Assembly (NCBI GenBank): GCA_021817145.1
Contig: JAKAVV010000002.1
Coordinates: 1 to 64,000 of the forward strand
DNA from: a bacterium
GTDB lineage: Bacteria; Vulcanimicrobiota; JABDET01
DNA: 64,000 nt
Direction of reading: 5' to 3'
A program made the translations under genes and the position numbers. Positions 1 to 64,000 of this stretch are shown one piece after another (positions within the stretch are counted from its first letter, which is position 1; each line of letters opens with the position of its first letter). The notes under the pieces are model-generated. The model did no database searches and was not told where the DNA came from. It saw nothing but the letters and a program-made list of their open reading frames with translations.

Positions 1-152
1 CAGAAGGGATTTTAAACGCATTTTCAAAAGTAAAAGCCATTTCAAAAGATAGAAAACTCGTTACTTTTGGAGAGGTTGGATTTCCCGCTGGAATTCTGGC
101 TCCAAAAGTTTTGGTTGAAAACTTTTCTTTTACCGGAACAACCCATTTTTAA
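1..152 (+). CDS. C-terminal end of an unidentified protein (cut by window start)
   Basis: An open frame enters from the left edge in phase with base 3 and ends at TAA 150-152, giving about 49 residues that finish with FSFTGTTHF. The other two plus frames are stopped early. The fragment is rich in beta-branched and aromatic residues near its end, which would fit the last strands of a secreted or outer-membrane beta domain, but I recognise no family and the piece is too short to say more. Confidence 0.4.
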   Translation, partial: EGILNAFSKVKAISKDRKLVTFGEVGFPAGILAPKVLVENFSFTGTTHF

Positions 153-455
153 AACGTAGTTAAACCCGCAATTCTTTCAATGAAAACTCAAGTCCAGAAA
201 AAAGAGTAGGTTTAATGATTTCGTTCCATTATCCAGCTGCAGGCTCTGTTTTGCAGGGGCAATCTTCTACAAGAATCGCTGTTATCTTTTTGAGTTCAAA
301 GTGATGAAGTTTGAGCAAGAATGGAAAGCATTGGAATAGATCAAGATGTAAATAGGATATCCTCATGGGAAGCAGAATAATTTTTTTTTAAAAAAGGGGA
401 ATCCTCATCTCTTGCAGAAAAAAAGAACAAATTTTTACCTGAGGGGGGATTCTCT
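153..455. other. Intergenic stretch with no gene seen
   Basis: About 300 bases between the cut-off gene and the NHL lipoprotein. I see no convincing reading frame, tRNA or hairpin terminator. It holds a T/A-rich run near 381-395 and the ribosome binding site GAGGGGGG at 441-448 of the next gene. A promoter for that gene is presumably here but no clean -35/-10 pair stands out. Confidence 0.5.
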
Positions 456-2252
456 GTGATAAAAAAGATAGGCATAAAAAAGTTCGGAATTTTATTGATT
501 ATTTTTTTCTCTGTTTCTCTTTTATTCAGCTCCTGCGGGAAGAAATCCAGTTCACTGGTTGGAACAAGTTCTGGCACGAGCAGCTCAAGTAGCGGAGGGA
601 GTGCCTTAAGTGTCAGCGGAACTGTGAATGGCGGACTCTCCCCTATTTCTGGATCTTCCGTGGCTCTCATGGAAGCAGGCAGCGCTTCCTCTCTATCCAC
701 AGCCACCACGAATTCAAGTGGACAGTTCACTTTAACCATCCCTTCTTCTGCTGCTGGAATTTTGTATGTAGAAGCAGTCGGAGGGTCCACAAATGGAGGG
801 GCAAACAATAATAATATTCAGCTTCTTGCCTTTGTCAATGTGGGAGCCCCTTCTTCCATCATCAGCAATTTAGTGGTGAATGAACTGACAACCTCTGCTT
901 TTATGGAAGCCATGTTTCATTTTGGAATGGTCTCAAGCGCTGGCGGAACGATCACCTTTACCTCTCCTGCGAATACAGCAGCCCAAACCAATGCAGTTGC
1001 CCAGTATAACAATATGGTAACAATCAGTGGGGCTTTAAATACCAGCAGTACGAATTTGACGAGTTCAGATCAGAACTCATTATATTTTGCAGCAGATGCC
1101 TTAGCAAGCTGTGTGGAAAACTCTGGGAACTGCAGCGCCATGATGACAGATACAGGAGGAGCTTCCAATATGATAGGGTCTCTCTATAATCTGCTCAATA
1201 ATCCGAGCGAGACTGCAGGATTGAACACCCTGGCAAGTGGAATGGAAACCAGCACAGGATGGAGTTTTTCTTCCACTCCAACCGCTGTTTCTTTTATCCT
1301 GCCGAGCGCAGTTAATTATTACTCTGCTGGAAACAATACTGAGGGGATTGCCATTGATGCTAGTGGCAATATCTGGGTCACCCATTCCAATGGAAATAAT
1401 ACTGTTACTGAGCTCAATTCTTCAGGATCTATTGTCAACACTTTCACTGTTGGAACAACCCCAACAGGAATTGCCATTGATTCAAGTGGAAATGTATGGG
1501 TAGCAAATACTCAAAGCGCTTCTGTGTCAGAGATCACCACTTCTGGAAGTGTTAACACCATTTCACTCCCTACTCCAAGTAAAGGCAATCCTCCTGAACC
1601 CTCTGGGATTGCGATAGATGCGAATGGCAATATCTGGGTGTCAGACAATGATGACAACTACTCCCTTACAGAGCTGAACTCTTCAGGAAATGAGGCTGCA
1701 GGAAGCCCTTTTAATCTTCTAACACTAGGAGGACCAGGAAATATTTTTAATCTTGCCATTGATTCAAGTAACAATGTCTGGATAACGGACGATGGCGCAG
1801 CTGTTTATGAATTCACTTCTTCTAAAACCATAAATGGACCATTTGACAGAGCCAATTCTGGCGCTGCAATGCCTTGGGGGATTGCCATTGCTCCAAGCGG
1901 TGTTCTCTGGGTTACAAACTCCAACTCCAACCAAGTTGCCGAGCTTAATTCTGGGGGAACTGTTCTCAACACTACTACTGTTGGAACAGGACCAACAGGA
2001 ATAGCTATTGATTCCAATGGCGATATCTGGGTTGCGGACACAATGGGGGGTCCTTCTCTAATGGAGTTGAATTCTTCTGGAACTGTTATTTCAACTTTCA
2101 CAATACAAGGAGCTCCCTTAGGAATTGCGATAGATGCCAGTGGGAATCTCTGGATCGCCAACAGCAGTGGGGTTGCAAAACTATCCGGGGTGGCAGCAGG
2201 ACCACAGTTTTTTCCGTACAAAGGTCCACAGTGGCCCAATGGACAATTTTAG
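456..2252 (+). CDS. NHL/SMP-30-type beta-propeller lipoprotein
   Basis: A 598-residue protein with a lipoprotein signal: basic start, hydrophobic stretch and a lipobox ending Ser-Ser-Cys near residue 27, followed by a Ser/Gly-rich linker. The second half (about residues 280-590) repeats the pattern G-I-A-I-D-x-S/N-G-N-I/V-W-V with ELNSSG turns, the hallmark of NHL or Vgb-like propeller blades. The middle (60-250) looks like an Ig-like or carboxypeptidase-regulatory-like fold and then a helical part. It should be an envelope-anchored protein with a ligand-binding propeller; no enzyme activity can be assigned. The start is GTG at 456, chosen because GAGGGGGG lies 8 bases upstream and the signal follows directly. 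It is convergent with the pilin operon. Confidence 0.85.
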   Translation: MIKKIGIKKFGILLIIFFSVSLLFSSCGKKSSSLVGTSSGTSSSSSGGSALSVSGTVNGGLSPISGSSVALMEAGSASSLSTATTNSSGQFTLTIPSSAAGILYVEAVGGSTNGGANNNNIQLLAFVNVGAPSSIISNLVVNELTTSAFMEAMFHFGMVSSAGGTITFTSPANTAAQTNAVAQYNNMVTISGALNTSSTNLTSSDQNSLYFAADALASCVENSGNCSAMMTDTGGASNMIGSLYNLLNNPSETAGLNTLASGMETSTGWSFSSTPTAVSFILPSAVNYYSAGNNTEGIAIDASGNIWVTHSNGNNTVTELNSSGSIVNTFTVGTTPTGIAIDSSGNVWVANTQSASVSEITTSGSVNTISLPTPSKGNPPEPSGIAIDANGNIWVSDNDDNYSLTELNSSGNEAAGSPFNLLTLGGPGNIFNLAIDSSNNVWITDDGAAVYEFTSSKTINGPFDRANSGAAMPWGIAIAPSGVLWVTNSNSNQVAELNSGGTVLNTTTVGTGPTGIAIDSNGDIWVADTMGGPSLMELNSSGTVISTFTIQGAPLGIAIDASGNLWIANSSGVAKLSGVAAGPQFFPYKGPQWPNGQF

Positions 2253-2284
2253 GCTGCTTATTAAAAGTTCCTTTAATCGTTTTT

Positions 2285-5161
2285 TTACCAAACTGTCATC
2301 CAGAGAATTTTTGTGCTGACACCAGGATAAGGGCGAGGCACATAATCCACAAGCTGAGAAGGATCATAAATAAATGAAACTTGGCTGGAATCGGGAATAT
2401 TGACATTCCCTGTTGTTGTAATAATTGATCCTGTGCTGCTGAACTGATTACACCCCGTGTTAGCCTCAAATCCTTTTGAACCTTTCACATAAATTAATCC
2501 TGTAAAAGTCATGTCCTGCGCAGTATATTTCGTAGTAGTGCCAGAACCGCCACACCCTGTCCCTCCATTACTTGTACAAATCGTATTGGGAAAAGTGTTA
2601 TACATATAAACCCCAAAATCGCTGTTCTGCTGCTGCGCTTGTTGGGAAAGTGTATTCATATTAGAAACAATGGCTCCCTCTATTGGATCAAGACTGTTTT
2701 GAGAGGCAGCCCCTGGTATCTGATAACTCAATACGGTAGAACTTCCTGTTGCTAAGTATTCGGAAAGTTGAGTATAGGTATAAAGATTCACGGGATTACT
2801 ATTAAAAGTAACTGTGCAGGAAGTCCCTGGACAATAATAAGGATTATAAGTGCCAATTGGCTCGCCATTATTATTGGTTAAAAGAGTACTCGCATTCGCA
2901 GCGAGATCACTGGCTTGCTGTCCAGTTACAGTGGAACTCCCAAATATTTGGGAAGCAGTTACTCCAGTATTCATATTTTCCGCTCCACAGTCCGCAGTTG
3001 TCACACACTGAGTTCCAGTCACAAGCAGACCACTTCCAGTGATAGGAGTTGTATTCCCGTAAAAAGCTCTGCGAAGCATTCTAGCAGTATCATTCTGGTA
3101 AGATGTCCCATTCCCATAAGGATAATTATCCAATTGATCAATATTATCGGTATTTGATGAAGACAAAACATTATTATTAAATTGATCGTAAGTAAGATTC
3201 TGCTGCCATCCACCGCCAGCATTATTATGACTGCTCCCTGTATCATAAGTGCTTGCTAAATCATTAAGAGCATTGGTATAAGCTTCCCCAAGGAGAGGGC
3301 CTGTTACCTGATTTGATGTATAAGCAGAAATCGGATTAAAATACGCATTGTTGTCAGCATAAATGGCGATAGACTGATTTGGAGCAGCGCTTAATTCAGA
3401 GTTCCCTTCAACACTAATATCGCCGCTTGTGCCGCTTGATGGAGTTGTATCGTTACCTTGAACAATAGAGGACCAGGGCGTAGCTCCTGAAGGAGTGGCT
3501 GACCCCCATGCGCCGCTTGTTGGCACCCAAGTTGAAGGAGCTGAAGCTCCACTTGGAGTCAATAAAGCGCCGCTCCCTACCAACTGCCCCTGAACATACA
3601 TATTCCCAGGAACATCCAAAGAAGAAGGTTGAGGGCCTAATTGATTTGGCCCTTGATAATCCATTGCTAAAGTAGGCAGCACTGCTCCTCCATGAGGTCC
3701 ATAGTTAGGATCCCAATTATCATACCCGTATGCTGCTCCTGTATTAGTATTAAATTCACTGGGGTCCAAAGTCAGCATAAAATTTCCAGATGCTGTGCCA
3801 GAAGTATTTATCGTGGCGCTGCTGATGTTTGAATCTACTGCTAGATTGATCCCAGGGCTAACTTGAAATTGATAATTATTAATATTTGCAACAACGACGT
3901 TTCCAACCTTGATCTGTTTTTGAAATGTCCCTATCAAGTTCCCAGAAAAATCATAGACATTGACTTCATCCCCTTTCCCATTGTCACTTACAAAAGCGTA
4001 AATTCCTGCTGGCATATAATAGGTTGCTGGAGAGGCTGAATCACTCTGCTGTTTATAAATCTGATTTAGAATGTCAGAAGCATGCAGATCTTTTGAAGGC
4101 AAGGTCCCTATATTCGTAGAGTTTGGATACAATGTTCCATTTCCTGTGTTTGTATTGCTGGTTGTCACTGGATTCGTTTCAGAGGTGCTGCCTAATGTCA
4201 GAGAACCACCTGATGTTGTTTGATTTGATGGATCTGTGGATTGAAGAGCATCGACTTGACCTATCAAACCCGTACTCCCCACCGCATTAGAAAACGAAAT
4301 GTCAGAAAGGCTGGGACCTGTAATATTCCCGCCAACATTGGTAAAGGCTCCATTTTTATATGCAATTCCAGCTTTAACATCGTTATAAAACGGATCATTG
4401 GTAGAAAGAGTCCATGAATTTCCAGAACACCCTGACTTCACAGAAATAGCTGCCGCAGCCTGGGCTGAAGAATCCACGTATGACTTCTGTTCAAACATCG
4501 CTTCAACAACACGGGTTACTCCATGAGAATATCCTAATACAATCACACGAGCTGAATATTTCGGAATAGAGTTTCCCCCAGGAGGAGGTGGCGGCCCCCC
4601 AGCAGCATTCAAATTATTGATAGACACTTCATTGGTGGGGAAAGTAGCCTGTGTTGAAGGAGGAGCAGTTGGATCTGCCGCTATATCGCTTAAATTATAT
4701 CCGTTGTTATTATTATTAGGTCCATTATTAAAGATCACTTCAAATATACTGTTCCCATTGTTTAAAACCCCTACTGCCACTCCATTCCCTTCCCAGCCGT
4801 AAAAATTCGAAGAGCAGAAAACTTCAGTGAACCCATTCCCATTATTCGGGTTTGCACAATTATTACCGCTCCAAGGAGCTGGTCCAGTTCCAAACCCTCC
4901 ATCCTCTTCAAATCCCATCTGAACATACTGAAGCCCTGCATAAGCCGCCTGCAGAGCAGCTTCTTGATCTTTCGCATTGGTGGCTAACATAAGATTGTCC
5001 CGATTGATCGTAATAAACCCAACTGTCATCCCAACGAGAAGAGCTAAAATGAGAAGAGTTGTAATCAACATAATCCCATGAGACTGCTTCCACTTCTCTT
5101 TCCACCAGAAAGTCAATCGGATGGTTTTCATTCTTGCCAGTTTCATTCTCATCGGCTTCAT
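2285..5161 (-). CDS. Large PilX-like minor pilin / type IV pilus assembly protein
   Basis: A 958-residue protein whose N-terminus (about residues 28-58, SHGIMLITTLLILALLVG) is the hydrophobic helix of PilX-type minor pilins, which usually lack the classical GFTLIE cleavage site. The rest is Asn/Ser/Gly/Thr-rich and likely beta-structured, with paired Cys such as CVTTADC and CPGTSC, as expected for a large exposed domain. PilX proteins are normally about 200 residues, so this is an unusually long one and may carry an adhesin-like part. Start ATG 5161 is supported by AAGGAGG nine bases upstream. It is the last gene of a three-gene operon and probably sits at a pilus or pseudopilus tip. Confidence 0.75.
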   Translation of the reverse strand: MKPMRMKLARMKTIRLTFWWKEKWKQSHGIMLITTLLILALLVGMTVGFITINRDNLMLATNAKDQEAALQAAYAGLQYVQMGFEEDGGFGTGPAPWSGNNCANPNNGNGFTEVFCSSNFYGWEGNGVAVGVLNNGNSIFEVIFNNGPNNNNNGYNLSDIAADPTAPPSTQATFPTNEVSINNLNAAGGPPPPPGGNSIPKYSARVIVLGYSHGVTRVVEAMFEQKSYVDSSAQAAAAISVKSGCSGNSWTLSTNDPFYNDVKAGIAYKNGAFTNVGGNITGPSLSDISFSNAVGSTGLIGQVDALQSTDPSNQTTSGGSLTLGSTSETNPVTTSNTNTGNGTLYPNSTNIGTLPSKDLHASDILNQIYKQQSDSASPATYYMPAGIYAFVSDNGKGDEVNVYDFSGNLIGTFQKQIKVGNVVVANINNYQFQVSPGINLAVDSNISSATINTSGTASGNFMLTLDPSEFNTNTGAAYGYDNWDPNYGPHGGAVLPTLAMDYQGPNQLGPQPSSLDVPGNMYVQGQLVGSGALLTPSGASAPSTWVPTSGAWGSATPSGATPWSSIVQGNDTTPSSGTSGDISVEGNSELSAAPNQSIAIYADNNAYFNPISAYTSNQVTGPLLGEAYTNALNDLASTYDTGSSHNNAGGGWQQNLTYDQFNNNVLSSSNTDNIDQLDNYPYGNGTSYQNDTARMLRRAFYGNTTPITGSGLLVTGTQCVTTADCGAENMNTGVTASQIFGSSTVTGQQASDLAANASTLLTNNNGEPIGTYNPYYCPGTSCTVTFNSNPVNLYTYTQLSEYLATGSSTVLSYQIPGAASQNSLDPIEGAIVSNMNTLSQQAQQQNSDFGVYMYNTFPNTICTSNGGTGCGGSGTTTKYTAQDMTFTGLIYVKGSKGFEANTGCNQFSSTGSIITTTGNVNIPDSSQVSFIYDPSQLVDYVPRPYPGVSTKILWMTVW

Positions 5162-5206
5162 TCTTGTCAGCCTCCTTCTTTAAGGCTCCTGCGGAGTCTT
5201 TTCATC

Positions 5207-6142
5207 TTAAAAATTATGGTTTGCCTGAGGGGAAACCACTAAATTAATCTGAAAACTCTGCATCCCATTGATAACAGTTTCAGTTCCACCTCCTCCTGAA
5301 ACTTTAACAACTCCTGCCCCCTGCTGCTGCAGAGCTTTTCTTCTCACTTTAAAAGCTATTCCAAAAGAAGGAGTATCACATCCTGGAGGTCCAGCGCATT
5401 TATCTACCTCAAAAGCATAAACTGAAGTTAAGGGAACCACACTCACCCAGGCTGGTGTCTGGCTCACATCTCCTTTTACTGCTGCTTCAAGAAAAGAACT
5501 GGAATCTCCACTTTTAACATCTGTATCCACATCACTTACAATCGTACCCACTTCCCCATCTAAAGAGCTTAAATTCAGAGGTGTTGTTCCAGAAATGTAA
5601 GGATCCAGGCAGTTGTTAGGAGGGGGAGGATTCGCATCGCAGTTGCTGTAACCAATCGTAATCTCAAGCAGTTCTCCATTTCCATAACTGTCGGTTTGAG
5701 TGGTTGCCATGTAAATGACAAATTCATCCCAAATCGGTAGCCCTAATTTTGGATCAAAATTAAAAGGGTTAGACCAGTTATCAACTGCAGGCATTGCAAT
5801 CGCATCTCGCGGAATCGTATATCCTGAATTCGAAGAATTTGTCGGATTAATGCTGTTGTAACTAGGCTGCACATCGCTGAAAGCTGTGCTTTCCAAACTT
5901 CTCTCAAGAACTGTGGCTGCTTTCCTTCCATCAGTCTGCAGAGAATGTTCCACCACCATCAAGCTCCAATTCTCATTCCCGATCTGGAACACAGCAAACA
6001 CGCTTAATACTAACACGGCAAAAATAGCCACAGAAATCATGGTCTCAATCAGGGTTCCACCAGAAACCTCCACTGGCTGCCAAAAAATCGAAAAAGAATG
6101 AGAATCTTTCATCATCTTACGGGCAGTTCGCAGGGTCAACAT
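5207..6142 (-). CDS. Prepilin-like protein, PilW/GspJ type
   Basis: A 311-residue protein with a prepilin peptidase motif near residue 29: Gly-Gly-Thr-Leu-Ile-Glu followed by a hydrophobic helix (TMISVAIFAVLVLSVFAVF). Position +1 is Gly instead of the usual Phe, but Glu at +5 is kept. The length and large C-terminal domain fit PilW or GspJ minor pilins, which help start pilus assembly in the inner membrane. Its start overlaps the end of the upstream pilin by 26 bases, so the two are probably translationally coupled. No major pilin or pilus motor gene is in the window, so those must lie elsewhere. Confidence 0.8.
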   Translation of the reverse strand: MLTLRTARKMMKDSHSFSIFWQPVEVSGGTLIETMISVAIFAVLVLSVFAVFQIGNENWSLMVVEHSLQTDGRKAATVLERSLESTAFSDVQPSYNSINPTNSSNSGYTIPRDAIAMPAVDNWSNPFNFDPKLGLPIWDEFVIYMATTQTDSYGNGELLEITIGYSNCDANPPPPNNCLDPYISGTTPLNLSSLDGEVGTIVSDVDTDVKSGDSSSFLEAAVKGDVSQTPAWVSVVPLTSVYAFEVDKCAGPPGCDTPSFGIAFKVRRKALQQQGAGVVKVSGGGGTETVINGMQSFQINLVVSPQANHNF

Positions 6143-6641
6143 AGATTAACCTCGATAATTTTAAATGATTGAGCATAGATGCCTGATTATGCACCTTCTG
6201 CCACCACTCCACTTCTGCTGTCACTTGATAAAGATTAGTCGCAGGAGAACCATTTGCTCCCAAAGATTGGGCAGAGTCATAAAGGTAAAACATGACATGA
6301 TTCAATGAACGAGCGCCAGAACCCACTTCCTCTTTCTGCTCTACATTGTCCCATTTAGGCATATACAAAGAATTAAATTCAGTGCATGCATTATACGTCA
6401 ATTGATCCAGCTGCTCACTCGCTAAATAAGTGGCAACTGACAGATTTCCTCCTTTTGTGGCTGCATTCAGCATCTGAGTAAAAAGGACAATAATGAAAAT
6501 AATGGCTAATGCCAATAACCCCACACACATCATCAATTCCAGCAGGGAAAACCCACGAGAAAGCTTCCAGCAGGAAACCTCGTTAATCCCTGGTTCCCTG
6601 CTCCCTGCCCAGACTCGGCTGCCCTTTCCAAACCAACTCAC
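6117..6641 (-). CDS. Prepilin-like protein, PilV/GspI type
   Basis: A 174-residue protein with a clear type IV prepilin signal: after about 29 residues comes Arg-Gly, then Phe-Ser-Leu-Leu-Glu-Leu and a hydrophobic helix (MMCVGLLALAIIFIIVLF). Cleavage should fall after that Gly, leaving the methylated Phe typical of prepilin peptidase products. The size fits PilV or GspI minor pilins. The start is GTG 6639-6641 with GGAGGG four bases upstream (6646-6651). It is the first gene of the operon (PilV-like, PilW-like, PilX-like) and follows a long folded leader and a strong promoter. Confidence 0.82.
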   Translation of the reverse strand: MSWFGKGSRVWAGSREPGINEVSCWKLSRGFSLLELMMCVGLLALAIIFIIVLFTQMLNAATKGGNLSVATYLASEQLDQLTYNACTEFNSLYMPKWDNVEQKEEVGSGARSLNHVMFYLYDSAQSLGANGSPATNLYQVTAEVEWWQKVHNQASMLNHLKLSRLIYVDPANCP

Positions 6642-6665
6642 AAAACCCTCCGAAAACAGAAATGA

Positions 6666-6749
6666 GAGCCGGGCTTGCCAGTGGCTCCCTTCAATCTGCT
6701 GAACTCACCTTCTGGAAAGTTCACGGCAACCGAACAGTGCAAATTGAAG
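6666..6749 (-). ncRNA. Structured 5' leader of the pilin operon (candidate riboswitch or cis-RNA)
   Basis: The roughly 125-nt leader between the promoter and the first pilin gene can form, in order on the minus strand: an 11-bp stem P1 (6749-6739 with 6699-6689, one G-U pair); a 6-bp perfect stem P2 directly stacked inside it (6723-6718 with 6705-6700); and a 5-bp hairpin P3 (6687-6683 with 6670-6666, extendable by G-U). The P3 loop carries GGCAA (6679-6675), which can pair with TTGCC in the P1-P2 junction (6729-6725), a possible pseudoknot. P3 ends about 14 nt before the ribosome binding site, so control of translation is more likely than termination, as no U-run follows. I cannot match it to a known class. 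Confidence 0.5.
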
Positions 6750-6775
6750 ATCACAGCCTCTCTTAACTAACTTTT

Positions 6776-6804
6776 ATTTTACCACAAGTCATCTGCTTTT
6801 GCAA
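6776..6804 (-). promoter_or_regulatory. Sigma-70 promoter of the pilin operon
   Basis: On the minus strand TTGCAA (6804-6799) is followed after exactly 17 bases by TAAAAT (6781-6776). The expected start is near 6768, which leaves a leader of about 125 nt before the GTG of the first pilin gene. Confidence 0.7.
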
Positions 6805-6843
6805 GAGAAAAGAGTAAAAAAGATGGGCAGGGATTCCAAAGCT

Positions 6844-7986
6844 CTATCGTTCGTTCAGAGGAACAAAAACTTGATTTTTAGGCCCAATATACTCTGCTCT
6901 TGGCCGAATTAAACGGTTGTCGCTGTACTGCTCTAATATATGAGCTGTCCACCCTGACATTCGACTCACCGCAAAAATTGGAGTATAAAGATCAACAGGG
7001 ATTCCCAATATCTTATAAACAGCGGCAGAATAGCAGTCAACATTCGCATTAATTTTCTTTTCCCGCCACATAACCTCTTCTATTTTTTTCAACATTTCAT
7101 ACCACTTTAATTGATTCAATTTTTCTCCCAGCTCTTTTGACATCTTTCGCAGATGGGTTGCCCTGGGGTCTTCTGTATGATAAACTCGATGCCCAAATCC
7201 AGGAATCTTTTTCCCTTGTGACAGCTGCTGATGAACATAAGATTCGCAGTTGGCTGTATCCCCAATCTCCAAAAGCATTTTCATAACCGCTTCATTTGCC
7301 CCACCATGCAGAGGTCCCTGCAGAGCTCCAATCGCGCTGGTTGCCGCAGAATAGATATCCGCCAGCGTGGCTGCTGTAACTCTGGCTGCAAAAGTGGAAG
7401 CATTCAATTCATGATCCGCGTGAAGAACAAGAGCCATATTAATCGCTTTTACAGAAGTGTCATCAGGATTTGTCCCTGACATCATATAAAGGAAATTTCC
7501 AGCAAAATTTAAATCTTCGCGCGGAGGGACAAAATCAGACCCCCTCCGTATCCGTTCAAAGCCAGCCACAATGGCAGAAGTCTGTCCCAGCAGAAAAACA
7601 GCTCTTTTCTGATTTGCCTCAAGAGTCTTATCTTTCAAAGTTTCATCAAACATCCCCAAAGAAGAAACCGCTGTTCTTAAAACTGCCATTGGAGAAGCGC
7701 TCCTTGGAAAACGCTTCATCAACTCTTTAAGACTTGGACCTAATTGATAAGCCTGGAAAAGCTGAGTGGAAAGAGGACTCAAATCCTCTCTACCGGGAAG
7801 TTTCCCGTGCCAGAGGAGATAAGCCGTTTCTTCAAAACTAGCCCCTTGAGCTAAATCATGAATATTGTATCCCCAGTAAAAAAGCTCCCCTTTTTCTCCA
7901 TTTACTTCGCAAATTTTGGAAGTTCCAGCAACAACCCCTTCAAGACCTGATTTGACTGCTGAACTGCTTGAATGATCGTCTGCCAT
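6844..7986 (-). CDS. gltA: Citrate synthase
   Basis: This 380-residue enzyme condenses acetyl-CoA with oxaloacetate to start the TCA cycle. The catalytic surroundings are intact: the substrate-binding His in GPLHGGAN, the oxaloacetate-binding His in GFGHRVY, and the catalytic Asp in NVDCYSA. The length fits the short (type I dimer) bacterial and archaeal form. A GAGG sits nine bases before ATG 7986. It stands alone, but the succinate dehydrogenase genes lie 4.5 kb away on the same strand. A 2-methylcitrate synthase is the alternative; without prpB/prpD nearby citrate synthase is preferred. Confidence 0.93.
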   Translation of the reverse strand: MADDHSSSSAVKSGLEGVVAGTSKICEVNGEKGELFYWGYNIHDLAQGASFEETAYLLWHGKLPGREDLSPLSTQLFQAYQLGPSLKELMKRFPRSASPMAVLRTAVSSLGMFDETLKDKTLEANQKRAVFLLGQTSAIVAGFERIRRGSDFVPPREDLNFAGNFLYMMSGTNPDDTSVKAINMALVLHADHELNASTFAARVTAATLADIYSAATSAIGALQGPLHGGANEAVMKMLLEIGDTANCESYVHQQLSQGKKIPGFGHRVYHTEDPRATHLRKMSKELGEKLNQLKWYEMLKKIEEVMWREKKINANVDCYSAAVYKILGIPVDLYTPIFAVSRMSGWTAHILEQYSDNRLIRPRAEYIGPKNQVFVPLNER

Positions 7987-8050
7987 AATTTTGCCTCATT
8001 ACTTACTTCGAGATTTTAATCAAATTCCTTCTTCCATTTTATAATTTATA

Positions 8051-9187
8051 TCACAACAATTTTATTTTTTTTTTAACAGCTTCCCGATCTATCAATCTCT
8101 GCCCTGTTTCTTTATCGAAAAAATAAAAATCCCCTTTATTAAAAGAAAAAGAAACCTCTCCGTTAAAAGAAAGAGAAGCTGAAGAAGAAAGAACAGACGT
8201 CAATAATTGTCCCTCATTCCCCCACTTTAAATACACATAAGTCTCAGAACCAAGGGGTTCTATCATTTCAACAACAGCTTTAAACCGCTCTGTTTGAGGC
8301 AAATCACTCTCCAGGAGAACTCCATTTGGTCTGATTCCAACAACAACTTCTTTATCTAAATAAGGCAAAAGATCACTTCTGTTTTCAAGAGGAATGGCGA
8401 TCTCAAAATCTTTTACTGAAAGGGAGAGGCCACTTCCTTTCAGCTTAATCTTCCCATCAAAAAAATTCATGGCAGGAGTTCCTATAAATCCAGCGGCAAA
8501 GAGATTGTCAGGATAATGATAAAGGTTCAGCGGCGTATCCACCTGCTGCAGGACTCCATTGTTCATGAGAGCAATGCGATGTCCAAGAGTCATGGCTTCT
8601 GTCTGATCATGGGTAACATAAAGAGTGGTTGCTCCTATTCTTTCATGCAGTTTGCGCAGCTCTGCCCGCATTTGAACTCGAAACTGAGCATCTAGATTAC
8701 TTAAAGGTTCATCCATTAAAAATAATTTTGGTTCTCTGACAATCGCTCTCCCCATAGCAGCCCTCTGCCTCTGCCCCCCTGACAGCTCCCTGGGCTTCCG
8801 ATTTAAAAGCATTTCAATCCCAAGCATAGAGCTGACTTCCTGGACCCGCTTTTTAATCTCTACTGATGGGATCTTCCGGAGCTTTAATCCAAAAGCCATG
8901 TTTTCAAAAATAGTCAAATGAGGATAAAGAGCATAATTTTGAAAAACCATGGCAATATCTCGATCCCTTGGAGATAAATGGGTTACTTCTCTGCCTCCAA
9001 TAAAAATCTTCCCCAAACTTGGTTCTTCTAACCCTGCGATCAACCTGAGAAGAGTGGTCTTCCCGCAGCCAGATGGACCGACAAGAACCATAAATTCCCG
9101 ATCCTTTATTTCAAGATGAATATCCTGAACAGCTGCTGCGCTTTTGGTATAAGATTTAGACACTCCTTCAAGAATGACTTTTGCCAC
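8051..9187 (-). CDS. ABC transporter ATPase, MalK/UgpC/MsmX family
   Basis: A 378-residue sugar-importer ATPase. It shows Walker A GPSGCGKTT (about residue 37), a Q-loop in VFQNYALYPH, the signature LSGGQRQRAAMGRA, Walker B LFLMDEPLSNLDA and the switch His in YVTHDQTEAMTLG. Residues 240-370 form the OB/TOBE regulatory part of this family. Such proteins energise importers for sugars or glycerol phosphate, and often one ATPase serves several transporters. No permease or binding protein is adjacent, so it may act as a shared ATPase. It ends in a lysine-rich tail and runs in the same direction as gltA upstream on the map. Confidence 0.9.
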   Translation of the reverse strand: MAKVILEGVSKSYTKSAAAVQDIHLEIKDREFMVLVGPSGCGKTTLLRLIAGLEEPSLGKIFIGGREVTHLSPRDRDIAMVFQNYALYPHLTIFENMAFGLKLRKIPSVEIKKRVQEVSSMLGIEMLLNRKPRELSGGQRQRAAMGRAIVREPKLFLMDEPLSNLDAQFRVQMRAELRKLHERIGATTLYVTHDQTEAMTLGHRIALMNNGVLQQVDTPLNLYHYPDNLFAAGFIGTPAMNFFDGKIKLKGSGLSLSVKDFEIAIPLENRSDLLPYLDKEVVVGIRPNGVLLESDLPQTERFKAVVEMIEPLGSETYVYLKWGNEGQLLTSVLSSSASLSFNGEVSFSFNKGDFYFFDKETGQRLIDREAVKKKIKLL

Positions 9188-9248
9188 TTAGAAGGGGTTG
9201 AACATTAAAGGAAATTTTCCTACTCGAAAAACTGCCCAATCATAAACT

Positions 9249-9857
9249 TCAAGAAAAACTCATCAATTCATTAACCGACATATTTCCATAAGTTCCCGCT
9301 TCTTTTACTTCAATGGGTTTTCCATTCCCACCTAAATTTACTGGAGTTAAGGTTATATTAGAAAGGATAGAACCAACATTTTTTTCAGTTTTTCCGACAG
9401 TTTGATGAGCTTGGGTGATCTTTACAATGACATGATTCACAGCTTGAAAAGCTAAACTAAAGGGGGAGCCAACAATACTCCCTGATACGGCTAGAAAATT
9501 TCCGCCAAGAACCCCTTGTGGGTTAAACAAAGCTTGAGCTTGATACGTTTTTCCGTCAATGGTTCCACTCATCTTAATCCCTCCAGGAACCTGCTCTGCG
9601 GTTTCATTCACTGAAACTCCACTCTGACTGGTAAACTGCATGGTCCCAGGGCTGATCGGCTTACCTATAATATTGATTGGTTCCCCAGCATAAGTTCCTG
9701 TAATTTGAACAGAATCTTGCTGGAAATTCATTTTATAATTTGTTTTCTTTCCATCGGTTGTTCCCGCAACCTGGACAGTGGGGGTCCCATTTTGCCCTTG
9801 AATCAGTAAAATAGGGAGATTATTTGTCGGAAAATCAATTAATGCTGCTGATTTCAT
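9249..9857 (-). CDS. Hypothetical beta-rich protein
   Basis: A 202-residue protein of unknown family. It has no signal peptide or membrane helix and is made of alternating polar and hydrophobic residues with many Gly, Asn, Thr and Gln, suggesting a beta-sandwich or repeat fold; segments such as VQVAGTTDGKKTNYKM and IKMSGTIDGKTYQAQ resemble each other and may be internal repeats. AAGGAGGGG lies about ten bases before ATG 9857 and a good promoter lies further upstream, so it is a real single-gene unit. Other signal-less low-complexity or wall-related proteins occur at 11.4, 28.5, 30.4 and 33.4 kb, but a link is only a guess. Confidence 0.65.
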   Translation of the reverse strand: MKSAALIDFPTNNLPILLIQGQNGTPTVQVAGTTDGKKTNYKMNFQQDSVQITGTYAGEPINIIGKPISPGTMQFTSQSGVSVNETAEQVPGGIKMSGTIDGKTYQAQALFNPQGVLGGNFLAVSGSIVGSPFSLAFQAVNHVIVKITQAHQTVGKTEKNVGSILSNITLTPVNLGGNGKPIEVKEAGTYGNMSVNELMSFS

Positions 9858-9914
9858 AAGAGTGACCCCTCCTTAAATTTTTTACTTTTTAAATTTTTAC
9901 TTTTCATTGAACTA

Positions 9915-9943
9915 ATCATACTCCAGCAAGAATTCAGTATCAA
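9915..9943 (-). promoter_or_regulatory. Promoter of the 9249-9857 gene
   Basis: Minus-strand TTGATA (9943-9938), a 17-base spacer and TATGAT (9920-9915), about 57 bases before the ATG at 9857. Confidence 0.5.
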
Positions 9944-10020
9944 GAGGTTAAATGTGAACGATTGTTTAAGGTTTAGTCAGATTTCCTTCATTCTTTACCC
10001 CTGGTGACTCGATGCGTCTC

Positions 10021-10049
10021 TTGACAAAATCCAAATATTGAGGTAAAAT
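10021..10049 (+). promoter_or_regulatory. Near-consensus sigma-70 promoter
   Basis: TTGACA (10021-10026), a 17-base spacer and TAAAAT (10044-10049), reading into the ribbon-helix-helix gene that starts at 10104. Confidence 0.75.
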
Positions 10050-10103
10050 AAAGGTATATTAAATGTAATAAATGTTTAATTTAAAAAGATGGGAGGCGCA
10101 GCG

Positions 10104-10331
10104 ATGACAATGCAAAAATTTACGGTTGAATTCAGTACTGAGTCAGTCAAAATCATAGATAATCTAAAGGAACGATTAGACAAAAAATCTCGCGCTGAGG
10201 TTCTCCGTATCGCTTTGCTTTTACTAAAATTTCTTGTAGAACAACGAGATAAGGGTTTTGATATTTCTTTTCTAGCGGAGCGGGAGGGTGAACCCGCCAA
10301 AATTGTAAAAGCTCTTGAATTGGTGAGATAA
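10104..10331 (+). CDS. Small ribbon-helix-helix-like protein
   Basis: A 75-residue protein. Its first third, MTMQKFTVEFSTESVKIID, reads as a short beta strand followed by a helix, and the next helix (KKSRAEVLRIALLLLKFLVEQ) matches the MetJ/Arc/CopG type in which a dimer inserts paired strands in the DNA groove. ATG 10104 is preferred to the ATG at 10089 because GGGAGG (10091-10096) sits seven bases upstream of it and would be inside the longer version. It stands directly behind a strong promoter and 44 bases before a coiled-coil protein gene, so it could be an autoregulator or an antitoxin, but the partner is no known toxin. Confidence 0.6.
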   Translation: MTMQKFTVEFSTESVKIIDNLKERLDKKSRAEVLRIALLLLKFLVEQRDKGFDISFLAEREGEPAKIVKALELVR

Positions 10332-10375
10332 ACCTGACAGAAGAAAAGAGATAGAGAAATAAGAGGTGCGAGTAA

Positions 10376-10744
10376 ATGATCAATGATCCTTCTGAGCAAA
10401 GGAGCTCTGAAAGTTTTAAAGTTAACCTTGAAGACCTATTGGAGATTTTAGAGAAACCTTATCCAAATGTAACAATCAATATTATTGAAAGTGTTGAGAA
10501 TATAAACATAAACTCGCCGACCATACAAAACATAGACCTGAATTCCATTGTTCAAAATTTGCAAATTACAGATACAAAGAAAAAAGAATTAGAAGAACAA
10601 ATTAAAGAACTCGAACAAGCAAGCAGAGAGAAAAACTTGAACAAAGCACAGAACATCGTGCAAAAGATTTGGACTTTCGGGGAATCCGTATGTCAAGGGC
10701 TGGTTGTTGAGTTAATCAAAAAGCTAATCTTCCCTACTTCTTGA
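10376..10744 (+). CDS. Hypothetical protein with Asn/Ile repeats and a coiled coil
   Basis: A 122-residue protein I cannot assign. Residues 30-62 contain a repeated Asn-Ile pattern (NITINIIESVENININSPTIQNID style, here spread over that stretch), which may be a small beta-solenoid. Residues 67-95 are strongly charged with heptad spacing (KKKELEEQIKELEQ) and should be a coiled coil. The last 25 residues are hydrophobic and could touch a membrane or a partner. AGAGGTG lies seven bases before the ATG. It follows the ribbon-helix-helix gene and probably shares its promoter. Confidence 0.5.
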   Translation: MINDPSEQRSSESFKVNLEDLLEILEKPYPNVTINIIESVENININSPTIQNIDLNSIVQNLQITDTKKKELEEQIKELEQASREKNLNKAQNIVQKIWTFGESVCQGLVVELIKKLIFPTS

Positions 10745-10831
10745 ACTGCCCTTAAAACATTTGCTGTTACCTTTGTGGTCCTGCCTCATTAGCAAAAGGA
10801 TTAAATCGGTCTAAAGTTTAACTTAAATAAC

Positions 10832-11263
10832 ATGGGAAAAGTTAAAGTAGAAGTGAATTTAGAAAATGCTGAAGATCGGATTCTGTATCTCCGGAAATAT
10901 ATCCCTGAAACTCAGATACGTTCTGAGAAAGTCCAGATTTTAGTTGACAGCGGAGCTATTATGACTGTTCTGCCTCAGGATTTAGTTGAAAAATTAGGGT
11001 TAAGAGAAGTTAAAAAAGCAGTGGTAACTTATGCTGATGAACGGAAAGAAGAAAGACCTGTGGCTGGTATTGTGACAGTTCGGGTAGGGGATCGCTTCAG
11101 CACTGGAAATTGCATTGTAGGACCCCCAAACAGCATTCCACTGTTAGGACAAATCCCCTTAGAAGAAATGGATCTGCTTGTCGACTGCTCAGGACAAAGA
11201 CTCATCCCAAGACCAGAATCCCCTTATCTGCCTTTAATTGAGATAAAAAATCTGCGCAAATAA
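10832..11263 (+). CDS. Retropepsin-like aspartic protease (clan AA)
   Basis: A 143-residue protein with the catalytic signature of retroviral-type aspartyl proteases: hydrophobic residues, then LVDSGAIMTVLP (Asp-Ser-Gly near residue 37) and, 70 residues later, the structural IPLLGQIPLEEMDLLVD motif. Single-domain bacterial members act as homodimers; natural substrates are mostly unknown. There is no signal peptide, so it should act in the cytoplasm. No good ribosome binding site precedes the ATG at 10832, so the start may be weak or slightly wrong. It follows the RHH and coiled-coil genes in the same direction with an 87-base gap. Confidence 0.8.
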   Translation: MGKVKVEVNLENAEDRILYLRKYIPETQIRSEKVQILVDSGAIMTVLPQDLVEKLGLREVKKAVVTYADERKEERPVAGIVTVRVGDRFSTGNCIVGPPNSIPLLGQIPLEEMDLLVDCSGQRLIPRPESPYLPLIEIKNLRK

Positions 11264-11301
11264 TCGTATTCCTTGAATGAATCTGTCAGATTTTACAAAA
11301 A

Positions 11302-11345
11302 TTTAACAATTGAGAAAACTTTTCTTAATACTGGTATTGTATAAT
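11302..11345 (+). promoter_or_regulatory. Shared promoter pattern, copy 1 (CHAP-hydrolase gene)
   Basis: TTTAAC (11302-11307), six bases, GAAAA (11314-11318), 21 bases and the -10 box TATAAT (11340-11345). The same arrangement with identical spacing precedes the genes ending at 28519 and 33398. No ordinary -35 box lies 17 bases from the -10, so the upstream motif may be an activator site. Confidence 0.55.
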
Positions 11346-11384
11346 AGAGGCATAAAGATAGAAACTTCAGCGGGGTGAGTTAGA

Positions 11385-12500
11385 ATGACAGCAGCAGGCA
11401 ATCAAATCGCAGCAGTGGCTCAAAGCCAGGTTGGAAATACCAGCGGATGGCAGTACACCAATGGACAAAACCAGGCATGGTGCGATGATTTTGCTTCCTG
11501 GGTCCTCCAAAAAGCGGGTTACCAGGGATATGGAAGCCAGGCTTATGTTCCTTCCAGTGTGAACTGGGCTAAACAAAATGGATTGTGGATACCTAATGGA
11601 AACGGGGCTGCCCCTCAAAAAGGAGATCTGGTTGTTTTTGATTGGAATGGTGATGGAACAGCGGATCATATTGGAGTTGTTACAGGAGTTAATCAAAATG
11701 GAACGATCTCTGTTGTTTCAGGAAATACGGATGCTTATGGGAAAACAGGGGGAGAGTCCTCTAATTCAGGGGCTGTTGGAGTAGGGCAGTTCAGCTTAAA
11801 TGGCGGAGACATTATGGGCTTCATCAATACAGCGAATGGAAAAGGAGCCCCTCTTGGAAATGCTTTTGCTCAACAAGGTCAAGGAAACCCTGGTGGACAG
11901 GGAACTGCTGGAACCCAAGGGGCAGATACAGGAGTTAATCCTGCAGCTGCTCTGGAATCCAATTTAATGGGAATTTTAGGAGGAGCTCTTGGAAGCGGCG
12001 CAGTGAATCCTTCCCAATTATCAGGGCTTGAAAATGCCCTTGGCAATTCTGGAGCTTTTGATTCACCCAGCAATGTGGGTTCCTATAGTTCAGCTCTAAA
12101 CAATCCTCAAAAACAGGGAATTATTCAATTGGCAAAACAAGTCGCCCAGCAGAATGGAATTCCAGTCAACATTTTCCTGGCGATTATTGATCATGAAAGC
12201 GGATTTAATCCAAGCGCTGTTGGAGATAATGGAACTTCTTTCGGGCTTGGACAGGTTCATACCCCTGCTCATCCTGACTACAATGTCCAGCAGGCTCTTC
12301 ATGGGAATAATGGACAGCCCGATGTTCTGTATCAATTAGAATATTCAGCCCACATGCTTGTGCAGCTGCATCAGCAGTATGGATCCTGGCAGCTGGCTGT
12401 TGAACATTACAATGGATCAGGTCCGCAAGCAGTGCAGTATTCTCAAAACGTCATGGGACTGGCATCTCAAATCGGGCAAAACGCGAATGCTCTAGGGTAA
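11385..12500 (+). CDS. CHAP amidase/endopeptidase plus lytic transglycosylase-like hydrolase
   Basis: A 371-residue two-domain cell-wall hydrolase. Residues 5-145 are a CHAP/NlpC-like domain: the catalytic Cys lies in QAWCDDFASWVLQKAG and the His in TADHIGVVTG. A Gly/Gln/Asn-rich linker (about 155-245) follows. Residues 250-371 are a lysozyme-like transglycosylase fold with the catalytic Glu in AIIDHESGFNP, the GTSFGLGQV turn and VEHYNGSG. Such pairs cut both the peptide and the sugar chain of peptidoglycan. Notably there is no Sec or Tat signal, so export by a special route, lysis or a phage-like device would be needed. A -10 box TATAAT and the shared motif lie upstream. No other phage gene is nearby. 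Confidence 0.88.
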   Translation: MTAAGNQIAAVAQSQVGNTSGWQYTNGQNQAWCDDFASWVLQKAGYQGYGSQAYVPSSVNWAKQNGLWIPNGNGAAPQKGDLVVFDWNGDGTADHIGVVTGVNQNGTISVVSGNTDAYGKTGGESSNSGAVGVGQFSLNGGDIMGFINTANGKGAPLGNAFAQQGQGNPGGQGTAGTQGADTGVNPAAALESNLMGILGGALGSGAVNPSQLSGLENALGNSGAFDSPSNVGSYSSALNNPQKQGIIQLAKQVAQQNGIPVNIFLAIIDHESGFNPSAVGDNGTSFGLGQVHTPAHPDYNVQQALHGNNGQPDVLYQLEYSAHMLVQLHQQYGSWQLAVEHYNGSGPQAVQYSQNVMGLASQIGQNANALG

Positions 12501-12510
12501 GGATAAGAAC

Positions 12511-13254
12511 CTATCCCTTTATCTTCGCTTTACAGTACTCCCGCCGGAGTCGAGCAATTGAAGCAAGCGTAATTCCTTTAGGGCATTCAACCTCACAGGC
12601 TCCTGTGTTAGTGCAGTTTCCAAACCCTTCTTCATCCATTGTTTTCACCATATTCAAAACTCTGGTTCTTCTTTCAGGTTTCCCTTGGGGCAGGAGAGAC
12701 AAATGAGAAACCTTAGCTGAGACAAATAGAATGGCAGAGGCATTTTTGCAAGCTGCCACACAAGCTCCGCATCCAATGCAAGCCGCTGTATCAAAAGCTT
12801 CATCCGCATTTTTTTTAGGAACCAGAATACCGTTTGCTTCAGGGGCTGAACCAACATTAACAGAAACAAAACCACCCGCCTGCAGAATTCGGTCAAAAGC
12901 GGAGCGGTCCACAACCAGATCTTTAATCACTGGGAACGCTTTTGCTCTCCAGGGTTCAATAGTAATGGTTTCTCCATCTTTAAAATGTCGTATATGCAGC
13001 TGACAAGTGGTCGTGCCTGTTAAAGGACCATGGGCTCTTCCATTAATGAAAAGTCCACAGGTCCCGCAGATTCCTTCTCTGCAGTCATGCGCAAAAGCGA
13101 CAGGTTCCTCTCCTTTTAAAGTTAAATCTTCATTTAAGACATCCAGCATCTCTAAAAAAGACATATCTTCAGAAATGCCAAAAACTTCATAAGTGACAAA
13201 ACTTCCTTGTTCCTGAGCGTTTTTCTGTCTCCAAACCTTCAAAGTGAATTTCAT
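12511..13254 (-). CDS. sdhB: Succinate dehydrogenase/fumarate reductase iron-sulfur subunit
   Basis: The 247-residue electron-transfer subunit of complex II. All three clusters are visible: the 2Fe-2S ligands in [10 protein letters not shown] and the Cys of TTTCQLH, the 4Fe-4S set in [12 protein letters not shown], and the 3Fe-4S set in [14 protein letters not shown]. It passes electrons from the flavin of SdhA to the haem cytochrome. Its start overlaps the stop of sdhA by four bases (ATGA-type coupling). The spacing of the ligands resembles the quinone-reductase type B found in Bacteroidetes, epsilonproteobacteria and Bacillus. Confidence 0.94.
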
Positions 13255-15161
13255 TTATAACTCCTGGCCGCTAAATGCGCTTCTTCAAATTTCAGCTCCT
13301 CTTTATGCAGCTGAGCGGGTTTATCCTCTCCTTGATATTCATAAGCAGCAGCATAAGAGAACTTTTCATCATCTCGTTTTGCTTCATGATCATCGGTTTG
13401 ATGTTCAACTCTAAAATGACAGCCGCACGACTCATCTCTTAAAAGAGCGTCCCCTGCCAACAATTCCGCTAACTCCAGAAAATCAGAAACTCTCCCTGCT
13501 TTTTCAAGAGATTGATTGAGCGTTTCATCTGTTCCATTCACTTTAAGATTTTTCCAAAACTCTGCCCTCAATACTTTTATCTTGTCAATCGCTGTTTTCA
13601 GGCTTTGTTCGCTTCTGCTCATACCAACCCCATCCCACAATACTTTTCCCAATTCTTTGTGAAAATCATCAACTGTGCGATTTCCTTTTATTGAAAGGAA
13701 TCTCCTAACCTGTTCTTTTACTTTGTTTTCAGCCTCTTTAAATTCAGGCCGATCCACGCTTACTTTTTCAAAACCCAGATCTGCCAAATAATTGCTCATA
13801 GTATAAGGAATAATGAAATATCCATCTGCCAGCCCCTGCATTAAAGCGCTGGCTCCAAGTCTGTTTGCGCCATGATCCGAAAAATTACATTCTCCTAATG
13901 CAAACAATCCAGGAATCGTGGTCATTAAATTATAATCTACCCACAATCCTCCCATACAGTAATGAATTGCCGGATAAATTCTCATCGGTGTTTTATAAGG
14001 GCTTTCACCTGTAATCTTTTCATACATTTCAAACAAGTTCCCATATCTTTCTTCAATGACATCTTTCCCAAGCCTTTTAATGGCATCCGTGAGATCGAGA
14101 TAAACGGCATTTTTTCCCCCTACCCCTTTCCCTTCATCACAGACCAGTTTAATGGCTCTTGATGCCACATCTCGCGGCACTAAATTCCCAAAAGCGGGAT
14201 AGCGAGTTTCCAAAAAATAATCTCTGTCTTCTTCTGGGATTTGATCAGGAGAACGATTGTCATTTTTATTTTTAGGAACCCAGACTCTTCCATCATTTCT
14301 TAATCCTTCACTCATTAAAGTCAATTTGGATTGATAATGACTGGAAACAGGAATACAGGTGGGGTGGATTTGAGTAAAACATGGGTTGGCAAAAAAAGCC
14401 CCTTTTTTATAAGCCCTCCAGATTGCGGTTGCATTGGATCCTTTCGCATTCGTTGAAAGATAAAAAATATTTCCATATCCTCCTGAAGCGAGAACAACCG
14501 CATGAGCTGTATAAGATTTAATTTCTCCTGTAATTAAATTTCTCGCCACAATCCCTCTTGCGCGCCCATTGATCACGACCAAATCCAACATCTCGTGGAA
14601 AGGAAAAGCTTTGACTGTTCCAAGAGAAATCTGACGATACATGGAGGAAATAGCTCCTAAAAGCAGCTGCTGTCCTGTTTGCCCTTTCGCATAAAAAGTT
14701 CTTGAAACCTGAGTTCCTCCAAAAGAGCGATTATCTAAAAGACCGCCGTATTCACGGGCAAAAGGAACCCCCTGGGCAACCGCTTGATCAATGATAGCCA
14801 CACTTAACTCAGCCAGCCGATAAACGTTTGCCTCTCGAGCTCTAAAATCTCCACCCTTGATCGTGTCATAAAAAAGGCGGTAAACGCTGTCTCCATCGTT
14901 TCGATAATTTTTTGCGGCATTAATTCCGCCCTGGGCAGCAATGCTGTGGGCTCTTCTTGGACTGTCCTGGAAGCAGAATGATTTAACATTGTACCCTAAT
15001 TCGCCCAGGCTTGCAGCAGCAGAAGCTCCAGCAAGTCCTGTTCCAATCACAATAATATCAAATTTTCGTTTATTGGCGGGATTAACCAATTTCAAATTGG
15101 CTTTGTGTTTACTCCACTTCTCTTCTAACTTCCCATCAGGAATATGAGAATTCATTGTCAT
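13251..15161 (-). CDS. sdhA: Succinate dehydrogenase/fumarate reductase flavoprotein subunit
   Basis: A 636-residue catalytic subunit that oxidises succinate to fumarate (or the reverse). Seen: an FAD-binding [17 protein letters not shown] near residue 41, the flavin-attachment neighbourhood [15 protein letters not shown], the substrate-site Arg and His region [12 protein letters not shown], and the capping-domain [11 protein letters not shown] with [19 protein letters not shown]. The C-terminal helical domain is complete. It overlaps both neighbours by four bases, so sdhC-sdhA-sdhB form one translationally coupled operon read on the minus strand. The close likeness to the Bacteroidetes/Chlorobi branch is an impression only. 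Confidence 0.95.
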
Positions 15162-15913
15162 TGAGAAGCTCCTCTCTTAAAACCATTTTCAATTTTTAAT
15201 TGGTGAGAAATCGCGCTCTGAACATTTCTTCTGGATGTCCGCGAAAAGAAAAAATAAACTGGAAGGGATAGAAATCCTAAAAAAATGAGAGCTGCAAAAA
15301 GAACTCCTAATTTTTTAATCCAAGGAGTAAAAATGGGATGTCTGAGTCCAAGAGATTGAAAAGAAGATTGAACTCCATGAATTAAATGAAAGCCTACCCA
15401 GGAAAGACAAATAACATAAAAAAGAACATACCAGGGATTCTGAAAAACCGTTCTGACCGCAGCATACATGGAAGGATAATGATGGAAAAAGCGCTGGCTG
15501 AACATGAAATTGTACAAATGAACACAGAGAAAAATAAAAATAACGCCTCCTGTAATCTCCATGTTTCGAGAAAACCAGCTTGAATTCTCCGACGCTTTAT
15601 TCACAGCATAAGAAACAGGTCTTGCCTGTTTATTTTTTATCGTCAACTTAATCGCCATAAAAATATGGGTTAAAAAAAACAACAGCAGAAAGATTTCTAT
15701 GACTCGAATGATCCAGCTTGTTTCCATAAAATGGCTGTACGCATTAAAAGCAGCGCCTCCATCCTGTTTGAACAAAAGCAGATTCCCACCCAAATGAACC
15801 ACCAGGAAAAGACAAAGAAAAAGTCCTGTTAAACTCATGAAAACTTTTTCTGTCACAGAGGATTTTTCCATCGCGCACTTTTTCACCGCGCATTTTTTTT
15901 CTGCGTTTTGCAT
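15158..15913 (-). CDS. sdhC: Succinate dehydrogenase cytochrome b subunit
   Basis: A membrane protein of 251 residues with five hydrophobic helices, the layout of type B complex II, where a single subunit binds two haems and reduces quinone. Candidate haem-ligand histidines lie in [23 protein letters not shown] and GFHLIHGVQ. The annotated ATG 15913 has no ribosome binding site; ATG 15871 ([11 protein letters not shown]) has GGTGA about 11 bases upstream and is a good alternative that removes an odd KKC repeat. No sdhD gene follows, which agrees with a one-subunit anchor. Its last bases overlap sdhA. Confidence 0.88.
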
Positions 15914-16019
15914 AAGATTAGGTTACTGTAACGCAGAGAAAAAATCCTTCTCTCTTGGGTTTGGATTAACGAACAGGATGACCGACATCCTCTCCAAACA
16001 AGAATTCCTCATTGATTAC

Positions 16020-16127
16020 TCATTCAATGTCAAGCTGCCTGCGAATAAGTTTGCAAAGGGAATCTTTAATTTCCTGATGCCGAGGCACAGGAGTTCGCGC
16101 TGTTTCACCTTTATACTGCAATTTTCT
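16020..16127 (-). pseudogene. Remnant of a HicA-type toxin gene
   Basis: In the 327-base gap between sdhC and the SpoIIE gene, the minus strand encodes about 35 residues (LQYKGETARTPVPRH, then EIKDSLCKLIRRQLDIE and a stop) that match the C-terminal half of HicA/YcfA proteins, where a strand with VPVPRH is followed by the helix before LRQLDI. A stop codon precedes it and there is no start, so it is a broken fragment. Next to it (15966-15981) lies an ATTAACGAACAGGATG motif also found near 31.1 kb. Apart from this I see nothing in the gap. Confidence 0.5.
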
Positions 16128-16240
16128 TTAAGAGTGTTTTACGCCGTACGCGCGGTTGATCCTCCAACATAAGACCTTACGCATCCCGAATATTTCCCTC
16201 TCTTTTCATTCCACGCACACAGGCTCTTCCCTTTGATGAC

Positions 16241-17185
16241 CTACGTCCCTAAAATACGAAGCAGAACAAGGGTAATGTCATCTCTGGTCTGCGCTTGTTC
16301 ATCATACATTTTTAAAATTTCTGAAAGCAGCTTTTCCTGGAGATCTGGAAGGGGCAGATCCTTCCACTTTTTAAAGATCAAAGCAAGACCTTCCTCTCCT
16401 AACATTCCCCTTTCTTTTGTTCTCACTTCAGTTAATCCATCCGTATAAAAGAGAAGTAAATCCCCTTGAGACAAGAACACAGATTCTTCTCGATAACCGC
16501 TTTCTTCAGCAATGCCTAGAAGAGGACCATTGGCTGGAAGATAACTAAAATCACCGCTCTTGTTTTTATAATGGATAATAGGGGGATGTCCTGCATTCAC
16601 ATAAAGAAGCTGCCTGCGGAAAAGATCAAGGGAGGCAAAACAGTCAGAAATAAAAAGCCCGCTTCCATTCATCATCACAATTTTATTCGCCATTTCCATC
16701 AACTTGGAGGGACGTATGTATAAAGAAGGGGGGAACCTGAAAATGTATTTTGCGGAAGAAGCAAGGAGAGCTGCTGGGACTCCTTTGCCCGAGACATCCC
16801 CAATATTAATGACTAGAGTGTTATCTCTTAATAAAAAGCAGTCGTAAAAATCCCCTGCGACCTGTTTTGCAGGGATCAATTTAGCCGTTATTTCAATCCC
16901 TTCAATTTTAGGAAGAACTTCAGGAAGCATTTTCTGCTGGATAATTTTAGCCAATTCTAAATCTTTACTCTCTTCCTCTTTCTGCGCATTCTCTGTTTTA
17001 GAACCCCCTGACCCTTGAGAGGTGAACTCAATCTGAGAGATCAAATACCACAAAAAGAGGAGAAGAGGGTATTCTTTATTCTCTTTTCTAAGCGCTCTAG
17101 ATAAAATTTTAGAAAACAAATAAATAAAGAAAAGAGAAAAGAGAATAATAAAAACAAAGATCAGTATCAAAGGGAACAGCCTCAT
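16241..17185 (-). CDS. Membrane-anchored PP2C/SpoIIE-type serine phosphatase
   Basis: A 314-residue protein with one N-terminal membrane helix (about 5-27) and a SpoIIE/RsbU-like phosphatase domain from about residue 80 to the end. Typical motifs are PAKQVAGDFYDCF, NIGDVSGKGVPAALLAS (metal-binding Asp), YVNAGHPPI, LLLFYTDGLTE and RDDITLVLLR. Such phosphatases normally dephosphorylate anti-anti-sigma factors to release a sigma factor under stress. The start overlaps the stop of the receiver gene upstream (ATGA), so the two are coupled, suggesting that the stand-alone receiver steers the phosphatase. No anti-sigma partner is in the window. Confidence 0.9.
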   Translation of the reverse strand: MRLFPLILIFVFIILFSLFFIYLFSKILSRALRKENKEYPLLLFLWYLISQIEFTSQGSGGSKTENAQKEEESKDLELAKIIQQKMLPEVLPKIEGIEITAKLIPAKQVAGDFYDCFLLRDNTLVINIGDVSGKGVPAALLASSAKYIFRFPPSLYIRPSKLMEMANKIVMMNGSGLFISDCFASLDLFRRQLLYVNAGHPPIIHYKNKSGDFSYLPANGPLLGIAEESGYREESVFLSQGDLLLFYTDGLTEVRTKERGMLGEEGLALIFKKWKDLPLPDLQEKLLSEILKMYDEQAQTRDDITLVLLRILGT

Positions 17186-17556
17186 GAAACCAGGCTGGCT
17201 TCTACCAAATCCTTAAGATGTTCCACAAAATTTCGATTGCTGACTACCATTTCACATCCTGCCGCACGGGCTTGAGAAAGAACAGAATCGCTGTGGTCTC
17301 CAAAACCAATCACAGGAATCTCTTCTGTCGAAGGAGAGCTTTTAAGTTTTTCTAAAAGAGTAATCGTATCCATTTTTTCAAGGCAGAGATCAAAGATAAT
17401 CAAAACCACTTCATTCTCTTTGATCAATTTGAAAACTTCCGCGGAATTGGCTGTAACAAGATAATCCAGTCCAATCTTTTCTAAAGTCTGCCCAATTTTT
17501 GTTGTAAAAAACAGATCGGTTTCAATAACAAGCGCTTTTTTAGACTGCATTTCCAC
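17182..17556 (-). CDS. Stand-alone response-regulator receiver protein
   Basis: A 124-residue single receiver domain. The phosphoacceptor should be the Asp in IIFDLCLEK (about residue 55), preceded by the acidic ALVIETDLFF strand, where a paired Asp is replaced by Glu-Thr-Asp. The conserved Lys near the end is not obvious: the last strand reads GCEMVVSNRNFVEHL with Asn in the place where K-P is usual, so phosphorylation may be altered or it may be a pseudo-receiver. The reading frame overlaps the end of the MFS gene by 17 bases and the start of the SpoIIE-type gene by four. Confidence 0.8.
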   Translation of the reverse strand: MEMQSKKALVIETDLFFTTKIGQTLEKIGLDYLVTANSAEVFKLIKENEVVLIIFDLCLEKMDTITLLEKLKSSPSTEEIPVIGFGDHSDSVLSQARAAGCEMVVSNRNFVEHLKDLVEASLVS

Positions 17557-19078
17557 TCACTGAAGGCTCTTGATAAACATGTTTTTCCGCTTTTCCACCT
17601 GGAACCAAAAATCCTGCAAAAAAAGAAAAAAAGGACCCAATTAGAGCAATCATAAACACATCATGGAGAGCAAGAGCCATTGTCTTCCCCGCAGATTGAA
17701 GAGCTGAAGCTGGGATCTGAAGCCTCAGCGCGGGATCTAAAAGTTTTTCAGGATTTCGAAAAAGAGAAAATAACTTCGCTTTTCCTTTTAAACCCTCTTC
17801 GATCTGAATAAACATTACAGAGCCCATTAAACTGACCCCCACAGAAGAACCTATCATTCTAAACAAAGTTAAAGCCGATGTGGCAGAACCTAAATTTGTT
17901 TTTGGAACACTGGTTTGGACTGCAATCATCAAGGGAGAAGTGACCCATCCCATGCCTGATCCAAGAATAACAACTCCTACATATAAGGGCCAGGTTCCTG
18001 AGATTTTATCCATGAAAAATAGAAGCAGAAAGCCTGAAACAACAAGTGTTGTTCCTGAAATGACAATGGGGCGGTAACCAATTTTTAAAATCAATCTGGA
18101 AGCCATTCCTGAAAACAAGACCCAAAAAAACAAAAGAATAGTTAAAACAATCCCCGCCCCCTCAATCCCCTTTCCCATTACAGCTTCAACATAAAGAGGG
18201 AAAAAAGCAAGGGAGCCGAAAAAAGCAAATCCAGAAAAAAACTGACACAGCACAGCAGAAGAAAAAAGTCGATATTGAAAGAGCGGAAAAGGCAGAATAG
18301 GTTCAGAGGATTGACGCTCATGCACCACAAAAAGCGCGAGAAGAATCAAAGCAAAACCTAGAAGACTCAACCTCCACATTGTGAGATGGAATCCCCCTTG
18401 TTCAGGGAGAGCAATTTCAAATCCTAAGAGTCCCAACATTAAGTAAAAAGCCCCAGCATAATCAATGAAAGAACCTGAAGAGGTTTTTCGGGCAAGTTTT
18501 TCAGGATCCTGAACTTCTAATAAATTCATAAAGATCAGCCATCCTGAAACAAGACCAAATGGGATGTTCACAAAAAAAACAAGACGCCAGGAATATTCTG
18601 TCAGCAGCATGCCTAAAGGGGGCCCAATTAAACCGGCGATCCCCCACATCGCGCTGAAAAGAGGCTGAACTTTAGCTCTTTTCTCAAGAGGGAACATTTC
18701 CCCTGCCACAATAATGCTGAGGGGCAGAACCCCACCTGCTCCAATTCCTTGCAGCGCTCGAAAAACAATCAATTGAATCATACTGCGTGAAAAACCGGAC
18801 AAAATAGAACCTGCTAAAAATACACTCAAACAGATTAAATAAAGATTCTTCCTGCCGTATAAATCTGAAATTTTGCCAAATAGCGGTCCTGTAACCCCTG
18901 CAGTTAAAATATAAACAGCCATTGGCCAACTGTAGAATGCCAACCCATGCAGCTCTCCAACAATGGTGGGAAGGGCTGTTGCCACAACCGTTGCCTCCAT
19001 TGCCCCAAGAAAAAGCCCTAACAGAACACCAGTTAAGACCTTTCTAGACTGCGCAGAAGAAAGAGGGGCTATTTTCAT
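17540..19078 (-). CDS. MFS drug exporter, DHA2 (EmrB/QacA) family
   Basis: A 512-residue transporter with about 14 hydrophobic helices, the DHA2 number. Family motifs include the motif A-like GKISDLYGRKNLYL between helices 2 and 3, the start FLGAMEATVVATALPTIVGEL (motif D1, shown here only in outline), RALQGIGAGGV and motif C in GLIGPPLGMLLTEYSWRLVF followed by NIPFGL. These proteins expel hydrophobic or cationic compounds with the proton gradient. The gene begins four bases after the CinA-like gene upstream ends, and overlaps the receiver gene downstream, so it is inside a compact minus-strand operon that starts at the nad genes or soon after. Confidence 0.9.
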   Translation of the reverse strand: MKIAPLSSAQSRKVLTGVLLGLFLGAMEATVVATALPTIVGELHGLAFYSWPMAVYILTAGVTGPLFGKISDLYGRKNLYLICLSVFLAGSILSGFSRSMIQLIVFRALQGIGAGGVLPLSIIVAGEMFPLEKRAKVQPLFSAMWGIAGLIGPPLGMLLTEYSWRLVFFVNIPFGLVSGWLIFMNLLEVQDPEKLARKTSSGSFIDYAGAFYLMLGLLGFEIALPEQGGFHLTMWRLSLLGFALILLALFVVHERQSSEPILPFPLFQYRLFSSAVLCQFFSGFAFFGSLAFFPLYVEAVMGKGIEGAGIVLTILLFFWVLFSGMASRLILKIGYRPIVISGTTLVVSGFLLLFFMDKISGTWPLYVGVVILGSGMGWVTSPLMIAVQTSVPKTNLGSATSALTLFRMIGSSVGVSLMGSVMFIQIEEGLKGKAKLFSLFRNPEKLLDPALRLQIPASALQSAGKTMALALHDVFMIALIGSFFSFFAGFLVPGGKAEKHVYQEPSVSGNAV

Positions 19079-19082
19079 AATC

Positions 19083-19805
19083 TTATTCCACCCTTACAAC
19101 AAACCCCTCAGGAAGAGATTTTAAAAAGCGATGCACTGCTTTATCCAGATATTCTTTTTCTTTTGACTCCACCGTAACCTTAACCTTGTATTCCGGATGA
19201 TGGAGAACAGGGTAAGATCCCACCATCACTCTCGGAAACTCAATCACTAATTGATTCATATATTCAGCTAGAGTTCCTTCCTGGGTTTGAAAATAAATAA
19301 TTTTTAGAAAAAATGGAGTATCTTGAAAGGTTTCTTTAACTGCCTCAAATTTCTCTCTTAAAATTTCAGGAATCCCAGGAAAAACGTAAAGATTCCGAAA
19401 AACAACCAGAGGAAAATGGAGCTTATCTTGAGCCATCAGCCTGCTCCCATCAGGAACTTCAGCCATTTTTAATTGAGCGCCATTTAAATTCCCGCCATAC
19501 CAGGTTTTTAAAATTCTAACCAGATCAGGATGGCGTATCACTTTTACGTGGAAAGCTTCAGCTATTCCTTCAATCGTAACATCATCATGGGTAGGTCCAA
19601 CCCCACCAGAAGTGAAAACAAAATCATATCGCTCCGAAAAATCTAAAACTTTTTCTGCAATGATGGGAACTTCGTCAGGGATAACCGCAATTTCGCGCGC
19701 TTCAACCCCCAATTCTCGAAGCTTCTGGCAAAAATAGGAAGAATTAGTGTCATCCGTTTTCCCTGAAAGAATCTCATTCCCAATGATTACGATTCCGACT
19801 GTCAT
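19083..19805 (-). CDS. CinA N-terminal-type molybdopterin-binding domain protein
   Basis: A 240-residue protein of the MoaB/CinA-N fold. It opens with GIVIIGNEILSGKTDDTNSSY and contains TSGGVGPTHDDVT, the typical nucleotide or pterin binding loop. The family's long form (CinA, about 410 residues) adds a nicotinamide-mononucleotide amidase domain that is missing here; the N-terminal domain alone has been linked to ADP-ribose pyrophosphatase activity. The neighbourhood with nadB, nadC and nadA makes a role in pyridine nucleotide housekeeping attractive, though this is inference. Its start overlaps the stop of the SHOCT protein by four bases. Confidence 0.85.
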   Translation of the reverse strand: MTVGIVIIGNEILSGKTDDTNSSYFCQKLRELGVEAREIAVIPDEVPIIAEKVLDFSERYDFVFTSGGVGPTHDDVTIEGIAEAFHVKVIRHPDLVRILKTWYGGNLNGAQLKMAEVPDGSRLMAQDKLHFPLVVFRNLYVFPGIPEILREKFEAVKETFQDTPFFLKIIYFQTQEGTLAEYMNQLVIEFPRVMVGSYPVLHHPEYKVKVTVESKEKEYLDKAVHRFLKSLPEGFVVRVE

Positions 19806-21259
19806 TCTTCATCAAGGGGGATAAAATCAAGAGGCTGCTTTTTTATTGGAGCAGTTGTTTTTTCTGACACAAGCGGCTCTGGTGATTTTTCATGATGACT
19901 TTTTAATAAATTCTCCAAGGTTCGTTTTTCCAATTCATACGTTTCTTCCGAAATATTTCCTGTAATTTTTTGCAGTTTAAGCTGCTCTAATTTTTGAATA
20001 ATTTCGATTCTGTTAGAATAAGCAGCCCCTGGATGAACAACTTTCAAATCCTCCCCTTTTTTCAAGTTTTCCTGGAGAATGGGTATCTCTTTAGGACGCA
20101 GCTCTTTTACAAAGGATGTCGTTAGAGAAATTTGAGGAGGTGGAGGAGCAGATTGATTTTGTATGACCTGCGCAGTCTGAAGTTCAGAACCCTGCTCGGG
20201 AGATTTCTCCTTTTCAGGAGTTTTCTTGTTTTGAACTTCCAGCTGCCATCCTTTATACAAAATCTCAAGATCGGAAAACGTGGAATAAATCATTCTTAAC
20301 GTCCGCTCATCCTCTTCAATCCCAACGACAACAGCATCATCATTGGCTTTAAAAAAGAAATGATAATCTATATCAAGTTTTTCCAATAATTTAAAATCAA
20401 AAGAAAACAGTCCTTTGTCTTCAAAACTGCGGAAATGCCAAATCTTATTTTCTTTCTCTTCAAAAACTATCATATTTTTTCCAACATGAATCAGAGAAGC
20501 AGATACCTGAGGAGGAGTCACAAAGAATTTATTCCCATCCAGCTTGATTCCTAAATACTGAACTTCATCAGGGAATTCCATGCGGGCTCCAACAATCCCC
20601 TGTTCATTGACCATCAGTTCTGTGATTTTAGTATCTGAAATCGTTATTTCCTGATGGCTTTTTCCTGCTTTATGTCCGAACAAAAGCATTTTCACCAAAC
20701 TTCCCTTTTGAGGAAATGGTTTGGTTTTTTCTTCAGCGACAATGACAAAATCTAAATTTCGAGTGCATGCCCATGAAAACCCGGTTTTTTCTCTCTCTAT
20801 GTTAAATCTCCAAATTATCTCTTCAGATGCGGAGTTAATGTTATACAATACCAATTGTCCTGAAACACTTGTCTGAGCGATTTTATCTTTAGAAAGCATC
20901 TTCAAAAAAGAGGGGGAACTCTTTGTTTTTTCCATCACCTTTTCGACAATCAGCCCATCCCCGCTTTCTTCCACAAAAACCTGTCCAAGACGAATCCCTT
21001 GAGCATTTAAGGAACTGGTCATGTAAGATTCAATCGGAGAAGTAGGATCTTCGACTGCTGGATAATAAGTAAAAAAGCCATCCTCCATTTTTACCAGAAC
21101 AAGTCCGTTGTTCCCCACTCCAATCACAGAAGAAGGAGTAGAAGGAAACTTCTTTTTCCAAAGCAAACTCTTTTCTCGAAAGAGAAAAAAATACTCTTCA
21201 GTATAAGCGGCAAAGTATTTAAAATTTGCGCTCGGCAAAATCTTAAATTTTTGATTCAT
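19802..21259 (-). CDS. Hypothetical beta-rich protein with C-terminal SHOCT motif
   Basis: A 485-residue protein without signal peptide. Residues 1-330 consist of short alternating strands (for instance SSVIGVGNNGLVLVKME and LVLYNINSASEEIIWRF), as in a WD40- or PQQ-like propeller. Residues 345-420 are a Pro/Glu/Lys-rich linker. Near 425-460 the sequence EIIQKLEQLKLQKITGNISEETYELEKRTLENLLK-like pattern (Leu-x-x-Leu-x-x-Gly-x-Ile-Ser-x-Glu-x-Tyr/Phe) is the SHOCT short C-terminal motif, a small oligomerisation helix pair. The gene lies between nadB and the CinA-like gene with five-base and four-base junctions. Function unknown. Confidence 0.7.
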   Translation of the reverse strand: MNQKFKILPSANFKYFAAYTEEYFFLFREKSLLWKKKFPSTPSSVIGVGNNGLVLVKMEDGFFTYYPAVEDPTSPIESYMTSSLNAQGIRLGQVFVEESGDGLIVEKVMEKTKSSPSFLKMLSKDKIAQTSVSGQLVLYNINSASEEIIWRFNIEREKTGFSWACTRNLDFVIVAEEKTKPFPQKGSLVKMLLFGHKAGKSHQEITISDTKITELMVNEQGIVGARMEFPDEVQYLGIKLDGNKFFVTPPQVSASLIHVGKNMIVFEEKENKIWHFRSFEDKGLFSFDFKLLEKLDIDYHFFFKANDDAVVVGIEEDERTLRMIYSTFSDLEILYKGWQLEVQNKKTPEKEKSPEQGSELQTAQVIQNQSAPPPPQISLTTSFVKELRPKEIPILQENLKKGEDLKVVHPGAAYSNRIEIIQKLEQLKLQKITGNISEETYELEKRTLENLLKSHHEKSPEPLVSEKTTAPIKKQPLDFIPLDEE

Positions 21260-21264
21260 GGTGG

Positions 21265-22845
21265 TTATTTAGAAATTCGATTTAATCCGAACGACCCCTT
21301 TTCCAAAAAGGAGGAAATTCGATCTCGATTTAATTTTGCGGCATGCAGAACCAGAAGAGCCGTTTGAATTCCATGTCTTAATCCAATAAGGTCATCTGAC
21401 AGCTGCGAATGAGCGTAAAATCGTTCAACTTCAACCTGCAGTTCTGTCAAAATTCTTTCCGCTCTTTCAAATCTTTTAGGGGTTCGGATTAATCCAACAT
21501 AATTCCACATCGTCTGCCGGATCGTCATCCAATCCTGAAGGATCAAATCAGGATCTAACTCTTCTGTTTCATATTCCCATGGATCGATTTCAGGGAAAGA
21601 AAAGGGGAACTTTAAGATTTCAGCGCAGTTTTCTCCCGCTTTTGTTCCCCAGACAAGTCCTTCCAGCAGAGAGCTTGAAGCCAAACGATTCGCGCCGTGA
21701 ACTCCTGTGCAGGAAACTTCTCCAACTGCCCACAATCTCTGAATATTTGTTCTTCCATCAAGATCCACAGCAATTCCTCCGCAGGAATAATGGGCCGCAG
21801 GAACAACAGGAATTGGATTCCTGGTTATATCGAGCCCTGAAGAAAGGCATTTCTCATAAATCGCGGGAAATCTTTCTTTAATCCACGCGGAATCTTTGAA
21901 AGAAATATCAAGAAAAACACACTCGCTCTTTGTTTTCAACATTTCAGTCAGGATGCTCTGCGCCACAATATCGCGAGGAGCCAGATCTCCAAGAGAATGG
22001 TACTCTTTCATAAAAGGCTCACCATTGACATTTAAGAGACGCCCCCCCTCCCCTCTGACTGCTTCTGAAATCAAAAATCTCTCTCCATGGGGAATATAAA
22101 GGGCTGTTGGATGAAATTGAATGTACTCCATATGCATAAGTCGAGCTCCAATCCTGTATGCCATGGCATATCCATCCCCTCGGCTTCCATGCGGATTTGT
22201 GGTGTGCTGATAAAGTTCCCCCAGCCCTCCTGTGGCAAGAATAGTGGCTTTTGCTTTGACAGCCATCACTTCATTTTTCTTCTGATCAAATAGAAATGCG
22301 CCAAAACAGGTAGGAGGATTATAAATATCCAGGCGGTTCTTAGAATTGTGAGCAAATGTCAATAAATCCAGCCCTGTCATTCCCGTCAAAATCAGGGCGC
22401 GTGGATTCTTTTGAATGATTTCCGCCAATTTCTCTTCAATCCCTTTTCCCGTGTAATCCGCAACATGCAAAATTCTGGGAATAGAATGAGCAGCTTCTTT
22501 TGTCAAATGAAATTCACCGTCAGAACTCTTATCAAAAGGAACCTGCAGTTTGTGAATTAAAACTTTCTCAACAATCCGAGGTCCCTCATTCCACAACTGT
22601 TTCAATGCGCGTGGACTGCAGATCCCCTTTCCCGCTGTCTGAAAGTCGGAAACAAACAATTCTTCAGAGTCATTTATCCCTCGATAAATAATCCCCCCTT
22701 GAGCATAATAAGTGTTAGACTCCTGAAGATCCTGGGCTCTTGTCGCTAAAACAATAGAAGCCCCTTTTTCTAGAGCTGCCAGAGCTGCGCTGCATCCCGC
22801 AATTCCGCTTCCAAGAATCAACAGATCGGTTTCAATGATTTGCAT
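21265..22845 (-). CDS. nadB: L-aspartate oxidase
   Basis: This 526-residue flavoenzyme oxidises L-aspartate to iminoaspartate, the first step of de novo NAD synthesis. It has the FAD-binding LGSGIAGCSAALAALEKGAS, then ESNTYYAQGGI, the substrate region QFHPTALY, the RGEGGRL loop and PAAHYSCGGIAVD with GANRLASSSLLEGLVWG, all shared with SdhA and fumarate reductase but with the glutamate-containing loop and length of NadB. nadC and nadA lie directly upstream on the same strand, so assignment as NadB and not a fumarate reductase is secure. Confidence 0.95.
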   Translation of the reverse strand: MQIIETDLLILGSGIAGCSAALAALEKGASIVLATRAQDLQESNTYYAQGGIIYRGINDSEELFVSDFQTAGKGICSPRALKQLWNEGPRIVEKVLIHKLQVPFDKSSDGEFHLTKEAAHSIPRILHVADYTGKGIEEKLAEIIQKNPRALILTGMTGLDLLTFAHNSKNRLDIYNPPTCFGAFLFDQKKNEVMAVKAKATILATGGLGELYQHTTNPHGSRGDGYAMAYRIGARLMHMEYIQFHPTALYIPHGERFLISEAVRGEGGRLLNVNGEPFMKEYHSLGDLAPRDIVAQSILTEMLKTKSECVFLDISFKDSAWIKERFPAIYEKCLSSGLDITRNPIPVVPAAHYSCGGIAVDLDGRTNIQRLWAVGEVSCTGVHGANRLASSSLLEGLVWGTKAGENCAEILKFPFSFPEIDPWEYETEELDPDLILQDWMTIRQTMWNYVGLIRTPKRFERAERILTELQVEVERFYAHSQLSDDLIGLRHGIQTALLVLHAAKLNRDRISSFLEKGSFGLNRISK

Positions 22846-22887
22846 AAAAATTCACCTGCTTTTCTAAATTGCGCTTCATTTTAACTC

Positions 22888-23898
22888 CTAACCCATTTTT
22901 ACTATTCTTTGCGAGAAATCGAAATGTTTCGCGGAATGAGTTAAAAATCCTATGGAGATTAAATCCACTCCTGTTTCCGCATAATCTTGAATATTGGAAG
23001 GAGTAATTCCGCCGGATGCCTCTAGCAGAATCTTCCCCTGCCAGCCGTTTTCAGAAAAAACTTTTACCGTTTTTCGCGCCTCTCGGGGAGAGAAATTGTC
23101 CAGCAGAAGAGCTGCCGCAACCTTTAAATTTTGACTCAGTATGAGTTCTCCCGCATGAACCGCATCACCCATGGTTTCAACTTCAATTTCAAAGAAAACG
23201 GGAAAACCGTTCCTCTCACTCTGACGATGGCTTCTCAAAAATCGTAAAGTCTCCGCGCTTTGACAAGAGATGCTTTTAACTGAATGCAAAAAAGGGTCAG
23301 AAATTCCTAAATTCTCTAAGGCTGTTAAATGATTCTCTTTAATTAAAACAGCCTGCCACAAACCCAGCCGATGGGTTAACCCTCCCCCTATAAAAACAGC
23401 TTTTTTATCCAGATTTCCCCACAATGTTTTGCGCGTGGCTGAAATTTTGGTTTTAGCGATTTTCTTAATCTTTTGAACCAATTCATTTGTTATTGTCGCA
23501 ATTCCACTCAATCTCCCTAACAGATCAAGCCCAACTCTTTCAGCCTTTAAAAGGTCAGGAATAAGACCTGATAAAACGAGAATCTTATCTCCTGAATGAA
23601 TCGTTTCTCCATCTTCTGCAGAAGATTTTACAGAAATACCGACTAATCCGCAGAAAAGCTTAAACTCTTCAACACCTGCTAAAATTCCAGCTTGTTTAGC
23701 AAAAATCTCTGCTTTTCCCCTCAGCCTGGTTTGTTTAGAATTGATTCCTGAAAGTAAAAGCGAAGTGGTTAAATCTCTTTTCCTCAAATCTTCTTCTAAT
23801 TGAAGATTTAAGAATCTCTGCACAAACAGGCGGTATTCTTTGTTTTCTAAAGAGAGAAGAGGACCCTGCTGAAAAACTTTCAATAAGAAAGAACTCAT
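22888..23898 (-). CDS. nadC: Quinolinate phosphoribosyltransferase (decarboxylating)
   Basis: A 336-residue enzyme that turns quinolinate and PRPP into nicotinate mononucleotide. Seen: LEEDLRKRDLTTSLLL at the start of the domain, the RLSGIATITNELVQ helix, ISATRKTLWGNLDKKAV (basic phosphate-binding residues), GGLTHRLGLWQAVLIKENHL and the final LEASGGITPSNIQDYAETGVDLISIGFLTHS. The usual TRKTTPG loop reads TRKTLWG here, a small deviation. The protein is some 40-50 residues longer than average, mostly at the N-terminus, so the true start could be internal. It sits between nadA and nadB. Confidence 0.93.
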   Translation of the reverse strand: MSSFLLKVFQQGPLLSLENKEYRLFVQRFLNLQLEEDLRKRDLTTSLLLSGINSKQTRLRGKAEIFAKQAGILAGVEEFKLFCGLVGISVKSSAEDGETIHSGDKILVLSGLIPDLLKAERVGLDLLGRLSGIATITNELVQKIKKIAKTKISATRKTLWGNLDKKAVFIGGGLTHRLGLWQAVLIKENHLTALENLGISDPFLHSVKSISCQSAETLRFLRSHRQSERNGFPVFFEIEVETMGDAVHAGELILSQNLKVAAALLLDNFSPREARKTVKVFSENGWQGKILLEASGGITPSNIQDYAETGVDLISIGFLTHSAKHFDFSQRIVKMG

Positions 23899-23907
23899 TG
23901 TCAGCTC

Positions 23908-24849
23908 TTAATCTCGAGGAACTGCCAGCATTCTCTCAAGGGCTGTTCGGGCATCCCGAACAATAGAATCCGAAATCTTTATTTCATACCTCTCTTCTGA
24001 CAACGCATGAAAAACATCCTCCAAAGTCGTTGCTTTCATGTAAGGGCAGAGAAGCCTGCAGCCAATGCATCCATCCGCTAGAACAAACTCTTTTTCGGGA
24101 AATCTTTTCCTGAGCTGATAAAGCATCCCTTCTTCAGTCGCAATAATAAAAAGATTAGACTCTGGATGGGCGGCAACTCGTGAAATCATCCCTGTTGTTG
24201 AACAGACCTCATCCGCTATTTGTAAAACATCTTCCCTGCATTCCGGGTGAGCGATTACAACCGCGTGTGAAAGCCTTTCTTTCAACTTAATTAAATCTGG
24301 TCCACGTAAAACATCATGGGTTGGGCAGTCTCCATCATAAATGACAATCTCTTTTTCTGGAACCTGTTTTTTTACCCAGGAACCCAAATTTCGATCCGGA
24401 GTAAATAAAATTTTATTGGAAGGGACTGATTTAACAACACTGACCGCATTAGCAGATGTGCAGCAGATATAAGACATAGCTTTAATCTCAGCGGAAGAAT
24501 TCACATAAGTAACAACTGTATGATCAGGATACCTCTGCATCCAATCATCCAGAGATTCAGGAGTAATGGAATTAGCCAGAGCGCATCCTGCCGCAGGATT
24601 AGGCAGCAGAACTTTTTTATCGGGATTTAAAATTTTAGCGGTTTCAGCCATAAAAAGAACCCCGCAGAAAACGATCATTCTTGCATTAGTCTTTTTTGCT
24701 TCTAAAGAAAGCCCGAGAGAATCCCCTACCACATCGCTTACCTCCTGGACTTCTCCTGTTTGATAATTATGGGCTAAAATAATCGCTTTCTTTTCTTTTG
24801 CCAGCTCTCGAATTTTAAGGGATAATTCATCTTTTTGAAGGGTTAGCAT
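23908..24849 (-). CDS. nadA: Quinolinate synthase
   Basis: This 313-residue iron-sulfur enzyme condenses iminoaspartate with dihydroxyacetone phosphate. The three 4Fe-4S cysteines are expected in VFCGVLFMAET, YICCTSANA and GCIGCRLLCPYMK; AHNYQ near the start and VIAHPECR in the third repeat are also typical. ATG 24849 is preferred over the TTG at 24861, because GAGG stands six bases before it. Gene order nadA-nadC-nadB on one strand with gaps of 9 and 42 bases makes a complete de novo NAD operon, possibly continuing into the SHOCT, CinA-like and MFS genes. Confidence 0.94.
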   Translation of the reverse strand: MLTLQKDELSLKIRELAKEKKAIILAHNYQTGEVQEVSDVVGDSLGLSLEAKKTNARMIVFCGVLFMAETAKILNPDKKVLLPNPAAGCALANSITPESLDDWMQRYPDHTVVTYVNSSAEIKAMSYICCTSANAVSVVKSVPSNKILFTPDRNLGSWVKKQVPEKEIVIYDGDCPTHDVLRGPDLIKLKERLSHAVVIAHPECREDVLQIADEVCSTTGMISRVAAHPESNLFIIATEEGMLYQLRKRFPEKEFVLADGCIGCRLLCPYMKATTLEDVFHALSEERYEIKISDSIVRDARTALERMLAVPRD

Positions 24850-24985
24850 AAAAAACCTCAATTAATAATTAGATTCTTGATCCTGCTCCTCCTTTTTCCC
24901 GAATCAAGCATTAAAGAAGAGGATTCATCCGTTCAAAATGAAATTTTAAGAAGAGATTTACAATTTATATTCGAGGAGGAATTGA

Positions 24986-25756
24986 ATGAATCGATCACTG
25001 CTGTCTAAAATTATCTTAATCCTGGCTGCTGCTCTGATTTGGAGCCATGCTGCTCAGGCTCAATCAAAACAAGGAATCCCTGTCCGATCCTATCCCATCC
25101 ACTTCATTGTAAATGGAAAAGATGTAACCCCACAAAGCGGACTTTTCTTCAATGGAAAATATTATATCCCAGACTCTTTATTTTATGAAGGCACCTATTT
25201 TGTTCCCCTTCGGCTTATCGCGAAATTTTTCCATACAGGAATTCACTGGAATGCCTTAAAGCACGCCATCCTGCTTGGAACAAATGGGAACTATCTCTCT
25301 AATCTAGCATTCAAGTCTGATATCCTCCTTAATCCTGATGAAGCCATTGCTTTAAATAATGCGCAGCCAGATCCTTACTGGAATCCGCCGATGAAAATAA
25401 AGGGAGAATCCTACAAGCATGGAATATCGTTTCAGTTATTCAATGGGGACTCTGCAGAAGCGACCTGGAATCTGCAAGGTAAATACTCCCAATTAAAAGC
25501 AGTTCTAGGACTTGATGATCAAACTCATTCTGGTTCTCCAAAAGCTGCTAACGCTTATCTTGCTACAACAGCCACTATCACTTTTATTGGAGATGGACAA
25601 ACCCTGCAAACATTTGCCATTGGCTCTGTCACAACCCCTACCAAGATTAATATTTCTCTAACAGGAGTGCAGACTCTTACCATTAAAGTGCAGATGGAAA
25701 CAATGCATGGAAATCTTGCCATGCTGGATCTGGTTCATCCTGCGCTGAAAAAATGA
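24986..25756 (+). CDS. Secreted protein with copper-amine-oxidase-N-like and NPCBM domains
   Basis: A 256-residue exported protein: signal peptide with cleavage after AAQA near residue 25. Residues 35-105 (FIVNGKDVTPQSGLFFNGKYYIP, VPLRLIAKFFHTGIHWN) resemble the Cu-amine-oxidase N-like domain, in which VPLR followed by a small helix is typical. Residues 125-250 match the NPCBM module: SYKHGISFQLFNGDSAEATWNLQGKYSQLKAVLGLDD-type beta sandwich found in glycan-binding proteins, ending in LTIKV. It may bind cell-wall or outside glycans. GAGGAGG precedes the ATG by about eight bases. It is followed at once by tRNA-Pro. Confidence 0.78.
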   Translation: MNRSLLSKIILILAAALIWSHAAQAQSKQGIPVRSYPIHFIVNGKDVTPQSGLFFNGKYYIPDSLFYEGTYFVPLRLIAKFFHTGIHWNALKHAILLGTNGNYLSNLAFKSDILLNPDEAIALNNAQPDPYWNPPMKIKGESYKHGISFQLFNGDSAEATWNLQGKYSQLKAVLGLDDQTHSGSPKAANAYLATTATITFIGDGQTLQTFAIGSVTTPTKINISLTGVQTLTIKVQMETMHGNLAMLDLVHPALKK

Positions 25757-25767
25757 AATTCGTATTT

Positions 25768-25846
25768 CGGGGCGTAGCTCAGCTTGGCTTAGAGCGCATG
25801 GTTCGGGACCATGAGGCCGGAGGTTCAAATCCTCTCGCCCCGACCA
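25768..25846 (+). tRNA. tRNA-Pro (CGG)
   Basis: Seven-base acceptor stem CGGGGCG (25768-25774) with CGCCCCG (25836-25842), D-arm TAGCTCAGCTTGGCTTAGAGC, anticodon stem CATGG/CCATG around loop TTCGGGA (anticodon CGG), T-arm with GGTTCAAATCC, discriminator A and encoded CCA (25844-25846). The last 21 bases are repeated 160 bp downstream. Confidence 0.95.
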
Positions 25847-26079
25847 GGATGGGTTCACCTGTGACAAGTGAGGATTTGAAGGGTCATTTCCGCCGACCGA
25901 ATAGGGAGGAACAGCGACCACGGATGGGAGCGAAAGGAAATGACCCAGGTCGGAAAGAGCGAACAGGATGGAAGCGATTGGAGACCAAATCCTCTCGCCC
26001 CGACCAGGATGGGTTCACCTGTGACAAGTGAGGATTTGAAGGGTCATTTCCGCCGACCGAATAGGGAGGAACAGCGACC
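25826..26079. repeat. 94-bp direct repeat that includes the tRNA-Pro 3' end
   Basis: Bases 25826-25919 and 25986-26079 are identical over 94 bp. Each copy starts with the T-loop end and acceptor strand of tRNA-Pro (through CGACCA) and runs on through GATGGGTTCACCTGTGAC to CAGCGACC. The 66 bp between them (25920-25985) contain weaker echoes (GGATGGGAGCGAAAGGAAATGACCC, GAACAGGATGGAAGCG). The downstream copy lacks the 5' part of the tRNA. The repeat stops three bases before the end of the next gene. Confidence 0.9.
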
Positions 26080-26081
26080 TT

Positions 26082-28352
26082 TTATCGGGTCATTTCAAGG
26101 TAAAAAGCGGCTAATTCAGGAGGGGGACCTAATTGGAGTTCTCTTTTCAGCTCAGCGCACCATTCATGATACCGCCTGATCGCATCAGACCTCATTCCTG
26201 ATTTAAACAAGTTTCGAATTTGAAGCAGAGCTGCCTGCTCATGGAAAGGGTCATAAGAAAGAGCTTCCTGCGCTTTTTCAAGAGCAGACGAAAACTTGCC
26301 GCTTTTTTCTTCATGTTCAGCCAGAGAACACAAAATCTTAATATAACTTTCTCTCAGTTTATCTCTTTCTAATCCTGACCAAGCCTCTTCTGGGAAATCT
26401 TCTAAAAGGTCCCCTTGATATAAGCTCACAGCCTGATGCAGAGCTTGAATTCCATTTTCCTCTTGTCCTGAAGACAAAAGCTGTTCGGCTGTCTGACGTT
26501 TTTTCATAAACTCTTGAACATCCCACCAAAATGAAGCTCCTCGGTTAAATTGATATCCCCCTTTAGGGGAAAGGATGTATTTAGACTGCCCTCCTTCTTC
26601 AAGAGAAGGTTCTAAAACTCGCCTCAAAAGGTAAATCGTGTTATGAAGGCTTTTGCGGCTTTTCTCAAAATCCCCGCCCCCCCAAAAAATTTCACACAAC
26701 CTTTCTTCTGAAACAGGCCTTTCCGCATGAAACAGCAAATACGTCAGCAAAATTTTTGCTTTTTTACTCTTCCACTCTTCCTCCCGTATCAGATCGCCAT
26801 TTCTATAAATTCGAAAAGGACCGAGATTAAAAACTCTAATTTCCTCAATCTTCAGCGGAGATAAAGAAAAAAATTGAGATATTTTTTCAGATGGAAGCAG
26901 AGTCTGGGCAAGAGATTCGCTCTGAAGCCATTCCTGTGTTTGATCCAGTGGAATCAAATTTGCTGAATTTTGAAGATAGAGCTCTACTTTTTCCTGTTTG
27001 CCTGTTAAAAATGAATAAACTGCCAGATAAAAATTAGCGCGCGCCAAATTTTTAAAATCCTCGAACTTAGAGAAAATTTCAGCTGCTTTTTGGAGCATTT
27101 CTTCTACTTGATCCAATTTAGACAAAAAGAATCGAGCTAGCGATATCTCCAAAAAGGCTTTTGAGACTGACAATCCCCCTAGTTTTTTTTCAATCGCCAG
27201 CTCCAAAGATCTTTCAGCCATAACATGCCCATCTAAAAACTTCTTCTGAAAAATAAGATTCCGAGATAAAACAAGAAAATACCTGAATCTCGCATCATCG
27301 CTCTTGATTAAGAACTCGGCTTCTTTCAATTTTTTCAAAACCGCATCTGCCAACTGGCTTTCTCCCAATTTAATATAAACCTGAGCCAGATGCAGCAGAC
27401 GATTAAACCCCTTTTGATCCGTTTTCTCCACACTGCTTGTATGGGATTCCTGGGCAAAATCAGGATTTAAAATAACTTTAAAAAGAACTTCCAAAAGTTC
27501 AGGACGATACTTGCTGGCATCAGCTAAACATTGAAGGATTAGCTCTGGCTGGGCTTGTTTTTCAGATTCAAGAGTTTCGTAATCCTCGCACAATCTTAAA
27601 ATTTCGCTTTCAATCGGTATGATTTCAGCTTCAGGATGAGAAGGATGATGATGAACCTTTAAAATTTCTGCGGTCTCTTTCTCCCCTTGAAGATCCTCAA
27701 TGATCTTACAAGCTGCCTGAGCATGACGATTTTCTACATCCTCTTTAATCTCTGCATCAGAAAAAGAAATGAACCCAAAATCATGGAAGCGAGCGGCTTT
27801 CTCAACTCTTTCCAACTGCGAAGGGGTCAATTCAAAAGCTTCGCCAACTTTTCGACACAAAGATACAAGACGCTGATAACGCCCCTCTTTTTTTGAAATC
27901 CTTTTTTCAAGATAAGATTGAATAACCTGGATAAGTTTTAATTCTTGATCAGCTGAATTTCTAATCGCTTCTGTTTTTAATCTCTCAAAACGGTACCGGG
28001 AAATCGCATTTTCGACGCTTTTTAAAAAAATCTCAGAACCAAAAGGCTTCATTAAATAATCATCCACTGAGAGTTGAATAGCGCGAACAGGAGCATCTTC
28101 GTCCGCATATCCGGTAATAATCAGTTTCCTGGCCTGAGGCTGGAATGTTTTCATCTTTCCAAGGGCTTCAATTCCATCCATCCCTGGCATTCTGACATCG
28201 GAAATAATGAGAGCAAACTCATCTTTCTGGGCAAGCTCAACCGCTTCTTGCCCATTTGGAGCTGAAACAACATCAAGTCCGCTGTCTTTTAAAAGCCTCT
28301 CAAGGGAATGAAGCATCCTGCTGTCATCCTCAACCAAAAGGACTTTTTCCAT
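26082..28352 (-). CDS. Receiver - HD-like - TPR - SARP/BTAD transcriptional regulator
   Basis: A 756-residue regulator with four parts. Residues 1-120 are a receiver domain (acidic pair in LLVEDDSRM, phosphoacceptor Asp in LIISDVRMPGMDG, Lys in DDYLMKPFG). Residues 135-290 resemble an HD hydrolase fold (ARFHDFGFI; HHHPSHPE) but lack GYP, so it may be inactive. Residues 320-500 form TPR-like helices. From about 510 an OmpR-type winged helix (EVRVFNLGPFRIYRNGD region, EERLCEIFWGG) is followed by the BTAD helical domain to the end, as in SARP/AfsR activators. Receiver plus SARP in one chain is uncommon. Its kinase could be the NtrB-like protein at 31.4-33.3 kb; this is a guess. Confidence 0.87.
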   Translation of the reverse strand: MEKVLLVEDDSRMLHSLERLLKDSGLDVVSAPNGQEAVELAQKDEFALIISDVRMPGMDGIEALGKMKTFQPQARKLIITGYADEDAPVRAIQLSVDDYLMKPFGSEIFLKSVENAISRYRFERLKTEAIRNSADQELKLIQVIQSYLEKRISKKEGRYQRLVSLCRKVGEAFELTPSQLERVEKAARFHDFGFISFSDAEIKEDVENRHAQAACKIIEDLQGEKETAEILKVHHHPSHPEAEIIPIESEILRLCEDYETLESEKQAQPELILQCLADASKYRPELLEVLFKVILNPDFAQESHTSSVEKTDQKGFNRLLHLAQVYIKLGESQLADAVLKKLKEAEFLIKSDDARFRYFLVLSRNLIFQKKFLDGHVMAERSLELAIEKKLGGLSVSKAFLEISLARFFLSKLDQVEEMLQKAAEIFSKFEDFKNLARANFYLAVYSFLTGKQEKVELYLQNSANLIPLDQTQEWLQSESLAQTLLPSEKISQFFSLSPLKIEEIRVFNLGPFRIYRNGDLIREEEWKSKKAKILLTYLLFHAERPVSEERLCEIFWGGGDFEKSRKSLHNTIYLLRRVLEPSLEEGGQSKYILSPKGGYQFNRGASFWWDVQEFMKKRQTAEQLLSSGQEENGIQALHQAVSLYQGDLLEDFPEEAWSGLERDKLRESYIKILCSLAEHEEKSGKFSSALEKAQEALSYDPFHEQAALLQIRNLFKSGMRSDAIRRYHEWCAELKRELQLGPPPELAAFYLEMTR

Positions 28353-28459
28353 AAGATGGGTTTTCTGGATGAGAAAACGACTAACCTGCTGATTAAATTA
28401 ACGATTTAAAATCAGGAATAACGCATAAAGCATAAAATAAAACAAACCAAAATAAAAAG

Positions 28460-28487
28460 AAGGCAGGATTTTTAGCAATCCTGCCTT
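28460..28487 (-). terminator. Rho-independent terminator after the 28519-29004 gene
   Basis: An 11-bp perfect stem (28460-28470 with 28477-28487, AAGGCAGGATT/AATCCTGCCTT), six-base loop, followed on the minus strand by CTTTTTATTTT. Confidence 0.8.
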
Positions 28488-28518
28488 TTATGAGGGTGAT
28501 TTTTAAAATATCTAAAGC

Positions 28519-29004
28519 TTAAGCAATGACTCCATTAACACCTAAAGGACTTTGAGCAGTTGTCTGGCCTTGACCAAGCTGACTCGGATTATTACCTAAG
28601 GGTGAGTTCTTTCCAGCTCCACTTTGAGTCAGCATCGCCAAGAGCATCATCAGAAGCTGCATCAAAGAATTGCTGCTTCCAGTCCCACTGCTGCCCCCAC
28701 TCGCTGGCGTTCCACTGCCGCCGCTACTTGCTGGCGCTGCTCCACCGCCACCTTGTAAGCCGCCAGAACCTTGTGAACCACTAGAACCTTGGGGAACACT
28801 GTTGTTTTGTGAGCTTTGCGGCTGACTGGGAATGAATAAATCTTGCGGTGCAGTAAAGTTTGGAGTTCCATTCGATGCTTGAGGATTATTAGGCGTAGAA
28901 CTTCCTGCTGCCGCAGCAGGCGGCTTATTAATTACTATTGGTTTATGAGCTACTTGGGGCACGTGAGCTGCTGATGAATGAGCTACTGCATGAACATTTG
29001 ACAT
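28519..29004 (-). CDS. Low-complexity Ser/Gly/Pro-rich protein, paralogue of 30439-30924
   Basis: A 161-residue protein without signal peptide or known domain. It starts MSNVHAVAHSSAAHVPQVAHKP, continues with PP-Ala runs and Ser/Gly/Gln repeats (about 50-115), then a short hydrophobic helix SLMQLLMMLLAMLTQSG (about 118-134) and ends SPLGVNGVIA. The same head, helix and tail occur in the second copy at 30439-30924, also 161 residues long. Length conservation with a divergent middle suggests a spacer or filament-like protein. AGGAGG precedes the ATG; the gene has its own promoter pattern and its own terminator. Confidence 0.7.
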   Translation of the reverse strand: MSNVHAVAHSSAAHVPQVAHKPIVINKPPAAAAGSSTPNNPQASNGTPNFTAPQDLFIPSQPQSSQNNSVPQGSSGSQGSGGLQGGGGAAPASSGGSGTPASGGSSGTGSSNSLMQLLMMLLAMLTQSGAGKNSPLGNNPSQLGQGQTTAQSPLGVNGVIA

Positions 29005-29036
29005 GAATGCCTCCTTTAATTTTTACTTCTATTCAC

Positions 29037-29080
29037 AGTATATACTCTTTATTTTGCCAAAGCTTTTCCGAAAAGTTAAC
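29037..29080 (-). promoter_or_regulatory. Shared promoter pattern, copy 2
   Basis: On the minus strand GTTAAC (29080-29075), six bases, GAAAA (29068-29064), 21 bases and TATACT (29042-29037), about 33 bases before the ATG at 29004. Spacing is identical to copies at 11302-11345 and 34095-34138. Confidence 0.55.
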
Positions 29081-29201
29081 ATTGAACTTTCAGCGCCATG
29101 AATACAAGAGATTAAAATTTGTGACAACTCTTGCTATTCCAAATTTAGAACTGTCCTTTTTAGAGGTATTTGAAGCAGTGGAGGTCAGGAATAAAACAGA
29201 C

Positions 29202-30131
29202 TTAACATTTCGCAGTAAGGCTGGAGTTTCGCGTTCTTTCCTTGTTCGAATACATCTCTTTGTCAGCATTTTCTAAGATTTCTTCTGCATCCTTCCAGTT
29301 CCCAGCGCTGAAAGAGATCCCGATGCTCGCTCCTATTGATACTGCCACCCCATGCGCAGAGAAAGGAATCGAAAGCTCTTTCTGAATCAATTCAACCATT
29401 CGATAAGCCTGATCCTCGGTTTCAAGATGACGCAGCAGAATCACAAACTCATCCCCGCCAAACCGTGTCATCGTGCTTTCCTGCTGTGTCGCTTTTTCTA
29501 ACCTTCTTGCCACCTCAATTAAAATCTCATCCCCTGCCAAATGCCCAAACGTATCATTAATCTGTTTGAATCCATTCAGATCCAGAAACAAAACCGCAAA
29601 TTTATCCTCCTTGTTTCCTCTTGCTTCATTAAATGCCTCCTGCAGTTTCTCGGAAAATAAAGAACGATTCGGCAGCCCTGTTAATGGATCCGAATATGCT
29701 CGCTTGTACAGTTTTATTTCCGCCTCTTTCCTCTGAGTGACATCCCTGAGTGTAATCAATGTTTTTCCAAACCCAATCGAACCAGATAAACTGCTCACAA
29801 TCGCTTCTATGTACCGAAATGACCCATCTTTATGAAGAAAAATCATCTCAACAGGCTCAGAAGAGGTAGAAAAAACACGAACTGTCGTCAAAACCCGCAA
29901 GGTCTGCGTATAATCTGAATGAAGAATTAAATCGATTTTCTCATTTTCCAATTCTAAAGGACAATATCCTAAAACTTTCTCAACTGTTGGATTAACATAG
30001 TCAATGACCCCATATTCATCTAAAACCATCAGAATATCCTGAGAATTCTCAACCAAGAGCTTGAAAAAAGAGTTTGCCTGTAAAAATGACTCCCCCAATC
30101 TGCCGCCTGCTGCTTCATTTAAGTGAACCAT
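29202..30131 (-). CDS. PAS-GGDEF diguanylate cyclase
   Basis: A 309-residue soluble enzyme that should make cyclic di-GMP. Residues 20-135 are a PAS sensor (ILMVLDEYGVIDYVNPTVEKVLGY) with its C-terminal cap; residues 140-305 are a GGDEF domain with DPLTGLPNRSLF, LFLDLNGFKQINDTFGHLAGD and an intact RFGGDEFVIL active site. I see no RxxD inhibitory site five residues before the GGDEF motif, so product inhibition may be absent. Good binding site AGGGAGGCGG before ATG 30131. Cyclic di-GMP often governs pili and adhesion, both present in this window. Confidence 0.93.
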   Translation of the reverse strand: MVHLNEAAGGRLGESFLQANSFFKLLVENSQDILMVLDEYGVIDYVNPTVEKVLGYCPLELENEKIDLILHSDYTQTLRVLTTVRVFSTSSEPVEMIFLHKDGSFRYIEAIVSSLSGSIGFGKTLITLRDVTQRKEAEIKLYKRAYSDPLTGLPNRSLFSEKLQEAFNEARGNKEDKFAVLFLDLNGFKQINDTFGHLAGDEILIEVARRLEKATQQESTMTRFGGDEFVILLRHLETEDQAYRMVELIQKELSIPFSAHGVAVSIGASIGISFSAGNWKDAEEILENADKEMYSNKERTRNSSLTAKC

Positions 30132-30378
30132 TTTTACCGCCTCCCTTCACAACTCTTTTCTCTTAATTATATTATACAGTCTCCTTCTCAAAAAATTATC
30201 TTTTAACACTCACTGTCGAATCAAAATAAAGGGCTATTTCTTAACAATTTGTAAACCTTTCGTGAAAATATATTCGAAATTGATATTCCAGACCTTCCAC
30301 AACCCATACACCCGATTTTCATGGTAATCTTTTCGATTTATCCTAAATTATTGTCGGACAGGAAACCTCTGAAGTAGA

Positions 30379-30408
30379 TTAAAGCAGGATCTTGCAATCC
30401 TGCTTTAA
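30379..30408 (-). terminator. Hairpin after the 30439-30924 gene
   Basis: A 12-bp perfect stem (30379-30390 with 30397-30408, TTAAAGCAGGAT/ATCCTGCTTTAA) with a six-base loop. The U-run is weak, but the core GCAGGAT/ATCCTGC is the same as in the terminator at 28460-28487 of the paralogue. Confidence 0.6.
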
Positions 30409-30438
30409 ATAGGAGGAGGGTGTTTAAATAAATATCTG

Positions 30439-30924
30439 CTAAGCTACAACTCCATTAATGCCAAGAGGACTCTGCGCGGGAGACTGTGTCGTTTGGGCAG
30501 AATTATTGTTTGCAGCAGCGCTCTTCCCTGCGCCGCCCTGGGTCAGCAGCGCTAAAAGCATCATTAAAATCTGCATCAAAGGATTGCTGCTTCCAGTCCC
30601 ACTGCTCCCGCCGCTTGTTGGGGTTCCACCACCGCCGCCGCTTGCTGGCGCTGCTCCACTGCCGCCGCTTCCCGACGCTCCGCTGCCTTGTGAGCCGCTA
30701 GAACCTTGTGAACCACTTGATCCTTGGGGAGCGCTGCTTTGTGAGCTTTGCGGTTGGCTTGGAATAAATAAATCTTGCGGCGTGGTAGAGTTACCATTGG
30801 ATGGCTGAGGATTATTATTTGCGCTGGAAGTGGATGCTGTCGCAGCAGGCGGTTTACTGACAACTGCTGGTTTATGAATTACTTGAGCTGTATGAACTGT
30901 TTGTACTGAATGAACATTTGACAT
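30439..30924 (-). CDS. Low-complexity Ser/Gly/Pro-rich protein, paralogue of 28519-29004
   Basis: A 161-residue protein, start ATG 30924 (MSNVHSVQTVHTAQVIHKP) chosen because AAGGAGGT lies eight bases upstream; the frame is open for 19 more codons but without a binding site. Composition: Val/His/Pro-rich head, Ser/Gly/Gln repeats, short hydrophobic helix NPLMQILMMLLALLTQGG, tail SPLGINGVVA. It shares head, helix, tail and exact length with the protein at 28519-29004 while the middle differs. No Sec signal is present. A -10 box TATACT lies at 30966-30961, but the spacing of the upstream motif differs from the other three related promoters. Confidence 0.7.
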   Translation of the reverse strand: MSNVHSVQTVHTAQVIHKPAVVSKPPAATASTSSANNNPQPSNGNSTTPQDLFIPSQPQSSQSSAPQGSSGSQGSSGSQGSGASGSGGSGAAPASGGGGGTPTSGGSSGTGSSNPLMQILMMLLALLTQGGAGKSAAANNNSAQTTQSPAQSPLGINGVVA

Positions 30925-31085
30925 TTTGTAATACCTCCTTATATCTTTTATCTTATCCTCAGTATAGAGCATGTCTATCAAGATAAAGTCATATTTAAGT
31001 CAGTTAGGGCTCAAAAAAAGCCTTATTCATGTCCAATTGGTAAACAGTTTGTTATCATTAAGTGAAAACTGACTTTCTGCCAATC

Positions 31086-31204
31086 CTTGTTACGAGAGGT
31101 GAACGAACATCCTGTTCGTTAATTTAATCCGGAAGAAGAACTCTACATCCTGTGAGTTCTTGTTACGAGAGGTGAACGAACATCCTGTTCGTTAATTTAA
31201 TCCG
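31086..31204. repeat. Two 46-bp direct repeats with an internal palindrome
   Basis: Bases 31086-31131 and 31159-31204 are identical. Each holds the palindrome AACGAACA-TCC-TGTTCGTT. The gap between them repeats part of it (CATCCTGTGAG). The whole stretch 30982-31404 has no gene; it also carries the terminator at 31210-31239. Shorter matches (ATTAACGAACAGGATG) occur at 15966-15981. Confidence 0.85.
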
Positions 31205-31209
31205 TAAGA

Positions 31210-31239
31210 AAAAGCAGCCTGTTCGTTCAGGCTGCTTTT
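31210..31239 (-). terminator. Rho-independent terminator downstream of the histidine kinase gene
   Basis: A 12-bp perfect stem (31210-31221 with 31228-31239, AAAAGCAGCCTG/CAGGCTGCTTTT) and six-base loop; on the minus strand it is followed by a T-rich run. The loop again contains TTCGTT, as in the repeats just upstream. Confidence 0.75.
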
Positions 31240-31404
31240 AGAGGAGGAGTGTTCTGTTCAGATTATCATGACGTCGAGTCAACCAAAACTCAATTTCAGG
31301 TCATTTTATAGTCGTTTTAGCTCAGCATTTTTTAACAATGGGTAAATAACATGTAATCTTTTATCGCAAAAACGCAATATTGAGAGGAAACAGCGAAATT
31401 CACT

Positions 31405-33330
31405 CTAAAAACTTTGAAGCGCCTTTGTAATCAGATTGGTTTCTTTATCTATCTGTTTCCCTAAAGGAAAGATAAGAACAAAAACAGTTCCAGCCCCTAC
31501 CTGGCTTTTCACCTCAATTTTACCCTCCATTCCCGAAACAATTCCATAACTGATAGAAAGCCCAAGTCCTGTTCCTTTTCCAATCTCTCTGGTGGTAAAA
31601 AATGGATCAAAAATTTTGCTCAAATTTTTTTCAGGAATCCCGCATCCATTGTCCTCAATCTCTAAAAAAACTTTCTCTTCTTTTTCGTATCCTTTTATTC
31701 GAATTTCTCCTTTTTCTCTTTTTGCCTCTAAGATCGCCTCTTTTGCATTCATTAAAAGGTTCAAAAGAACTTGAGCCATCTCTTCCTGTTTGCCAGAAAC
31801 TTCCAGATCACCTGACAGTTCGGTTTTAATTTGAATATTTTCTAGTTCAAACTGATTTTCCCAAAACTCAAGATTGTTTTCAATCACTTCTTTTAAAGAA
31901 AAAACAATTTTCTGGCTTTTAGCCTGTCTGGAAAAACGCAGCAGCCCTTCTACAATTCTTTTGCAAGTTCTTGCCGCGTCTAGAATGGTTTCAATAGAAT
32001 CTGAATCAAGCTGATTTTTAACCGCTCTCTCAGCATTTAAAACAATAGCCCCCAAAGGATTATTAATCTCATGAGCCACCCCTGCGGCTAATTTCCCAAT
32101 CCCCGCCATTTTTTCTGTTTGGATGAGCTGATCTTTAGTGTTTTCTAATTCTTCAAGGGTCTTTTTAAGTTCTTCATGGACCCTTGCTCCAAACAAAGCA
32201 TTGCTGATCTGCCCCATAATTACATTGGCCGTATCCAGATGATCTTCAAAAAAGAAATGAGGAACAGTTTTTAAACAAAAAAGATACCCTGACACCTGTT
32301 TCTCTGACACAAGAGGAAGGATCAAAATCGAATGAATCCCCTCTTGAATATAAGGAGAAAAAGCAGAACTCAAAGGATCATCTGAATTTAAGAAAGGTTT
32401 GTTTTTGTTAAATTCCTGAAGCTGTTTGGAAAAATCAAGAGACAGCTTCTTATTGTTCCAGGGAGATTTTCCAATCTGGCACTTGAGCTGAAAAATTCCA
32501 TTCTCTGCAAAATAAAGTTCTGCCCCGTCTCCATCAAAAATTTCCTTTACTCTTTCTAAGATACGTTGAAGCATTTCTTGCAAATTCAAGCTGGAATGAA
32601 TTAAATCATTAGCAATATTAAGTCGCTCCAAATACTCCTGTTTCTTTAAGCTTTGAACAAAAAATTGAGTAGTCAGCCATATTCCAGCAAGATAGGGAAA
32701 GGAAAAAATAAAAAAGGAGACAGAGCCGCTTGTTTCATAAACCAAATAAAGAGGGAGAATAAGAGGAGAAAAAGGAACATCCATCATCTGCAGAAGGGGC
32801 AGCGCCTTTTTCCAAGGAGGTTTCCCTTCTGCCAGAGCTTCATAAGCATTAATGGTTATCCAGTCCAAACTGCTGAGGGTGAGAATCAATGCCAGCAGGG
32901 GAACCCAGGGGATTTTTGAAAATTGCGAGAAATTCCCTCCTCCTAATTTATTATAAAAATAATATCCCAGAATAAAAACAGGAATCATACGCACCGGGTT
33001 CCAGAGATAAACCAGGTAAGTTGACAGGTTTTTTTTCCCTGCTTTCAGCGAAAGCTGCCACAAAGCAATCAAAACAGAAAAAAGATAAATAAACTGAATT
33101 TTCAAAATCAAAATTCCTAAAATATAAAAAGGAAAAGAAATAGAAATAGTCGTCCGATATCGAGGAAGAGGGAGGGTATAGTAAAAAGAAAAAGAAATTA
33201 AAGCGCCCAGAATAAGCATTTCCTGCCAGTGATTGAGAGAGAGAGTATGGAGATTAATAAAAAACAGAGTGTAACCCAAAAGAGAATAGACAATAAGGTA
33301 AATTAATCTTAAAGTAGAAAATCTACTCAT
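31405..33330 (-). CDS. Membrane histidine kinase with GAF domain, NtrB-like core
   Basis: A 641-residue sensor kinase. Residues 1-215 contain six or more hydrophobic helices, residues 230-385 a GAF-like sensor ([30 protein letters not shown]), residues 395-470 the dimerisation helix with the phosphoacceptor His in [14 protein letters not shown], and residues 490-630 the ATPase with N-box [33 protein letters not shown] and [13 protein letters not shown]. It phosphorylates a response regulator in reply to a membrane or small-molecule signal. No regulator is adjacent in an operon; the REC-SARP protein at 26-28 kb on the same strand is a possible partner. Confidence 0.92.
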
Positions 33331-33397
33331 TCCTGATAAAGAAATTTGCGATGAAAATCGGAAAACCTTGAAAGCTTCTCTTTTTTAATCAGAACCT

Positions 33398-34069
33398 TTA
33401 TACCATAACCCCTGTTGTCGGTCGAGCGAAATTATATACGATTAGCTTGGCGGGAATAGGTTGATTAGGGGAAGCATTGGGGATAGGTTGAGTGGCAGGG
33501 CTGTTCGCTGCTGGAGAGATAAAGGGAGCAGATCTTGTCAAATGACTTGGCCCTGGGGAAGAAGCTGAATTTACCCCTGAACCCAGATGGAGAACTTCTC
33601 CAGGAAGAATAAGATTCGGATTCTTAATTTGAGGATTATCTTTCTCAAGAGCTGAAAGTGAAAGGTGATTCCTGCTCGCAATCCCTGATAAGGTGTCACC
33701 TGAATGAACAGTATAAGCGCCGGTGTTAGTATTTGCGGGATGAGTCTCTCCTTTTAATCCTTGCGCATGAGGGGAAAGGGAAACTGTGTCTTGAGGCAGA
33801 TGAACCGATTCACCTGAATAAATAAGATTCGGATTTTTAATTTGAGGATTGTCTTTCTCAAGAGCTGAAAGTGAAAGGTGATTCCTGCTCGCAATTCCTG
33901 ATAAGGTGTCACCTGAATGAACGGTATAAGCGCTGCTCTTCCCGCTTGAAGCTGCAGGATGGACAGGATGAGAAACTGATGCAGGATGCGGTGGATGCAC
34001 AGGATGGGAAACTGCTGGGCTTACCGCTGATGGTTTTGCTGCTGATTCTCCTCCTACTCTCATTAACAT
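33398..34069 (-). CDS. Protein with two LysM domains and no signal peptide
   Basis: A 223-residue protein. A His/Pro-rich head (about 10-45) is followed by two near-identical LysM domains (about 48-98 and 119-168), each YTVHSGDTLSGIASRNHLSLSALEKDNPQI-like with N-x-x-L ending, which bind GlcNAc chains of peptidoglycan. The C-terminal 50 residues are Pro/Ser-rich and low complexity. No Sec signal or lipobox can be seen with any start (GTG 34078, ATG 34075 or ATG 34069; the last has the best distance from AAAGGGG). It resembles the signal-less CHAP hydrolase and low-complexity proteins of this window and shares their promoter pattern. Confidence 0.83.
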   Translation of the reverse strand: MLMRVGGESAAKPSAVSPAVSHPVHPPHPASVSHPVHPAASSGKSSAYTVHSGDTLSGIASRNHLSLSALEKDNPQIKNPNLIYSGESVHLPQDTVSLSPHAQGLKGETHPANTNTGAYTVHSGDTLSGIASRNHLSLSALEKDNPQIKNPNLILPGEVLHLGSGVNSASSPGPSHLTRSAPFISPAANSPATQPIPNASPNQPIPAKLIVYNFARPTTGVMV

Positions 34070-34094
34070 TCTCATCACCCCTTTCCTACTTCTT

Positions 34095-34138
34095 AGTATA
34101 AACTTAATCTTTTGCTATATTTTTTCCAATTCGTTAAC
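34095..34138 (-). promoter_or_regulatory. Shared promoter pattern, copy 3 (LysM gene)
   Basis: On the minus strand GTTAAC (34138-34133), six bases, GAAAA (34126-34122), 21 bases and TATACT (34100-34095). A second GTTAAC lies at 34148-34153 towards the divergent CpxP-like gene. Confidence 0.55.
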
Positions 34139-34222
34139 ATTTAGCGAGTTAACAGGAATTTTACGCTTTAAGGCAAATTATACCAATAAAATTTATATCG
34201 CGCTTAGGAAAGGAATAGAATA

Positions 34223-34675
34223 ATGATAAAAAAGATTCAAAAGATCGCTTCAGTTTTTTTTGTTTTCACTCTCCTGTTTACTTTAGGAATAGTTTGTTTT
34301 CCCTCTCAAGCAGCTGCAGCAGCCTCAAAAACTCAACCCCACCCCGCCCCTCCTAAAACAATTTTTAACTTTAAATCACAGCTTCATTTAACCAATACTC
34401 AGATATCTAAAATGAAAAAAGACCTCCAGGATTTCCAGAAAAGACTCATTATGGATCGAGCAAAATTTCAATTGACAGCTTTGAAATTGCAGAGTTTAGT
34501 CAAAAAACAGGCTCCTATTCCAGAGATAAAAGCAAAGCTGGAAAAAGAAGCAGAACTGCAGATTGATATGAAACTGGCTGATATTGAGACAGCTCGCGGC
34601 ATTGAAGGGGTCTTATCCCCTGTCCAGCTAAAAAAATGGCGAGAAATTCAAAAAAAGAACCAATCTTCAAGATGA
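34223..34675 (+). CDS. Periplasmic CpxP/Spy-like protein
   Basis: A 150-residue exported protein: signal peptide with cleavage near residue 34 (SQAAAAA), then a helical domain of about 100 residues. LHLTNTQISKMKKDLQDFQKRL and the closing LSPVQLKKWREIQKK match the paired LTxxQ helices of the Spy/CpxP/ZraP family, which bind misfolded periplasmic proteins or metals. GAAAGGAATAG precedes the ATG. It is divergent from the LysM gene and its stop overlaps the next start (ATGA at 34672-34675), so both proteins are made together. Confidence 0.8.
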   Translation: MIKKIQKIASVFFVFTLLFTLGIVCFPSQAAAAASKTQPHPAPPKTIFNFKSQLHLTNTQISKMKKDLQDFQKRLIMDRAKFQLTALKLQSLVKKQAPIPEIKAKLEKEAELQIDMKLADIETARGIEGVLSPVQLKKWREIQKKNQSSR

Positions 34676-35490
34676 AGTTCTGGAAAAAAGCTTTTTTCAT
34701 TTCATGTATCCTCTTGATTGGGTTTGCCGCAGGATATGCGGATAAAACCATTCCATGGCAGGTGCTTATCAATGGACACCCTTCCTCCCTGAATGTTCAT
34801 GTCCTTAAAACAGGAAAAGGGCGCTCTGTCAGATTGTTTGTTTCTCTGGAAGATTTAGCCAAACTTCCAGGATGGAATGTTTTAATCAACTTAGGGCTAA
34901 AACAGGTTTCTATTACCACCCCTTCTGAAAAGCCAGAACCAGAAACACTGACCCAGAGCAGACCCTTATCCACATCCTCTCAGCCCTCCCAGTCAAATCC
35001 AGGAGCCAGCCCTGTCATTGCGGAGAAAACGCATCATTCAGGTCCTCCTGATAATGTAAGATTAACGGTTCAAGCAGCTCTTAACTCCATTCAAACTGTG
35101 GAGTCCGATCTGAAACAAGGGGACTCTTATTCTAGAATTCAAAAAGACATGAAACTGACAAATGGAGTTGTGGAACAGGCGATTAATCTTCTATGGAAAG
35201 ATCCCCAAACCCGAATTTTACAGGCTGATCTTCAGGTAACCATGGAAAATTTACATTCTCAAGTTCAACTGCGGTCAGTTGAAAAGTTAGCGCAGAATGG
35301 GCTTCTTCCCTGGACACAGCCTGTTGCCCAGAACCTTCTTCTGCGATACCCCGATTTTCGCCCCTGTCATGAAACCAATGGGAAAACCGATGGATTAAAT
35401 GTAAGCTGCGCAAAAGAGATTTTTAAAGATTTAATCTCTGGAGATATTCACACCATTCATCGTGATCTAAATGAGTACGAATATCGTTAA
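34672..35490 (+). CDS. Hypothetical envelope protein
   Basis: A 272-residue protein starting at ATG 34672 (MKFWKKAFFISCILLIGFAAGYA), where an N-terminal hydrophobic signal or anchor follows directly; a longer in-frame start at 34636 lies inside the previous gene and would bury the signal. Residues 28-85 (WQVLINGHPSSLNVHVL, RLFVSLEDLAKLPGWNV) look like a degenerate Cu-amine-oxidase N-like domain, followed by a Ser/Pro/Gln linker. The C-terminal 150 residues are helical with Cys pairs (PCHETNGK, VSCAKE). Family unknown. It is coupled to the CpxP-like gene and its end touches the ribosome binding site of the next gene. Confidence 0.6.
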   Translation: MKFWKKAFFISCILLIGFAAGYADKTIPWQVLINGHPSSLNVHVLKTGKGRSVRLFVSLEDLAKLPGWNVLINLGLKQVSITTPSEKPEPETLTQSRPLSTSSQPSQSNPGASPVIAEKTHHSGPPDNVRLTVQAALNSIQTVESDLKQGDSYSRIQKDMKLTNGVVEQAINLLWKDPQTRILQADLQVTMENLHSQVQLRSVEKLAQNGLLPWTQPVAQNLLLRYPDFRPCHETNGKTDGLNVSCAKEIFKDLISGDIHTIHRDLNEYEYR

Positions 35491-35503
35491 GGAGGATTCC
35501 AGA

Positions 35504-36115
35504 ATGACCGAAATTTTAATGACCCATGAAGAAGTGAAAAGCGTCCTGTTTGAAACAGGAGCGATCCGAAAAGGACATTTCAAACTTCCTACAGGAGAAC
35601 ATACCAATCACTATTTTCAACTTCCTTTAGCCCTCCGCTACTTCAATTATGCCAGAAGGCTTTCTGTTGGATTAAGCCGTCTGATGAGAACTGTTCCGCA
35701 AATTGCGGCTCAACTTCCAAAAGTGAGTGTGGTGGGAGCCAGCACAGGGGGCATTCCTGTTTCATACAGTATTCGGGAAGCTCTGCAGGCGGATCAAATC
35801 ATGTGGGTGGAAAAAGGGAATAATGGAAATTTAAGATTCAGACAATATGATGAAGTTACCCCAGGAGAGAACTGTATTTTAGTGGATGACATCATTCTCA
35901 CAGGTAAAACTATGACCTCTTTAATCAATCTGGTAACAAAGTCAGGAGGGAAAATTCTTGGGATTGGAGTTCTTGTCAATCCCTGCATTTCAAAATTAGA
36001 TTTCAATGGAATCCCAATCGTCAGTTTAACTGAAATTCCAACTCTTCATTTCAATGACGAGAAAACCTGTTCCCTCTGCAGAGAAAAAGGGGAGCCTGTT
36101 CAAGTTGAATGGTAG
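35504..36115 (+). CDS. pyrE: PyrE-like orotate phosphoribosyltransferase
   Basis: A 203-residue type I phosphoribosyltransferase. It shows KLPTGEHTNHYFQLPLALRY near the N-terminus, where PyrE proteins bind orotate, and the PRPP-binding loop CILVDDIILTGKTM. In the pyrimidine pathway the enzyme joins orotate to PRPP. The tail contains CSLCREKGEPVQ, a Cys-pair end also seen in PyrE-like proteins. ATG 35504 is taken as start because AAGGAGG (35489-35495) lies nine bases upstream. No other pyr gene is near, so a related transferase cannot be excluded. Confidence 0.78.
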   Translation: MTEILMTHEEVKSVLFETGAIRKGHFKLPTGEHTNHYFQLPLALRYFNYARRLSVGLSRLMRTVPQIAAQLPKVSVVGASTGGIPVSYSIREALQADQIMWVEKGNNGNLRFRQYDEVTPGENCILVDDIILTGKTMTSLINLVTKSGGKILGIGVLVNPCISKLDFNGIPIVSLTEIPTLHFNDEKTCSLCREKGEPVQVEW

Positions 36116-36153
36116 TCAAGTTGAATGGTAGTCAGGATAAAGGAGTGATTCGA

Positions 36154-36333
36154 ATGACTCGAAAAGAAAAACGAATCTGGGGGGTAATTGGCGCAGGAGC
36201 TGTTATTGTAACAGCAGTAGGAGTTTATTTTCTCATTCGATCTTTTTCACAAAAATCTCCAAGCATGCGAGTGGCAAAAGTTGAAGCCGTTATCCGAGAA
36301 GCGGAAGAATTAATTAAGCAGAAGCGGAAATAA
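36154..36333 (+). CDS. Small single-helix membrane protein
   Basis: A 59-residue protein beginning at ATG 36154, which has AAAGGAGTG nine bases upstream. A basic start (MTRKEKRIWG) leads into one membrane helix (VIGAGAVIVTAVGVYFLI) and a short charged helix. It resembles small YtxH-like or anchor proteins but cannot be assigned. The gene runs straight into accA (stop TAA, then ATG). Between it and pyrE lies a perfect 16-bp tandem duplication around the pyrE stop (36099-36130). Confidence 0.6.
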   Translation: MTRKEKRIWGVIGAGAVIVTAVGVYFLIRSFSQKSPSMRVAKVEAVIREAEELIKQKRK

Positions 36334-37332
36334 ATGGCAGATTCCATTCTTGATATCGAAAAGCCTCTTGAAAAATTAGAGGCAAAAATCGCTGAACTTA
36401 AGAAGTTAAATGCTGAAGGGGGTATTGATTTATCCAATGAGATTCTCCTCCTGGAAGAAAAAGCCGCCAGATTAAAAGAAGAGATCTTTAAAAACTTAAC
36501 CCCCTGGGAAAAAGTTCTTCTGGCTCGTCATGCCAGAAGACCAACAACTCTGGATTATATTCAAAACATTTTCACTGATTTCATGGAACTTCATGGAGAC
36601 AGATTATTTTCTGATGATGCCGCTGTTGTCGGCGGATTTGCTAAACTGGAAGGGACGTCCGTTATGGTGGCAGGGCATCAAAAAGGGAAAGAAACAAAAG
36701 AAAACTTAAGGCGCAATTTTGGAATGGCATCCCCTGAAGGATTTAGAAAAGCAGCGCGCCTGATGAAGCTGGCAGAAAAATTCCATCTTCCTTTTATCAG
36801 TTTCATTGACACACCAGGAGCCTATCCAGGGATTGGAGCTGAGGAAAGGGGGCAGTTTGTCGCTATTGCTGAAAACTTAAAACTTATGTCCAGATTAAAA
36901 GTTCCAATTCTTGTCTGCGTGATTGGAGAAGGAGGAAGCGGAGGGGCTCTTGGATTAGCTGTTGGAGATCGAATTTTAATTTTAGAACATGCGGTCTATT
37001 CCGTTATTTCCCCTGAAGGCTGCGCCTCTATTTTGTGGAGAGATGGGAAAAAAGCCCCTGAAGCAGCTGCTTTTCTCCACTTAACCGCTCAAGATTTAGA
37101 ACGATTAAAAATCGTGGATCAAGTCATTCCAGAACCTCTGGGAGGAGCTCATCAAGATCCAGAAGCCATGTTTGAAAATGTAAAAATAGCGTTATTGAAA
37201 AACCTTCAAGAAATTCTGTCCTCTCGTTCTACCCCTTATTTCGAGCAGAATTTAATAGAAGCGCGATACCAAAAGTTTCGAAAAATGGGGGTTGTGATGG
37301 AAATTGTGGAGTCTAATTACAAAAAACATTAA
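36334..37332 (+). CDS. accA: Acetyl-CoA carboxylase carboxyltransferase subunit alpha
   Basis: A 332-residue subunit that, with AccD, moves the carboxyl group from biotin to acetyl-CoA to make malonyl-CoA for fatty acids. Residues 1-50 form the helical start (LEKLEAKIAELKKLNAEGGIDLS style), then RHARRPTTLDYIQNIFTDFMELHGDR, the crotonase-like core with RNFGMASPEGFRKAARLM, FIDTPGAYPGIGAEERGQ and GEGGSGGALGLAVGDR, and SVISPEGCASILW. All typical parts are present. The last 29 bases overlap the ABC permease gene that follows. Confidence 0.95.
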   Translation: MADSILDIEKPLEKLEAKIAELKKLNAEGGIDLSNEILLLEEKAARLKEEIFKNLTPWEKVLLARHARRPTTLDYIQNIFTDFMELHGDRLFSDDAAVVGGFAKLEGTSVMVAGHQKGKETKENLRRNFGMASPEGFRKAARLMKLAEKFHLPFISFIDTPGAYPGIGAEERGQFVAIAENLKLMSRLKVPILVCVIGEGGSGGALGLAVGDRILILEHAVYSVISPEGCASILWRDGKKAPEAAAFLHLTAQDLERLKIVDQVIPEPLGGAHQDPEAMFENVKIALLKNLQEILSSRSTPYFEQNLIEARYQKFRKMGVVMEIVESNYKKH

Positions 37333-38416
37333 AGAAATTCTCCGAGACAAAAAGATCCTGTTTGTTTCACTTTTTTTACCTGGCGTTTTTCTGCTTTTTT
37401 CCCATTTTATTTTCAGTCATTTCCAAAATTCTTTCCATAATATTCCATTAGGAGTTGTCAATCCTGAACCAGAGTATCCCAAAGCAGGGGATCTGCTTGT
37501 TACAGGATTAAAAAAGATCGTTTCCGCCCATTCTCATCTCCCTTTATTTAAAATATATCTGCTGAAAAAAGAAAAAGCGGTGGAAGAGCTGCATCAAAAC
37601 AAGCTGGCAGGTGTTTTAATCATCCCCAGAGGGTTCAGCCATGAATTAAATCAAGGGGATCAAACTGAAAAACTCCTTTTCCTGTCAAATCCCAGACAAG
37701 AGTCAGGAAGAATTGCCGCTGTTGTTTTAGAAGGATTTATCCAAAAATTCAGCTTTTTAATCGCAGAAAGCAGAGGTGAAATCTCTCATGAACCAGTGGA
37801 ATTAACCATTCTGGGAAAATCAGGGGAAACCCTATCCCCTGATTCACAGATCTTTCTTGTTTTCATCGTTTTTACCACTTTATATCTGATTCTTTACTCG
37901 GGCGCGCGCTGGGTTTCCGAGCTTGAATCCGGTTCTTTTTACCGCTTTAAACTGGCAGGGATTTCCCCTTTTCAGCTGCTGCTTGGTTCTTTTTTGAGCA
38001 GTTTGTTTCTCGGGATATGTCAAATGATCTGCCTCTTGATTTTCGCCCATTTCATTGGACTGAACCCTTCCCTTTTAATGCTCTGGATCTGGCCTGCTGT
38101 TGGATTTCTCACCTTGGCATCTGAAGGAGTAGGACTGATTTTATCCTCTTATTTTGACAAGGAAAAACAGTTAAATCTTGCGAGCGGTTTTATTTTTTTC
38201 CCTCTTTATATCCTTTCTTTCCCTCTTGTAAAGGAAGGAGTTTTATCTTCTATTTCAAAATGGACCCCCTGGCATGAAGGATATGCCATAGCCTTTCACC
38301 TTTTGAATTACCATACCCCTGACCTCTTGGAATGGCTGCGAATGGGATTGGCTTCCTGCCTCCTTGCCTGTATCGGCATCCTCCTCTTTTCTGCCAGAAG
38401 ACTGCGCCATGGATGA
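37304..38416 (+). CDS. ABC-2 type exporter permease
   Basis: A 370-residue membrane protein with the ABC-2/YhfG layout: one N-terminal helix (KILFVSLFLPGVFLLFSHFI), a large periplasmic part (60-180) and five or six helices in the second half. The start TTG 37304 lies inside accA in another frame; a basic KNIKEILRDKK follows, typical of this family. With the ATPase encoded next it forms an exporter, like the sodium or drug efflux NatAB type. Its stop overlaps the ATPase start by eight bases. Confidence 0.85.
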   Translation: MWSLITKNIKEILRDKKILFVSLFLPGVFLLFSHFIFSHFQNSFHNIPLGVVNPEPEYPKAGDLLVTGLKKIVSAHSHLPLFKIYLLKKEKAVEELHQNKLAGVLIIPRGFSHELNQGDQTEKLLFLSNPRQESGRIAAVVLEGFIQKFSFLIAESRGEISHEPVELTILGKSGETLSPDSQIFLVFIVFTTLYLILYSGARWVSELESGSFYRFKLAGISPFQLLLGSFLSSLFLGICQMICLLIFAHFIGLNPSLLMLWIWPAVGFLTLASEGVGLILSSYFDKEKQLNLASGFIFFPLYILSFPLVKEGVLSSISKWTPWHEGYAIAFHLLNYHTPDLLEWLRMGLASCLLACIGILLFSARRLRHG

Positions 38417-39356
38417 ACTGATTTCATTAAAAAACATTTCAAAAACATACTTGGGGAAAGTGAGAGCCCTTGAAAATCTGTCTCTTTCCCTGTTAGAAAG
38501 AGAATCTCTCGTTTTACTTGGACCCAATGGAGCGGGAAAAACCACTCTTATTAAAATAATAACAGGGCTCCTTTCCCCGGATTCAGGAGAAATTTTAGTC
38601 AAAGGGAAAAAATTTTCCCCCGGCTCTTTTCTGCAAAAATTGTTTGGATTAACTCTTCAGGAGATTGGATTATGGGATTATTTAACCATTGAAGAAACTT
38701 TGCTTTTCACCAGTTCTTTGTATGGTGTAAAATCAGAAAAAAGCCATTTTAAAACAGCAGAACTGTTAAAAGATTTTGATCTTGAGACTTGGAGGAAAAG
38801 AAGGGTGCAGACTCTTTCCGATGGATTAAAAAGAAGATTAAGTTTAGCCTGCTCCCTTGTTCATGAACCTGAAATCCTGATCTTGGATGAGCCGACTCTT
38901 GCTCTTGATCCTCAGGCAAGAGCATTATTCTGGGGTTATTTAGAAAGACTGCTGGCGCAGAAAAAGATGACCCTTGTTTTTTCAACCCATGACATGGAAG
39001 AAGCGGACCGCTTCGGAACAAAAGTAGCTGTTCTTAATAAAGGAAAACTCATAGAATTGGATTCCCCTTCTGTTTTAAAATCCAAATATGGAAAAGGGGA
39101 TGAAATCTCTTTCACCTGTCAGCCATCAGTCCATCAGTCGTTTTTTGAAAACCAGCCAGGGTTTGCCAGCTTCTCTTCAGAAAATGGTGAAATTAAACTT
39201 TCTATTCTGAATGGAATACAGCAGATCCCGCTTCTCATGTCGAATTTAAAGGATCAGGGGATCCAAATTTCCAATTTAAAAATCAAGCCCAATACCCTGG
39301 AACAGGTTTTTTTGAGTTTAACGGGAGAATCTCTTCAAAAAGAAAGGATGGAATAA
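38409..39356 (+). CDS. ABC exporter ATPase (NatA/CcmA type)
   Basis: A 315-residue ATPase, start ATG 38409 (MDELISLKNISKTYLG). Walker A GPNGAGKTT, Q-loop LTLQEIGLWDYLTIEE, Walker B EILILDEPTLALDP and switch His in VFSTHDMEEAD are clear. The signature motif reads LSDGLKRRLSLA where LSGGQ is usual (LSDG variant). Residues 220-315 form the small domain usual in antibiotic or sodium exporters. It is paired with the permease just upstream; the substrate is unknown. Confidence 0.9.
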   Translation: MDELISLKNISKTYLGKVRALENLSLSLLERESLVLLGPNGAGKTTLIKIITGLLSPDSGEILVKGKKFSPGSFLQKLFGLTLQEIGLWDYLTIEETLLFTSSLYGVKSEKSHFKTAELLKDFDLETWRKRRVQTLSDGLKRRLSLACSLVHEPEILILDEPTLALDPQARALFWGYLERLLAQKKMTLVFSTHDMEEADRFGTKVAVLNKGKLIELDSPSVLKSKYGKGDEISFTCQPSVHQSFFENQPGFASFSSENGEIKLSILNGIQQIPLLMSNLKDQGIQISNLKIKPNTLEQVFLSLTGESLQKERME

Positions 39357-39357
39357 A

Positions 39358-40104
39358 ATGATTAAAGGAATTATTTTTGATTTAGGACACACTTTAATGG
39401 AGTTTACAGGCACCTGGGATGAAGTAGAAGCAGAGGGGAGAAAAAGAATGGCTGCGTATTTGAAAAAGAAAAATGTAAAATCCGGGGAGGAAATCGCTTA
39501 TGATTTTTGGCAGAACCGCCAAAATGGGTATCTGGAAGCGGATCAAAATCATGTTGAATTTACCGCTGAACAGGCTCTTAAGAAAGCCTTGAAAAAATCC
39601 CGTTTAAATGGAAAAATGAAGCAGCTGGTGCAAGGAGCGTTAAAAGCTTACTTCTCCCCTGAAGAGGAGAACTGGAGGCTTTTTGAAGACACCCATGAGG
39701 TTCTTAACAGATTAAAAAAAGAAGGGTATTTGCTTGGACTTATTTCCAATGTTACAGATGTGGACTTTTTCCAGAGATGTTTAAAAAGGCTGAAATTTAC
39801 CCGCTATTTTAACCCTGCTGTCCCAAGCGCAGGGCATCCGGTTCGAAAACCCCATCCCGACATTTTTCTGCATGTTGCCAACATCTGGAAAATCCCCCCC
39901 TCAGAAATCGTGATGATCGGAGATCTTCTATATTTTGATATTTATGGAGCTCATCAAGCTGGGATGAAAGGGATCTGGGTTTCAAAAGATCATGATAAAG
40001 CTTACCGCTTTGCTCCTGAAGAATTAGAACAAGATCCGAAAATGATCCCAGAAGCAGTGGTTCACACGTTATCTGAAATTCTGGATGTTTTAAAAAAGTT
40101 ATGA
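39358..40104 (+). CDS. HAD-superfamily hydrolase with unusual nucleophile motif
   Basis: A 248-residue HAD hydrolase of the cap-C1 (YjjG/L-2-haloacid dehalogenase-like) type. Motif I reads FDLGHTL, so the second catalytic Asp of DxD is Gly; FDLGNTL and FDLGHTL forms are common in this branch. Motif II is GLISNVTD, the Lys is in HPVRKPHPDIF, and motif III is IGDLLYFDIYGAHQAGM. Without the general-acid Asp the reaction may not be simple phosphate release. The gene starts one base after the ABC ATPase ends and its last four bases (ATGA) overlap the endonuclease IV gene. Confidence 0.85.
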   Translation: MIKGIIFDLGHTLMEFTGTWDEVEAEGRKRMAAYLKKKNVKSGEEIAYDFWQNRQNGYLEADQNHVEFTAEQALKKALKKSRLNGKMKQLVQGALKAYFSPEEENWRLFEDTHEVLNRLKKEGYLLGLISNVTDVDFFQRCLKRLKFTRYFNPAVPSAGHPVRKPHPDIFLHVANIWKIPPSEIVMIGDLLYFDIYGAHQAGMKGIWVSKDHDKAYRFAPEELEQDPKMIPEAVVHTLSEILDVLKKL

Positions 40105-40976
40105 TCCCTGAGTTCAAAGACCGCTTGATTGGCTCCCATATCCTGATCTCAGAAGGGCTCGATAAAGCGGTTTATCATGCGGAAAAACTCGGCTGCACAG
40201 CCATCCAAATCTTTACAAAGAGCAGCAGTCAGTGGAATGCCAAAAAACTTACAGATGAACAAAAAGCTGGTTTTCTAGAAGCCAGGCAGAAAACAGGGAT
40301 CTCTGTCCCTTTAGCCCATGCCTCTTATTTGATTAACCTCGCTTCTCCAGAACCAGAACAGTGGAATCGTTCAGTAGAAGCGCTGTTCCAAGAAGTGGAT
40401 AGATGTCAGTTTCTAAAAATTCCGTATCTGGTTCTCCATCCTGGATCCCACAAAGGGGCAGGGGTAAAGGAAGGAATTCTTCGAACTGCAGAAGGGATTA
40501 ATCGTCTCCATGAACATCAGAAAGAGAATGGAACAGTAATCCTTTTAGAATGCACAGCAGGACAAGGCGCTGCCATTGGATCAAAAATTGAAGAGCTGGC
40601 AGATATTTTAAATGAAATTTCGGATCAAACCAAGATCGGAATCTGTCTTGATACCTGCCATTTATTTGCTGCTGGGTATGATATTCGAACAAAAGAATCA
40701 TTTTCCAATCTGTTCAATCAGTTTGATCAAATCCTTGGGATAGAGAAAATCAAAGCATTCCATTTAAATGATTCACAAAAAGAACTCGGAAGCCATGTGG
40801 ATCGCCATGCACATATTGGAAAAGGAAAGATTGGACTGGAAGGATTCCAGTATTTGCTGAATGATCCTCGCTTTAAAAAAATCCCGATGATTCTTGAAAC
40901 TCCAAAAGGAACAGATGACACGTTTGACCTGATGAACTTAACGCAGCTGCAAAAGCTAATAAGGCTGCAAAAATGA
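40101..40976 (+). CDS. nfo: Endonuclease IV (AP endonuclease)
   Basis: A 291-residue zinc enzyme that cuts DNA at abasic sites in base excision repair. The TIM-barrel metal ligands are in place: His in VPLAHASYLINLASP and LVLHPGSHKG, Glu in ILLECTAGQG, Asp-His in ICLDTCHLFAAGYD, HLNDSQKELGSHVDRHAHIGKG-type His-Asp-His cluster and the final Glu in PMILETPKG. Length fits the family. It is translationally coupled to the HAD gene. A decayed piece of its own 3' region is found after the toxin module downstream. Confidence 0.95.
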   Translation: MIPEFKDRLIGSHILISEGLDKAVYHAEKLGCTAIQIFTKSSSQWNAKKLTDEQKAGFLEARQKTGISVPLAHASYLINLASPEPEQWNRSVEALFQEVDRCQFLKIPYLVLHPGSHKGAGVKEGILRTAEGINRLHEHQKENGTVILLECTAGQGAAIGSKIEELADILNEISDQTKIGICLDTCHLFAAGYDIRTKESFSNLFNQFDQILGIEKIKAFHLNDSQKELGSHVDRHAHIGKGKIGLEGFQYLLNDPRFKKIPMILETPKGTDDTFDLMNLTQLQKLIRLQK

Positions 40977-41046
40977 GATTGGGAATGTAATCAGCCCATT
41001 GACTGAATCAAAGAATTGTGTTACAATTCAATACAGGTGATTGGAA

Positions 41047-41265
41047 ATGAGAGATTCGGTTACGATCTCCCTTCCTAAGGAGATCAGGAAAAAATTGGAT
41101 CAAGTGTCTAAACAAGAAAAAGTTAACCGCAGCGATCTTGTACGTGAAGCGGTTCGCATGTACTTGGCTAAACGGGAATTTCGAGAAATTCAGCAGCGAT
41201 TGATTCTTGAGGCAAGAAGCAAAGGGATCTTTTCTGAAGAAGATGTATTCCGTATTATCTCGTGA
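41047..41265 (+). CDS. Ribbon-helix-helix antitoxin of an RHH-PIN module
   Basis: A 72-residue CopG/RHH protein: MRDSVTISLPKEIRKKLD (DNA-binding strand and helix 1), VNRSDLVREAVRMYLAKREF (helix 2), then a tail that should bind the toxin. ATG 41047 is favoured over the upstream in-frame TTG because AGGTGA lies six bases before it. The stop overlaps the start of the PIN gene by four bases, the usual order of antitoxin then toxin; it should repress its own promoter. Confidence 0.87.
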   Translation: MRDSVTISLPKEIRKKLDQVSKQEKVNRSDLVREAVRMYLAKREFREIQQRLILEARSKGIFSEEDVFRIIS

Positions 41266-41684
41266 AGATTTTTTTTGACACCAATGTCTGGATTGCGGCT
41301 TTTCTCACCCCTGGCGCTTGCAGTGAAGTTCTGGAGCATGGACTAACTCATCATTCTCTTTTAACATCACGGCAGGTTTTAGATGAAATATCAGATAAAT
41401 TAATCAATAAATTGCGCTTTTCAAGAACGATTGTGGGGCGATTTTTAAAATTTGTTCGTGAAAATACTGAACTGGTTCATTTTGATTCATCTCCACCTTG
41501 TTTATGTCGAGATCCCGATGACAACAAAATTCTGGCTGCAGCTCTGGCAGGTGAAGCAGATTGTCTGATAAGCGGGGACAGGGATCTGTTGAGTCTGGAG
41601 AGTTTTGAAGAAATTCCAGTGATTAAACCGAGCGATTTCTGGAGATTCGAGCAGACTCATCACAGAAAAAGATCATCAAGCTAA
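41262..41684 (+). CDS. PIN-domain toxin
   Basis: A 140-residue PIN ribonuclease with a GTG start overlapping the antitoxin stop. Acidic site residues are visible: Asp in IFFDTNVWIAAFL, Glu in VLDEISDKL, the Asp group in CRDPDDNKIL and Asp in LISGDRDLLSL. This is the putative PIN toxin family that is usually paired with RHH antitoxins. The likely action is cleavage of RNA when the antitoxin is degraded. Confidence 0.9.
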   Translation: MKIFFDTNVWIAAFLTPGACSEVLEHGLTHHSLLTSRQVLDEISDKLINKLRFSRTIVGRFLKFVRENTELVHFDSSPPCLCRDPDDNKILAAALAGEADCLISGDRDLLSLESFEEIPVIKPSDFWRFEQTHHRKRSSS

Positions 41685-41746
41685 AACCCAGCCTTTTCGC
41701 TTCTGTGCCCTTACAAGACGTCTGCCACCCAAACTGAATGATCCTG

Positions 41747-41815
41747 AACAACGATTCACAAAAAGAGCTTGGGAATCATCAGGATCCCCTCTTTAAAAGG
41801 GATTTTAGATCATAA
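41747..41815 (+). pseudogene. Decayed fragment of the nfo 3' region
   Basis: The frame ILNNDSQKELGNHQDPLFKRDF, ending at TAA 41813-41815, matches two separate pieces of the nearby Nfo protein (NDSQKELGSH and NDPRFKKIP), with the part between them lost. At DNA level the first piece agrees at about 24 of 30 bases. The remnant stands behind the RHH-PIN module, so this module is bracketed by an intact nfo and a broken nfo tail. The rest of the gap 41685-41885 holds nothing else I can name. Confidence 0.5.
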
Positions 41816-41885
41816 TAAAGAACATTTGCAATACTGTAAGCCTTGTTAAAAGACCATGGGAACATCTTGAAAGATAAAGGAGAAA

Positions 41886-42812
41886 ATGGCTCAAGAGAAA
41901 GAAATTTGGACCCGATTTTATCAACTGGTTGGTCAGGATGTTCAAATCAAATCCTTCCATCAAATTGTGCAGTATCTTCTGCAATTTGCTTCTTTACCAA
42001 CCATTTCATCTAAAGATCTGGCAAAAGGGATTATCATGGATCCCGCGATTTCCGCAAAAGTCCTGGCTATTGTGAATTCACCTGCTGTGGGGCTGCGCTA
42101 TCAAGTGAAAGATCTGGCTTATGCTGTCAGCCTTTTAGGACACCAGCAGATTCGAGATATTATGCTTGGAATCGCTATATTCAATTTTTCAGGAAAAGAA
42201 GAGAAGCAGATGGTTCGAATCTGGAAACACTCCTTTTACTGCGCTCAGATCTCTGAAATTCTTGCTCGAGCCGCAGGGAGGCTGCAGGCTGAAGCGTTTA
42301 CAGCAGGGCTTCTCCATGATTTGGGAAAAATTATTTTAGAATCCAATAATCCTTCAGCTTTTCAGACAGCCTTAAAAAATTGGGAATATCACCGCGGCAA
42401 ACTCCAGTACTGGGAATCAGAAAAAGAAATTTTAGGAATGACCCATTCTGAAATTGGAGCCATGGCTGGAATGTTGTGGAAACTTCCTGAAGAGATCTGC
42501 TACAGCATTTTAGCTCATCATGCTCCAAAAACTGGAATCCTTAAAACAGAAGCTGAATATCTGGGGCAGACTGCCCATATCGCTGATTTGCTCTGCTGGG
42601 TTTTAAACCGCTCTTCTTTGATAGGACCAAACCCTTTTTCCTTAAGGAAACCAGAAACTTGTCTTCCTCCCGAACTCTTATCCCCGCTTGGACTTAATCA
42701 GCAGATTTATCAAGAAATCCTCCCTGAAATAAAAGAAAAAATATCAAAAAGCGAAACCATTTTTGAATGGATCAAAATCCAGAAAGAAAACTTCGCAAAA
42801 TCCGCTGGTTAG
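41886..42812 (+). CDS. HDOD-domain signalling protein
   Basis: A 308-residue protein whose core (about residues 20-220) is an HDOD domain: LPTISSKDLAKGIIMDPAISAKVLAIVNSPAVGL, ISLLGH-like VSLLGHQQIRDIML, and the HD-derived AFTAGLLHDLGKIILESN with MTHSEIGAMAG and ILAHHAPK. HDOD proteins usually lack nuclease activity and act as outputs or adaptors in cyclic di-GMP, chemotaxis or stress signalling. Some HD residues are kept (HDLGK, HH), so weak phosphohydrolase activity cannot be ruled out. AAAGGAG stands directly before ATG 41886. Convergent with the pilus cluster. Confidence 0.88.
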   Translation: MAQEKEIWTRFYQLVGQDVQIKSFHQIVQYLLQFASLPTISSKDLAKGIIMDPAISAKVLAIVNSPAVGLRYQVKDLAYAVSLLGHQQIRDIMLGIAIFNFSGKEEKQMVRIWKHSFYCAQISEILARAAGRLQAEAFTAGLLHDLGKIILESNNPSAFQTALKNWEYHRGKLQYWESEKEILGMTHSEIGAMAGMLWKLPEEICYSILAHHAPKTGILKTEAEYLGQTAHIADLLCWVLNRSSLIGPNPFSLRKPETCLPPELLSPLGLNQQIYQEILPEIKEKISKSETIFEWIKIQKENFAKSAG

Positions 42813-42824
42813 CTGATTCCAGAA

Positions 42825-43316
42825 CTAAAAATTTAAAGTGGCTGTAATGGTGTCAGAATAAAATCCAAGGGGCACATTTTGAAGAGGAGGAACTTTCCCA
42901 TAAATAATAATCGTGTATCTTTGTCCAGCAGTTGGTGTAACAGGTCCATAATACTGTGTTCCCCCTGTTCCATCCCCCCAGATAGTCTGATAGGTCGAGT
43001 CCAGGAACAGATTATAGGCTAGAAGACTGGAAGAAGGACCGAGCAGATCTCTTGGGTTAAAACTCCCTCCTGAATGGGTCCCTGCGTTCAAATAAATCGT
43101 AATCGGTCCAGTAACACTGCTGCATTCATACGTAATGCTGCCTGTTGAAGTTAAAGGGAGTGAACTTAATTCATCATAACTCCCAAAATTCACTCCAACA
43201 ACCCGAATAAAAGAACAGGAAGATGCTTCTGCTCCAGCAGAGCAAAAAGCAAAAACAAAGAAAAAAAGCGCAAAAATCTTAAAAATCTGGTTTCTCACCC
43301 TATCAATCTTCTCCAC
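42825..43316 (-). CDS. Spore-coat-U-domain pilin of the chaperone-usher cluster
   Basis: A 163-residue exported protein with a signal peptide ending after AEA (about residue 31) and one SCPU domain: CSFIRVVGVNFGSYDELSSLPLTSTGSITYEC and the closing RYTIIIYGKVPPLQNVPLGFYSDTITATLNF. The Cys pair and the final alternating strand that is donated to the next subunit are typical of archaic (Csu-type) pilins. As the gene after the usher it takes the place of the tip adhesin gene, but it has only one domain. It has its own promoter. Confidence 0.85.
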   Translation of the reverse strand: MEKIDRVRNQIFKIFALFFFVFAFCSAGAEASSCSFIRVVGVNFGSYDELSSLPLTSTGSITYECSSVTGPITIYLNAGTHSGGSFNPRDLLGPSSSLLAYNLFLDSTYQTIWGDGTGGTQYYGPVTPTAGQRYTIIIYGKVPPLQNVPLGFYSDTITATLNF

Positions 43317-43335
43317 CGTTTTTCTCTCTTCTTTT

Positions 43336-43365
43336 ATTGTATCAGACAGAACAACTTCTCGTCAA
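43336..43365 (-). promoter_or_regulatory. Promoter of the last SCPU pilin gene
   Basis: Minus-strand TTGACG (43365-43360), 18-base spacer, TACAAT (43341-43336). Confidence 0.55.
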
Positions 43366-43406
43366 CTTTGTTAAGGTTTCTTTACAATTTAAAAAATGCG
43401 GAGGGA

Positions 43407-45818
43407 TCATTTTTCATATCGGCACACGCCGTACTGACAGGGGATAATCCCTTGAGGCACAGGAATAAAAACTTTCCTTAAATTGATGATTGTCTTTTTG
43501 GAAACAGGGATCAAAAGAAAGAAACGATAAACATGGTGATTGTATTTTAAAGAAGCAGGATATTTACCGGGAGGGATATTCTCAAAATAAAGATCCCCAT
43601 TCCCTCCAACAGGAGAACGATAGGTTTTTGTTTTTGTTTTTACTTTTAATTCTCCATAATTTGGAATGAGAATTTTTCCTTTCCAGTTCAGCAGAACTTT
43701 CCCAATAATCATTTGAAAACGGTAAACGGGAAAAACGATCAAAGCCCCTCCTCTATCTGTTGGGGCAATAGTTATTTCTGTTGTTCTCACTTCATAATTT
43801 AAAGGAATATCTTTCTGCGCAATCGAGATTTTATTCCCATAATAAGGGAGCATTTCAGGAATTAAAAGTTCCCCTTTAGCATTGGTTATTCCAATAAGCT
43901 GGTTTTGAGAATAAACTCTGACCCCTTTGATCCCTGGGACTTCTACTAAAGCAAACCCTTGTTCAATTGTCCGGGAAGCGTAAAACTTCCCTCCAATCCC
44001 CACAATCCCCCCTGAAACAGTTAAATTGGTTGAACTATGTCCACCCTGTTCCGCTTCATTCAATTCATAAAGACCAATAGGGGATTGATAATCCAGCTCC
44101 CCTGTAAAATCGTTCCCAGCTCCTGTTCGAGAACTTTGCAAGTCTTGAGAATCCTGGAGATTATACCCATATCCAACCCCTTGCGGCAGGGATTTTTGAA
44201 GTTCAAGGGATCGCGTGGTTTCCCCTTTTTTCGTATCAATAGAGAGATTGGCTGTGCTTTCACTCCCAAACCCATAATTTAATCCAATCTCAACTTCATT
44301 CTCCGATCCACTTGATGTTGAATTAGAGTGGGTCGCCTGGAAAAACATCCCTAATCCACCAGGAAGAGTAAGAGTATCCAGAAGAGATAAAGAATCGCTT
44401 CTGCTGTTCCCTGGAAATCGAGAGGATAAATACTGCAAAGTTAAACTCCCTAAAAATCCCGCGGGAAAACTGAAAGAACCTGTCTGCTGCAGGAGAGGGC
44501 GTTCAAAATTAGGGGGAAGACCAAGATTCGAATAATGAGAGCTCTGAAATTCAGCAAAATAATTAAACCCAAACTTTTTCCCCTGATACTCATACCCAAA
44601 AGATGCCCCCTCTCCAAAAAATCCTTGACTTTGGCTGCCTGCCAGTGAAGCCGTAATCTGTCCGATTGGCGTGGCTGCAGTTATCACAGGACCTCCACTG
44701 ATCATCCCTGGCTCCCCCTGCAGCTGAAAACCAGCAGTTAAAGAATCGCTCAGCCCTTTTTCTCGAAAAACCGAAAAAGCCAAGGGCCCATAATCAAAAC
44801 TAGAAGTTCCAAGCCCTTCTCTCACAAACCCTAAATTATAGCTGAATTTTTCAAGCCCTTTAGCTAAAAGTTGGCTGGAATAATAATAAGGGTAAGAGAG
44901 CTGCTGCACCTGACCAAAAGCGTTTTTGATCAGCACTTTCACATTCCCGCTGCCTGTAACAATCGGAAGATTTTGGAGATTAAATTCACCAGGCTGTAGA
45001 TTGATCTGACGAGAAAGCTGTCCATTGATATAAACTTGAGCAACAGAAGGGGTTGTTACCGCCCCTCCAATATTGAAAGAAGGGCTGCTGATAAAATATG
45101 GATTTAATCCAAAATCGCTGGAATAGTTAATCCCTGCTATAGGAGCGCTTCCACCTAAAGGGGTATTGGATTGAACAAAAGTGTCTCCCGCGGTTAAAGT
45201 GGTTAAATTCACAGGATCATTGAGTGTATAATTGGTTAAATCACGAACCAGCTCCCCTGAAGGAGAGCGGAAAAAACTGCTGTATAAAAGCCCGCCATTT
45301 AAGCTGTAACCTGCTTCTCCAAATAAACTGGGCTGCTTAAAATTTGCCAATCCTAAAGAATAATTAAAGAAAAAACTGCTGTTCTTGCTGTAAAGAACAG
45401 GTGTGTGGACAGGATAGCGAAGGCTTAAGCTTCTTTTCCCAAGAAGCGAAGGGGCTGCCATAAGACTTAAAACCGCTCTTTCCATAAGAAGTTTAAAGGT
45501 AACCTCTGGAGATAAAGATAAAAGAGAAACATATTTTTTTTGATGGATGATCTCTCTTGTCCCTTTAAAACCCCGCAGCCCCGCGTTTTTTAAATCAGAG
45601 ACTTGAACCAGAATATCTTTCCCTTTTAAAAAAATGAAAATCTGATCTTTTTTTACTTTATTCACTTCGAGAAGAATCAAAGCAGACTGAAGTTCAGAGT
45701 GAGCCTGAACAGGGATCTGAAAAAAAATACACAGAACAAAACAGAAACTTAAAAAGCGGAAAAGTTGGACACCTGCTTCAATTTTCTTCTTTTTCTCGCA
45801 GAGCCCCTTTTTGGACAC
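43407..45818 (-). CDS. Outer-membrane usher of an archaic chaperone-usher pilus
   Basis: About 803 residues with signal peptide (helix LFRFLSFCFVLCIFFQIPVQA). Parts in order: an N-terminal domain that recruits chaperone-subunit pairs (40-140), a long beta barrel with the plug domain near 250-330 (PYFISSPSFNIGGAV, VAQVYINGQLSRQINLQPGEF), and C-terminal domains ending with a Cys pair (IPCQYGVC). It threads pilin subunits through the outer membrane. Start: GTG 45818 is placed just after the chaperone stop; an in-frame start at 45881 would overlap the chaperone by 59 bases and bury the signal, but neither has a good ribosome binding site. Confidence 0.88.
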   Translation of the reverse strand: MSKKGLCEKKKKIEAGVQLFRFLSFCFVLCIFFQIPVQAHSELQSALILLEVNKVKKDQIFIFLKGKDILVQVSDLKNAGLRGFKGTREIIHQKKYVSLLSLSPEVTFKLLMERAVLSLMAAPSLLGKRSLSLRYPVHTPVLYSKNSSFFFNYSLGLANFKQPSLFGEAGYSLNGGLLYSSFFRSPSGELVRDLTNYTLNDPVNLTTLTAGDTFVQSNTPLGGSAPIAGINYSSDFGLNPYFISSPSFNIGGAVTTPSVAQVYINGQLSRQINLQPGEFNLQNLPIVTGSGNVKVLIKNAFGQVQQLSYPYYYSSQLLAKGLEKFSYNLGFVREGLGTSSFDYGPLAFSVFREKGLSDSLTAGFQLQGEPGMISGGPVITAATPIGQITASLAGSQSQGFFGEGASFGYEYQGKKFGFNYFAEFQSSHYSNLGLPPNFERPLLQQTGSFSFPAGFLGSLTLQYLSSRFPGNSRSDSLSLLDTLTLPGGLGMFFQATHSNSTSSGSENEVEIGLNYGFGSESTANLSIDTKKGETTRSLELQKSLPQGVGYGYNLQDSQDLQSSRTGAGNDFTGELDYQSPIGLYELNEAEQGGHSSTNLTVSGGIVGIGGKFYASRTIEQGFALVEVPGIKGVRVYSQNQLIGITNAKGELLIPEMLPYYGNKISIAQKDIPLNYEVRTTEITIAPTDRGGALIVFPVYRFQMIIGKVLLNWKGKILIPNYGELKVKTKTKTYRSPVGGNGDLYFENIPPGKYPASLKYNHHVYRFFLLIPVSKKTIINLRKVFIPVPQGIIPCQYGVCRYEK

Positions 45819-45822
45819 CAGT

Positions 45823-46644
45823 TTATGGGAGACAGCCCCCTGCTTGCACAGGATAACTGGCTTCCAACACAGACTGAACATTGTCCGGTTTGTTTAATCT
45901 TCTCCCTTTCATCATCATGTGGAGAGTTTGGGCTTTCACTGTTATCACTTTGATTTTGCCGCATTTAGAGTAAGGAATCTTCACTTGATATTCTCTGGTC
46001 TCATTTGGCAGCACATACCATCCTGTAATATTTTGGTAAAAGATCGGTTTCCCATTTTTCGCCAACCCAGTAACTTTAATATTTTGAGGAACATAATAAA
46101 CTGTTCCATGGTTCACGAAAGTGAAAGAAAAAATGCGGTGATGAAGGTTGAAATAAGTTATTTTGCCATTCAAGATCTGTTTTTCAGGAAGAATGAAAAT
46201 AGGGACAGAAATATTGAGCAGCAGTCTAACCGCATTTCCTGGAGAAGTGGAAGAAGGGAGTTCTCTTACCAGCAGTCTGTAAGTTTTTTCAACCTTTGTA
46301 AAAGGGGACTCTGTCCCAATTCGAATGATCCTGGTTTTATTCCCTGGCAGAGTTAAAAGCCTTGGAAAATATACTAGATCCTCGCTTGGGCGGAGGAGAA
46401 ATCTCCCTAAAGGGGTTTGTTTCCAGGAAAAAAGTCGAACTTGAAACCGAATGGAACGAGAGGATTCATTTTGAATTCTAAGGATATTGATGTTCTTTCT
46501 GGTAGAGATAAAAATCATGGAAGGTCTTACTGTAAAAGTCGCGGGAAAAGCGGTCTGAAATAAAAAAAAGAAAAGAACCAGAAGGAAAAACCTTCCAGTT
46601 ATTCCTCTCTTTTTTCTCTCTTCTTTTTCGTTAGAAAGTGACAA
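45823..46644 (-). CDS. Periplasmic pilus chaperone (PapD/CsuC type)
   Basis: A 273-residue protein with signal peptide (FFLLVLFFFLFQTAFPA) and two Ig-like domains. Domain 1 keeps the family pattern PSMIFISTRKNINILRIQNESSRSIRFQVRLFSW and the LVYFPRLLTLPGNKTRIIRIG stretch with RLLVRELP; these donate a strand to pilins during folding. The start is TTG 46644, 13 bases inside the upstream pilin gene, with no better alternative. It serves the three SCPU pilins and the usher encoded around it. Confidence 0.85.
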   Translation of the reverse strand: MSLSNEKEERKKRGITGRFFLLVLFFFLFQTAFPATFTVRPSMIFISTRKNINILRIQNESSRSIRFQVRLFSWKQTPLGRFLLRPSEDLVYFPRLLTLPGNKTRIIRIGTESPFTKVEKTYRLLVRELPSSTSPGNAVRLLLNISVPIFILPEKQILNGKITYFNLHHRIFSFTFVNHGTVYYVPQNIKVTGLAKNGKPIFYQNITGWYVLPNETREYQVKIPYSKCGKIKVITVKAQTLHMMMKGRRLNKPDNVQSVLEASYPVQAGGCLP

Positions 46645-47122
46645 CCGCTGTTACCGTATCAGAATAATTAGCTGATGGCTCTAGTTCTCCTGCAGGAATC
46701 TGACCATAACCATAAGCATAATAAGTGGTGTAAGGGAGAATATTGAAAGTAACGGGTGTGCTGGAGTTCCAAACCGTTGAATAGGTAGAATCTGTGTAAA
46801 TATCATAACTTAAATACTGCCCTGCTCCATTTGACATGGCTCTTGTGGTTCCAGAAGCATAACTACTGTAATCCCCATTATTGGGGTAAATGGCAATTGT
46901 TCCATATCCATTGCAGTTTACTCCAATGGAGTTGGCATACCGGAGTGGAGCGGTATTCCCTGGGTCATAAGTTCCAAAAGTCATATTATCTGTGGTCACA
47001 GTGCAGGCGCTTGCGGCAATTGTGGCTGTTACTGAAAAAGTGGCGGTTACTGTTTTCGCAAATGCCTCTAATGCAGCAGATAAAAAGAGAAACGAGAGGA
47101 TGATTAAAAAGCTTTTTTTCAT
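46631..47122 (-). CDS. Spore-coat-U-domain pilin
   Basis: A 163-residue exported pilin: signal peptide to about residue 22 (EAFA), then one SCPU domain with ACTVTTDNMTFGTYDPGNTAPL, a second Cys in IGVNCNGYG, and the closing GQIPAGELEPSANYSDTVTAVVTF. The pattern Gly-x-x-x-Y-Asp-Pro and the final Y-x-D-T-V-T-V-x-V/F strand are diagnostic. GAGGAGTGAAGTGAG precedes the ATG. It has a strong promoter and begins the chaperone-usher operon. Confidence 0.9.
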   Translation of the reverse strand: MKKSFLIILSFLFLSAALEAFAKTVTATFSVTATIAASACTVTTDNMTFGTYDPGNTAPLRYANSIGVNCNGYGTIAIYPNNGDYSSYASGTTRAMSNGAGQYLSYDIYTDSTYSTVWNSSTPVTFNILPYTTYYAYGYGQIPAGELEPSANYSDTVTAVVTF

Positions 47123-47176
47123 CTCACTTCACTCCTCATTTTTACTTTCACTCTTTTTCTTCTATCCTTACTCTTT

Positions 47177-47205
47177 ATTTTACCATATCAGGCTTAAAAG
47201 TTCAA
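47177..47205 (-). promoter_or_regulatory. Promoter of the pilin-chaperone-usher operon
   Basis: Minus-strand TTGAAC (47205-47200), 17-base spacer, TAAAAT (47182-47177), 55 bases before ATG 47122. Confidence 0.65.
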
Positions 47206-47296
47206 GCCTTCCCAACTCTTGAGAGAGGAGACAGGGTGGACTGCCCCCTCTCTGACCAAGGATTGGCTTCTGCGCCAATCCTTAAATTGATAACCT

Positions 47297-47887
47297 TTAA
47301 AAACTAACAGTCATTACGACAGAGTCGCCGTAATTAGCAACTGGCTCATTCTGGCTGGCAGGGATTTGTCCATATATTGTGGTAGGATCAGATGTTCCAG
47401 GTTCATTGTAACAAGGAGCGTTTGAGCTAGTGCAAAGTGGCAAGCTCAAAGGTGTGCCGCCAGTAATCGGCCATAGGGTAGTACGGGCGCTGTCCTCATA
47501 CATATTATAGCCAAGGTAAGCGACAGTACTATCATTCATTGCCCAATGTGATGCTGGCGTTGTTGTTGGGATATTGGCACTATTGTTCCCTACTCCAAAA
47601 ATTATTGTAGGGTTGCTCCCTTGTGTGCAAGTAATGGTTGTTGTTGCTGTGCTATTTAAGGGGAGTCCTGTGGTTGGGTCATAACTCGCAAAGGTTAAAC
47701 TGGCTGCCGTTATTGAGCAGTCAGCTATTACGCTGGCGCTAACTGCAATATTATTAGTTGATGTGGTGGTTGCAAATGCTTTTGGGGCAAAATACCACAA
47801 TCCTGCAGCAGCAGCAGAAAAAAAGACAAACAGTAGAATAGGGGCATACGTCTTGAGAAAAGATTTTTTACTTTTATTTTTGGTCAT
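47297..47887 (-). CDS. Spore-coat-U-domain pilin, probably major subunit
   Basis: A 196-residue pilin with a long basic signal peptide (MTKNKSKKSFLKTYAP, then hydrophobic, cleavage after KAFA near residue 39) and one SCPU domain: CSITAASLTFASYDPTTGLPL, TTITCTQGSNPTIIFGVG and the final GQIPASQNEPVANYGDSVVMTVSF. Compared with the next pilin it carries an insertion with an extra Cys pair (LCTSSNAPC). It is the first gene in transcription order and has its own near-consensus promoter, which would suit the most abundant subunit. Confidence 0.88.
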   Translation of the reverse strand: MTKNKSKKSFLKTYAPILLFVFFSAAAAGLWYFAPKAFATTTSTNNIAVSASVIADCSITAASLTFASYDPTTGLPLNSTATTTITCTQGSNPTIIFGVGNNSANIPTTTPASHWAMNDSTVAYLGYNMYEDSARTTLWPITGGTPLSLPLCTSSNAPCYNEPGTSDPTTIYGQIPASQNEPVANYGDSVVMTVSF

Positions 47888-47922
47888 AAGACCACCTCCT
47901 GATTATTTTTCTTTTCTCTTCT

Positions 47923-47952
47923 ATTGTAAAATCACCTAGTCAGGTTTGTCAA
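47923..47952 (-). promoter_or_regulatory. Promoter of the first SCPU pilin gene
   Basis: Minus-strand TTGACA (47952-47947), 18-base spacer, TACAAT (47928-47923). Confidence 0.65.
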
Positions 47953-48025
47953 GTTTGTAAAGAAATCTTAACAATTAAGGGACGCCCCCACTTCATGAGA
48001 AAACTCCCAATTCGAAAAATCCCTA

Positions 48026-48080
48026 ATGATTTCTCTTGTCAATCAGTAATCCAATGATTCAGTAATCCAATGATTTGAAC
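48026..48080 (-). pseudogene. Broken 3' end of a second coiled-coil gene (family B)
   Basis: Bases 48027-48059 repeat the last 33 bases or so of the gene at 50651-51067 with only one or two changes. A 20-base stretch (CAGTAATCCAATGATT) is then duplicated, which destroys the frame (minus strand reads QIIGLLNHWITD then stop). It lies in the same position, after a family A gene, as the intact family B gene at 50651. Confidence 0.65.
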
Positions 48081-48111
48081 TGCCTCATCCAGGAATGAAA
48101 AGGGTTCCTTT

Positions 48112-48444
48112 TTAATGTTTAAAAACAATGGCGATCATTAAAGAAATCCAACCTAAAAACCCAGTTCCAACCATCCAGGTAAACTTTCTATCTATATCTC
48201 GCCTGAGCTGACTGAATTTGTCATCCACACGCTCAAACTTGTCATCCATCTTGTTAAACTTGTCATCCATTTCTTGATGCATCTGATCAAACTTGTCATC
48301 TATCTTATTAAACTTCTCCGTCATTTCATGATGGATCTCTCTCATCCAATTTTCCAGAGACTCCAATTTTTGACGAATCAATTCCATTAAAATCTCCAGC
48401 CTCGAAACTCTTTCCGGTAAATCCTGCGGGTTTGGAATAACCAT
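48112..48444 (-). CDS. Coiled-coil protein with C-terminal membrane helix (family A, copy 1)
   Basis: A 110-residue protein. Residues 10-80 are a long charged coiled coil with repeats such as EMTEKFNKIDDKFDQMHQEMDDKF; residues 88-107 (FTWMVGTGFLGWISLMIAIVF) form a membrane helix, so the coil should project from the membrane. Two further copies (50165-50443, 51202-51567) have the same first 40 and last 40 residues and differ in the number of repeats (110, 92 and 121 residues). AAGGAGG precedes the ATG. Function unknown; such proteins can act as spacers or trimeric stalks. Confidence 0.75.
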   Translation of the reverse strand: MVIPNPQDLPERVSRLEILMELIRQKLESLENWMREIHHEMTEKFNKIDDKFDQMHQEMDDKFNKMDDKFERVDDKFSQLRRDIDRKFTWMVGTGFLGWISLMIAIVFKH

Positions 48445-48574
48445 AAAAATTTCCTCCTTTACTCTTTTCTTGGTTTAAAACCATTCTCCCCTCTAGCCTA
48501 ACACAGGGGTGTCAAAAATCTGTCAAAAATAAAGATAAATGACGCGAAAATTTTAAACCTGGAAATTTTTTTAG

Positions 48575-50152
48575 TTATCTTCTGTCAGAGCGAGAACTTA
48601 ACCAATACAGATGAATATGATCCCATTTCACAATACTCCCTAAATGATACGATTTTAAAAGAGTTTGATGCCTCAAAATCCAGCCGCGAACCTTTAAATG
48701 CGGGTCAACAAGAAGAGGCTGGCAGAGAACAAGCCATTCTCTTCCTCCCATTTTTTGATTCTTTTTCACTTCTTCTTTTACTTCAGGCAGCAGGGCTTCA
48801 GTCACAGGATAAACCAGAATAGAACTCCTGTTCGCGCGGTCAAAAAGTGTGTAAGTTGACATTTTCCCTATCCAGTGAACAGAAAAATAAGGGGAAAGAT
48901 AGTACCAGAGTGGATACTGCCCCATTCCTGTTTCAACAAAGATCAGATCCGTTTTTTTTAAATGGTGTCTGATAAGGCTCGCGGCTTTTCTCCAATCTTG
49001 TATTTGATAAGAGGAGCCATGCCCTAAAAGAGAAAAGACCCAGGAAAATAAGCTCAAAAAAATTAAAATTCCATAAACAGGGTAAGCTGCTGGTTTGGGC
49101 ATGCTGAAAATACCGTAAATAAACAAAAGAAAAAAGTAAGGGACGCATAAAATTAAATACCGAAAAGCAAAAATATGCCGGGGTGAAAAATGAGAGATGA
49201 AAAAGGGAACGCAGTAGGGAACCGCAAAAAGCAGCGCCAAAAAAATCCCTTTCTCTTTTTCATCTTTATACAAAACCCAAAATCCCCAAACCAGAAATTC
49301 AAGAGATAAAAAAGAAGCGGCAAAGTAAAAGAACAAGGGGATCCTTAAGAAAAATCTTCTGGGTTCTAAAAACAATCCCAAATAATAAAAGAAGTTTCCC
49401 CACGTGGCTTTTGGCATCCCTGTGTCAATGGCATGAACAAACTGGAGGAAAAATACAGGCGCCCAGGGGGAAAAAAGCAGGGTTAAAATCAGAGGCATCC
49501 ATACCGCTTCTCTCCATCTTTTCCTGACAAGAAGAAAGATCCACTGCCCCATAATAATAAACCCTGTGTAATAATGGGTGTATAAAGATAAAGTGGCAAA
49601 AACATAATACAAAAGCCAGTGTTTAAGACTGCTTCTTTGAGAATCTTCCCTGCTCTGCCTATTCTTGTCTGCGCTCCGCATATTCTTGCCTGAAGAGCCG
49701 ATTGACTGCAGTGAGCCTGAATAAGCTTTCCAAAACCAAAAAGTGGAAATCAAAGAAAAACAAGTGGCATAAGGATACATTCGGATATTGGTTTCAGCTT
49801 TTAAAGCCATTACAGCGCAAGCCCAGAAAAGAGCGGCTAAAATTCCTCGTTTTTCTCCGAGCAGCTCCTTACCCAACAGATAAACAAAAATACAGTTAGC
49901 CACTCCACAGATCACAGAAGGGAAACGAAGATAAGCCTCTTTATCTCCACCCATCATCCAGAAATGCAGAAAAGTGTAAAAAATAAAAGGATGGGCATCA
50001 TAAGGGATTAATTTCATGAATTCTGGAAAAGAATGGGATGCCATGAAAACACTGAACGCTTCATCCACCCCAAGACTCTGTTTCCCAAGAAAAAGAATAC
50101 GGAGAACAAAAGCAAAAAGCCCAAGTCCAACACCAGTCCAAAACTTTCTCAC
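48575..50152 (-). CDS. GT-C family membrane glycosyltransferase (PMT/ArnT-like)
   Basis: A 525-residue protein with 10 or more membrane helices. The N-terminal helix is followed by LGVDEAFSVFMASHSFPEF, where the Asp-Glu pair is the typical catalytic acidic motif in the first outer loop of polyprenyl-phosphate-sugar transferases; HPFIFYTFLHFW and ETNIRMYPYAT are further family features. It should move a sugar from a lipid carrier to a protein or glycolipid on the periplasmic side. A fragment of an identical 3' end lies at 50575-50613, so the gene was once duplicated. Confidence 0.85.
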   Translation of the reverse strand: MRKFWTGVGLGLFAFVLRILFLGKQSLGVDEAFSVFMASHSFPEFMKLIPYDAHPFIFYTFLHFWMMGGDKEAYLRFPSVICGVANCIFVYLLGKELLGEKRGILAALFWACAVMALKAETNIRMYPYATCFSLISTFWFWKAYSGSLQSIGSSGKNMRSADKNRQSREDSQRSSLKHWLLYYVFATLSLYTHYYTGFIIMGQWIFLLVRKRWREAVWMPLILTLLFSPWAPVFFLQFVHAIDTGMPKATWGNFFYYLGLFLEPRRFFLRIPLFFYFAASFLSLEFLVWGFWVLYKDEKEKGIFLALLFAVPYCVPFFISHFSPRHIFAFRYLILCVPYFFLLFIYGIFSMPKPAAYPVYGILIFLSLFSWVFSLLGHGSSYQIQDWRKAASLIRHHLKKTDLIFVETGMGQYPLWYYLSPYFSVHWIGKMSTYTLFDRANRSSILVYPVTEALLPEVKEEVKKNQKMGGREWLVLCQPLLVDPHLKVRGWILRHQTLLKSYHLGSIVKWDHIHLYWLSSRSDRR

Positions 50153-50164
50153 CAGGGTTCCTTT

Positions 50165-50443
50165 TTAATGTTTAAAAACAATGGCGATCATTAAAGAAAT
50201 CCAACCTAAAAACCCAGTTCCAACCATCCAGGTAAACTTTCTATCTATATCTCGCCTGAGCTGACTGAATTTGTCATCCACACGCTCAAACTTGTCATCT
50301 ATCTTCTCAAACTTCTCGGTCATTTCATGATGGATCTCTCTCATCCAATTTTCCAGAGACTCCAATTTTTGACGAATCAATTCCATTAAAATCTCCAACC
50401 TCGAAACTCTTTCCGGTAAATCCTGCGGGTTTGGAATAACCAT
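50165..50443 (-). CDS. Coiled-coil protein with C-terminal membrane helix (family A, copy 2)
   Basis: A 92-residue version, the shortest of the three. Head (MVIPNPQDLPERVSRLE) and tail (membrane helix FTWMVGTGFLGWISLMIAIVF) are identical to copy 1; 18 residues of the coil are missing. The 5' flank up to about 180 bases, including the AAGGAGG site, also matches copy 1. It is 12 bases from the start of the glycosyltransferase gene, and both run in the same direction. Confidence 0.75.
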   Translation of the reverse strand: MVIPNPQDLPERVSRLEILMELIRQKLESLENWMREIHHEMTEKFEKIDDKFERVDDKFSQLRRDIDRKFTWMVGTGFLGWISLMIAIVFKH

Positions 50444-50574
50444 AAAAATTTCCTCCTTTACTCTTTTCTTGGTTTAAAACCATTCTCCCCTTTATCCTAA
50501 CACAGGGGTGTCAAAAATCTGCCAAAAATAAGGATAATTTAGGCGAAAATTTTCAACCTGGTAATTTTTTTTAA

Positions 50575-50613
50575 TTATCTGCTGTCAGAGCGAGAACTCA
50601 ACCAATACAGATC
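50575..50613 (-). pseudogene. Remnant of a glycosyltransferase gene 3' end
   Basis: The minus strand encodes LYWLSSRSDSR and a stop, the same as the last residues of the glycosyltransferase at 48575-50152 (LYWLSSRSDRR). The stretch between this remnant and the family A gene also matches the region after the intact transferase. The rest of that transferase copy is gone; the 138-residue coiled-coil gene follows instead. Confidence 0.75.
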
Positions 50614-50650
50614 AAAAAGTCAGAGGATTATGCAAAATCTTTTTACACGC

Positions 50651-51067
50651 CTACTGATTTCTCTTATCAATCAGTAATCCAATGATTTGATCAAGTCTCA
50701 TATTTAGCTGATCAAATCGTTGATTCGTGGATTGGATAAAATTGTCCAGTTTCATTTCTAACCTCTCAAATCGCTCATCGACCTTTTCAAATCGCTCATC
50801 GACCTTTTCAAATTGCTCATCGACCTTTTCAAATTGCTCATCGACCTTATCAAATCGCTGTTTTATTTCAGACTTGAATTCAGCTATCTCTTGTCTTATT
50901 TCAGACTTGAATTCAGATATCTCCTGCTTTGTTTCGGATCTGAACTCGGCAAATCGATCTTCTAAGCGGTTAAAGCGATCCCTCACCTCTTTTGTTCGTT
51001 CATCCAAAAGCTCATATACTGTCCCAAGTGTCGCTGCTTTTGCCAACTTTGAAACCACACTGCTCAT
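50651..51067 (-). CDS. Coiled-coil protein with seven-residue DNA-level repeats (family B)
   Basis: A 138-residue protein, almost all helical coiled coil and without a membrane helix. Residues 68-103 repeat FEKVDEQ/FEKVDER, encoded by four to five copies of a 21-bp unit (50766-50859). Other repeats, E-I-S/A-E-F-K-S-E-I, precede it. The first 25 residues (SKLAKAATLGTVYELLDERTKEV) may form a separate helix. GGAGGAAAAATG is the start. The C-terminus INGLLIDK-like IIGLLIDKRNQ is also found as a broken copy at 48026-48080. Function unknown. Confidence 0.7.
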   Translation of the reverse strand: MSSVVSKLAKAATLGTVYELLDERTKEVRDRFNRLEDRFAEFRSETKQEISEFKSEIRQEIAEFKSEIKQRFDKVDEQFEKVDEQFEKVDERFEKVDERFERLEMKLDNFIQSTNQRFDQLNMRLDQIIGLLIDKRNQ

Positions 51068-51201
51068 TTTTCCTCCTTTTCCATTGATCCGACCTCTTTT
51101 TTATCGTTCTTCTTTCTTCCATCATATCATACCTCTTTATGGAAAACAAGAGTTCTTAAGGGTTTCTTTTGCTGCACGAATGCCAACTCAACGCTATCCT
51201 T

Positions 51202-51567
51202 TTACCGTTTAAACACAATGGCGATCATTAAAGAAATCCAACCTAAAAACCCAGTTCCAACCATCCAGGTAAACTTTCTATCTATATCTCGCCTGAGCTG
51301 GCTGAATTTGTCATCCACACGCTCAAACTTGTCATCTATCTTATTAAACTTCTCCGTCATTTCATGATGCATCTGATCAAACTTGCTGTCCATTTCTTGA
51401 TGTATCTGGTCAAACTTGTCATCTATCTTCTCAAACTTCTCGGTCATTTCATGATGGATCTCTCTCATCCAATTTTCCAGAGACTCCAATTTTTGACGAA
51501 TCAATTCCATTAAAATCTCCAGCCTCGAAACTCTTTCCGGTAAATCCTGCGGGTTTGGAATAACCAT
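51202..51567 (-). CDS. Coiled-coil protein with C-terminal membrane helix (family A, copy 3)
   Basis: The longest of the three copies, 121 residues: 11 more than copy 1 and 29 more than copy 2, all in the coil (FDQIHQEMDSKFDQMHHEMTEKF). The membrane helix ends IVFKR instead of IVFKH. The upstream 100 bases match the other copies, then the similarity stops at tRNA-Glu. It is followed by the intact family B gene, suggesting that A then B was the original order. Confidence 0.75.
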   Translation of the reverse strand: MVIPNPQDLPERVSRLEILMELIRQKLESLENWMREIHHEMTEKFEKIDDKFDQIHQEMDSKFDQMHHEMTEKFNKIDDKFERVDDKFSQLRRDIDRKFTWMVGTGFLGWISLMIAIVFKR

Positions 51568-51674
51568 AAAAATTTCCTCCTTTACTCTTTTCTTGGTTTA
51601 AAACCATTCTCCCCTTTATCCTAACACAGGGGTGTCAAAAATCTGTCAAAAATAAGGAAGAATCTAGGATTGAC

Positions 51675-51752
51675 TGGTGACCCTGGCGGGATTCGAACCC
51701 GCGACCTCCACCTTGAAAGGGTGGCGTCCTTGTACCGCTAGACGACAGGGCC
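51675..51752 (-). tRNA. tRNA-Glu (TTC)
   Basis: On the minus strand the acceptor GGCCCTG pairs with CAGGGTC, anticodon stem CCACC/GGTGG holds loop CTTTCAA (anticodon TTC), the T-arm contains GGTTCGAATCC, and CCA is encoded (51677-51675). Confidence 0.94.
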
Positions 51753-51845
51753 AAAAACTCATTCTAAACAAAAAACAGCAATACAATTTCTTCTCATTCG
51801 GCTGAAAAAAATAAAATCCTTGAATTTAAAAAAGGACATCCTGGA

Positions 51846-53111
51846 ATGAACCTTAACTTTTTTATCATGATCCTGGTTTCTGACTCAACAGGAAAAATCT
51901 TTGAACTTCCAGGTTATCAACCCCTGGCTCAAAGCGGAACACAGATAAGAGAACCAGAACTGGATGAACTCACTCCCATGCCAGAAGAGGCTCATTTTTA
52001 TTTCCTTCCTGATAGGTTTCCCTTAGCATTGAAAAGAAAAAAGATCGTTCCTATTGATGAAGGGTTCCCAGCTGCTGTTATCCTGCCTCAGGGATATACT
52101 CGCACTCTTCTCCCAGCATACGGACCAGAAAATGCAGAGCCTTGGCTGCCGTATTTTGGTTATACAGCCGTATTCTCTAAGAACGAAAAAATTTATGTGG
52201 CTGCTGTTCCAACACAGGCTGATGCCAAATGGAATCCTGAAAGTTTCCCTGAAAAAACCCTGAAAAAACTTATAAATCAAAGGCTGTCAGCAGATCCAAA
52301 AAATAGAACGCTGCAGCAGCTGGGATTATGCGCTTCACAGTATCACTGCTATACAGCAGCAAATATCTTTTTTGAAAGATGGGAAGGAGCTCTTCCTGTT
52401 TCCCCTTCCTGCAATGCGTTCTGCAGAGGCTGCATTTCAAAAACCATTGATGAAGGACCGCCAAGCCCGCAGGAGCGATTCAATTTCATCCCCACAGAAG
52501 AAGAGTGTTTAAAGATCATTCAAACCCATTTTTCAAAAGCTGAAGAGCCTATTATTAGTTTTGGGCAGGGATGTGAAGGAGAACCTTCTCTGCAAGGAAA
52601 ATTGATTGAACAATTAATTCTCAAAACGCGCCGAGATTTCCCTAAAGGGCAGTTTAACATCAATACCAATGGATCCCGCCCTAAAATGATGGAAAAACTT
52701 TTTAAAGCGGGAATGGACAGCATCAGGATCAGCCTTAACAGCGTTCAGGAAAAATGGTACAATGCCTATTATCGGCCTACTCACTACACGTTTTCCGATG
52801 TGATTCAAACCCTTCAACTAGCAAAACAATATGGTCTTTTTGTTTCCTTAAATCTTCTTTGTTTTCCTGGTGTTACTGATTCTGAAAGAGAAACAGAAAA
52901 ATTCTTTAATTTTTTACTTAAATCCAAACCTGATTTAATCCAGCTCCGAAATTTAAATATTGATCCATGGTGTTATTTAAAAGAGTGCATTAAAGAAGAA
53001 ACAACTGGAATGGGAATGACAAGGTGGATACACTTAATAAAAAAAGAATTTCCAAAAATAAAAATTGGAAATTTTACGCCTTACTTAACCCCTAAAAATG
53101 GCGATCATTAA
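51846..53111 (+). CDS. Radical SAM protein
   Basis: A 421-residue protein. The iron-sulfur motif CNAFCRGC (Cys-x3-Cys-x2-Cys, about residue 184) is followed by ISFGQGCEGEPSL, where the GGE-type SAM contact is replaced by GCEGEP as in several families, INTNGSRP and a barrel ending ISLNSVQEKWYNAYYRP. It uses S-adenosylmethionine for radical chemistry. Residues 1-170 are an unusual N-terminal domain without matching family that I can name. No substrate protein or maturation partner lies beside it, so the product is unknown. The first ATG lacks a good binding site; ATG 51867 is possible. Confidence 0.85.
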   Translation: MNLNFFIMILVSDSTGKIFELPGYQPLAQSGTQIREPELDELTPMPEEAHFYFLPDRFPLALKRKKIVPIDEGFPAAVILPQGYTRTLLPAYGPENAEPWLPYFGYTAVFSKNEKIYVAAVPTQADAKWNPESFPEKTLKKLINQRLSADPKNRTLQQLGLCASQYHCYTAANIFFERWEGALPVSPSCNAFCRGCISKTIDEGPPSPQERFNFIPTEEECLKIIQTHFSKAEEPIISFGQGCEGEPSLQGKLIEQLILKTRRDFPKGQFNINTNGSRPKMMEKLFKAGMDSIRISLNSVQEKWYNAYYRPTHYTFSDVIQTLQLAKQYGLFVSLNLLCFPGVTDSERETEKFFNFLLKSKPDLIQLRNLNIDPWCYLKECIKEETTGMGMTRWIHLIKKEFPKIKIGNFTPYLTPKNGDH

Positions 53112-53169
53112 TAGAGGAAATCTTTCTCCTTTAGAAGGCAGATCTTTGCTATCTGTATAATTTTATATT

Positions 53170-53592
53170 ATGTCGGGATCAAGCAGACTGGATGATTCTA
53201 TGATTTGTTCCGTTCAAAATTATTTGATGCGGGAGAATGGAATTGCAGCTGTTTATCTTTTTGGGTCTTTTGTCAGTGGACATTTCAGAGAAGGAAGCGA
53301 TCTGGATCTGGCAATCTTGTTTAAAAGAGAATCTATCCCTGATCCAATAACTCTCCTGGATCTGCGGGAAAGATTGTCTTCAATCTCTGGTGTTCCAGTT
53401 GATCTGGCTTGTCTTAACCAGGCTTCTCCGATCCTTGCCATGCAGGTTTATCGAAAAGGAAGAAAGATTCTAGATCTGTCCCCAAGGGAAGCGAGTGAGC
53501 ATTACATCAGAACAATGACTGAATACGCTGATTTAAAGCGCGTCCGAAAACCGATCGAGCAAAGTATTCTAAAAGGAAGAATCTATGATTGA
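53170..53592 (+). CDS. mntA: MntA-type nucleotidyltransferase antitoxin
   Basis: A 140-residue minimal nucleotidyltransferase: VYLFGSFVSGHFREGSDLDLAIL contains the GSx(10)DxD active site. In the MntA-HepT toxin-antitoxin type the enzyme adds AMP groups to the toxin and silences it. The gene overlaps hepT by eight bases. The start codon has no strong ribosome binding site. Confidence 0.88.
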   Translation: MSGSSRLDDSMICSVQNYLMRENGIAAVYLFGSFVSGHFREGSDLDLAILFKRESIPDPITLLDLRERLSSISGVPVDLACLNQASPILAMQVYRKGRKILDLSPREASEHYIRTMTEYADLKRVRKPIEQSILKGRIYD

Positions 53593-54010
53593 CTCAGATA
53601 TTTTTTTCGCAAAAACAGGAGTTATTAAGAAGTGTCTTTCAAGAATCAGGGAATCCACACGGTTAAAACCCGAAAGCTTAGACGAGCTTGATGCTCAGGA
53701 TATTTTTGTGTTAAATCTTCAAAGGGCTGTCCAGGCAGCTATTGATCTGGCTGCCCATGTTGTGTCTTCAGAAGGGCTTGGAATGCCTCGCGATTTAAAA
53801 GAAAACTTTTCTCTTTTAAAAGAAACTGGCATTATTTCGAATGAACTGGGTGGAAAACTAGAAAAAATGGTGGGTTTTAGAAATATCGCAGTTCATGATT
53901 ATCAGGTTCTAAGTTCACAGATTTTAAAATCAATTCTGGCAGATGATTTAAAAGATCTGGAAGATTTCTATGCCGCTTTAGGTCGACATTTTAAGATGAT
54001 TGAGATGTGA
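53585..54010 (+). CDS. hepT: HepT-type HEPN toxin
   Basis: A 141-residue HEPN-domain (DUF86) RNase, recognised by RNIAVHDY, the RX4HXY motif that carries the catalytic Arg and His and the Tyr which MntA modifies. Helices LQRAVQAAIDLAAHVVSSE and the charged tail fit the family. The order MNT then HEPN with overlap fits a type VII system. It is followed by tRNA-Phe, a common site for such mobile modules. Confidence 0.9.
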   Translation: MIDSDIFFAKTGVIKKCLSRIRESTRLKPESLDELDAQDIFVLNLQRAVQAAIDLAAHVVSSEGLGMPRDLKENFSLLKETGIISNELGGKLEKMVGFRNIAVHDYQVLSSQILKSILADDLKDLEDFYAALGRHFKMIEM

Positions 54011-54083
54011 ATCATTGTTTGCAGGATTAATTATAAAAATCACAAAAATATATTCTTTGTGTTCATAAAGAGCCACAGATCTT

Positions 54084-54159
<76 letters not shown>

Positions 54160-54248
54160 TTAAACTTCCCCCTACAATCCGAACGGAGCTGTTCAGCAAG
54201 CCGTGAGCGGCTTTATCAGAGCAGGACTCAATAACATCCCCAAAAACA

Positions 54249-54494
54249 TTACAGCTTAAAAATACGTTTAATAAGCTCGGATCTGTGGATTTTGAAGTGA
54301 CTAGCCACTTCATCCAGCACATTTGCTAAAGTGCCCACCCGAACAAAATCGTGATTTGGTATCGTAATATGATGTTCACCATTAAGTCGTGTTGTTAAAC
54401 GGAGGTGGCTGCCTGTTTGCCGAGTAACCTGGTAACCAAGCTTTTTCAATGCCTGAGCCAACTTCGATCCAGAAATATCTCTCGGAAATTTCAA
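54249..54494 (-). CDS. hicA: HicA-type mRNA interferase toxin
   Basis: An 81-residue HicA/YcfA protein: KFPRDISGSKLAQALKKLGYQVTRQTGSHLRLT holds the catalytic His of GSH, followed by the strand HHITIPNHDFVRVGTLANVL. It has a double-stranded-RNA-binding-like fold and cuts mRNA. It starts four bases inside the HicB-like gene (ATGA overlap). A broken relative is found at 16020-16127. Confidence 0.88.
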   Translation of the reverse strand: MKFPRDISGSKLAQALKKLGYQVTRQTGSHLRLTTRLNGEHHITIPNHDFVRVGTLANVLDEVASHFKIHRSELIKRIFKL

Positions 54495-54751
54495 ACGGCA
54501 AGAACTTCTTCGTGAATAAAATGCAGTCGGATAATTCGGGGAAAATTTGTCTTGTCAAAGTGGCAGCGAACGGCATCCCGGACCAGGGCATGAAGTTGCC
54601 GCAAATTATCCGCTTCAGTGAAAATTGGAACACCTGCTGCTTGTGCGGTGTAGCCGCCTTCAGGGGCTTCTTCCACCAGAAAGATGATTTCCGTTCCTGA
54701 GCAACTACTCTGTGGCTGCCTGGATTTTCTCAAGCTTTTCTTGGATCGCAT
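54491..54751 (-). CDS. hicB: HicB-like antitoxin, start codon uncertain or lost
   Basis: The 67 residues TEIIFLVEEAPEGGYTAQAAG onwards to HEEVLAV match short HicB-type antitoxins that partner HicA. The family normally begins M-T-E-I-I, but here the codon before Thr (54695-54697) is GGA, so the usual ATG is missing. The closest in-frame starts are TTG 54733 and ATG 54751, both in a region where a different frame (YNDAIQEKLEKIQAATE, stop at 54705-54707) looks like the end of another coding sequence. Either a longer form is made from 54751 or the antitoxin is damaged, which would leave HicA unchecked unless it is silent too. Confidence 0.6.
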   Translation of the reverse strand: MRSKKSLRKSRQPQSSCSGTEIIFLVEEAPEGGYTAQAAGVPIFTEADNLRQLHALVRDAVRCHFDKTNFPRIIRLHFIHEEVLAV

Positions 54752-54938
54752 CGTTATATTTTCGACGCTGAAGGGTTCCATTCCCTTTACATGAGGAAGG
54801 GGTCCGCGACCAAATACAGCATTTGGGCAGTGGAGCCCAAGTGAGAAACTTGCTTGAGAGGGCATAGACTGCGACATTGCAAGACACCTCCGCTTTCGCG
54901 AAAAATATTCGTGATGGATTTTCCCACTGCATGCTGTT

Positions 54939-56206
54939 TTACGAACAGGGTTCTGGAAGACGCTTTTCTTTAGTCCAAGCAGGGCATTGCGGCTGAAGTT
55001 GACAGGACTCGCAGTGTTTCCCTTTATGGGGCTCATAATTTCTATTCTGCAGACTCTGAAAAATTTGATCAAGCTCTTTTATTGTCCGTTCCTTAAGTCT
55101 GCTGTTAAATGGCAATTCGATTGATTGAGAAAAATCAAAAAGCGGAATAACTCGCACGACCTGAACTTTAATTTCAGGATTTGATTGAGTGATCCCCAAA
55201 GCTCCGGCAGCTGCCTGAAGCTTGTATGACCTCTCCTTTTTACTTTGAATATTTTTTGCCGTTTTCCATTCTACGAGGGCGACCCTTCCATCTTTCTCTT
55301 CAATTATTGCATCAACAACACCATCTATTTGTCCTAGCCGTTTGTGAACATACCTGTAACGATGTTCAACCGCAATAACCCTTCTTGTTATGCTGGGGAG
55401 CACTTCAGCTACTTTCTTATATGCTTCCTTCATTTCTTTCTTGTCCTTAGAACTTAATTTTCGCATAGGAGAATCACCTTCGCGGAAGCCTCGCTCGAAA
55501 CACGCGTCGACTGTGGATTGCTTTGAAGGCAAATCTCCGCGCAAGTAGTATTCAAGCGTTTTATGCAACCTTGATCCCTTGCTTTGTGCTGGGGTCCACT
55601 TTGGGATAAAACGGCCTTCGTGGTAAGCAGCGAATAACAGGGGACACTGCTTATAAAGGTCGAGGTGAGTGGCAGCAATAAGCGGGGGTATTGATGCGTC
55701 TTCTGAAATTTCTATCAGTTGAAAATCTGGAGTTGGATTTTTGAGCGGACGAACACTTCTGCCGAACGAATCTAAAATTTGAGGCTTCTCACTGGAATGG
55801 ATTAAAAGTAGAAGGTCTCTTGCTCTTGTCGCACCGACATAAACGAGTCGGTTATCTTCTTCATCTCCTGGGAATTTTTTCGAAAACTTCATATCGTGAA
55901 GATCTTCAACTGCTGAGCTTCCTCACCGAGGATTTCAACCGTCTTAGCATATAATTCAGCAGTTGCCTTTCGCGTAAAAGTTGTCACTATAATATCCCTA
56001 GGTGAAATCTTTTGTTCCTGAACAAGAAACCCGATACGCCCGATAAGGGAAGTGGTTTTTCCGGTTCCTGCGCCTGCAATAACACAAGCAGCTCCTCCAA
56101 AATGAGAAACAGATTTTCTTTGTTCGTCGGTCAATTTTTTTATCTCCATGACCTTATTCAACCTTTCAAATATAACCCCCATAATGGGGCAATTCAAACC
56201 ACCCAA
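54939..56206 (-). pseudogene. UvrD/PcrA-like helicase-nuclease with large internal deletion
   Basis: Two parts of one gene in different frames. 56206-55889 encodes the start: LTDEQRKSVSH, Walker A AGAGTGKTTSL, and TTFTRKATAEL, ending soon after LKIFTI (expected to continue TIHS). 55892-54939 encodes the end: NRLVYVGATRARDLLLL, which is helicase motif VI, then a PD-(D/E)XK nuclease domain (QIDGVVDAII, VALVEWKTAKN) with the closing Cys cluster CESCQLQPQC. Some 450-600 residues in between are missing, with a frame change at about 55895-55905. Complete relatives have around 900 residues. The deletion should abolish function. The gap 54752-54938 between this and hicB holds no intact gene. Confidence 0.85.
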
Positions 56207-56285
56207 AAAATTGTGGGAGGGTGCCTGTCAGGTGTAAAAATGCGCACCCACAGAAAGTGAAACCAAATAAAAAAAGGGTTCAAAA

Positions 56286-56402
56286 CCTGGCAACGTGCTA
56301 CTCTCCCACGGAGTTTCCTCCTTAGTACCATTGCCCCTGGCGGGCTTAACGGCCGTGTTCGGGATGGGAACGGGTGTTTCCCCACCGGTATGGTCACCAG
56401 AT
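56286..56402 (-). rRNA. rrf: 5S ribosomal RNA
   Basis: Minus strand; contains CCCGAACACGGCCGTTAAGCCCG, GGTACTAAGGAGGAAACTCCGTGGGAGAGTAG and matching ends CTGGTGACC/GTTGCCAG (each shorter than a full element here). Flanks AAAAGGGTTCA and TGAACCCTTTT can form an 11-bp processing stem. Confidence 0.93.
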
Positions 56403-56429
56403 GAACCCTTTTAATCATAAATCTTAGAT

Positions 56430-56488
56430 CCCCTTTTCAAAGATTGAAAAACGGTGAAAATCATCATCATTCTTTCTTTGAAAAGGGG
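56430..56488. repeat. 14-bp inverted repeat in the 23S-5S spacer
   Basis: CCCCTTTTCAAAGA (56430-56443) and its exact complement (56475-56488) with a 31-base loop. It lies between 23S and 5S and is probably a processing stem or partial terminator in the rRNA transcript. Confidence 0.75.
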
Positions 56489-56874
56489 GCAAAGGTGGAC
56501 AAACCTATTTATTTTTTTATGGTTTGTCTCAACATAGGGTAACAGCCAGCAAAAGCTGGATCCAAGAAGTTTCTTTATAAAAGAAAGATCGAAAAGTCAA
56601 GCCCTCGACCCATTCGTACCTGTTAGCTTCAAGGATTACTCCTCTTCTACATCCGGCCGATTAACCTGGTGGTCTGCCAGGGGTCTTACCCAGTTATTCT
56701 GGTGGGAAACCTTATCTTGGAGCGGGCTTCTTGCTTAGATGCTTTCAGCAATTATCCCATCCGCACGCAGCTACCCAGCTTTGCTTCTGGCGAAACAACT
56801 GGTTTACTGGAGGTGCGTCCATCCCGATCCTCTCGTACAAGGGACAGAACTCCTCAAGTTTCCTACGCCCACAG

Positions 56875-56917
<43 letters not shown>

Positions 56918-56960
56918 ACGTACCGCTTTAACTGGCGAACAGCCAGACCCTTGGGACCTA

Positions 56961-56999
<39 letters not shown>

Positions 57000-57030
57000 G
57001 ATCCTCCCTGTCGATATGGACTCTTGAGGG

Positions 57031-57066
<36 letters not shown>

Positions 57067-57570
57067 ATAAGCGACGGCCCTTCCATTCGGGACCGCCGGA
57101 TCACTTAGTCCGACTTTCGTCTCTGCTCGACGTGTCAGTCTCGCAGTCAAGCACCCTTCTGCCTATACACTCAACAGCTGATTTCCGACCAGCCTGAGGG
57201 TACCTTTGAGCGCCTCCGTTACCTTTTTGGAGGCAACCGCCCCAGTCAAACTGCCTGCCTGACCTTGTCTTGAAGCCCGATTCAGGGTCTCCAGTTAGAA
57301 TTCCAGCACTTCAAGTGTGGTATCCCACTGATGGCTCCGATAAATCTAGCGACTCATCATCACAGCCTCCCACATATTCTGTACAAAAAATACCAAAATT
57401 CAGGGCCAGGGTACAGTAAAGCTCCACGGGGTCTTTCCGTCCTACTGCGGGTACCAAGCATCTTCACTTGGATTGCAATTTCGCCGAGCCCTCTCTCGAG
57501 ACAGCGCCCAAGTCGTTACGCCTTTCATGCAGGTCGGAATTTACCCGACAAGGAATTTCGCTACCTTAGG

Positions 57571-58241
57571 CATTATTGTTAGCTACATGTCGCCATGTAG
57601 ATCGGACCCTATCTTCTTGTATTTTCCAACAAGTTCGGCGTAGGGCCTCTGAGGATTCTTTCTAAAACTTCCTGGAGAGAACGCTTACGTTCTTTTCCTT
57701 TTGAGTCTGGATTCATTGCATATGCCTTCTTGACAATGCTAGCCAGTCCTTCTCTTGTTAAATGTTCCTTCTTTTCGAAAGCGTCAATGATTTCTCTAAA
57801 CCGCTCAAATACATGTCGTTTAGCTGAATAGATCATGTATTTTTCAAAAAACGGAATCACTTTTTCTTTAAGGCTTACTCGTGACGCAATGCTGTAAACC
57901 AAAACCGTTTCATTTCCAGGTTTAGGGGAGATCCGTCCTGTTCCAAACATCTCTTTTGCCATCTGTAGAAGAGAAATTCCACTTTCGTGTTGATAGAGGA
58001 AAAACTCCGGATCTACAAGATAACCAAATCGAGAACTTGGATGGTGTTTTATTGAAACACACAGACTTCCTTCTCCTTCAATAAACCCTGCCATGAACCA
58101 TCGCATCGCTTCTGTTTTAGAAAGCCTTTCCTGCTGATTACCTGCACCCATTGCTTTTTCACCTCCTCGGTAGCATGGGATACTAACCAGGCGTTCCAGC
58201 ATATAGCCGAATTTTAAAACGGCCGTTCTGGCAGCAGAACC
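57571..58241 (-). other. Group I intron in the 23S rRNA gene, at the I-CeuI site
   Basis: A 671-nt insertion splits the conserved helix 69-71 region TAACTATAACGGT / CCTAAGGTAGCGA, which is the I-CeuI target. The upstream exon ends in T and the intron ends in G, as group I splicing needs. An internal guide GCCGTT (58223-58218) can pair with the exon end AACGGT to form a six-pair P1 closing with U-G at the splice site. The intron encodes a LAGLIDADG protein. The catalytic core (P3-P8) was not traced in detail. Confidence 0.88.
57609..58151 (-). CDS. LAGLIDADG homing endonuclease in the 23S intron
   Basis: A 180-residue protein with one LAGLIDADG motif, WFMAGFIEGEGSL (about residue 24 from ATG 58151), so it should act as a homodimer like I-CeuI and I-CreI. 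The remaining parts (HESGISLLQMAKEMFGTGRI, FLEKYMIYSAKRHVFERFREII-like) fit the LAGLIDADG_1 fold. ATG 58151 is preferred to 58202 because AGGAGGTGA lies about eight bases upstream. It lies inside the intron and on the same strand, and presumably cuts intron-less 23S genes to copy the intron. Frame intact, hence probably active or recently acquired. Confidence 0.92.
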   Translation of the reverse strand: MGAGNQQERLSKTEAMRWFMAGFIEGEGSLCVSIKHHPSSRFGYLVDPEFFLYQHESGISLLQMAKEMFGTGRISPKPGNETVLVYSIASRVSLKEKVIPFFEKYMIYSAKRHVFERFREIIDAFEKKEHLTREGLASIVKKAYAMNPDSKGKERKRSLQEVLERILRGPTPNLLENTRR

Positions 58242-58282
<41 letters not shown>

Positions 58283-59092
58283 GAACCTTTGTCTTGCGAC
58301 TAAGCCCTCCTCTTAACCTTCCGGCACCGGGCAGGCGTCAGCCCCTATACGTCGTCTTACGACTTTGCAGAGACCTGTGTTTTTGTTAAACAGTCGCTTG
58401 GGCCATTTTACTGCGGCCTCTTCAGGCTAAAAATCGTGAAATCTTCACCTTAATGAGGCACCCCTTGTCCCGAAGTTACGGGGTTAATTTGCCGAGTTCC
58501 TTAAGAGAGGTTCTCTCGCCGCCTTAGTATATTCTACCCACCTACCTGTGTCGGTTTGCAGTACGGGCACAAAATCATCTCGCAAACGAGGTTTTTCTAG
58601 GCAGTTTGGGCTCAATTCCTTCGCCGCTTACGCGACTCGATCTTGGTCTCAGGTTTAAACGCCCGCCGGATTTGCCTGGACGGACAACCCTATACCTTGA
58701 ATCCCGGATATCCAACACCGGGTAAACCTACCCTTCTGCGTCACCCCATGCTGATAACGATGATCTGTGGGGCCGGAATATGAACCGGCTGTGCATCGCC
58801 TACGCCTTTCGGCCTGAGCTTAGCTCCCGCCTAACCCTGGGAGGATAAACCTTCCCCAGGAAACCTTAGGCTTACGGCGGAGCAGATTCTCACTGCTCTT
58901 CAACGCTACTTATGCCTGCATTCGCACTTCTGTTTCGTCCACATGTCCTTACGGTCATGCTTCAGCCTATGACAGAACGCTCCCCTACCGATCTCTGCTT
59001 ACGCAGAGATCCCGCAGCTTCGGTAAATGGCTTAGCCCCTATACATTTTCGGCGCCAAACTGCTCGACCAGTGAGCTGTTACGCACTCTTTA

Positions 59093-59128
<36 letters not shown>

Positions 59129-59713
59129 CAGGCGGCCTAACTTCCTTTTTCACTTAGCCATTATTTAGGGACCTTAGCTAACGATCTGGGTTGTATCCCT
59201 CTCGACTACGGACCTTATCGCTCGCAGTCTCACTACTGTGCTGGCCGGATGGCATTCAGAGTTTGAAAGGGTTCAGTAACCTGGTAGGGCCCCTAGCCCG
59301 ATCAGTGCTTTACCTCCACCCGTCATCACACAGCGCTGAACCTAGATTCATTTCGGGGAGAACCAGCAATAACGAAGTTCGATTAGCTTTTCACTCCTAT
59401 CCACAGCTCATCCGAGGTTTTTTCAACAACCACCAGTTCGAGCCTTCACGCGAGTTTAATCGCGCTTCACTCTGGCCATGGATAGATCACCTCGCTTCGG
59501 GTCTACCACCACAAACTAAATCGCCCTATTCAGACTCGGTTTCCCTACGGCTCCGAGGTTTTCCCTCTTAACCTTGCTTGTAATGGTAACTCGCAGGCTC
59601 ATTACACAAAAGGCACGCAATTAGACATTCCTGTCAGTTGCCTGACAAGCATAGTCCTTTCACGGCTTGTAAGCATACGGTTTCAGATTCTATTTCACTC
59701 CCCTTCCGGGGTG

Positions 59714-59755
<42 letters not shown>

Positions 59756-60464
59756 TAAAAAGTATTTAGCCTTGGAGGATGGGCCCCCCAGCTTCCCACG
59801 GGGTTTCACGTGCCCCGTGGTACTTGGGATCACTGTCAGAGGATTTTCATTCTTTCGCTTACAGGACTATCACCTTCTATGGTTGATCTTTCCAGATCCT
59901 TCAACTAAAAATCAGGATAGGGATTAACTATCCTCCTCCGAGACATCTCCACAGTGTCCCGCAACCCCTGAAAAACCGAAGTTCTTCAGGTTTAGGCTCT
60001 TCCCCGTTCGCTCGCCACTACTAAGGGAATCTCGGTTGATTTCTTTTCCTCGAGGTACTGAGATGTTTCACTTCCCTCGCTTACCTTTCTTCTGCTATGT
60101 ATTCACAAAAGAATGATTCCGCTTTTCAGAATCGGGTTTCCCCATTCGGGTATCTCCGGATCACAGGTTGTTTAGCACCTCTCCGAAGCTTATCGCAACT
60201 TTCTACGCCCTTCATCGGCTTTTAGCGCCAAGGCATTCACCATATGCTCTTATTAGCTTGACAACTTTCGATCTCTCTCTTATAAAGAAAAGATTCTCGG
60301 CATCTCAGCTTTTGCTTGGCATTACCCTATTTAATTGTCAAAGACCAGACTTCTTACGATTCCTTCACTTTCTAGATCCAGGATTATCAGTTTAATATGC
60401 ATCCCTTCAATCAATTCTTGTGATTCAAAAATTCTATTGTTTTACTCCACTGCTGGAGAAAAAA

Positions 60465-61997
<1,533 letters not shown>

Positions 61998-62083
61998 ACT
62001 AAAAAAAGAATTGATTTGACTATTTGACTAGATGCAATATTTAAACTGATTTTTCAAGGACCTATTACAATGAAGCAAAGAGT

Positions 62084-62112
62084 ATTATATCAGATAATTT
62101 TAAACTTGTCAA
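62084..62112 (-). promoter_or_regulatory. Perfect-consensus rRNA promoter
   Basis: Minus-strand TTGACA (62112-62107), 17-base spacer and TATAAT (62089-62084). Start expected near 62077, about 80 nt before the 16S 5' end. Confidence 0.85.
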
Positions 62113-62115
62113 GAG

Positions 62116-62144
62116 TTGTCCTTTTTTTTATTTTAGAGTATAAT
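62116..62144 (+). promoter_or_regulatory. Promoter of the structured RNA, back-to-back with the rRNA promoter
   Basis: Plus-strand TTGTCC (62116-62121), 17-base spacer and TATAAT (62139-62144), start expected near 62151. Its -35 box lies three bases from that of the rRNA promoter, so two polymerases can hardly occupy both at once. Confidence 0.6.
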
Positions 62145-62155
62145 AAAATTGAAAA

Positions 62156-62400
62156 TGCCTGCTGTGCTCGTGATGCGCGTTTCGCTTGGAGCCTAAAGAG
62201 CACATTTGGAAGCTTAACCGCCGATAATGGTGTTGAATGCCCTTCTCAAAAAGGGAATCCTGAAGTTATCGGGGGCTTCCCTACTTACGGGTAAAGGTTC
62301 CGTAAGCCACGATAAGCACACGGCTCAGCGGGCTCATTGGAGCTTGGATGAGCAGTCAGTGAATCGCCAAAAAGCAGCTGGCTGTCCTTTCCAACAGGCA
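62156..62400 (+). ncRNA. Unassigned structured RNA of about 245 nt
   Basis: No credible protein frame lies here, yet the plus strand can form a chain of perfect helices: closing stem TGCCTG (62156-62161)/CAGGCA (62395-62400); TGTGCTC (62163-62169)/GAGCACA (62198-62204); GGAAGC (62208-62213)/GCTTCC (62275-62280) enclosing CCGATAA (62221-62227)/TTATCGG (62266-62272) and CCCTT (62240-62244)/AAGGG (62251-62255); CTTACGG (62284-62290)/CCGTAAG (62300-62306); GCTCAT (62332-62337)/ATGAGC (62348-62353). A promoter with a TATAAT box sits directly before it. The signature motifs of RNase P, SRP, tmRNA and 6S RNA were not found. It converges on the protease gene. Confidence 0.5.
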
Positions 62401-62430
62401 GCGGTTTCGCATGATTCATTTGCAGCCAGG

Positions 62431-64000
62431 TTACAACCTAAAATTCGAATAAACAGGGCGTTTGGGCAATTTAACAGGATGCTCTTTCAGCTCTTTTAAA
62501 AGCGTTTGAACCGCAGTCTTCAGCTGCAAATCTTCCCCTTTTGCCAAGGATGTTGGCGTATTATGCGCCTTTATATTGGGAAGAACCCCCTGATTTTCGG
62601 GGAACCATTCCCCTTTTGGATTATACCATCGAAAAGATGGAACAGTAACCATTCCGCCATCTACAAGGGCAGGATTCCCTTCCATTCCAATTAATCCACC
62701 CCATGTTCGAGTTCCAATCACAAGTCCTACTTTTTCTTGTTTAAAAAGATAAGGGAAGAGATCTCCTCCTGATCCACTCCACCCATTGGTCAGCATGACT
62801 TTAGGACCAAAATTGGCTAAAAGAGGGGTTTGCAAATTCCCTTTCCCTCGGGTTGTAATAAACCCATATAAAGGCTGATTTAAAAGCTCAATAAAATGAT
62901 CTGGAATAAACCCGCCGGCATTAAATCTTTCATCAATAATCAACGCTTTTTTATTCCACTGGGCATAGAATTGACGAGCCAAATCTGTTAAACCCAAGGT
63001 TTCAGTATTCGGCACATAAATATATCCAATTTTCCCATCTGACCAGTTTGACACTTTTTGACGGTTAGATTCAATCCATGCCAGTTCTCTCAATTTCACA
63101 ACTTGCATAGGAGACAGAGTTTTTACTAAAATATTCCAGGATCCTTTGAATGTTGGATGATCATTAATGGTCAGTTGAACCGTTTGGTTTTCTAATCCAA
63201 CAAAAGGTTTCCAGGGATCCTGTTCAGGATTTAAATGAACTCCATTCACAGCTAAAATATAATCCCCCTGCTTCACTTTAACCCCTGGGACTGCTAAAGG
63301 GGATCGAACACTTGAGTTCCAAGGAGCTCCTTGAATAATTTTAGCGATTTGATAAGCCCCATGGTTTAATCTCCAATTAATTCCAAACAGTCCCACATTT
63401 TGATGTTCAGGATACTTCAATTCCCCTCCAAAAACAAAAAGATGGGAAGAGCTCAGTTCTGAAATCATTTGCCCTAAAAGCCAATTTAAATCATTCCGAG
63501 TAGAGCAGTCTTTGACAAGAGGGGCGTACTTTCGATAAATGGCATTCCAGTGGATGTGACTCATGTCAGGGGCATAATAGAAAGCTTTTTCAAAGGTCCA
63601 GGCATCCCGTAAGATCTGTTCCCACTGTTTCATCGGAACAACCCTCATTGTTAAATCGCTTAAATCTAAAGAAGAACTCAATGTCTGCATAGGGGCAAGA
63701 GGAATAATACTGTAAGATCCCTGCTGCCAAACTAAAAGTTTCTGATGATTTGCGCTTACATGATATCCATTGATTCCACTCACAATTTCTTCTGATTTTC
63801 GAGCATTTAAATCATAATAAAACAGCGTTCCTTCTGGTTGAGGAGAAGGCTGTCCTGGAAGCTGAAAATAAAGGAGTTTTCCTGGGGCTGTCTGCAAATG
63901 CATGTAATTTCCAGGAGGAACAGGGAGAAGCATCATTCTTTTTTCAAAGCCGCTGATTTCAATCTTTATTCCTGGATGAGCCTTTTTCTTTTGAGCTGAA
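62431..64000 (-). CDS. Tricorn-like S41 protease, N-terminal part outside the window
   Basis: The frame is open through the right edge (before Met 63936 it continues GIKIEISGFEKRM), so the start is missing; about 520 residues are seen. GFEKRMMLLPVPPGNY is the end of the beta-propeller part of Tricorn core proteases. Next come a helical C1-like domain (KAFYYAPDMSHIHWNAIYRKYAPLV), a PDZ-type domain (PGVKVKQGDYILAVNGV) and the S41 catalytic domain with the nucleophile Ser in TNGWSGSGGDLFPYLFK and GTRTWGGLIG. Such enzymes degrade oligopeptides made by other proteases. Its 3' end faces the structured RNA. Confidence 0.88.
   Translation of the reverse strand, partial: SAQKKKAHPGIKIEISGFEKRMMLLPVPPGNYMHLQTAPGKLLYFQLPGQPSPQPEGTLFYYDLNARKSEEIVSGINGYHVSANHQKLLVWQQGSYSIIPLAPMQTLSSSLDLSDLTMRVVPMKQWEQILRDAWTFEKAFYYAPDMSHIHWNAIYRKYAPLVKDCSTRNDLNWLLGQMISELSSSHLFVFGGELKYPEHQNVGLFGINWRLNHGAYQIAKIIQGAPWNSSVRSPLAVPGVKVKQGDYILAVNGVHLNPEQDPWKPFVGLENQTVQLTINDHPTFKGSWNILVKTLSPMQVVKLRELAWIESNRQKVSNWSDGKIGYIYVPNTETLGLTDLARQFYAQWNKKALIIDERFNAGGFIPDHFIELLNQPLYGFITTRGKGNLQTPLLANFGPKVMLTNGWSGSGGDLFPYLFKQEKVGLVIGTRTWGGLIGMEGNPALVDGGMVTVPSFRWYNPKGEWFPENQGVLPNIKAHNTPTSLAKGEDLQLKTAVQTLLKELKEHPVKLPKRPVYSNFRL

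Follow-up and report, generated by a model that had tools for sequence, protein, structure and literature searches.

Immediately upstream of its rRNA operon, and transcribed away from it, the 64,000-nt window analysed here encodes an RNA that a preliminary description took for a structured RNA of unassigned class without the signature of 6S RNA. Which RNA is this, and what might its position beside the rRNA operon mean? A search with the Rfam covariance models returned a match to RF00013 (6S/SsrS RNA) at 62153-62338 on the plus strand, spanning model positions 1-187 of 187 and scoring 70.9 bits where the gathering score is 46.4 (E 3.5e-13), and the 6S model had no second match anywhere in the genome. 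A strong Rfam match was the outcome that the preliminary description had itself named as telling against an unassigned class, and the supposed absence of 6S features, its one argument for a new kind of RNA, was mistaken. As related 6S genes are also found within the class, we regard a new RNA class as ruled out for practical purposes. Judged from the sequence by family, fold, its own promoter and the divergent layout, 62153-62338 encodes this bacterium's 6S RNA. The RNA is of an ordinary kind, resembling known 6S RNAs in length, in its rod of closing stem, central bubble and apical stem, and in its full-length model match; what is unusual is the address of the gene, divergent from the rRNA operon. 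In lactic acid bacteria the usual place of the 6S gene is between rarA and uspA (PMC8414754).

The rod-like fold was well preserved: of the 51 base pairs of the model, 48 have both partners present in this RNA, and 44 of them are canonical. When folded freely, 62151-62345 was more stable than its shuffled versions (z -2.56, 2 of 200 as good), and so were the 245 nt originally proposed as structured (z -2.15, 3 of 200). The seven short helices from which that structure had been argued do not carry the same weight, since the number of stems of at least 5 bp (29, compared to 22.4 ± 4.6 in shuffles generated by our own approximate dinucleotide-preserving procedure) was reached in 9 of 100 shuffles; the helix count is within chance and was discarded as evidence for an RNA. 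Fifteen 6S RNAs were aligned from 30 loci, those omitted being lower-scoring or from families already sampled. Paired cells amounted to 74.1% versus 66.9% after shuffling, and the covariation score to 0.294 versus 0.182, with none of 500 shuffles as high for either value. Two weaker measures pointed the same way: 19 pairs changed at both sides versus 15.3 (18 of 500 as high), and 67 further pair types versus 58 (7 of 500). Structures shifted by 1-3 columns reached at most 55.5% paired cells and a covariation score of 0.243, but for two of the five measures of covariation they equalled or slightly exceeded the true structure, with 20 both-side-changed pairs versus 19 for slides -1 and -2, and 60 both-side-changed cells versus 58 for slide -1. 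Covariation across the 15 relatives thus supports the 6S fold. A GAGCC motif is visible in the alignment, and by analogy with E. coli 6S RNA the template for product RNA would probably start within 62188-62198 (+), in the central bubble behind this motif, with 62194-62198 as the putative site.

The transcript probably begins near 62151, as predicted from the -10 box. Its end had been placed at 62400, which is too far, because the family match stops at 62338 and identity to a sister species of the same genus (G001; JAJYZB01, 'bacterium isolate FK4.bin95') collapses from 92% across 62153-62333 to 32% immediately behind. An imperfect hairpin at 62339-62440 (+) follows the gene; it is single-copy, weakly structured (z -1.94, plus strand) and missing in the sister species. 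It was rejected as a part of the 6S RNA, as in the sister species the closing stem is followed by a T run and not by this hairpin. No intrinsic terminator was found behind the 6S gene of the species under study in a scan of 61950-62500, where the sole terminator-like site lies within the gene itself, at chance level (1 versus 0.7). The region had also been described as without a reading frame, which holds only loosely: two purely mechanical frames overlap it, one of 74 aa at 62070-62294 and one of 90 aa at 62227-62499, and no gene-like marks were seen in either. Farther on, a convergent gene for a protein with tricorn-type PDZ, C1 and S41 peptidase domains occupies 62431-64000 (-); its frame runs on to about 65862 in contig numbering.

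Table 1. Position of the 6S RNA gene, the neighbouring rRNA genes and the two promoters in the window.
Feature	Position	Strand	Remarks
23S rRNA	downstream of 16S; 5' end reaches 60263	-	Rfam
16S rRNA	60468-61996	-	Rfam; first gene of the operon; sole 16S match of the genome
rRNA operon promoter, TTGACA-17-TATAAT	62084-62112	-	-35 62112-62107, -10 62089-62084; 12/12 consensus
Gap between the -35 boxes	62113-62115		3 bp, GAG
6S promoter, TTGTCC-17-TATAAT	62116-62144	+	-35 62116-62121, -10 62139-62144; 10/12 consensus
6S RNA (SsrS)	62153-62338	+	full-length RF00013; sole 6S match of the genome; covariation

Both promoters named in the preliminary description were confirmed as it gave them, including the perfect match of the rRNA promoter and the three bases between the back-to-back -35 boxes (Table 1). 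The scan of 61950-62500 listed 3 promoter-like sites compared to a shuffle mean of 0.6. RNA starts predicted from the -10 boxes are about 74 bp apart. As RNA polymerase usually covers about -55 to +20 of a promoter, two polymerases could not bind there together, and the two promoters are probably too close for simultaneous use.

The way in which this RNA would act can be read from known 6S RNAs, which have been described as rods with a central bubble that bind the RNA polymerase holoenzyme in competition with promoters and serve as template for product RNA (PMC8414754). By analogy, the RNA would mimic an open promoter, bind the housekeeping holoenzyme and hold it once growth stops, until synthesis of product RNA releases the polymerase. 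At the gene itself, because the -35 boxes are only 3 bp apart, one polymerase would cover both promoters, so that at any moment the site would start either rRNA or 6S RNA; the consensus rRNA promoter would win during growth, and 6S RNA would rise as rRNA initiation drops. The earlier guess of a growth-linked RNA opposed to rRNA came near the known role of 6S RNA. Loss of 6S RNA in E. coli lowers rRNA transcription in stationary phase and raises ppGpp (PMC2848244), and hence 6S RNA is more than a plain antagonist of rRNA. A proposed rule by which promoters with a weak -35 box are the ones sensitive to 6S RNA was set aside, since the studies disagree, one finding the rule and two others not (as related in PMC5982834). 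Most likely, then, ordinary action of 6S RNA on the polymerase is joined by a local effect in which each promoter excludes the other, as we infer from their geometry. Taken as a whole, a 6S RNA gene exerting control of the known type over polymerase, with probable either-or use of its promoter and that of the rRNA operon, is the best explanation of the locus, to which we assign a probability of roughly 0.9.

The layout was compared among relatives. In the sister species the 16S gene is also divergent from the 6S gene, with the same 156 bp between the RNA starts as in the genome under study. Its rRNA promoter has both boxes unchanged (27/29 positions identical), and its 6S promoter reads TTGTTC-17-TATAAT and keeps the 3-bp gap between the -35 boxes. 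Thus the boxes are kept although 5 of the 17 positions of the 6S promoter spacer have changed (12 identical), which favours the best explanation and makes promoter competition plausible; the gap that the alignment of both species places in the 6S -10 box arises because the sister species has one extra T behind it. Against this stands the occurrence of the layout in only two genomes, both of one genus; in the other genus of the family (G002) the genes are separate, 6S lying behind another open frame and 16S on a different contig. Upstream of the latter 16S gene (locus L033, G002:C58), three tandem TTGACA boxes were seen by eye, with -10-like hexamers 16-17 bp on.

At a wider scale, 6S RNA scored above the cut-off in all three genomes of the class examined and, in a phylum-wide search with stricter filters, which lose weak matches, at E <= 0.001 in 58 of 149 genomes (above the cut-off in 38). 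Linkage was counted with a pattern for the 16S 5' end, because a 16S covariance search (58 genomes) missed the sister species. This pattern detected 16S in 61 of the 149 genomes, and joining both lists left 22 genomes with both genes. The 6S gene adjoins 16S only in the two species of the genus; in a third genome (G009) both are on one contig, 1.4 Mb apart, and the remaining 19 have them on separate contigs, where a second, collapsed rRNA copy beside 6S is therefore possible. This rarity, 2 of 22 with both in one genus, together with 6S neighbour genes that vary between families of the phylum, would also be expected if a neutral rearrangement had brought the 6S gene beside the rRNA operon, the promoters being close without any useful mutual regulation. 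Since both species retain the two boxes of each promoter, and the 3 bp separating the -35 boxes, despite the diverged 6S spacer, we give such a neutral origin a serious chance, though one somewhat short of even. Among the papers listed by PMC full-text searches for a 6S gene beside an rRNA operon, or facing away from one, none describes this arrangement, judged on titles and the beginnings of abstracts and with most subscription journals outside the coverage. Two genomes of f7 have two tRNA genes divergent from the 6S gene, 185 and 275 bp off (L009 1875-2027, L014 1961-2117), so that 6S faces stable-RNA genes there as well; at the third f7 locus (L011) no tRNA is shown near 6S.

The short block around the two -35 boxes also has counterparts at other 6S promoters. 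CAA-N3-4-TTG is present between -75 and -16, counted from the start of the 6S model, in 34 of 58 loci (L001-L030, L037-L064), compared to a mean of 1.3 and a maximum of 7 in 1000 mononucleotide shuffles, the loci being related and so not counting as separate events; in a control window farther from the gene on the upstream side it was present in 1/58 (one window empty, one short). It was found in 13/13 loci of family f14, 12/17 of f8, 5/6 of f11, 2/3 of f7 and 2/3 of f1, and in none of 16 loci in nine other families. The narrower GTCAAG-W-CTTG occurs in 22/58, and 6 of the 17 f8 loci have a full 6-1-6 inverted repeat, GTCAAG-W-CTTGAC. Such an element could represent either an operator or a doubled -35 box, and a precedent is offered by the CcpA cre sites of lactic acid bacteria, likewise a pseudo-palindrome over the 6S -35 box (PMC8414754); the present element differs in sequence and phylum and is a candidate operator only. 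For the GTCAAG-like block at 62107-62119 itself, we consider it unlikely that it is a version of this element over and above an rRNA -35 box, because the repeat is imperfect in both species of the genus and two -35 boxes account for it, the family's other genus lacks the element like the nine families above, and its distance to the -10 box varies by family. Moreover, among the matches listed for 15 genomes, 10 of 48 copies of GTCAAG-W-CTTG are at 6S genes (8 genomes) and 38 elsewhere, compared to 16 for a reversed control pattern, so that the motif, though enriched at 6S genes, is not confined to them.

In place of an unknown RNA, the locus thus adds a 6S RNA from a bacterial class that has been little studied. 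With its single 6S gene and the sole rRNA operon detected on a shared promoter region, it constitutes a simple natural test case, raising the question whether a coupling in cis links 6S RNA and rRNA in addition to that via polymerase. More speculatively still than an operator at the block, the phylum's 6S-promoter element (GTCAAG-N-CTTG) might in this genus have become the -35 region of the promoter of the sole detected rRNA operon, a single polymerase-binding decision setting both; one site would then set ribosome synthesis and the level of a polymerase-restraining RNA together.

Some further features of the element were noted. A divergent promoter was discarded as the reason for the GTCAAG block of f14, as the five loci inspected by eye (of 13) have no good -10 box on the opposite strand at a spacing of 17 bp. 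Some copies of GTCAAG-W-CTTG in G009 belong to one repeated stretch. Fifteen of the 38 places away from 6S were inspected, and at each of them one or more of the six frames is open over a long stretch, which has little meaning in GC-rich DNA. By reading, two of these 15 copies are upstream of tRNA-synthetase-like frames (G001 L072, G107 L077), and four of five copies of the element in f11 sit where an upstream frame resembling ribosomal protein S20 ends.
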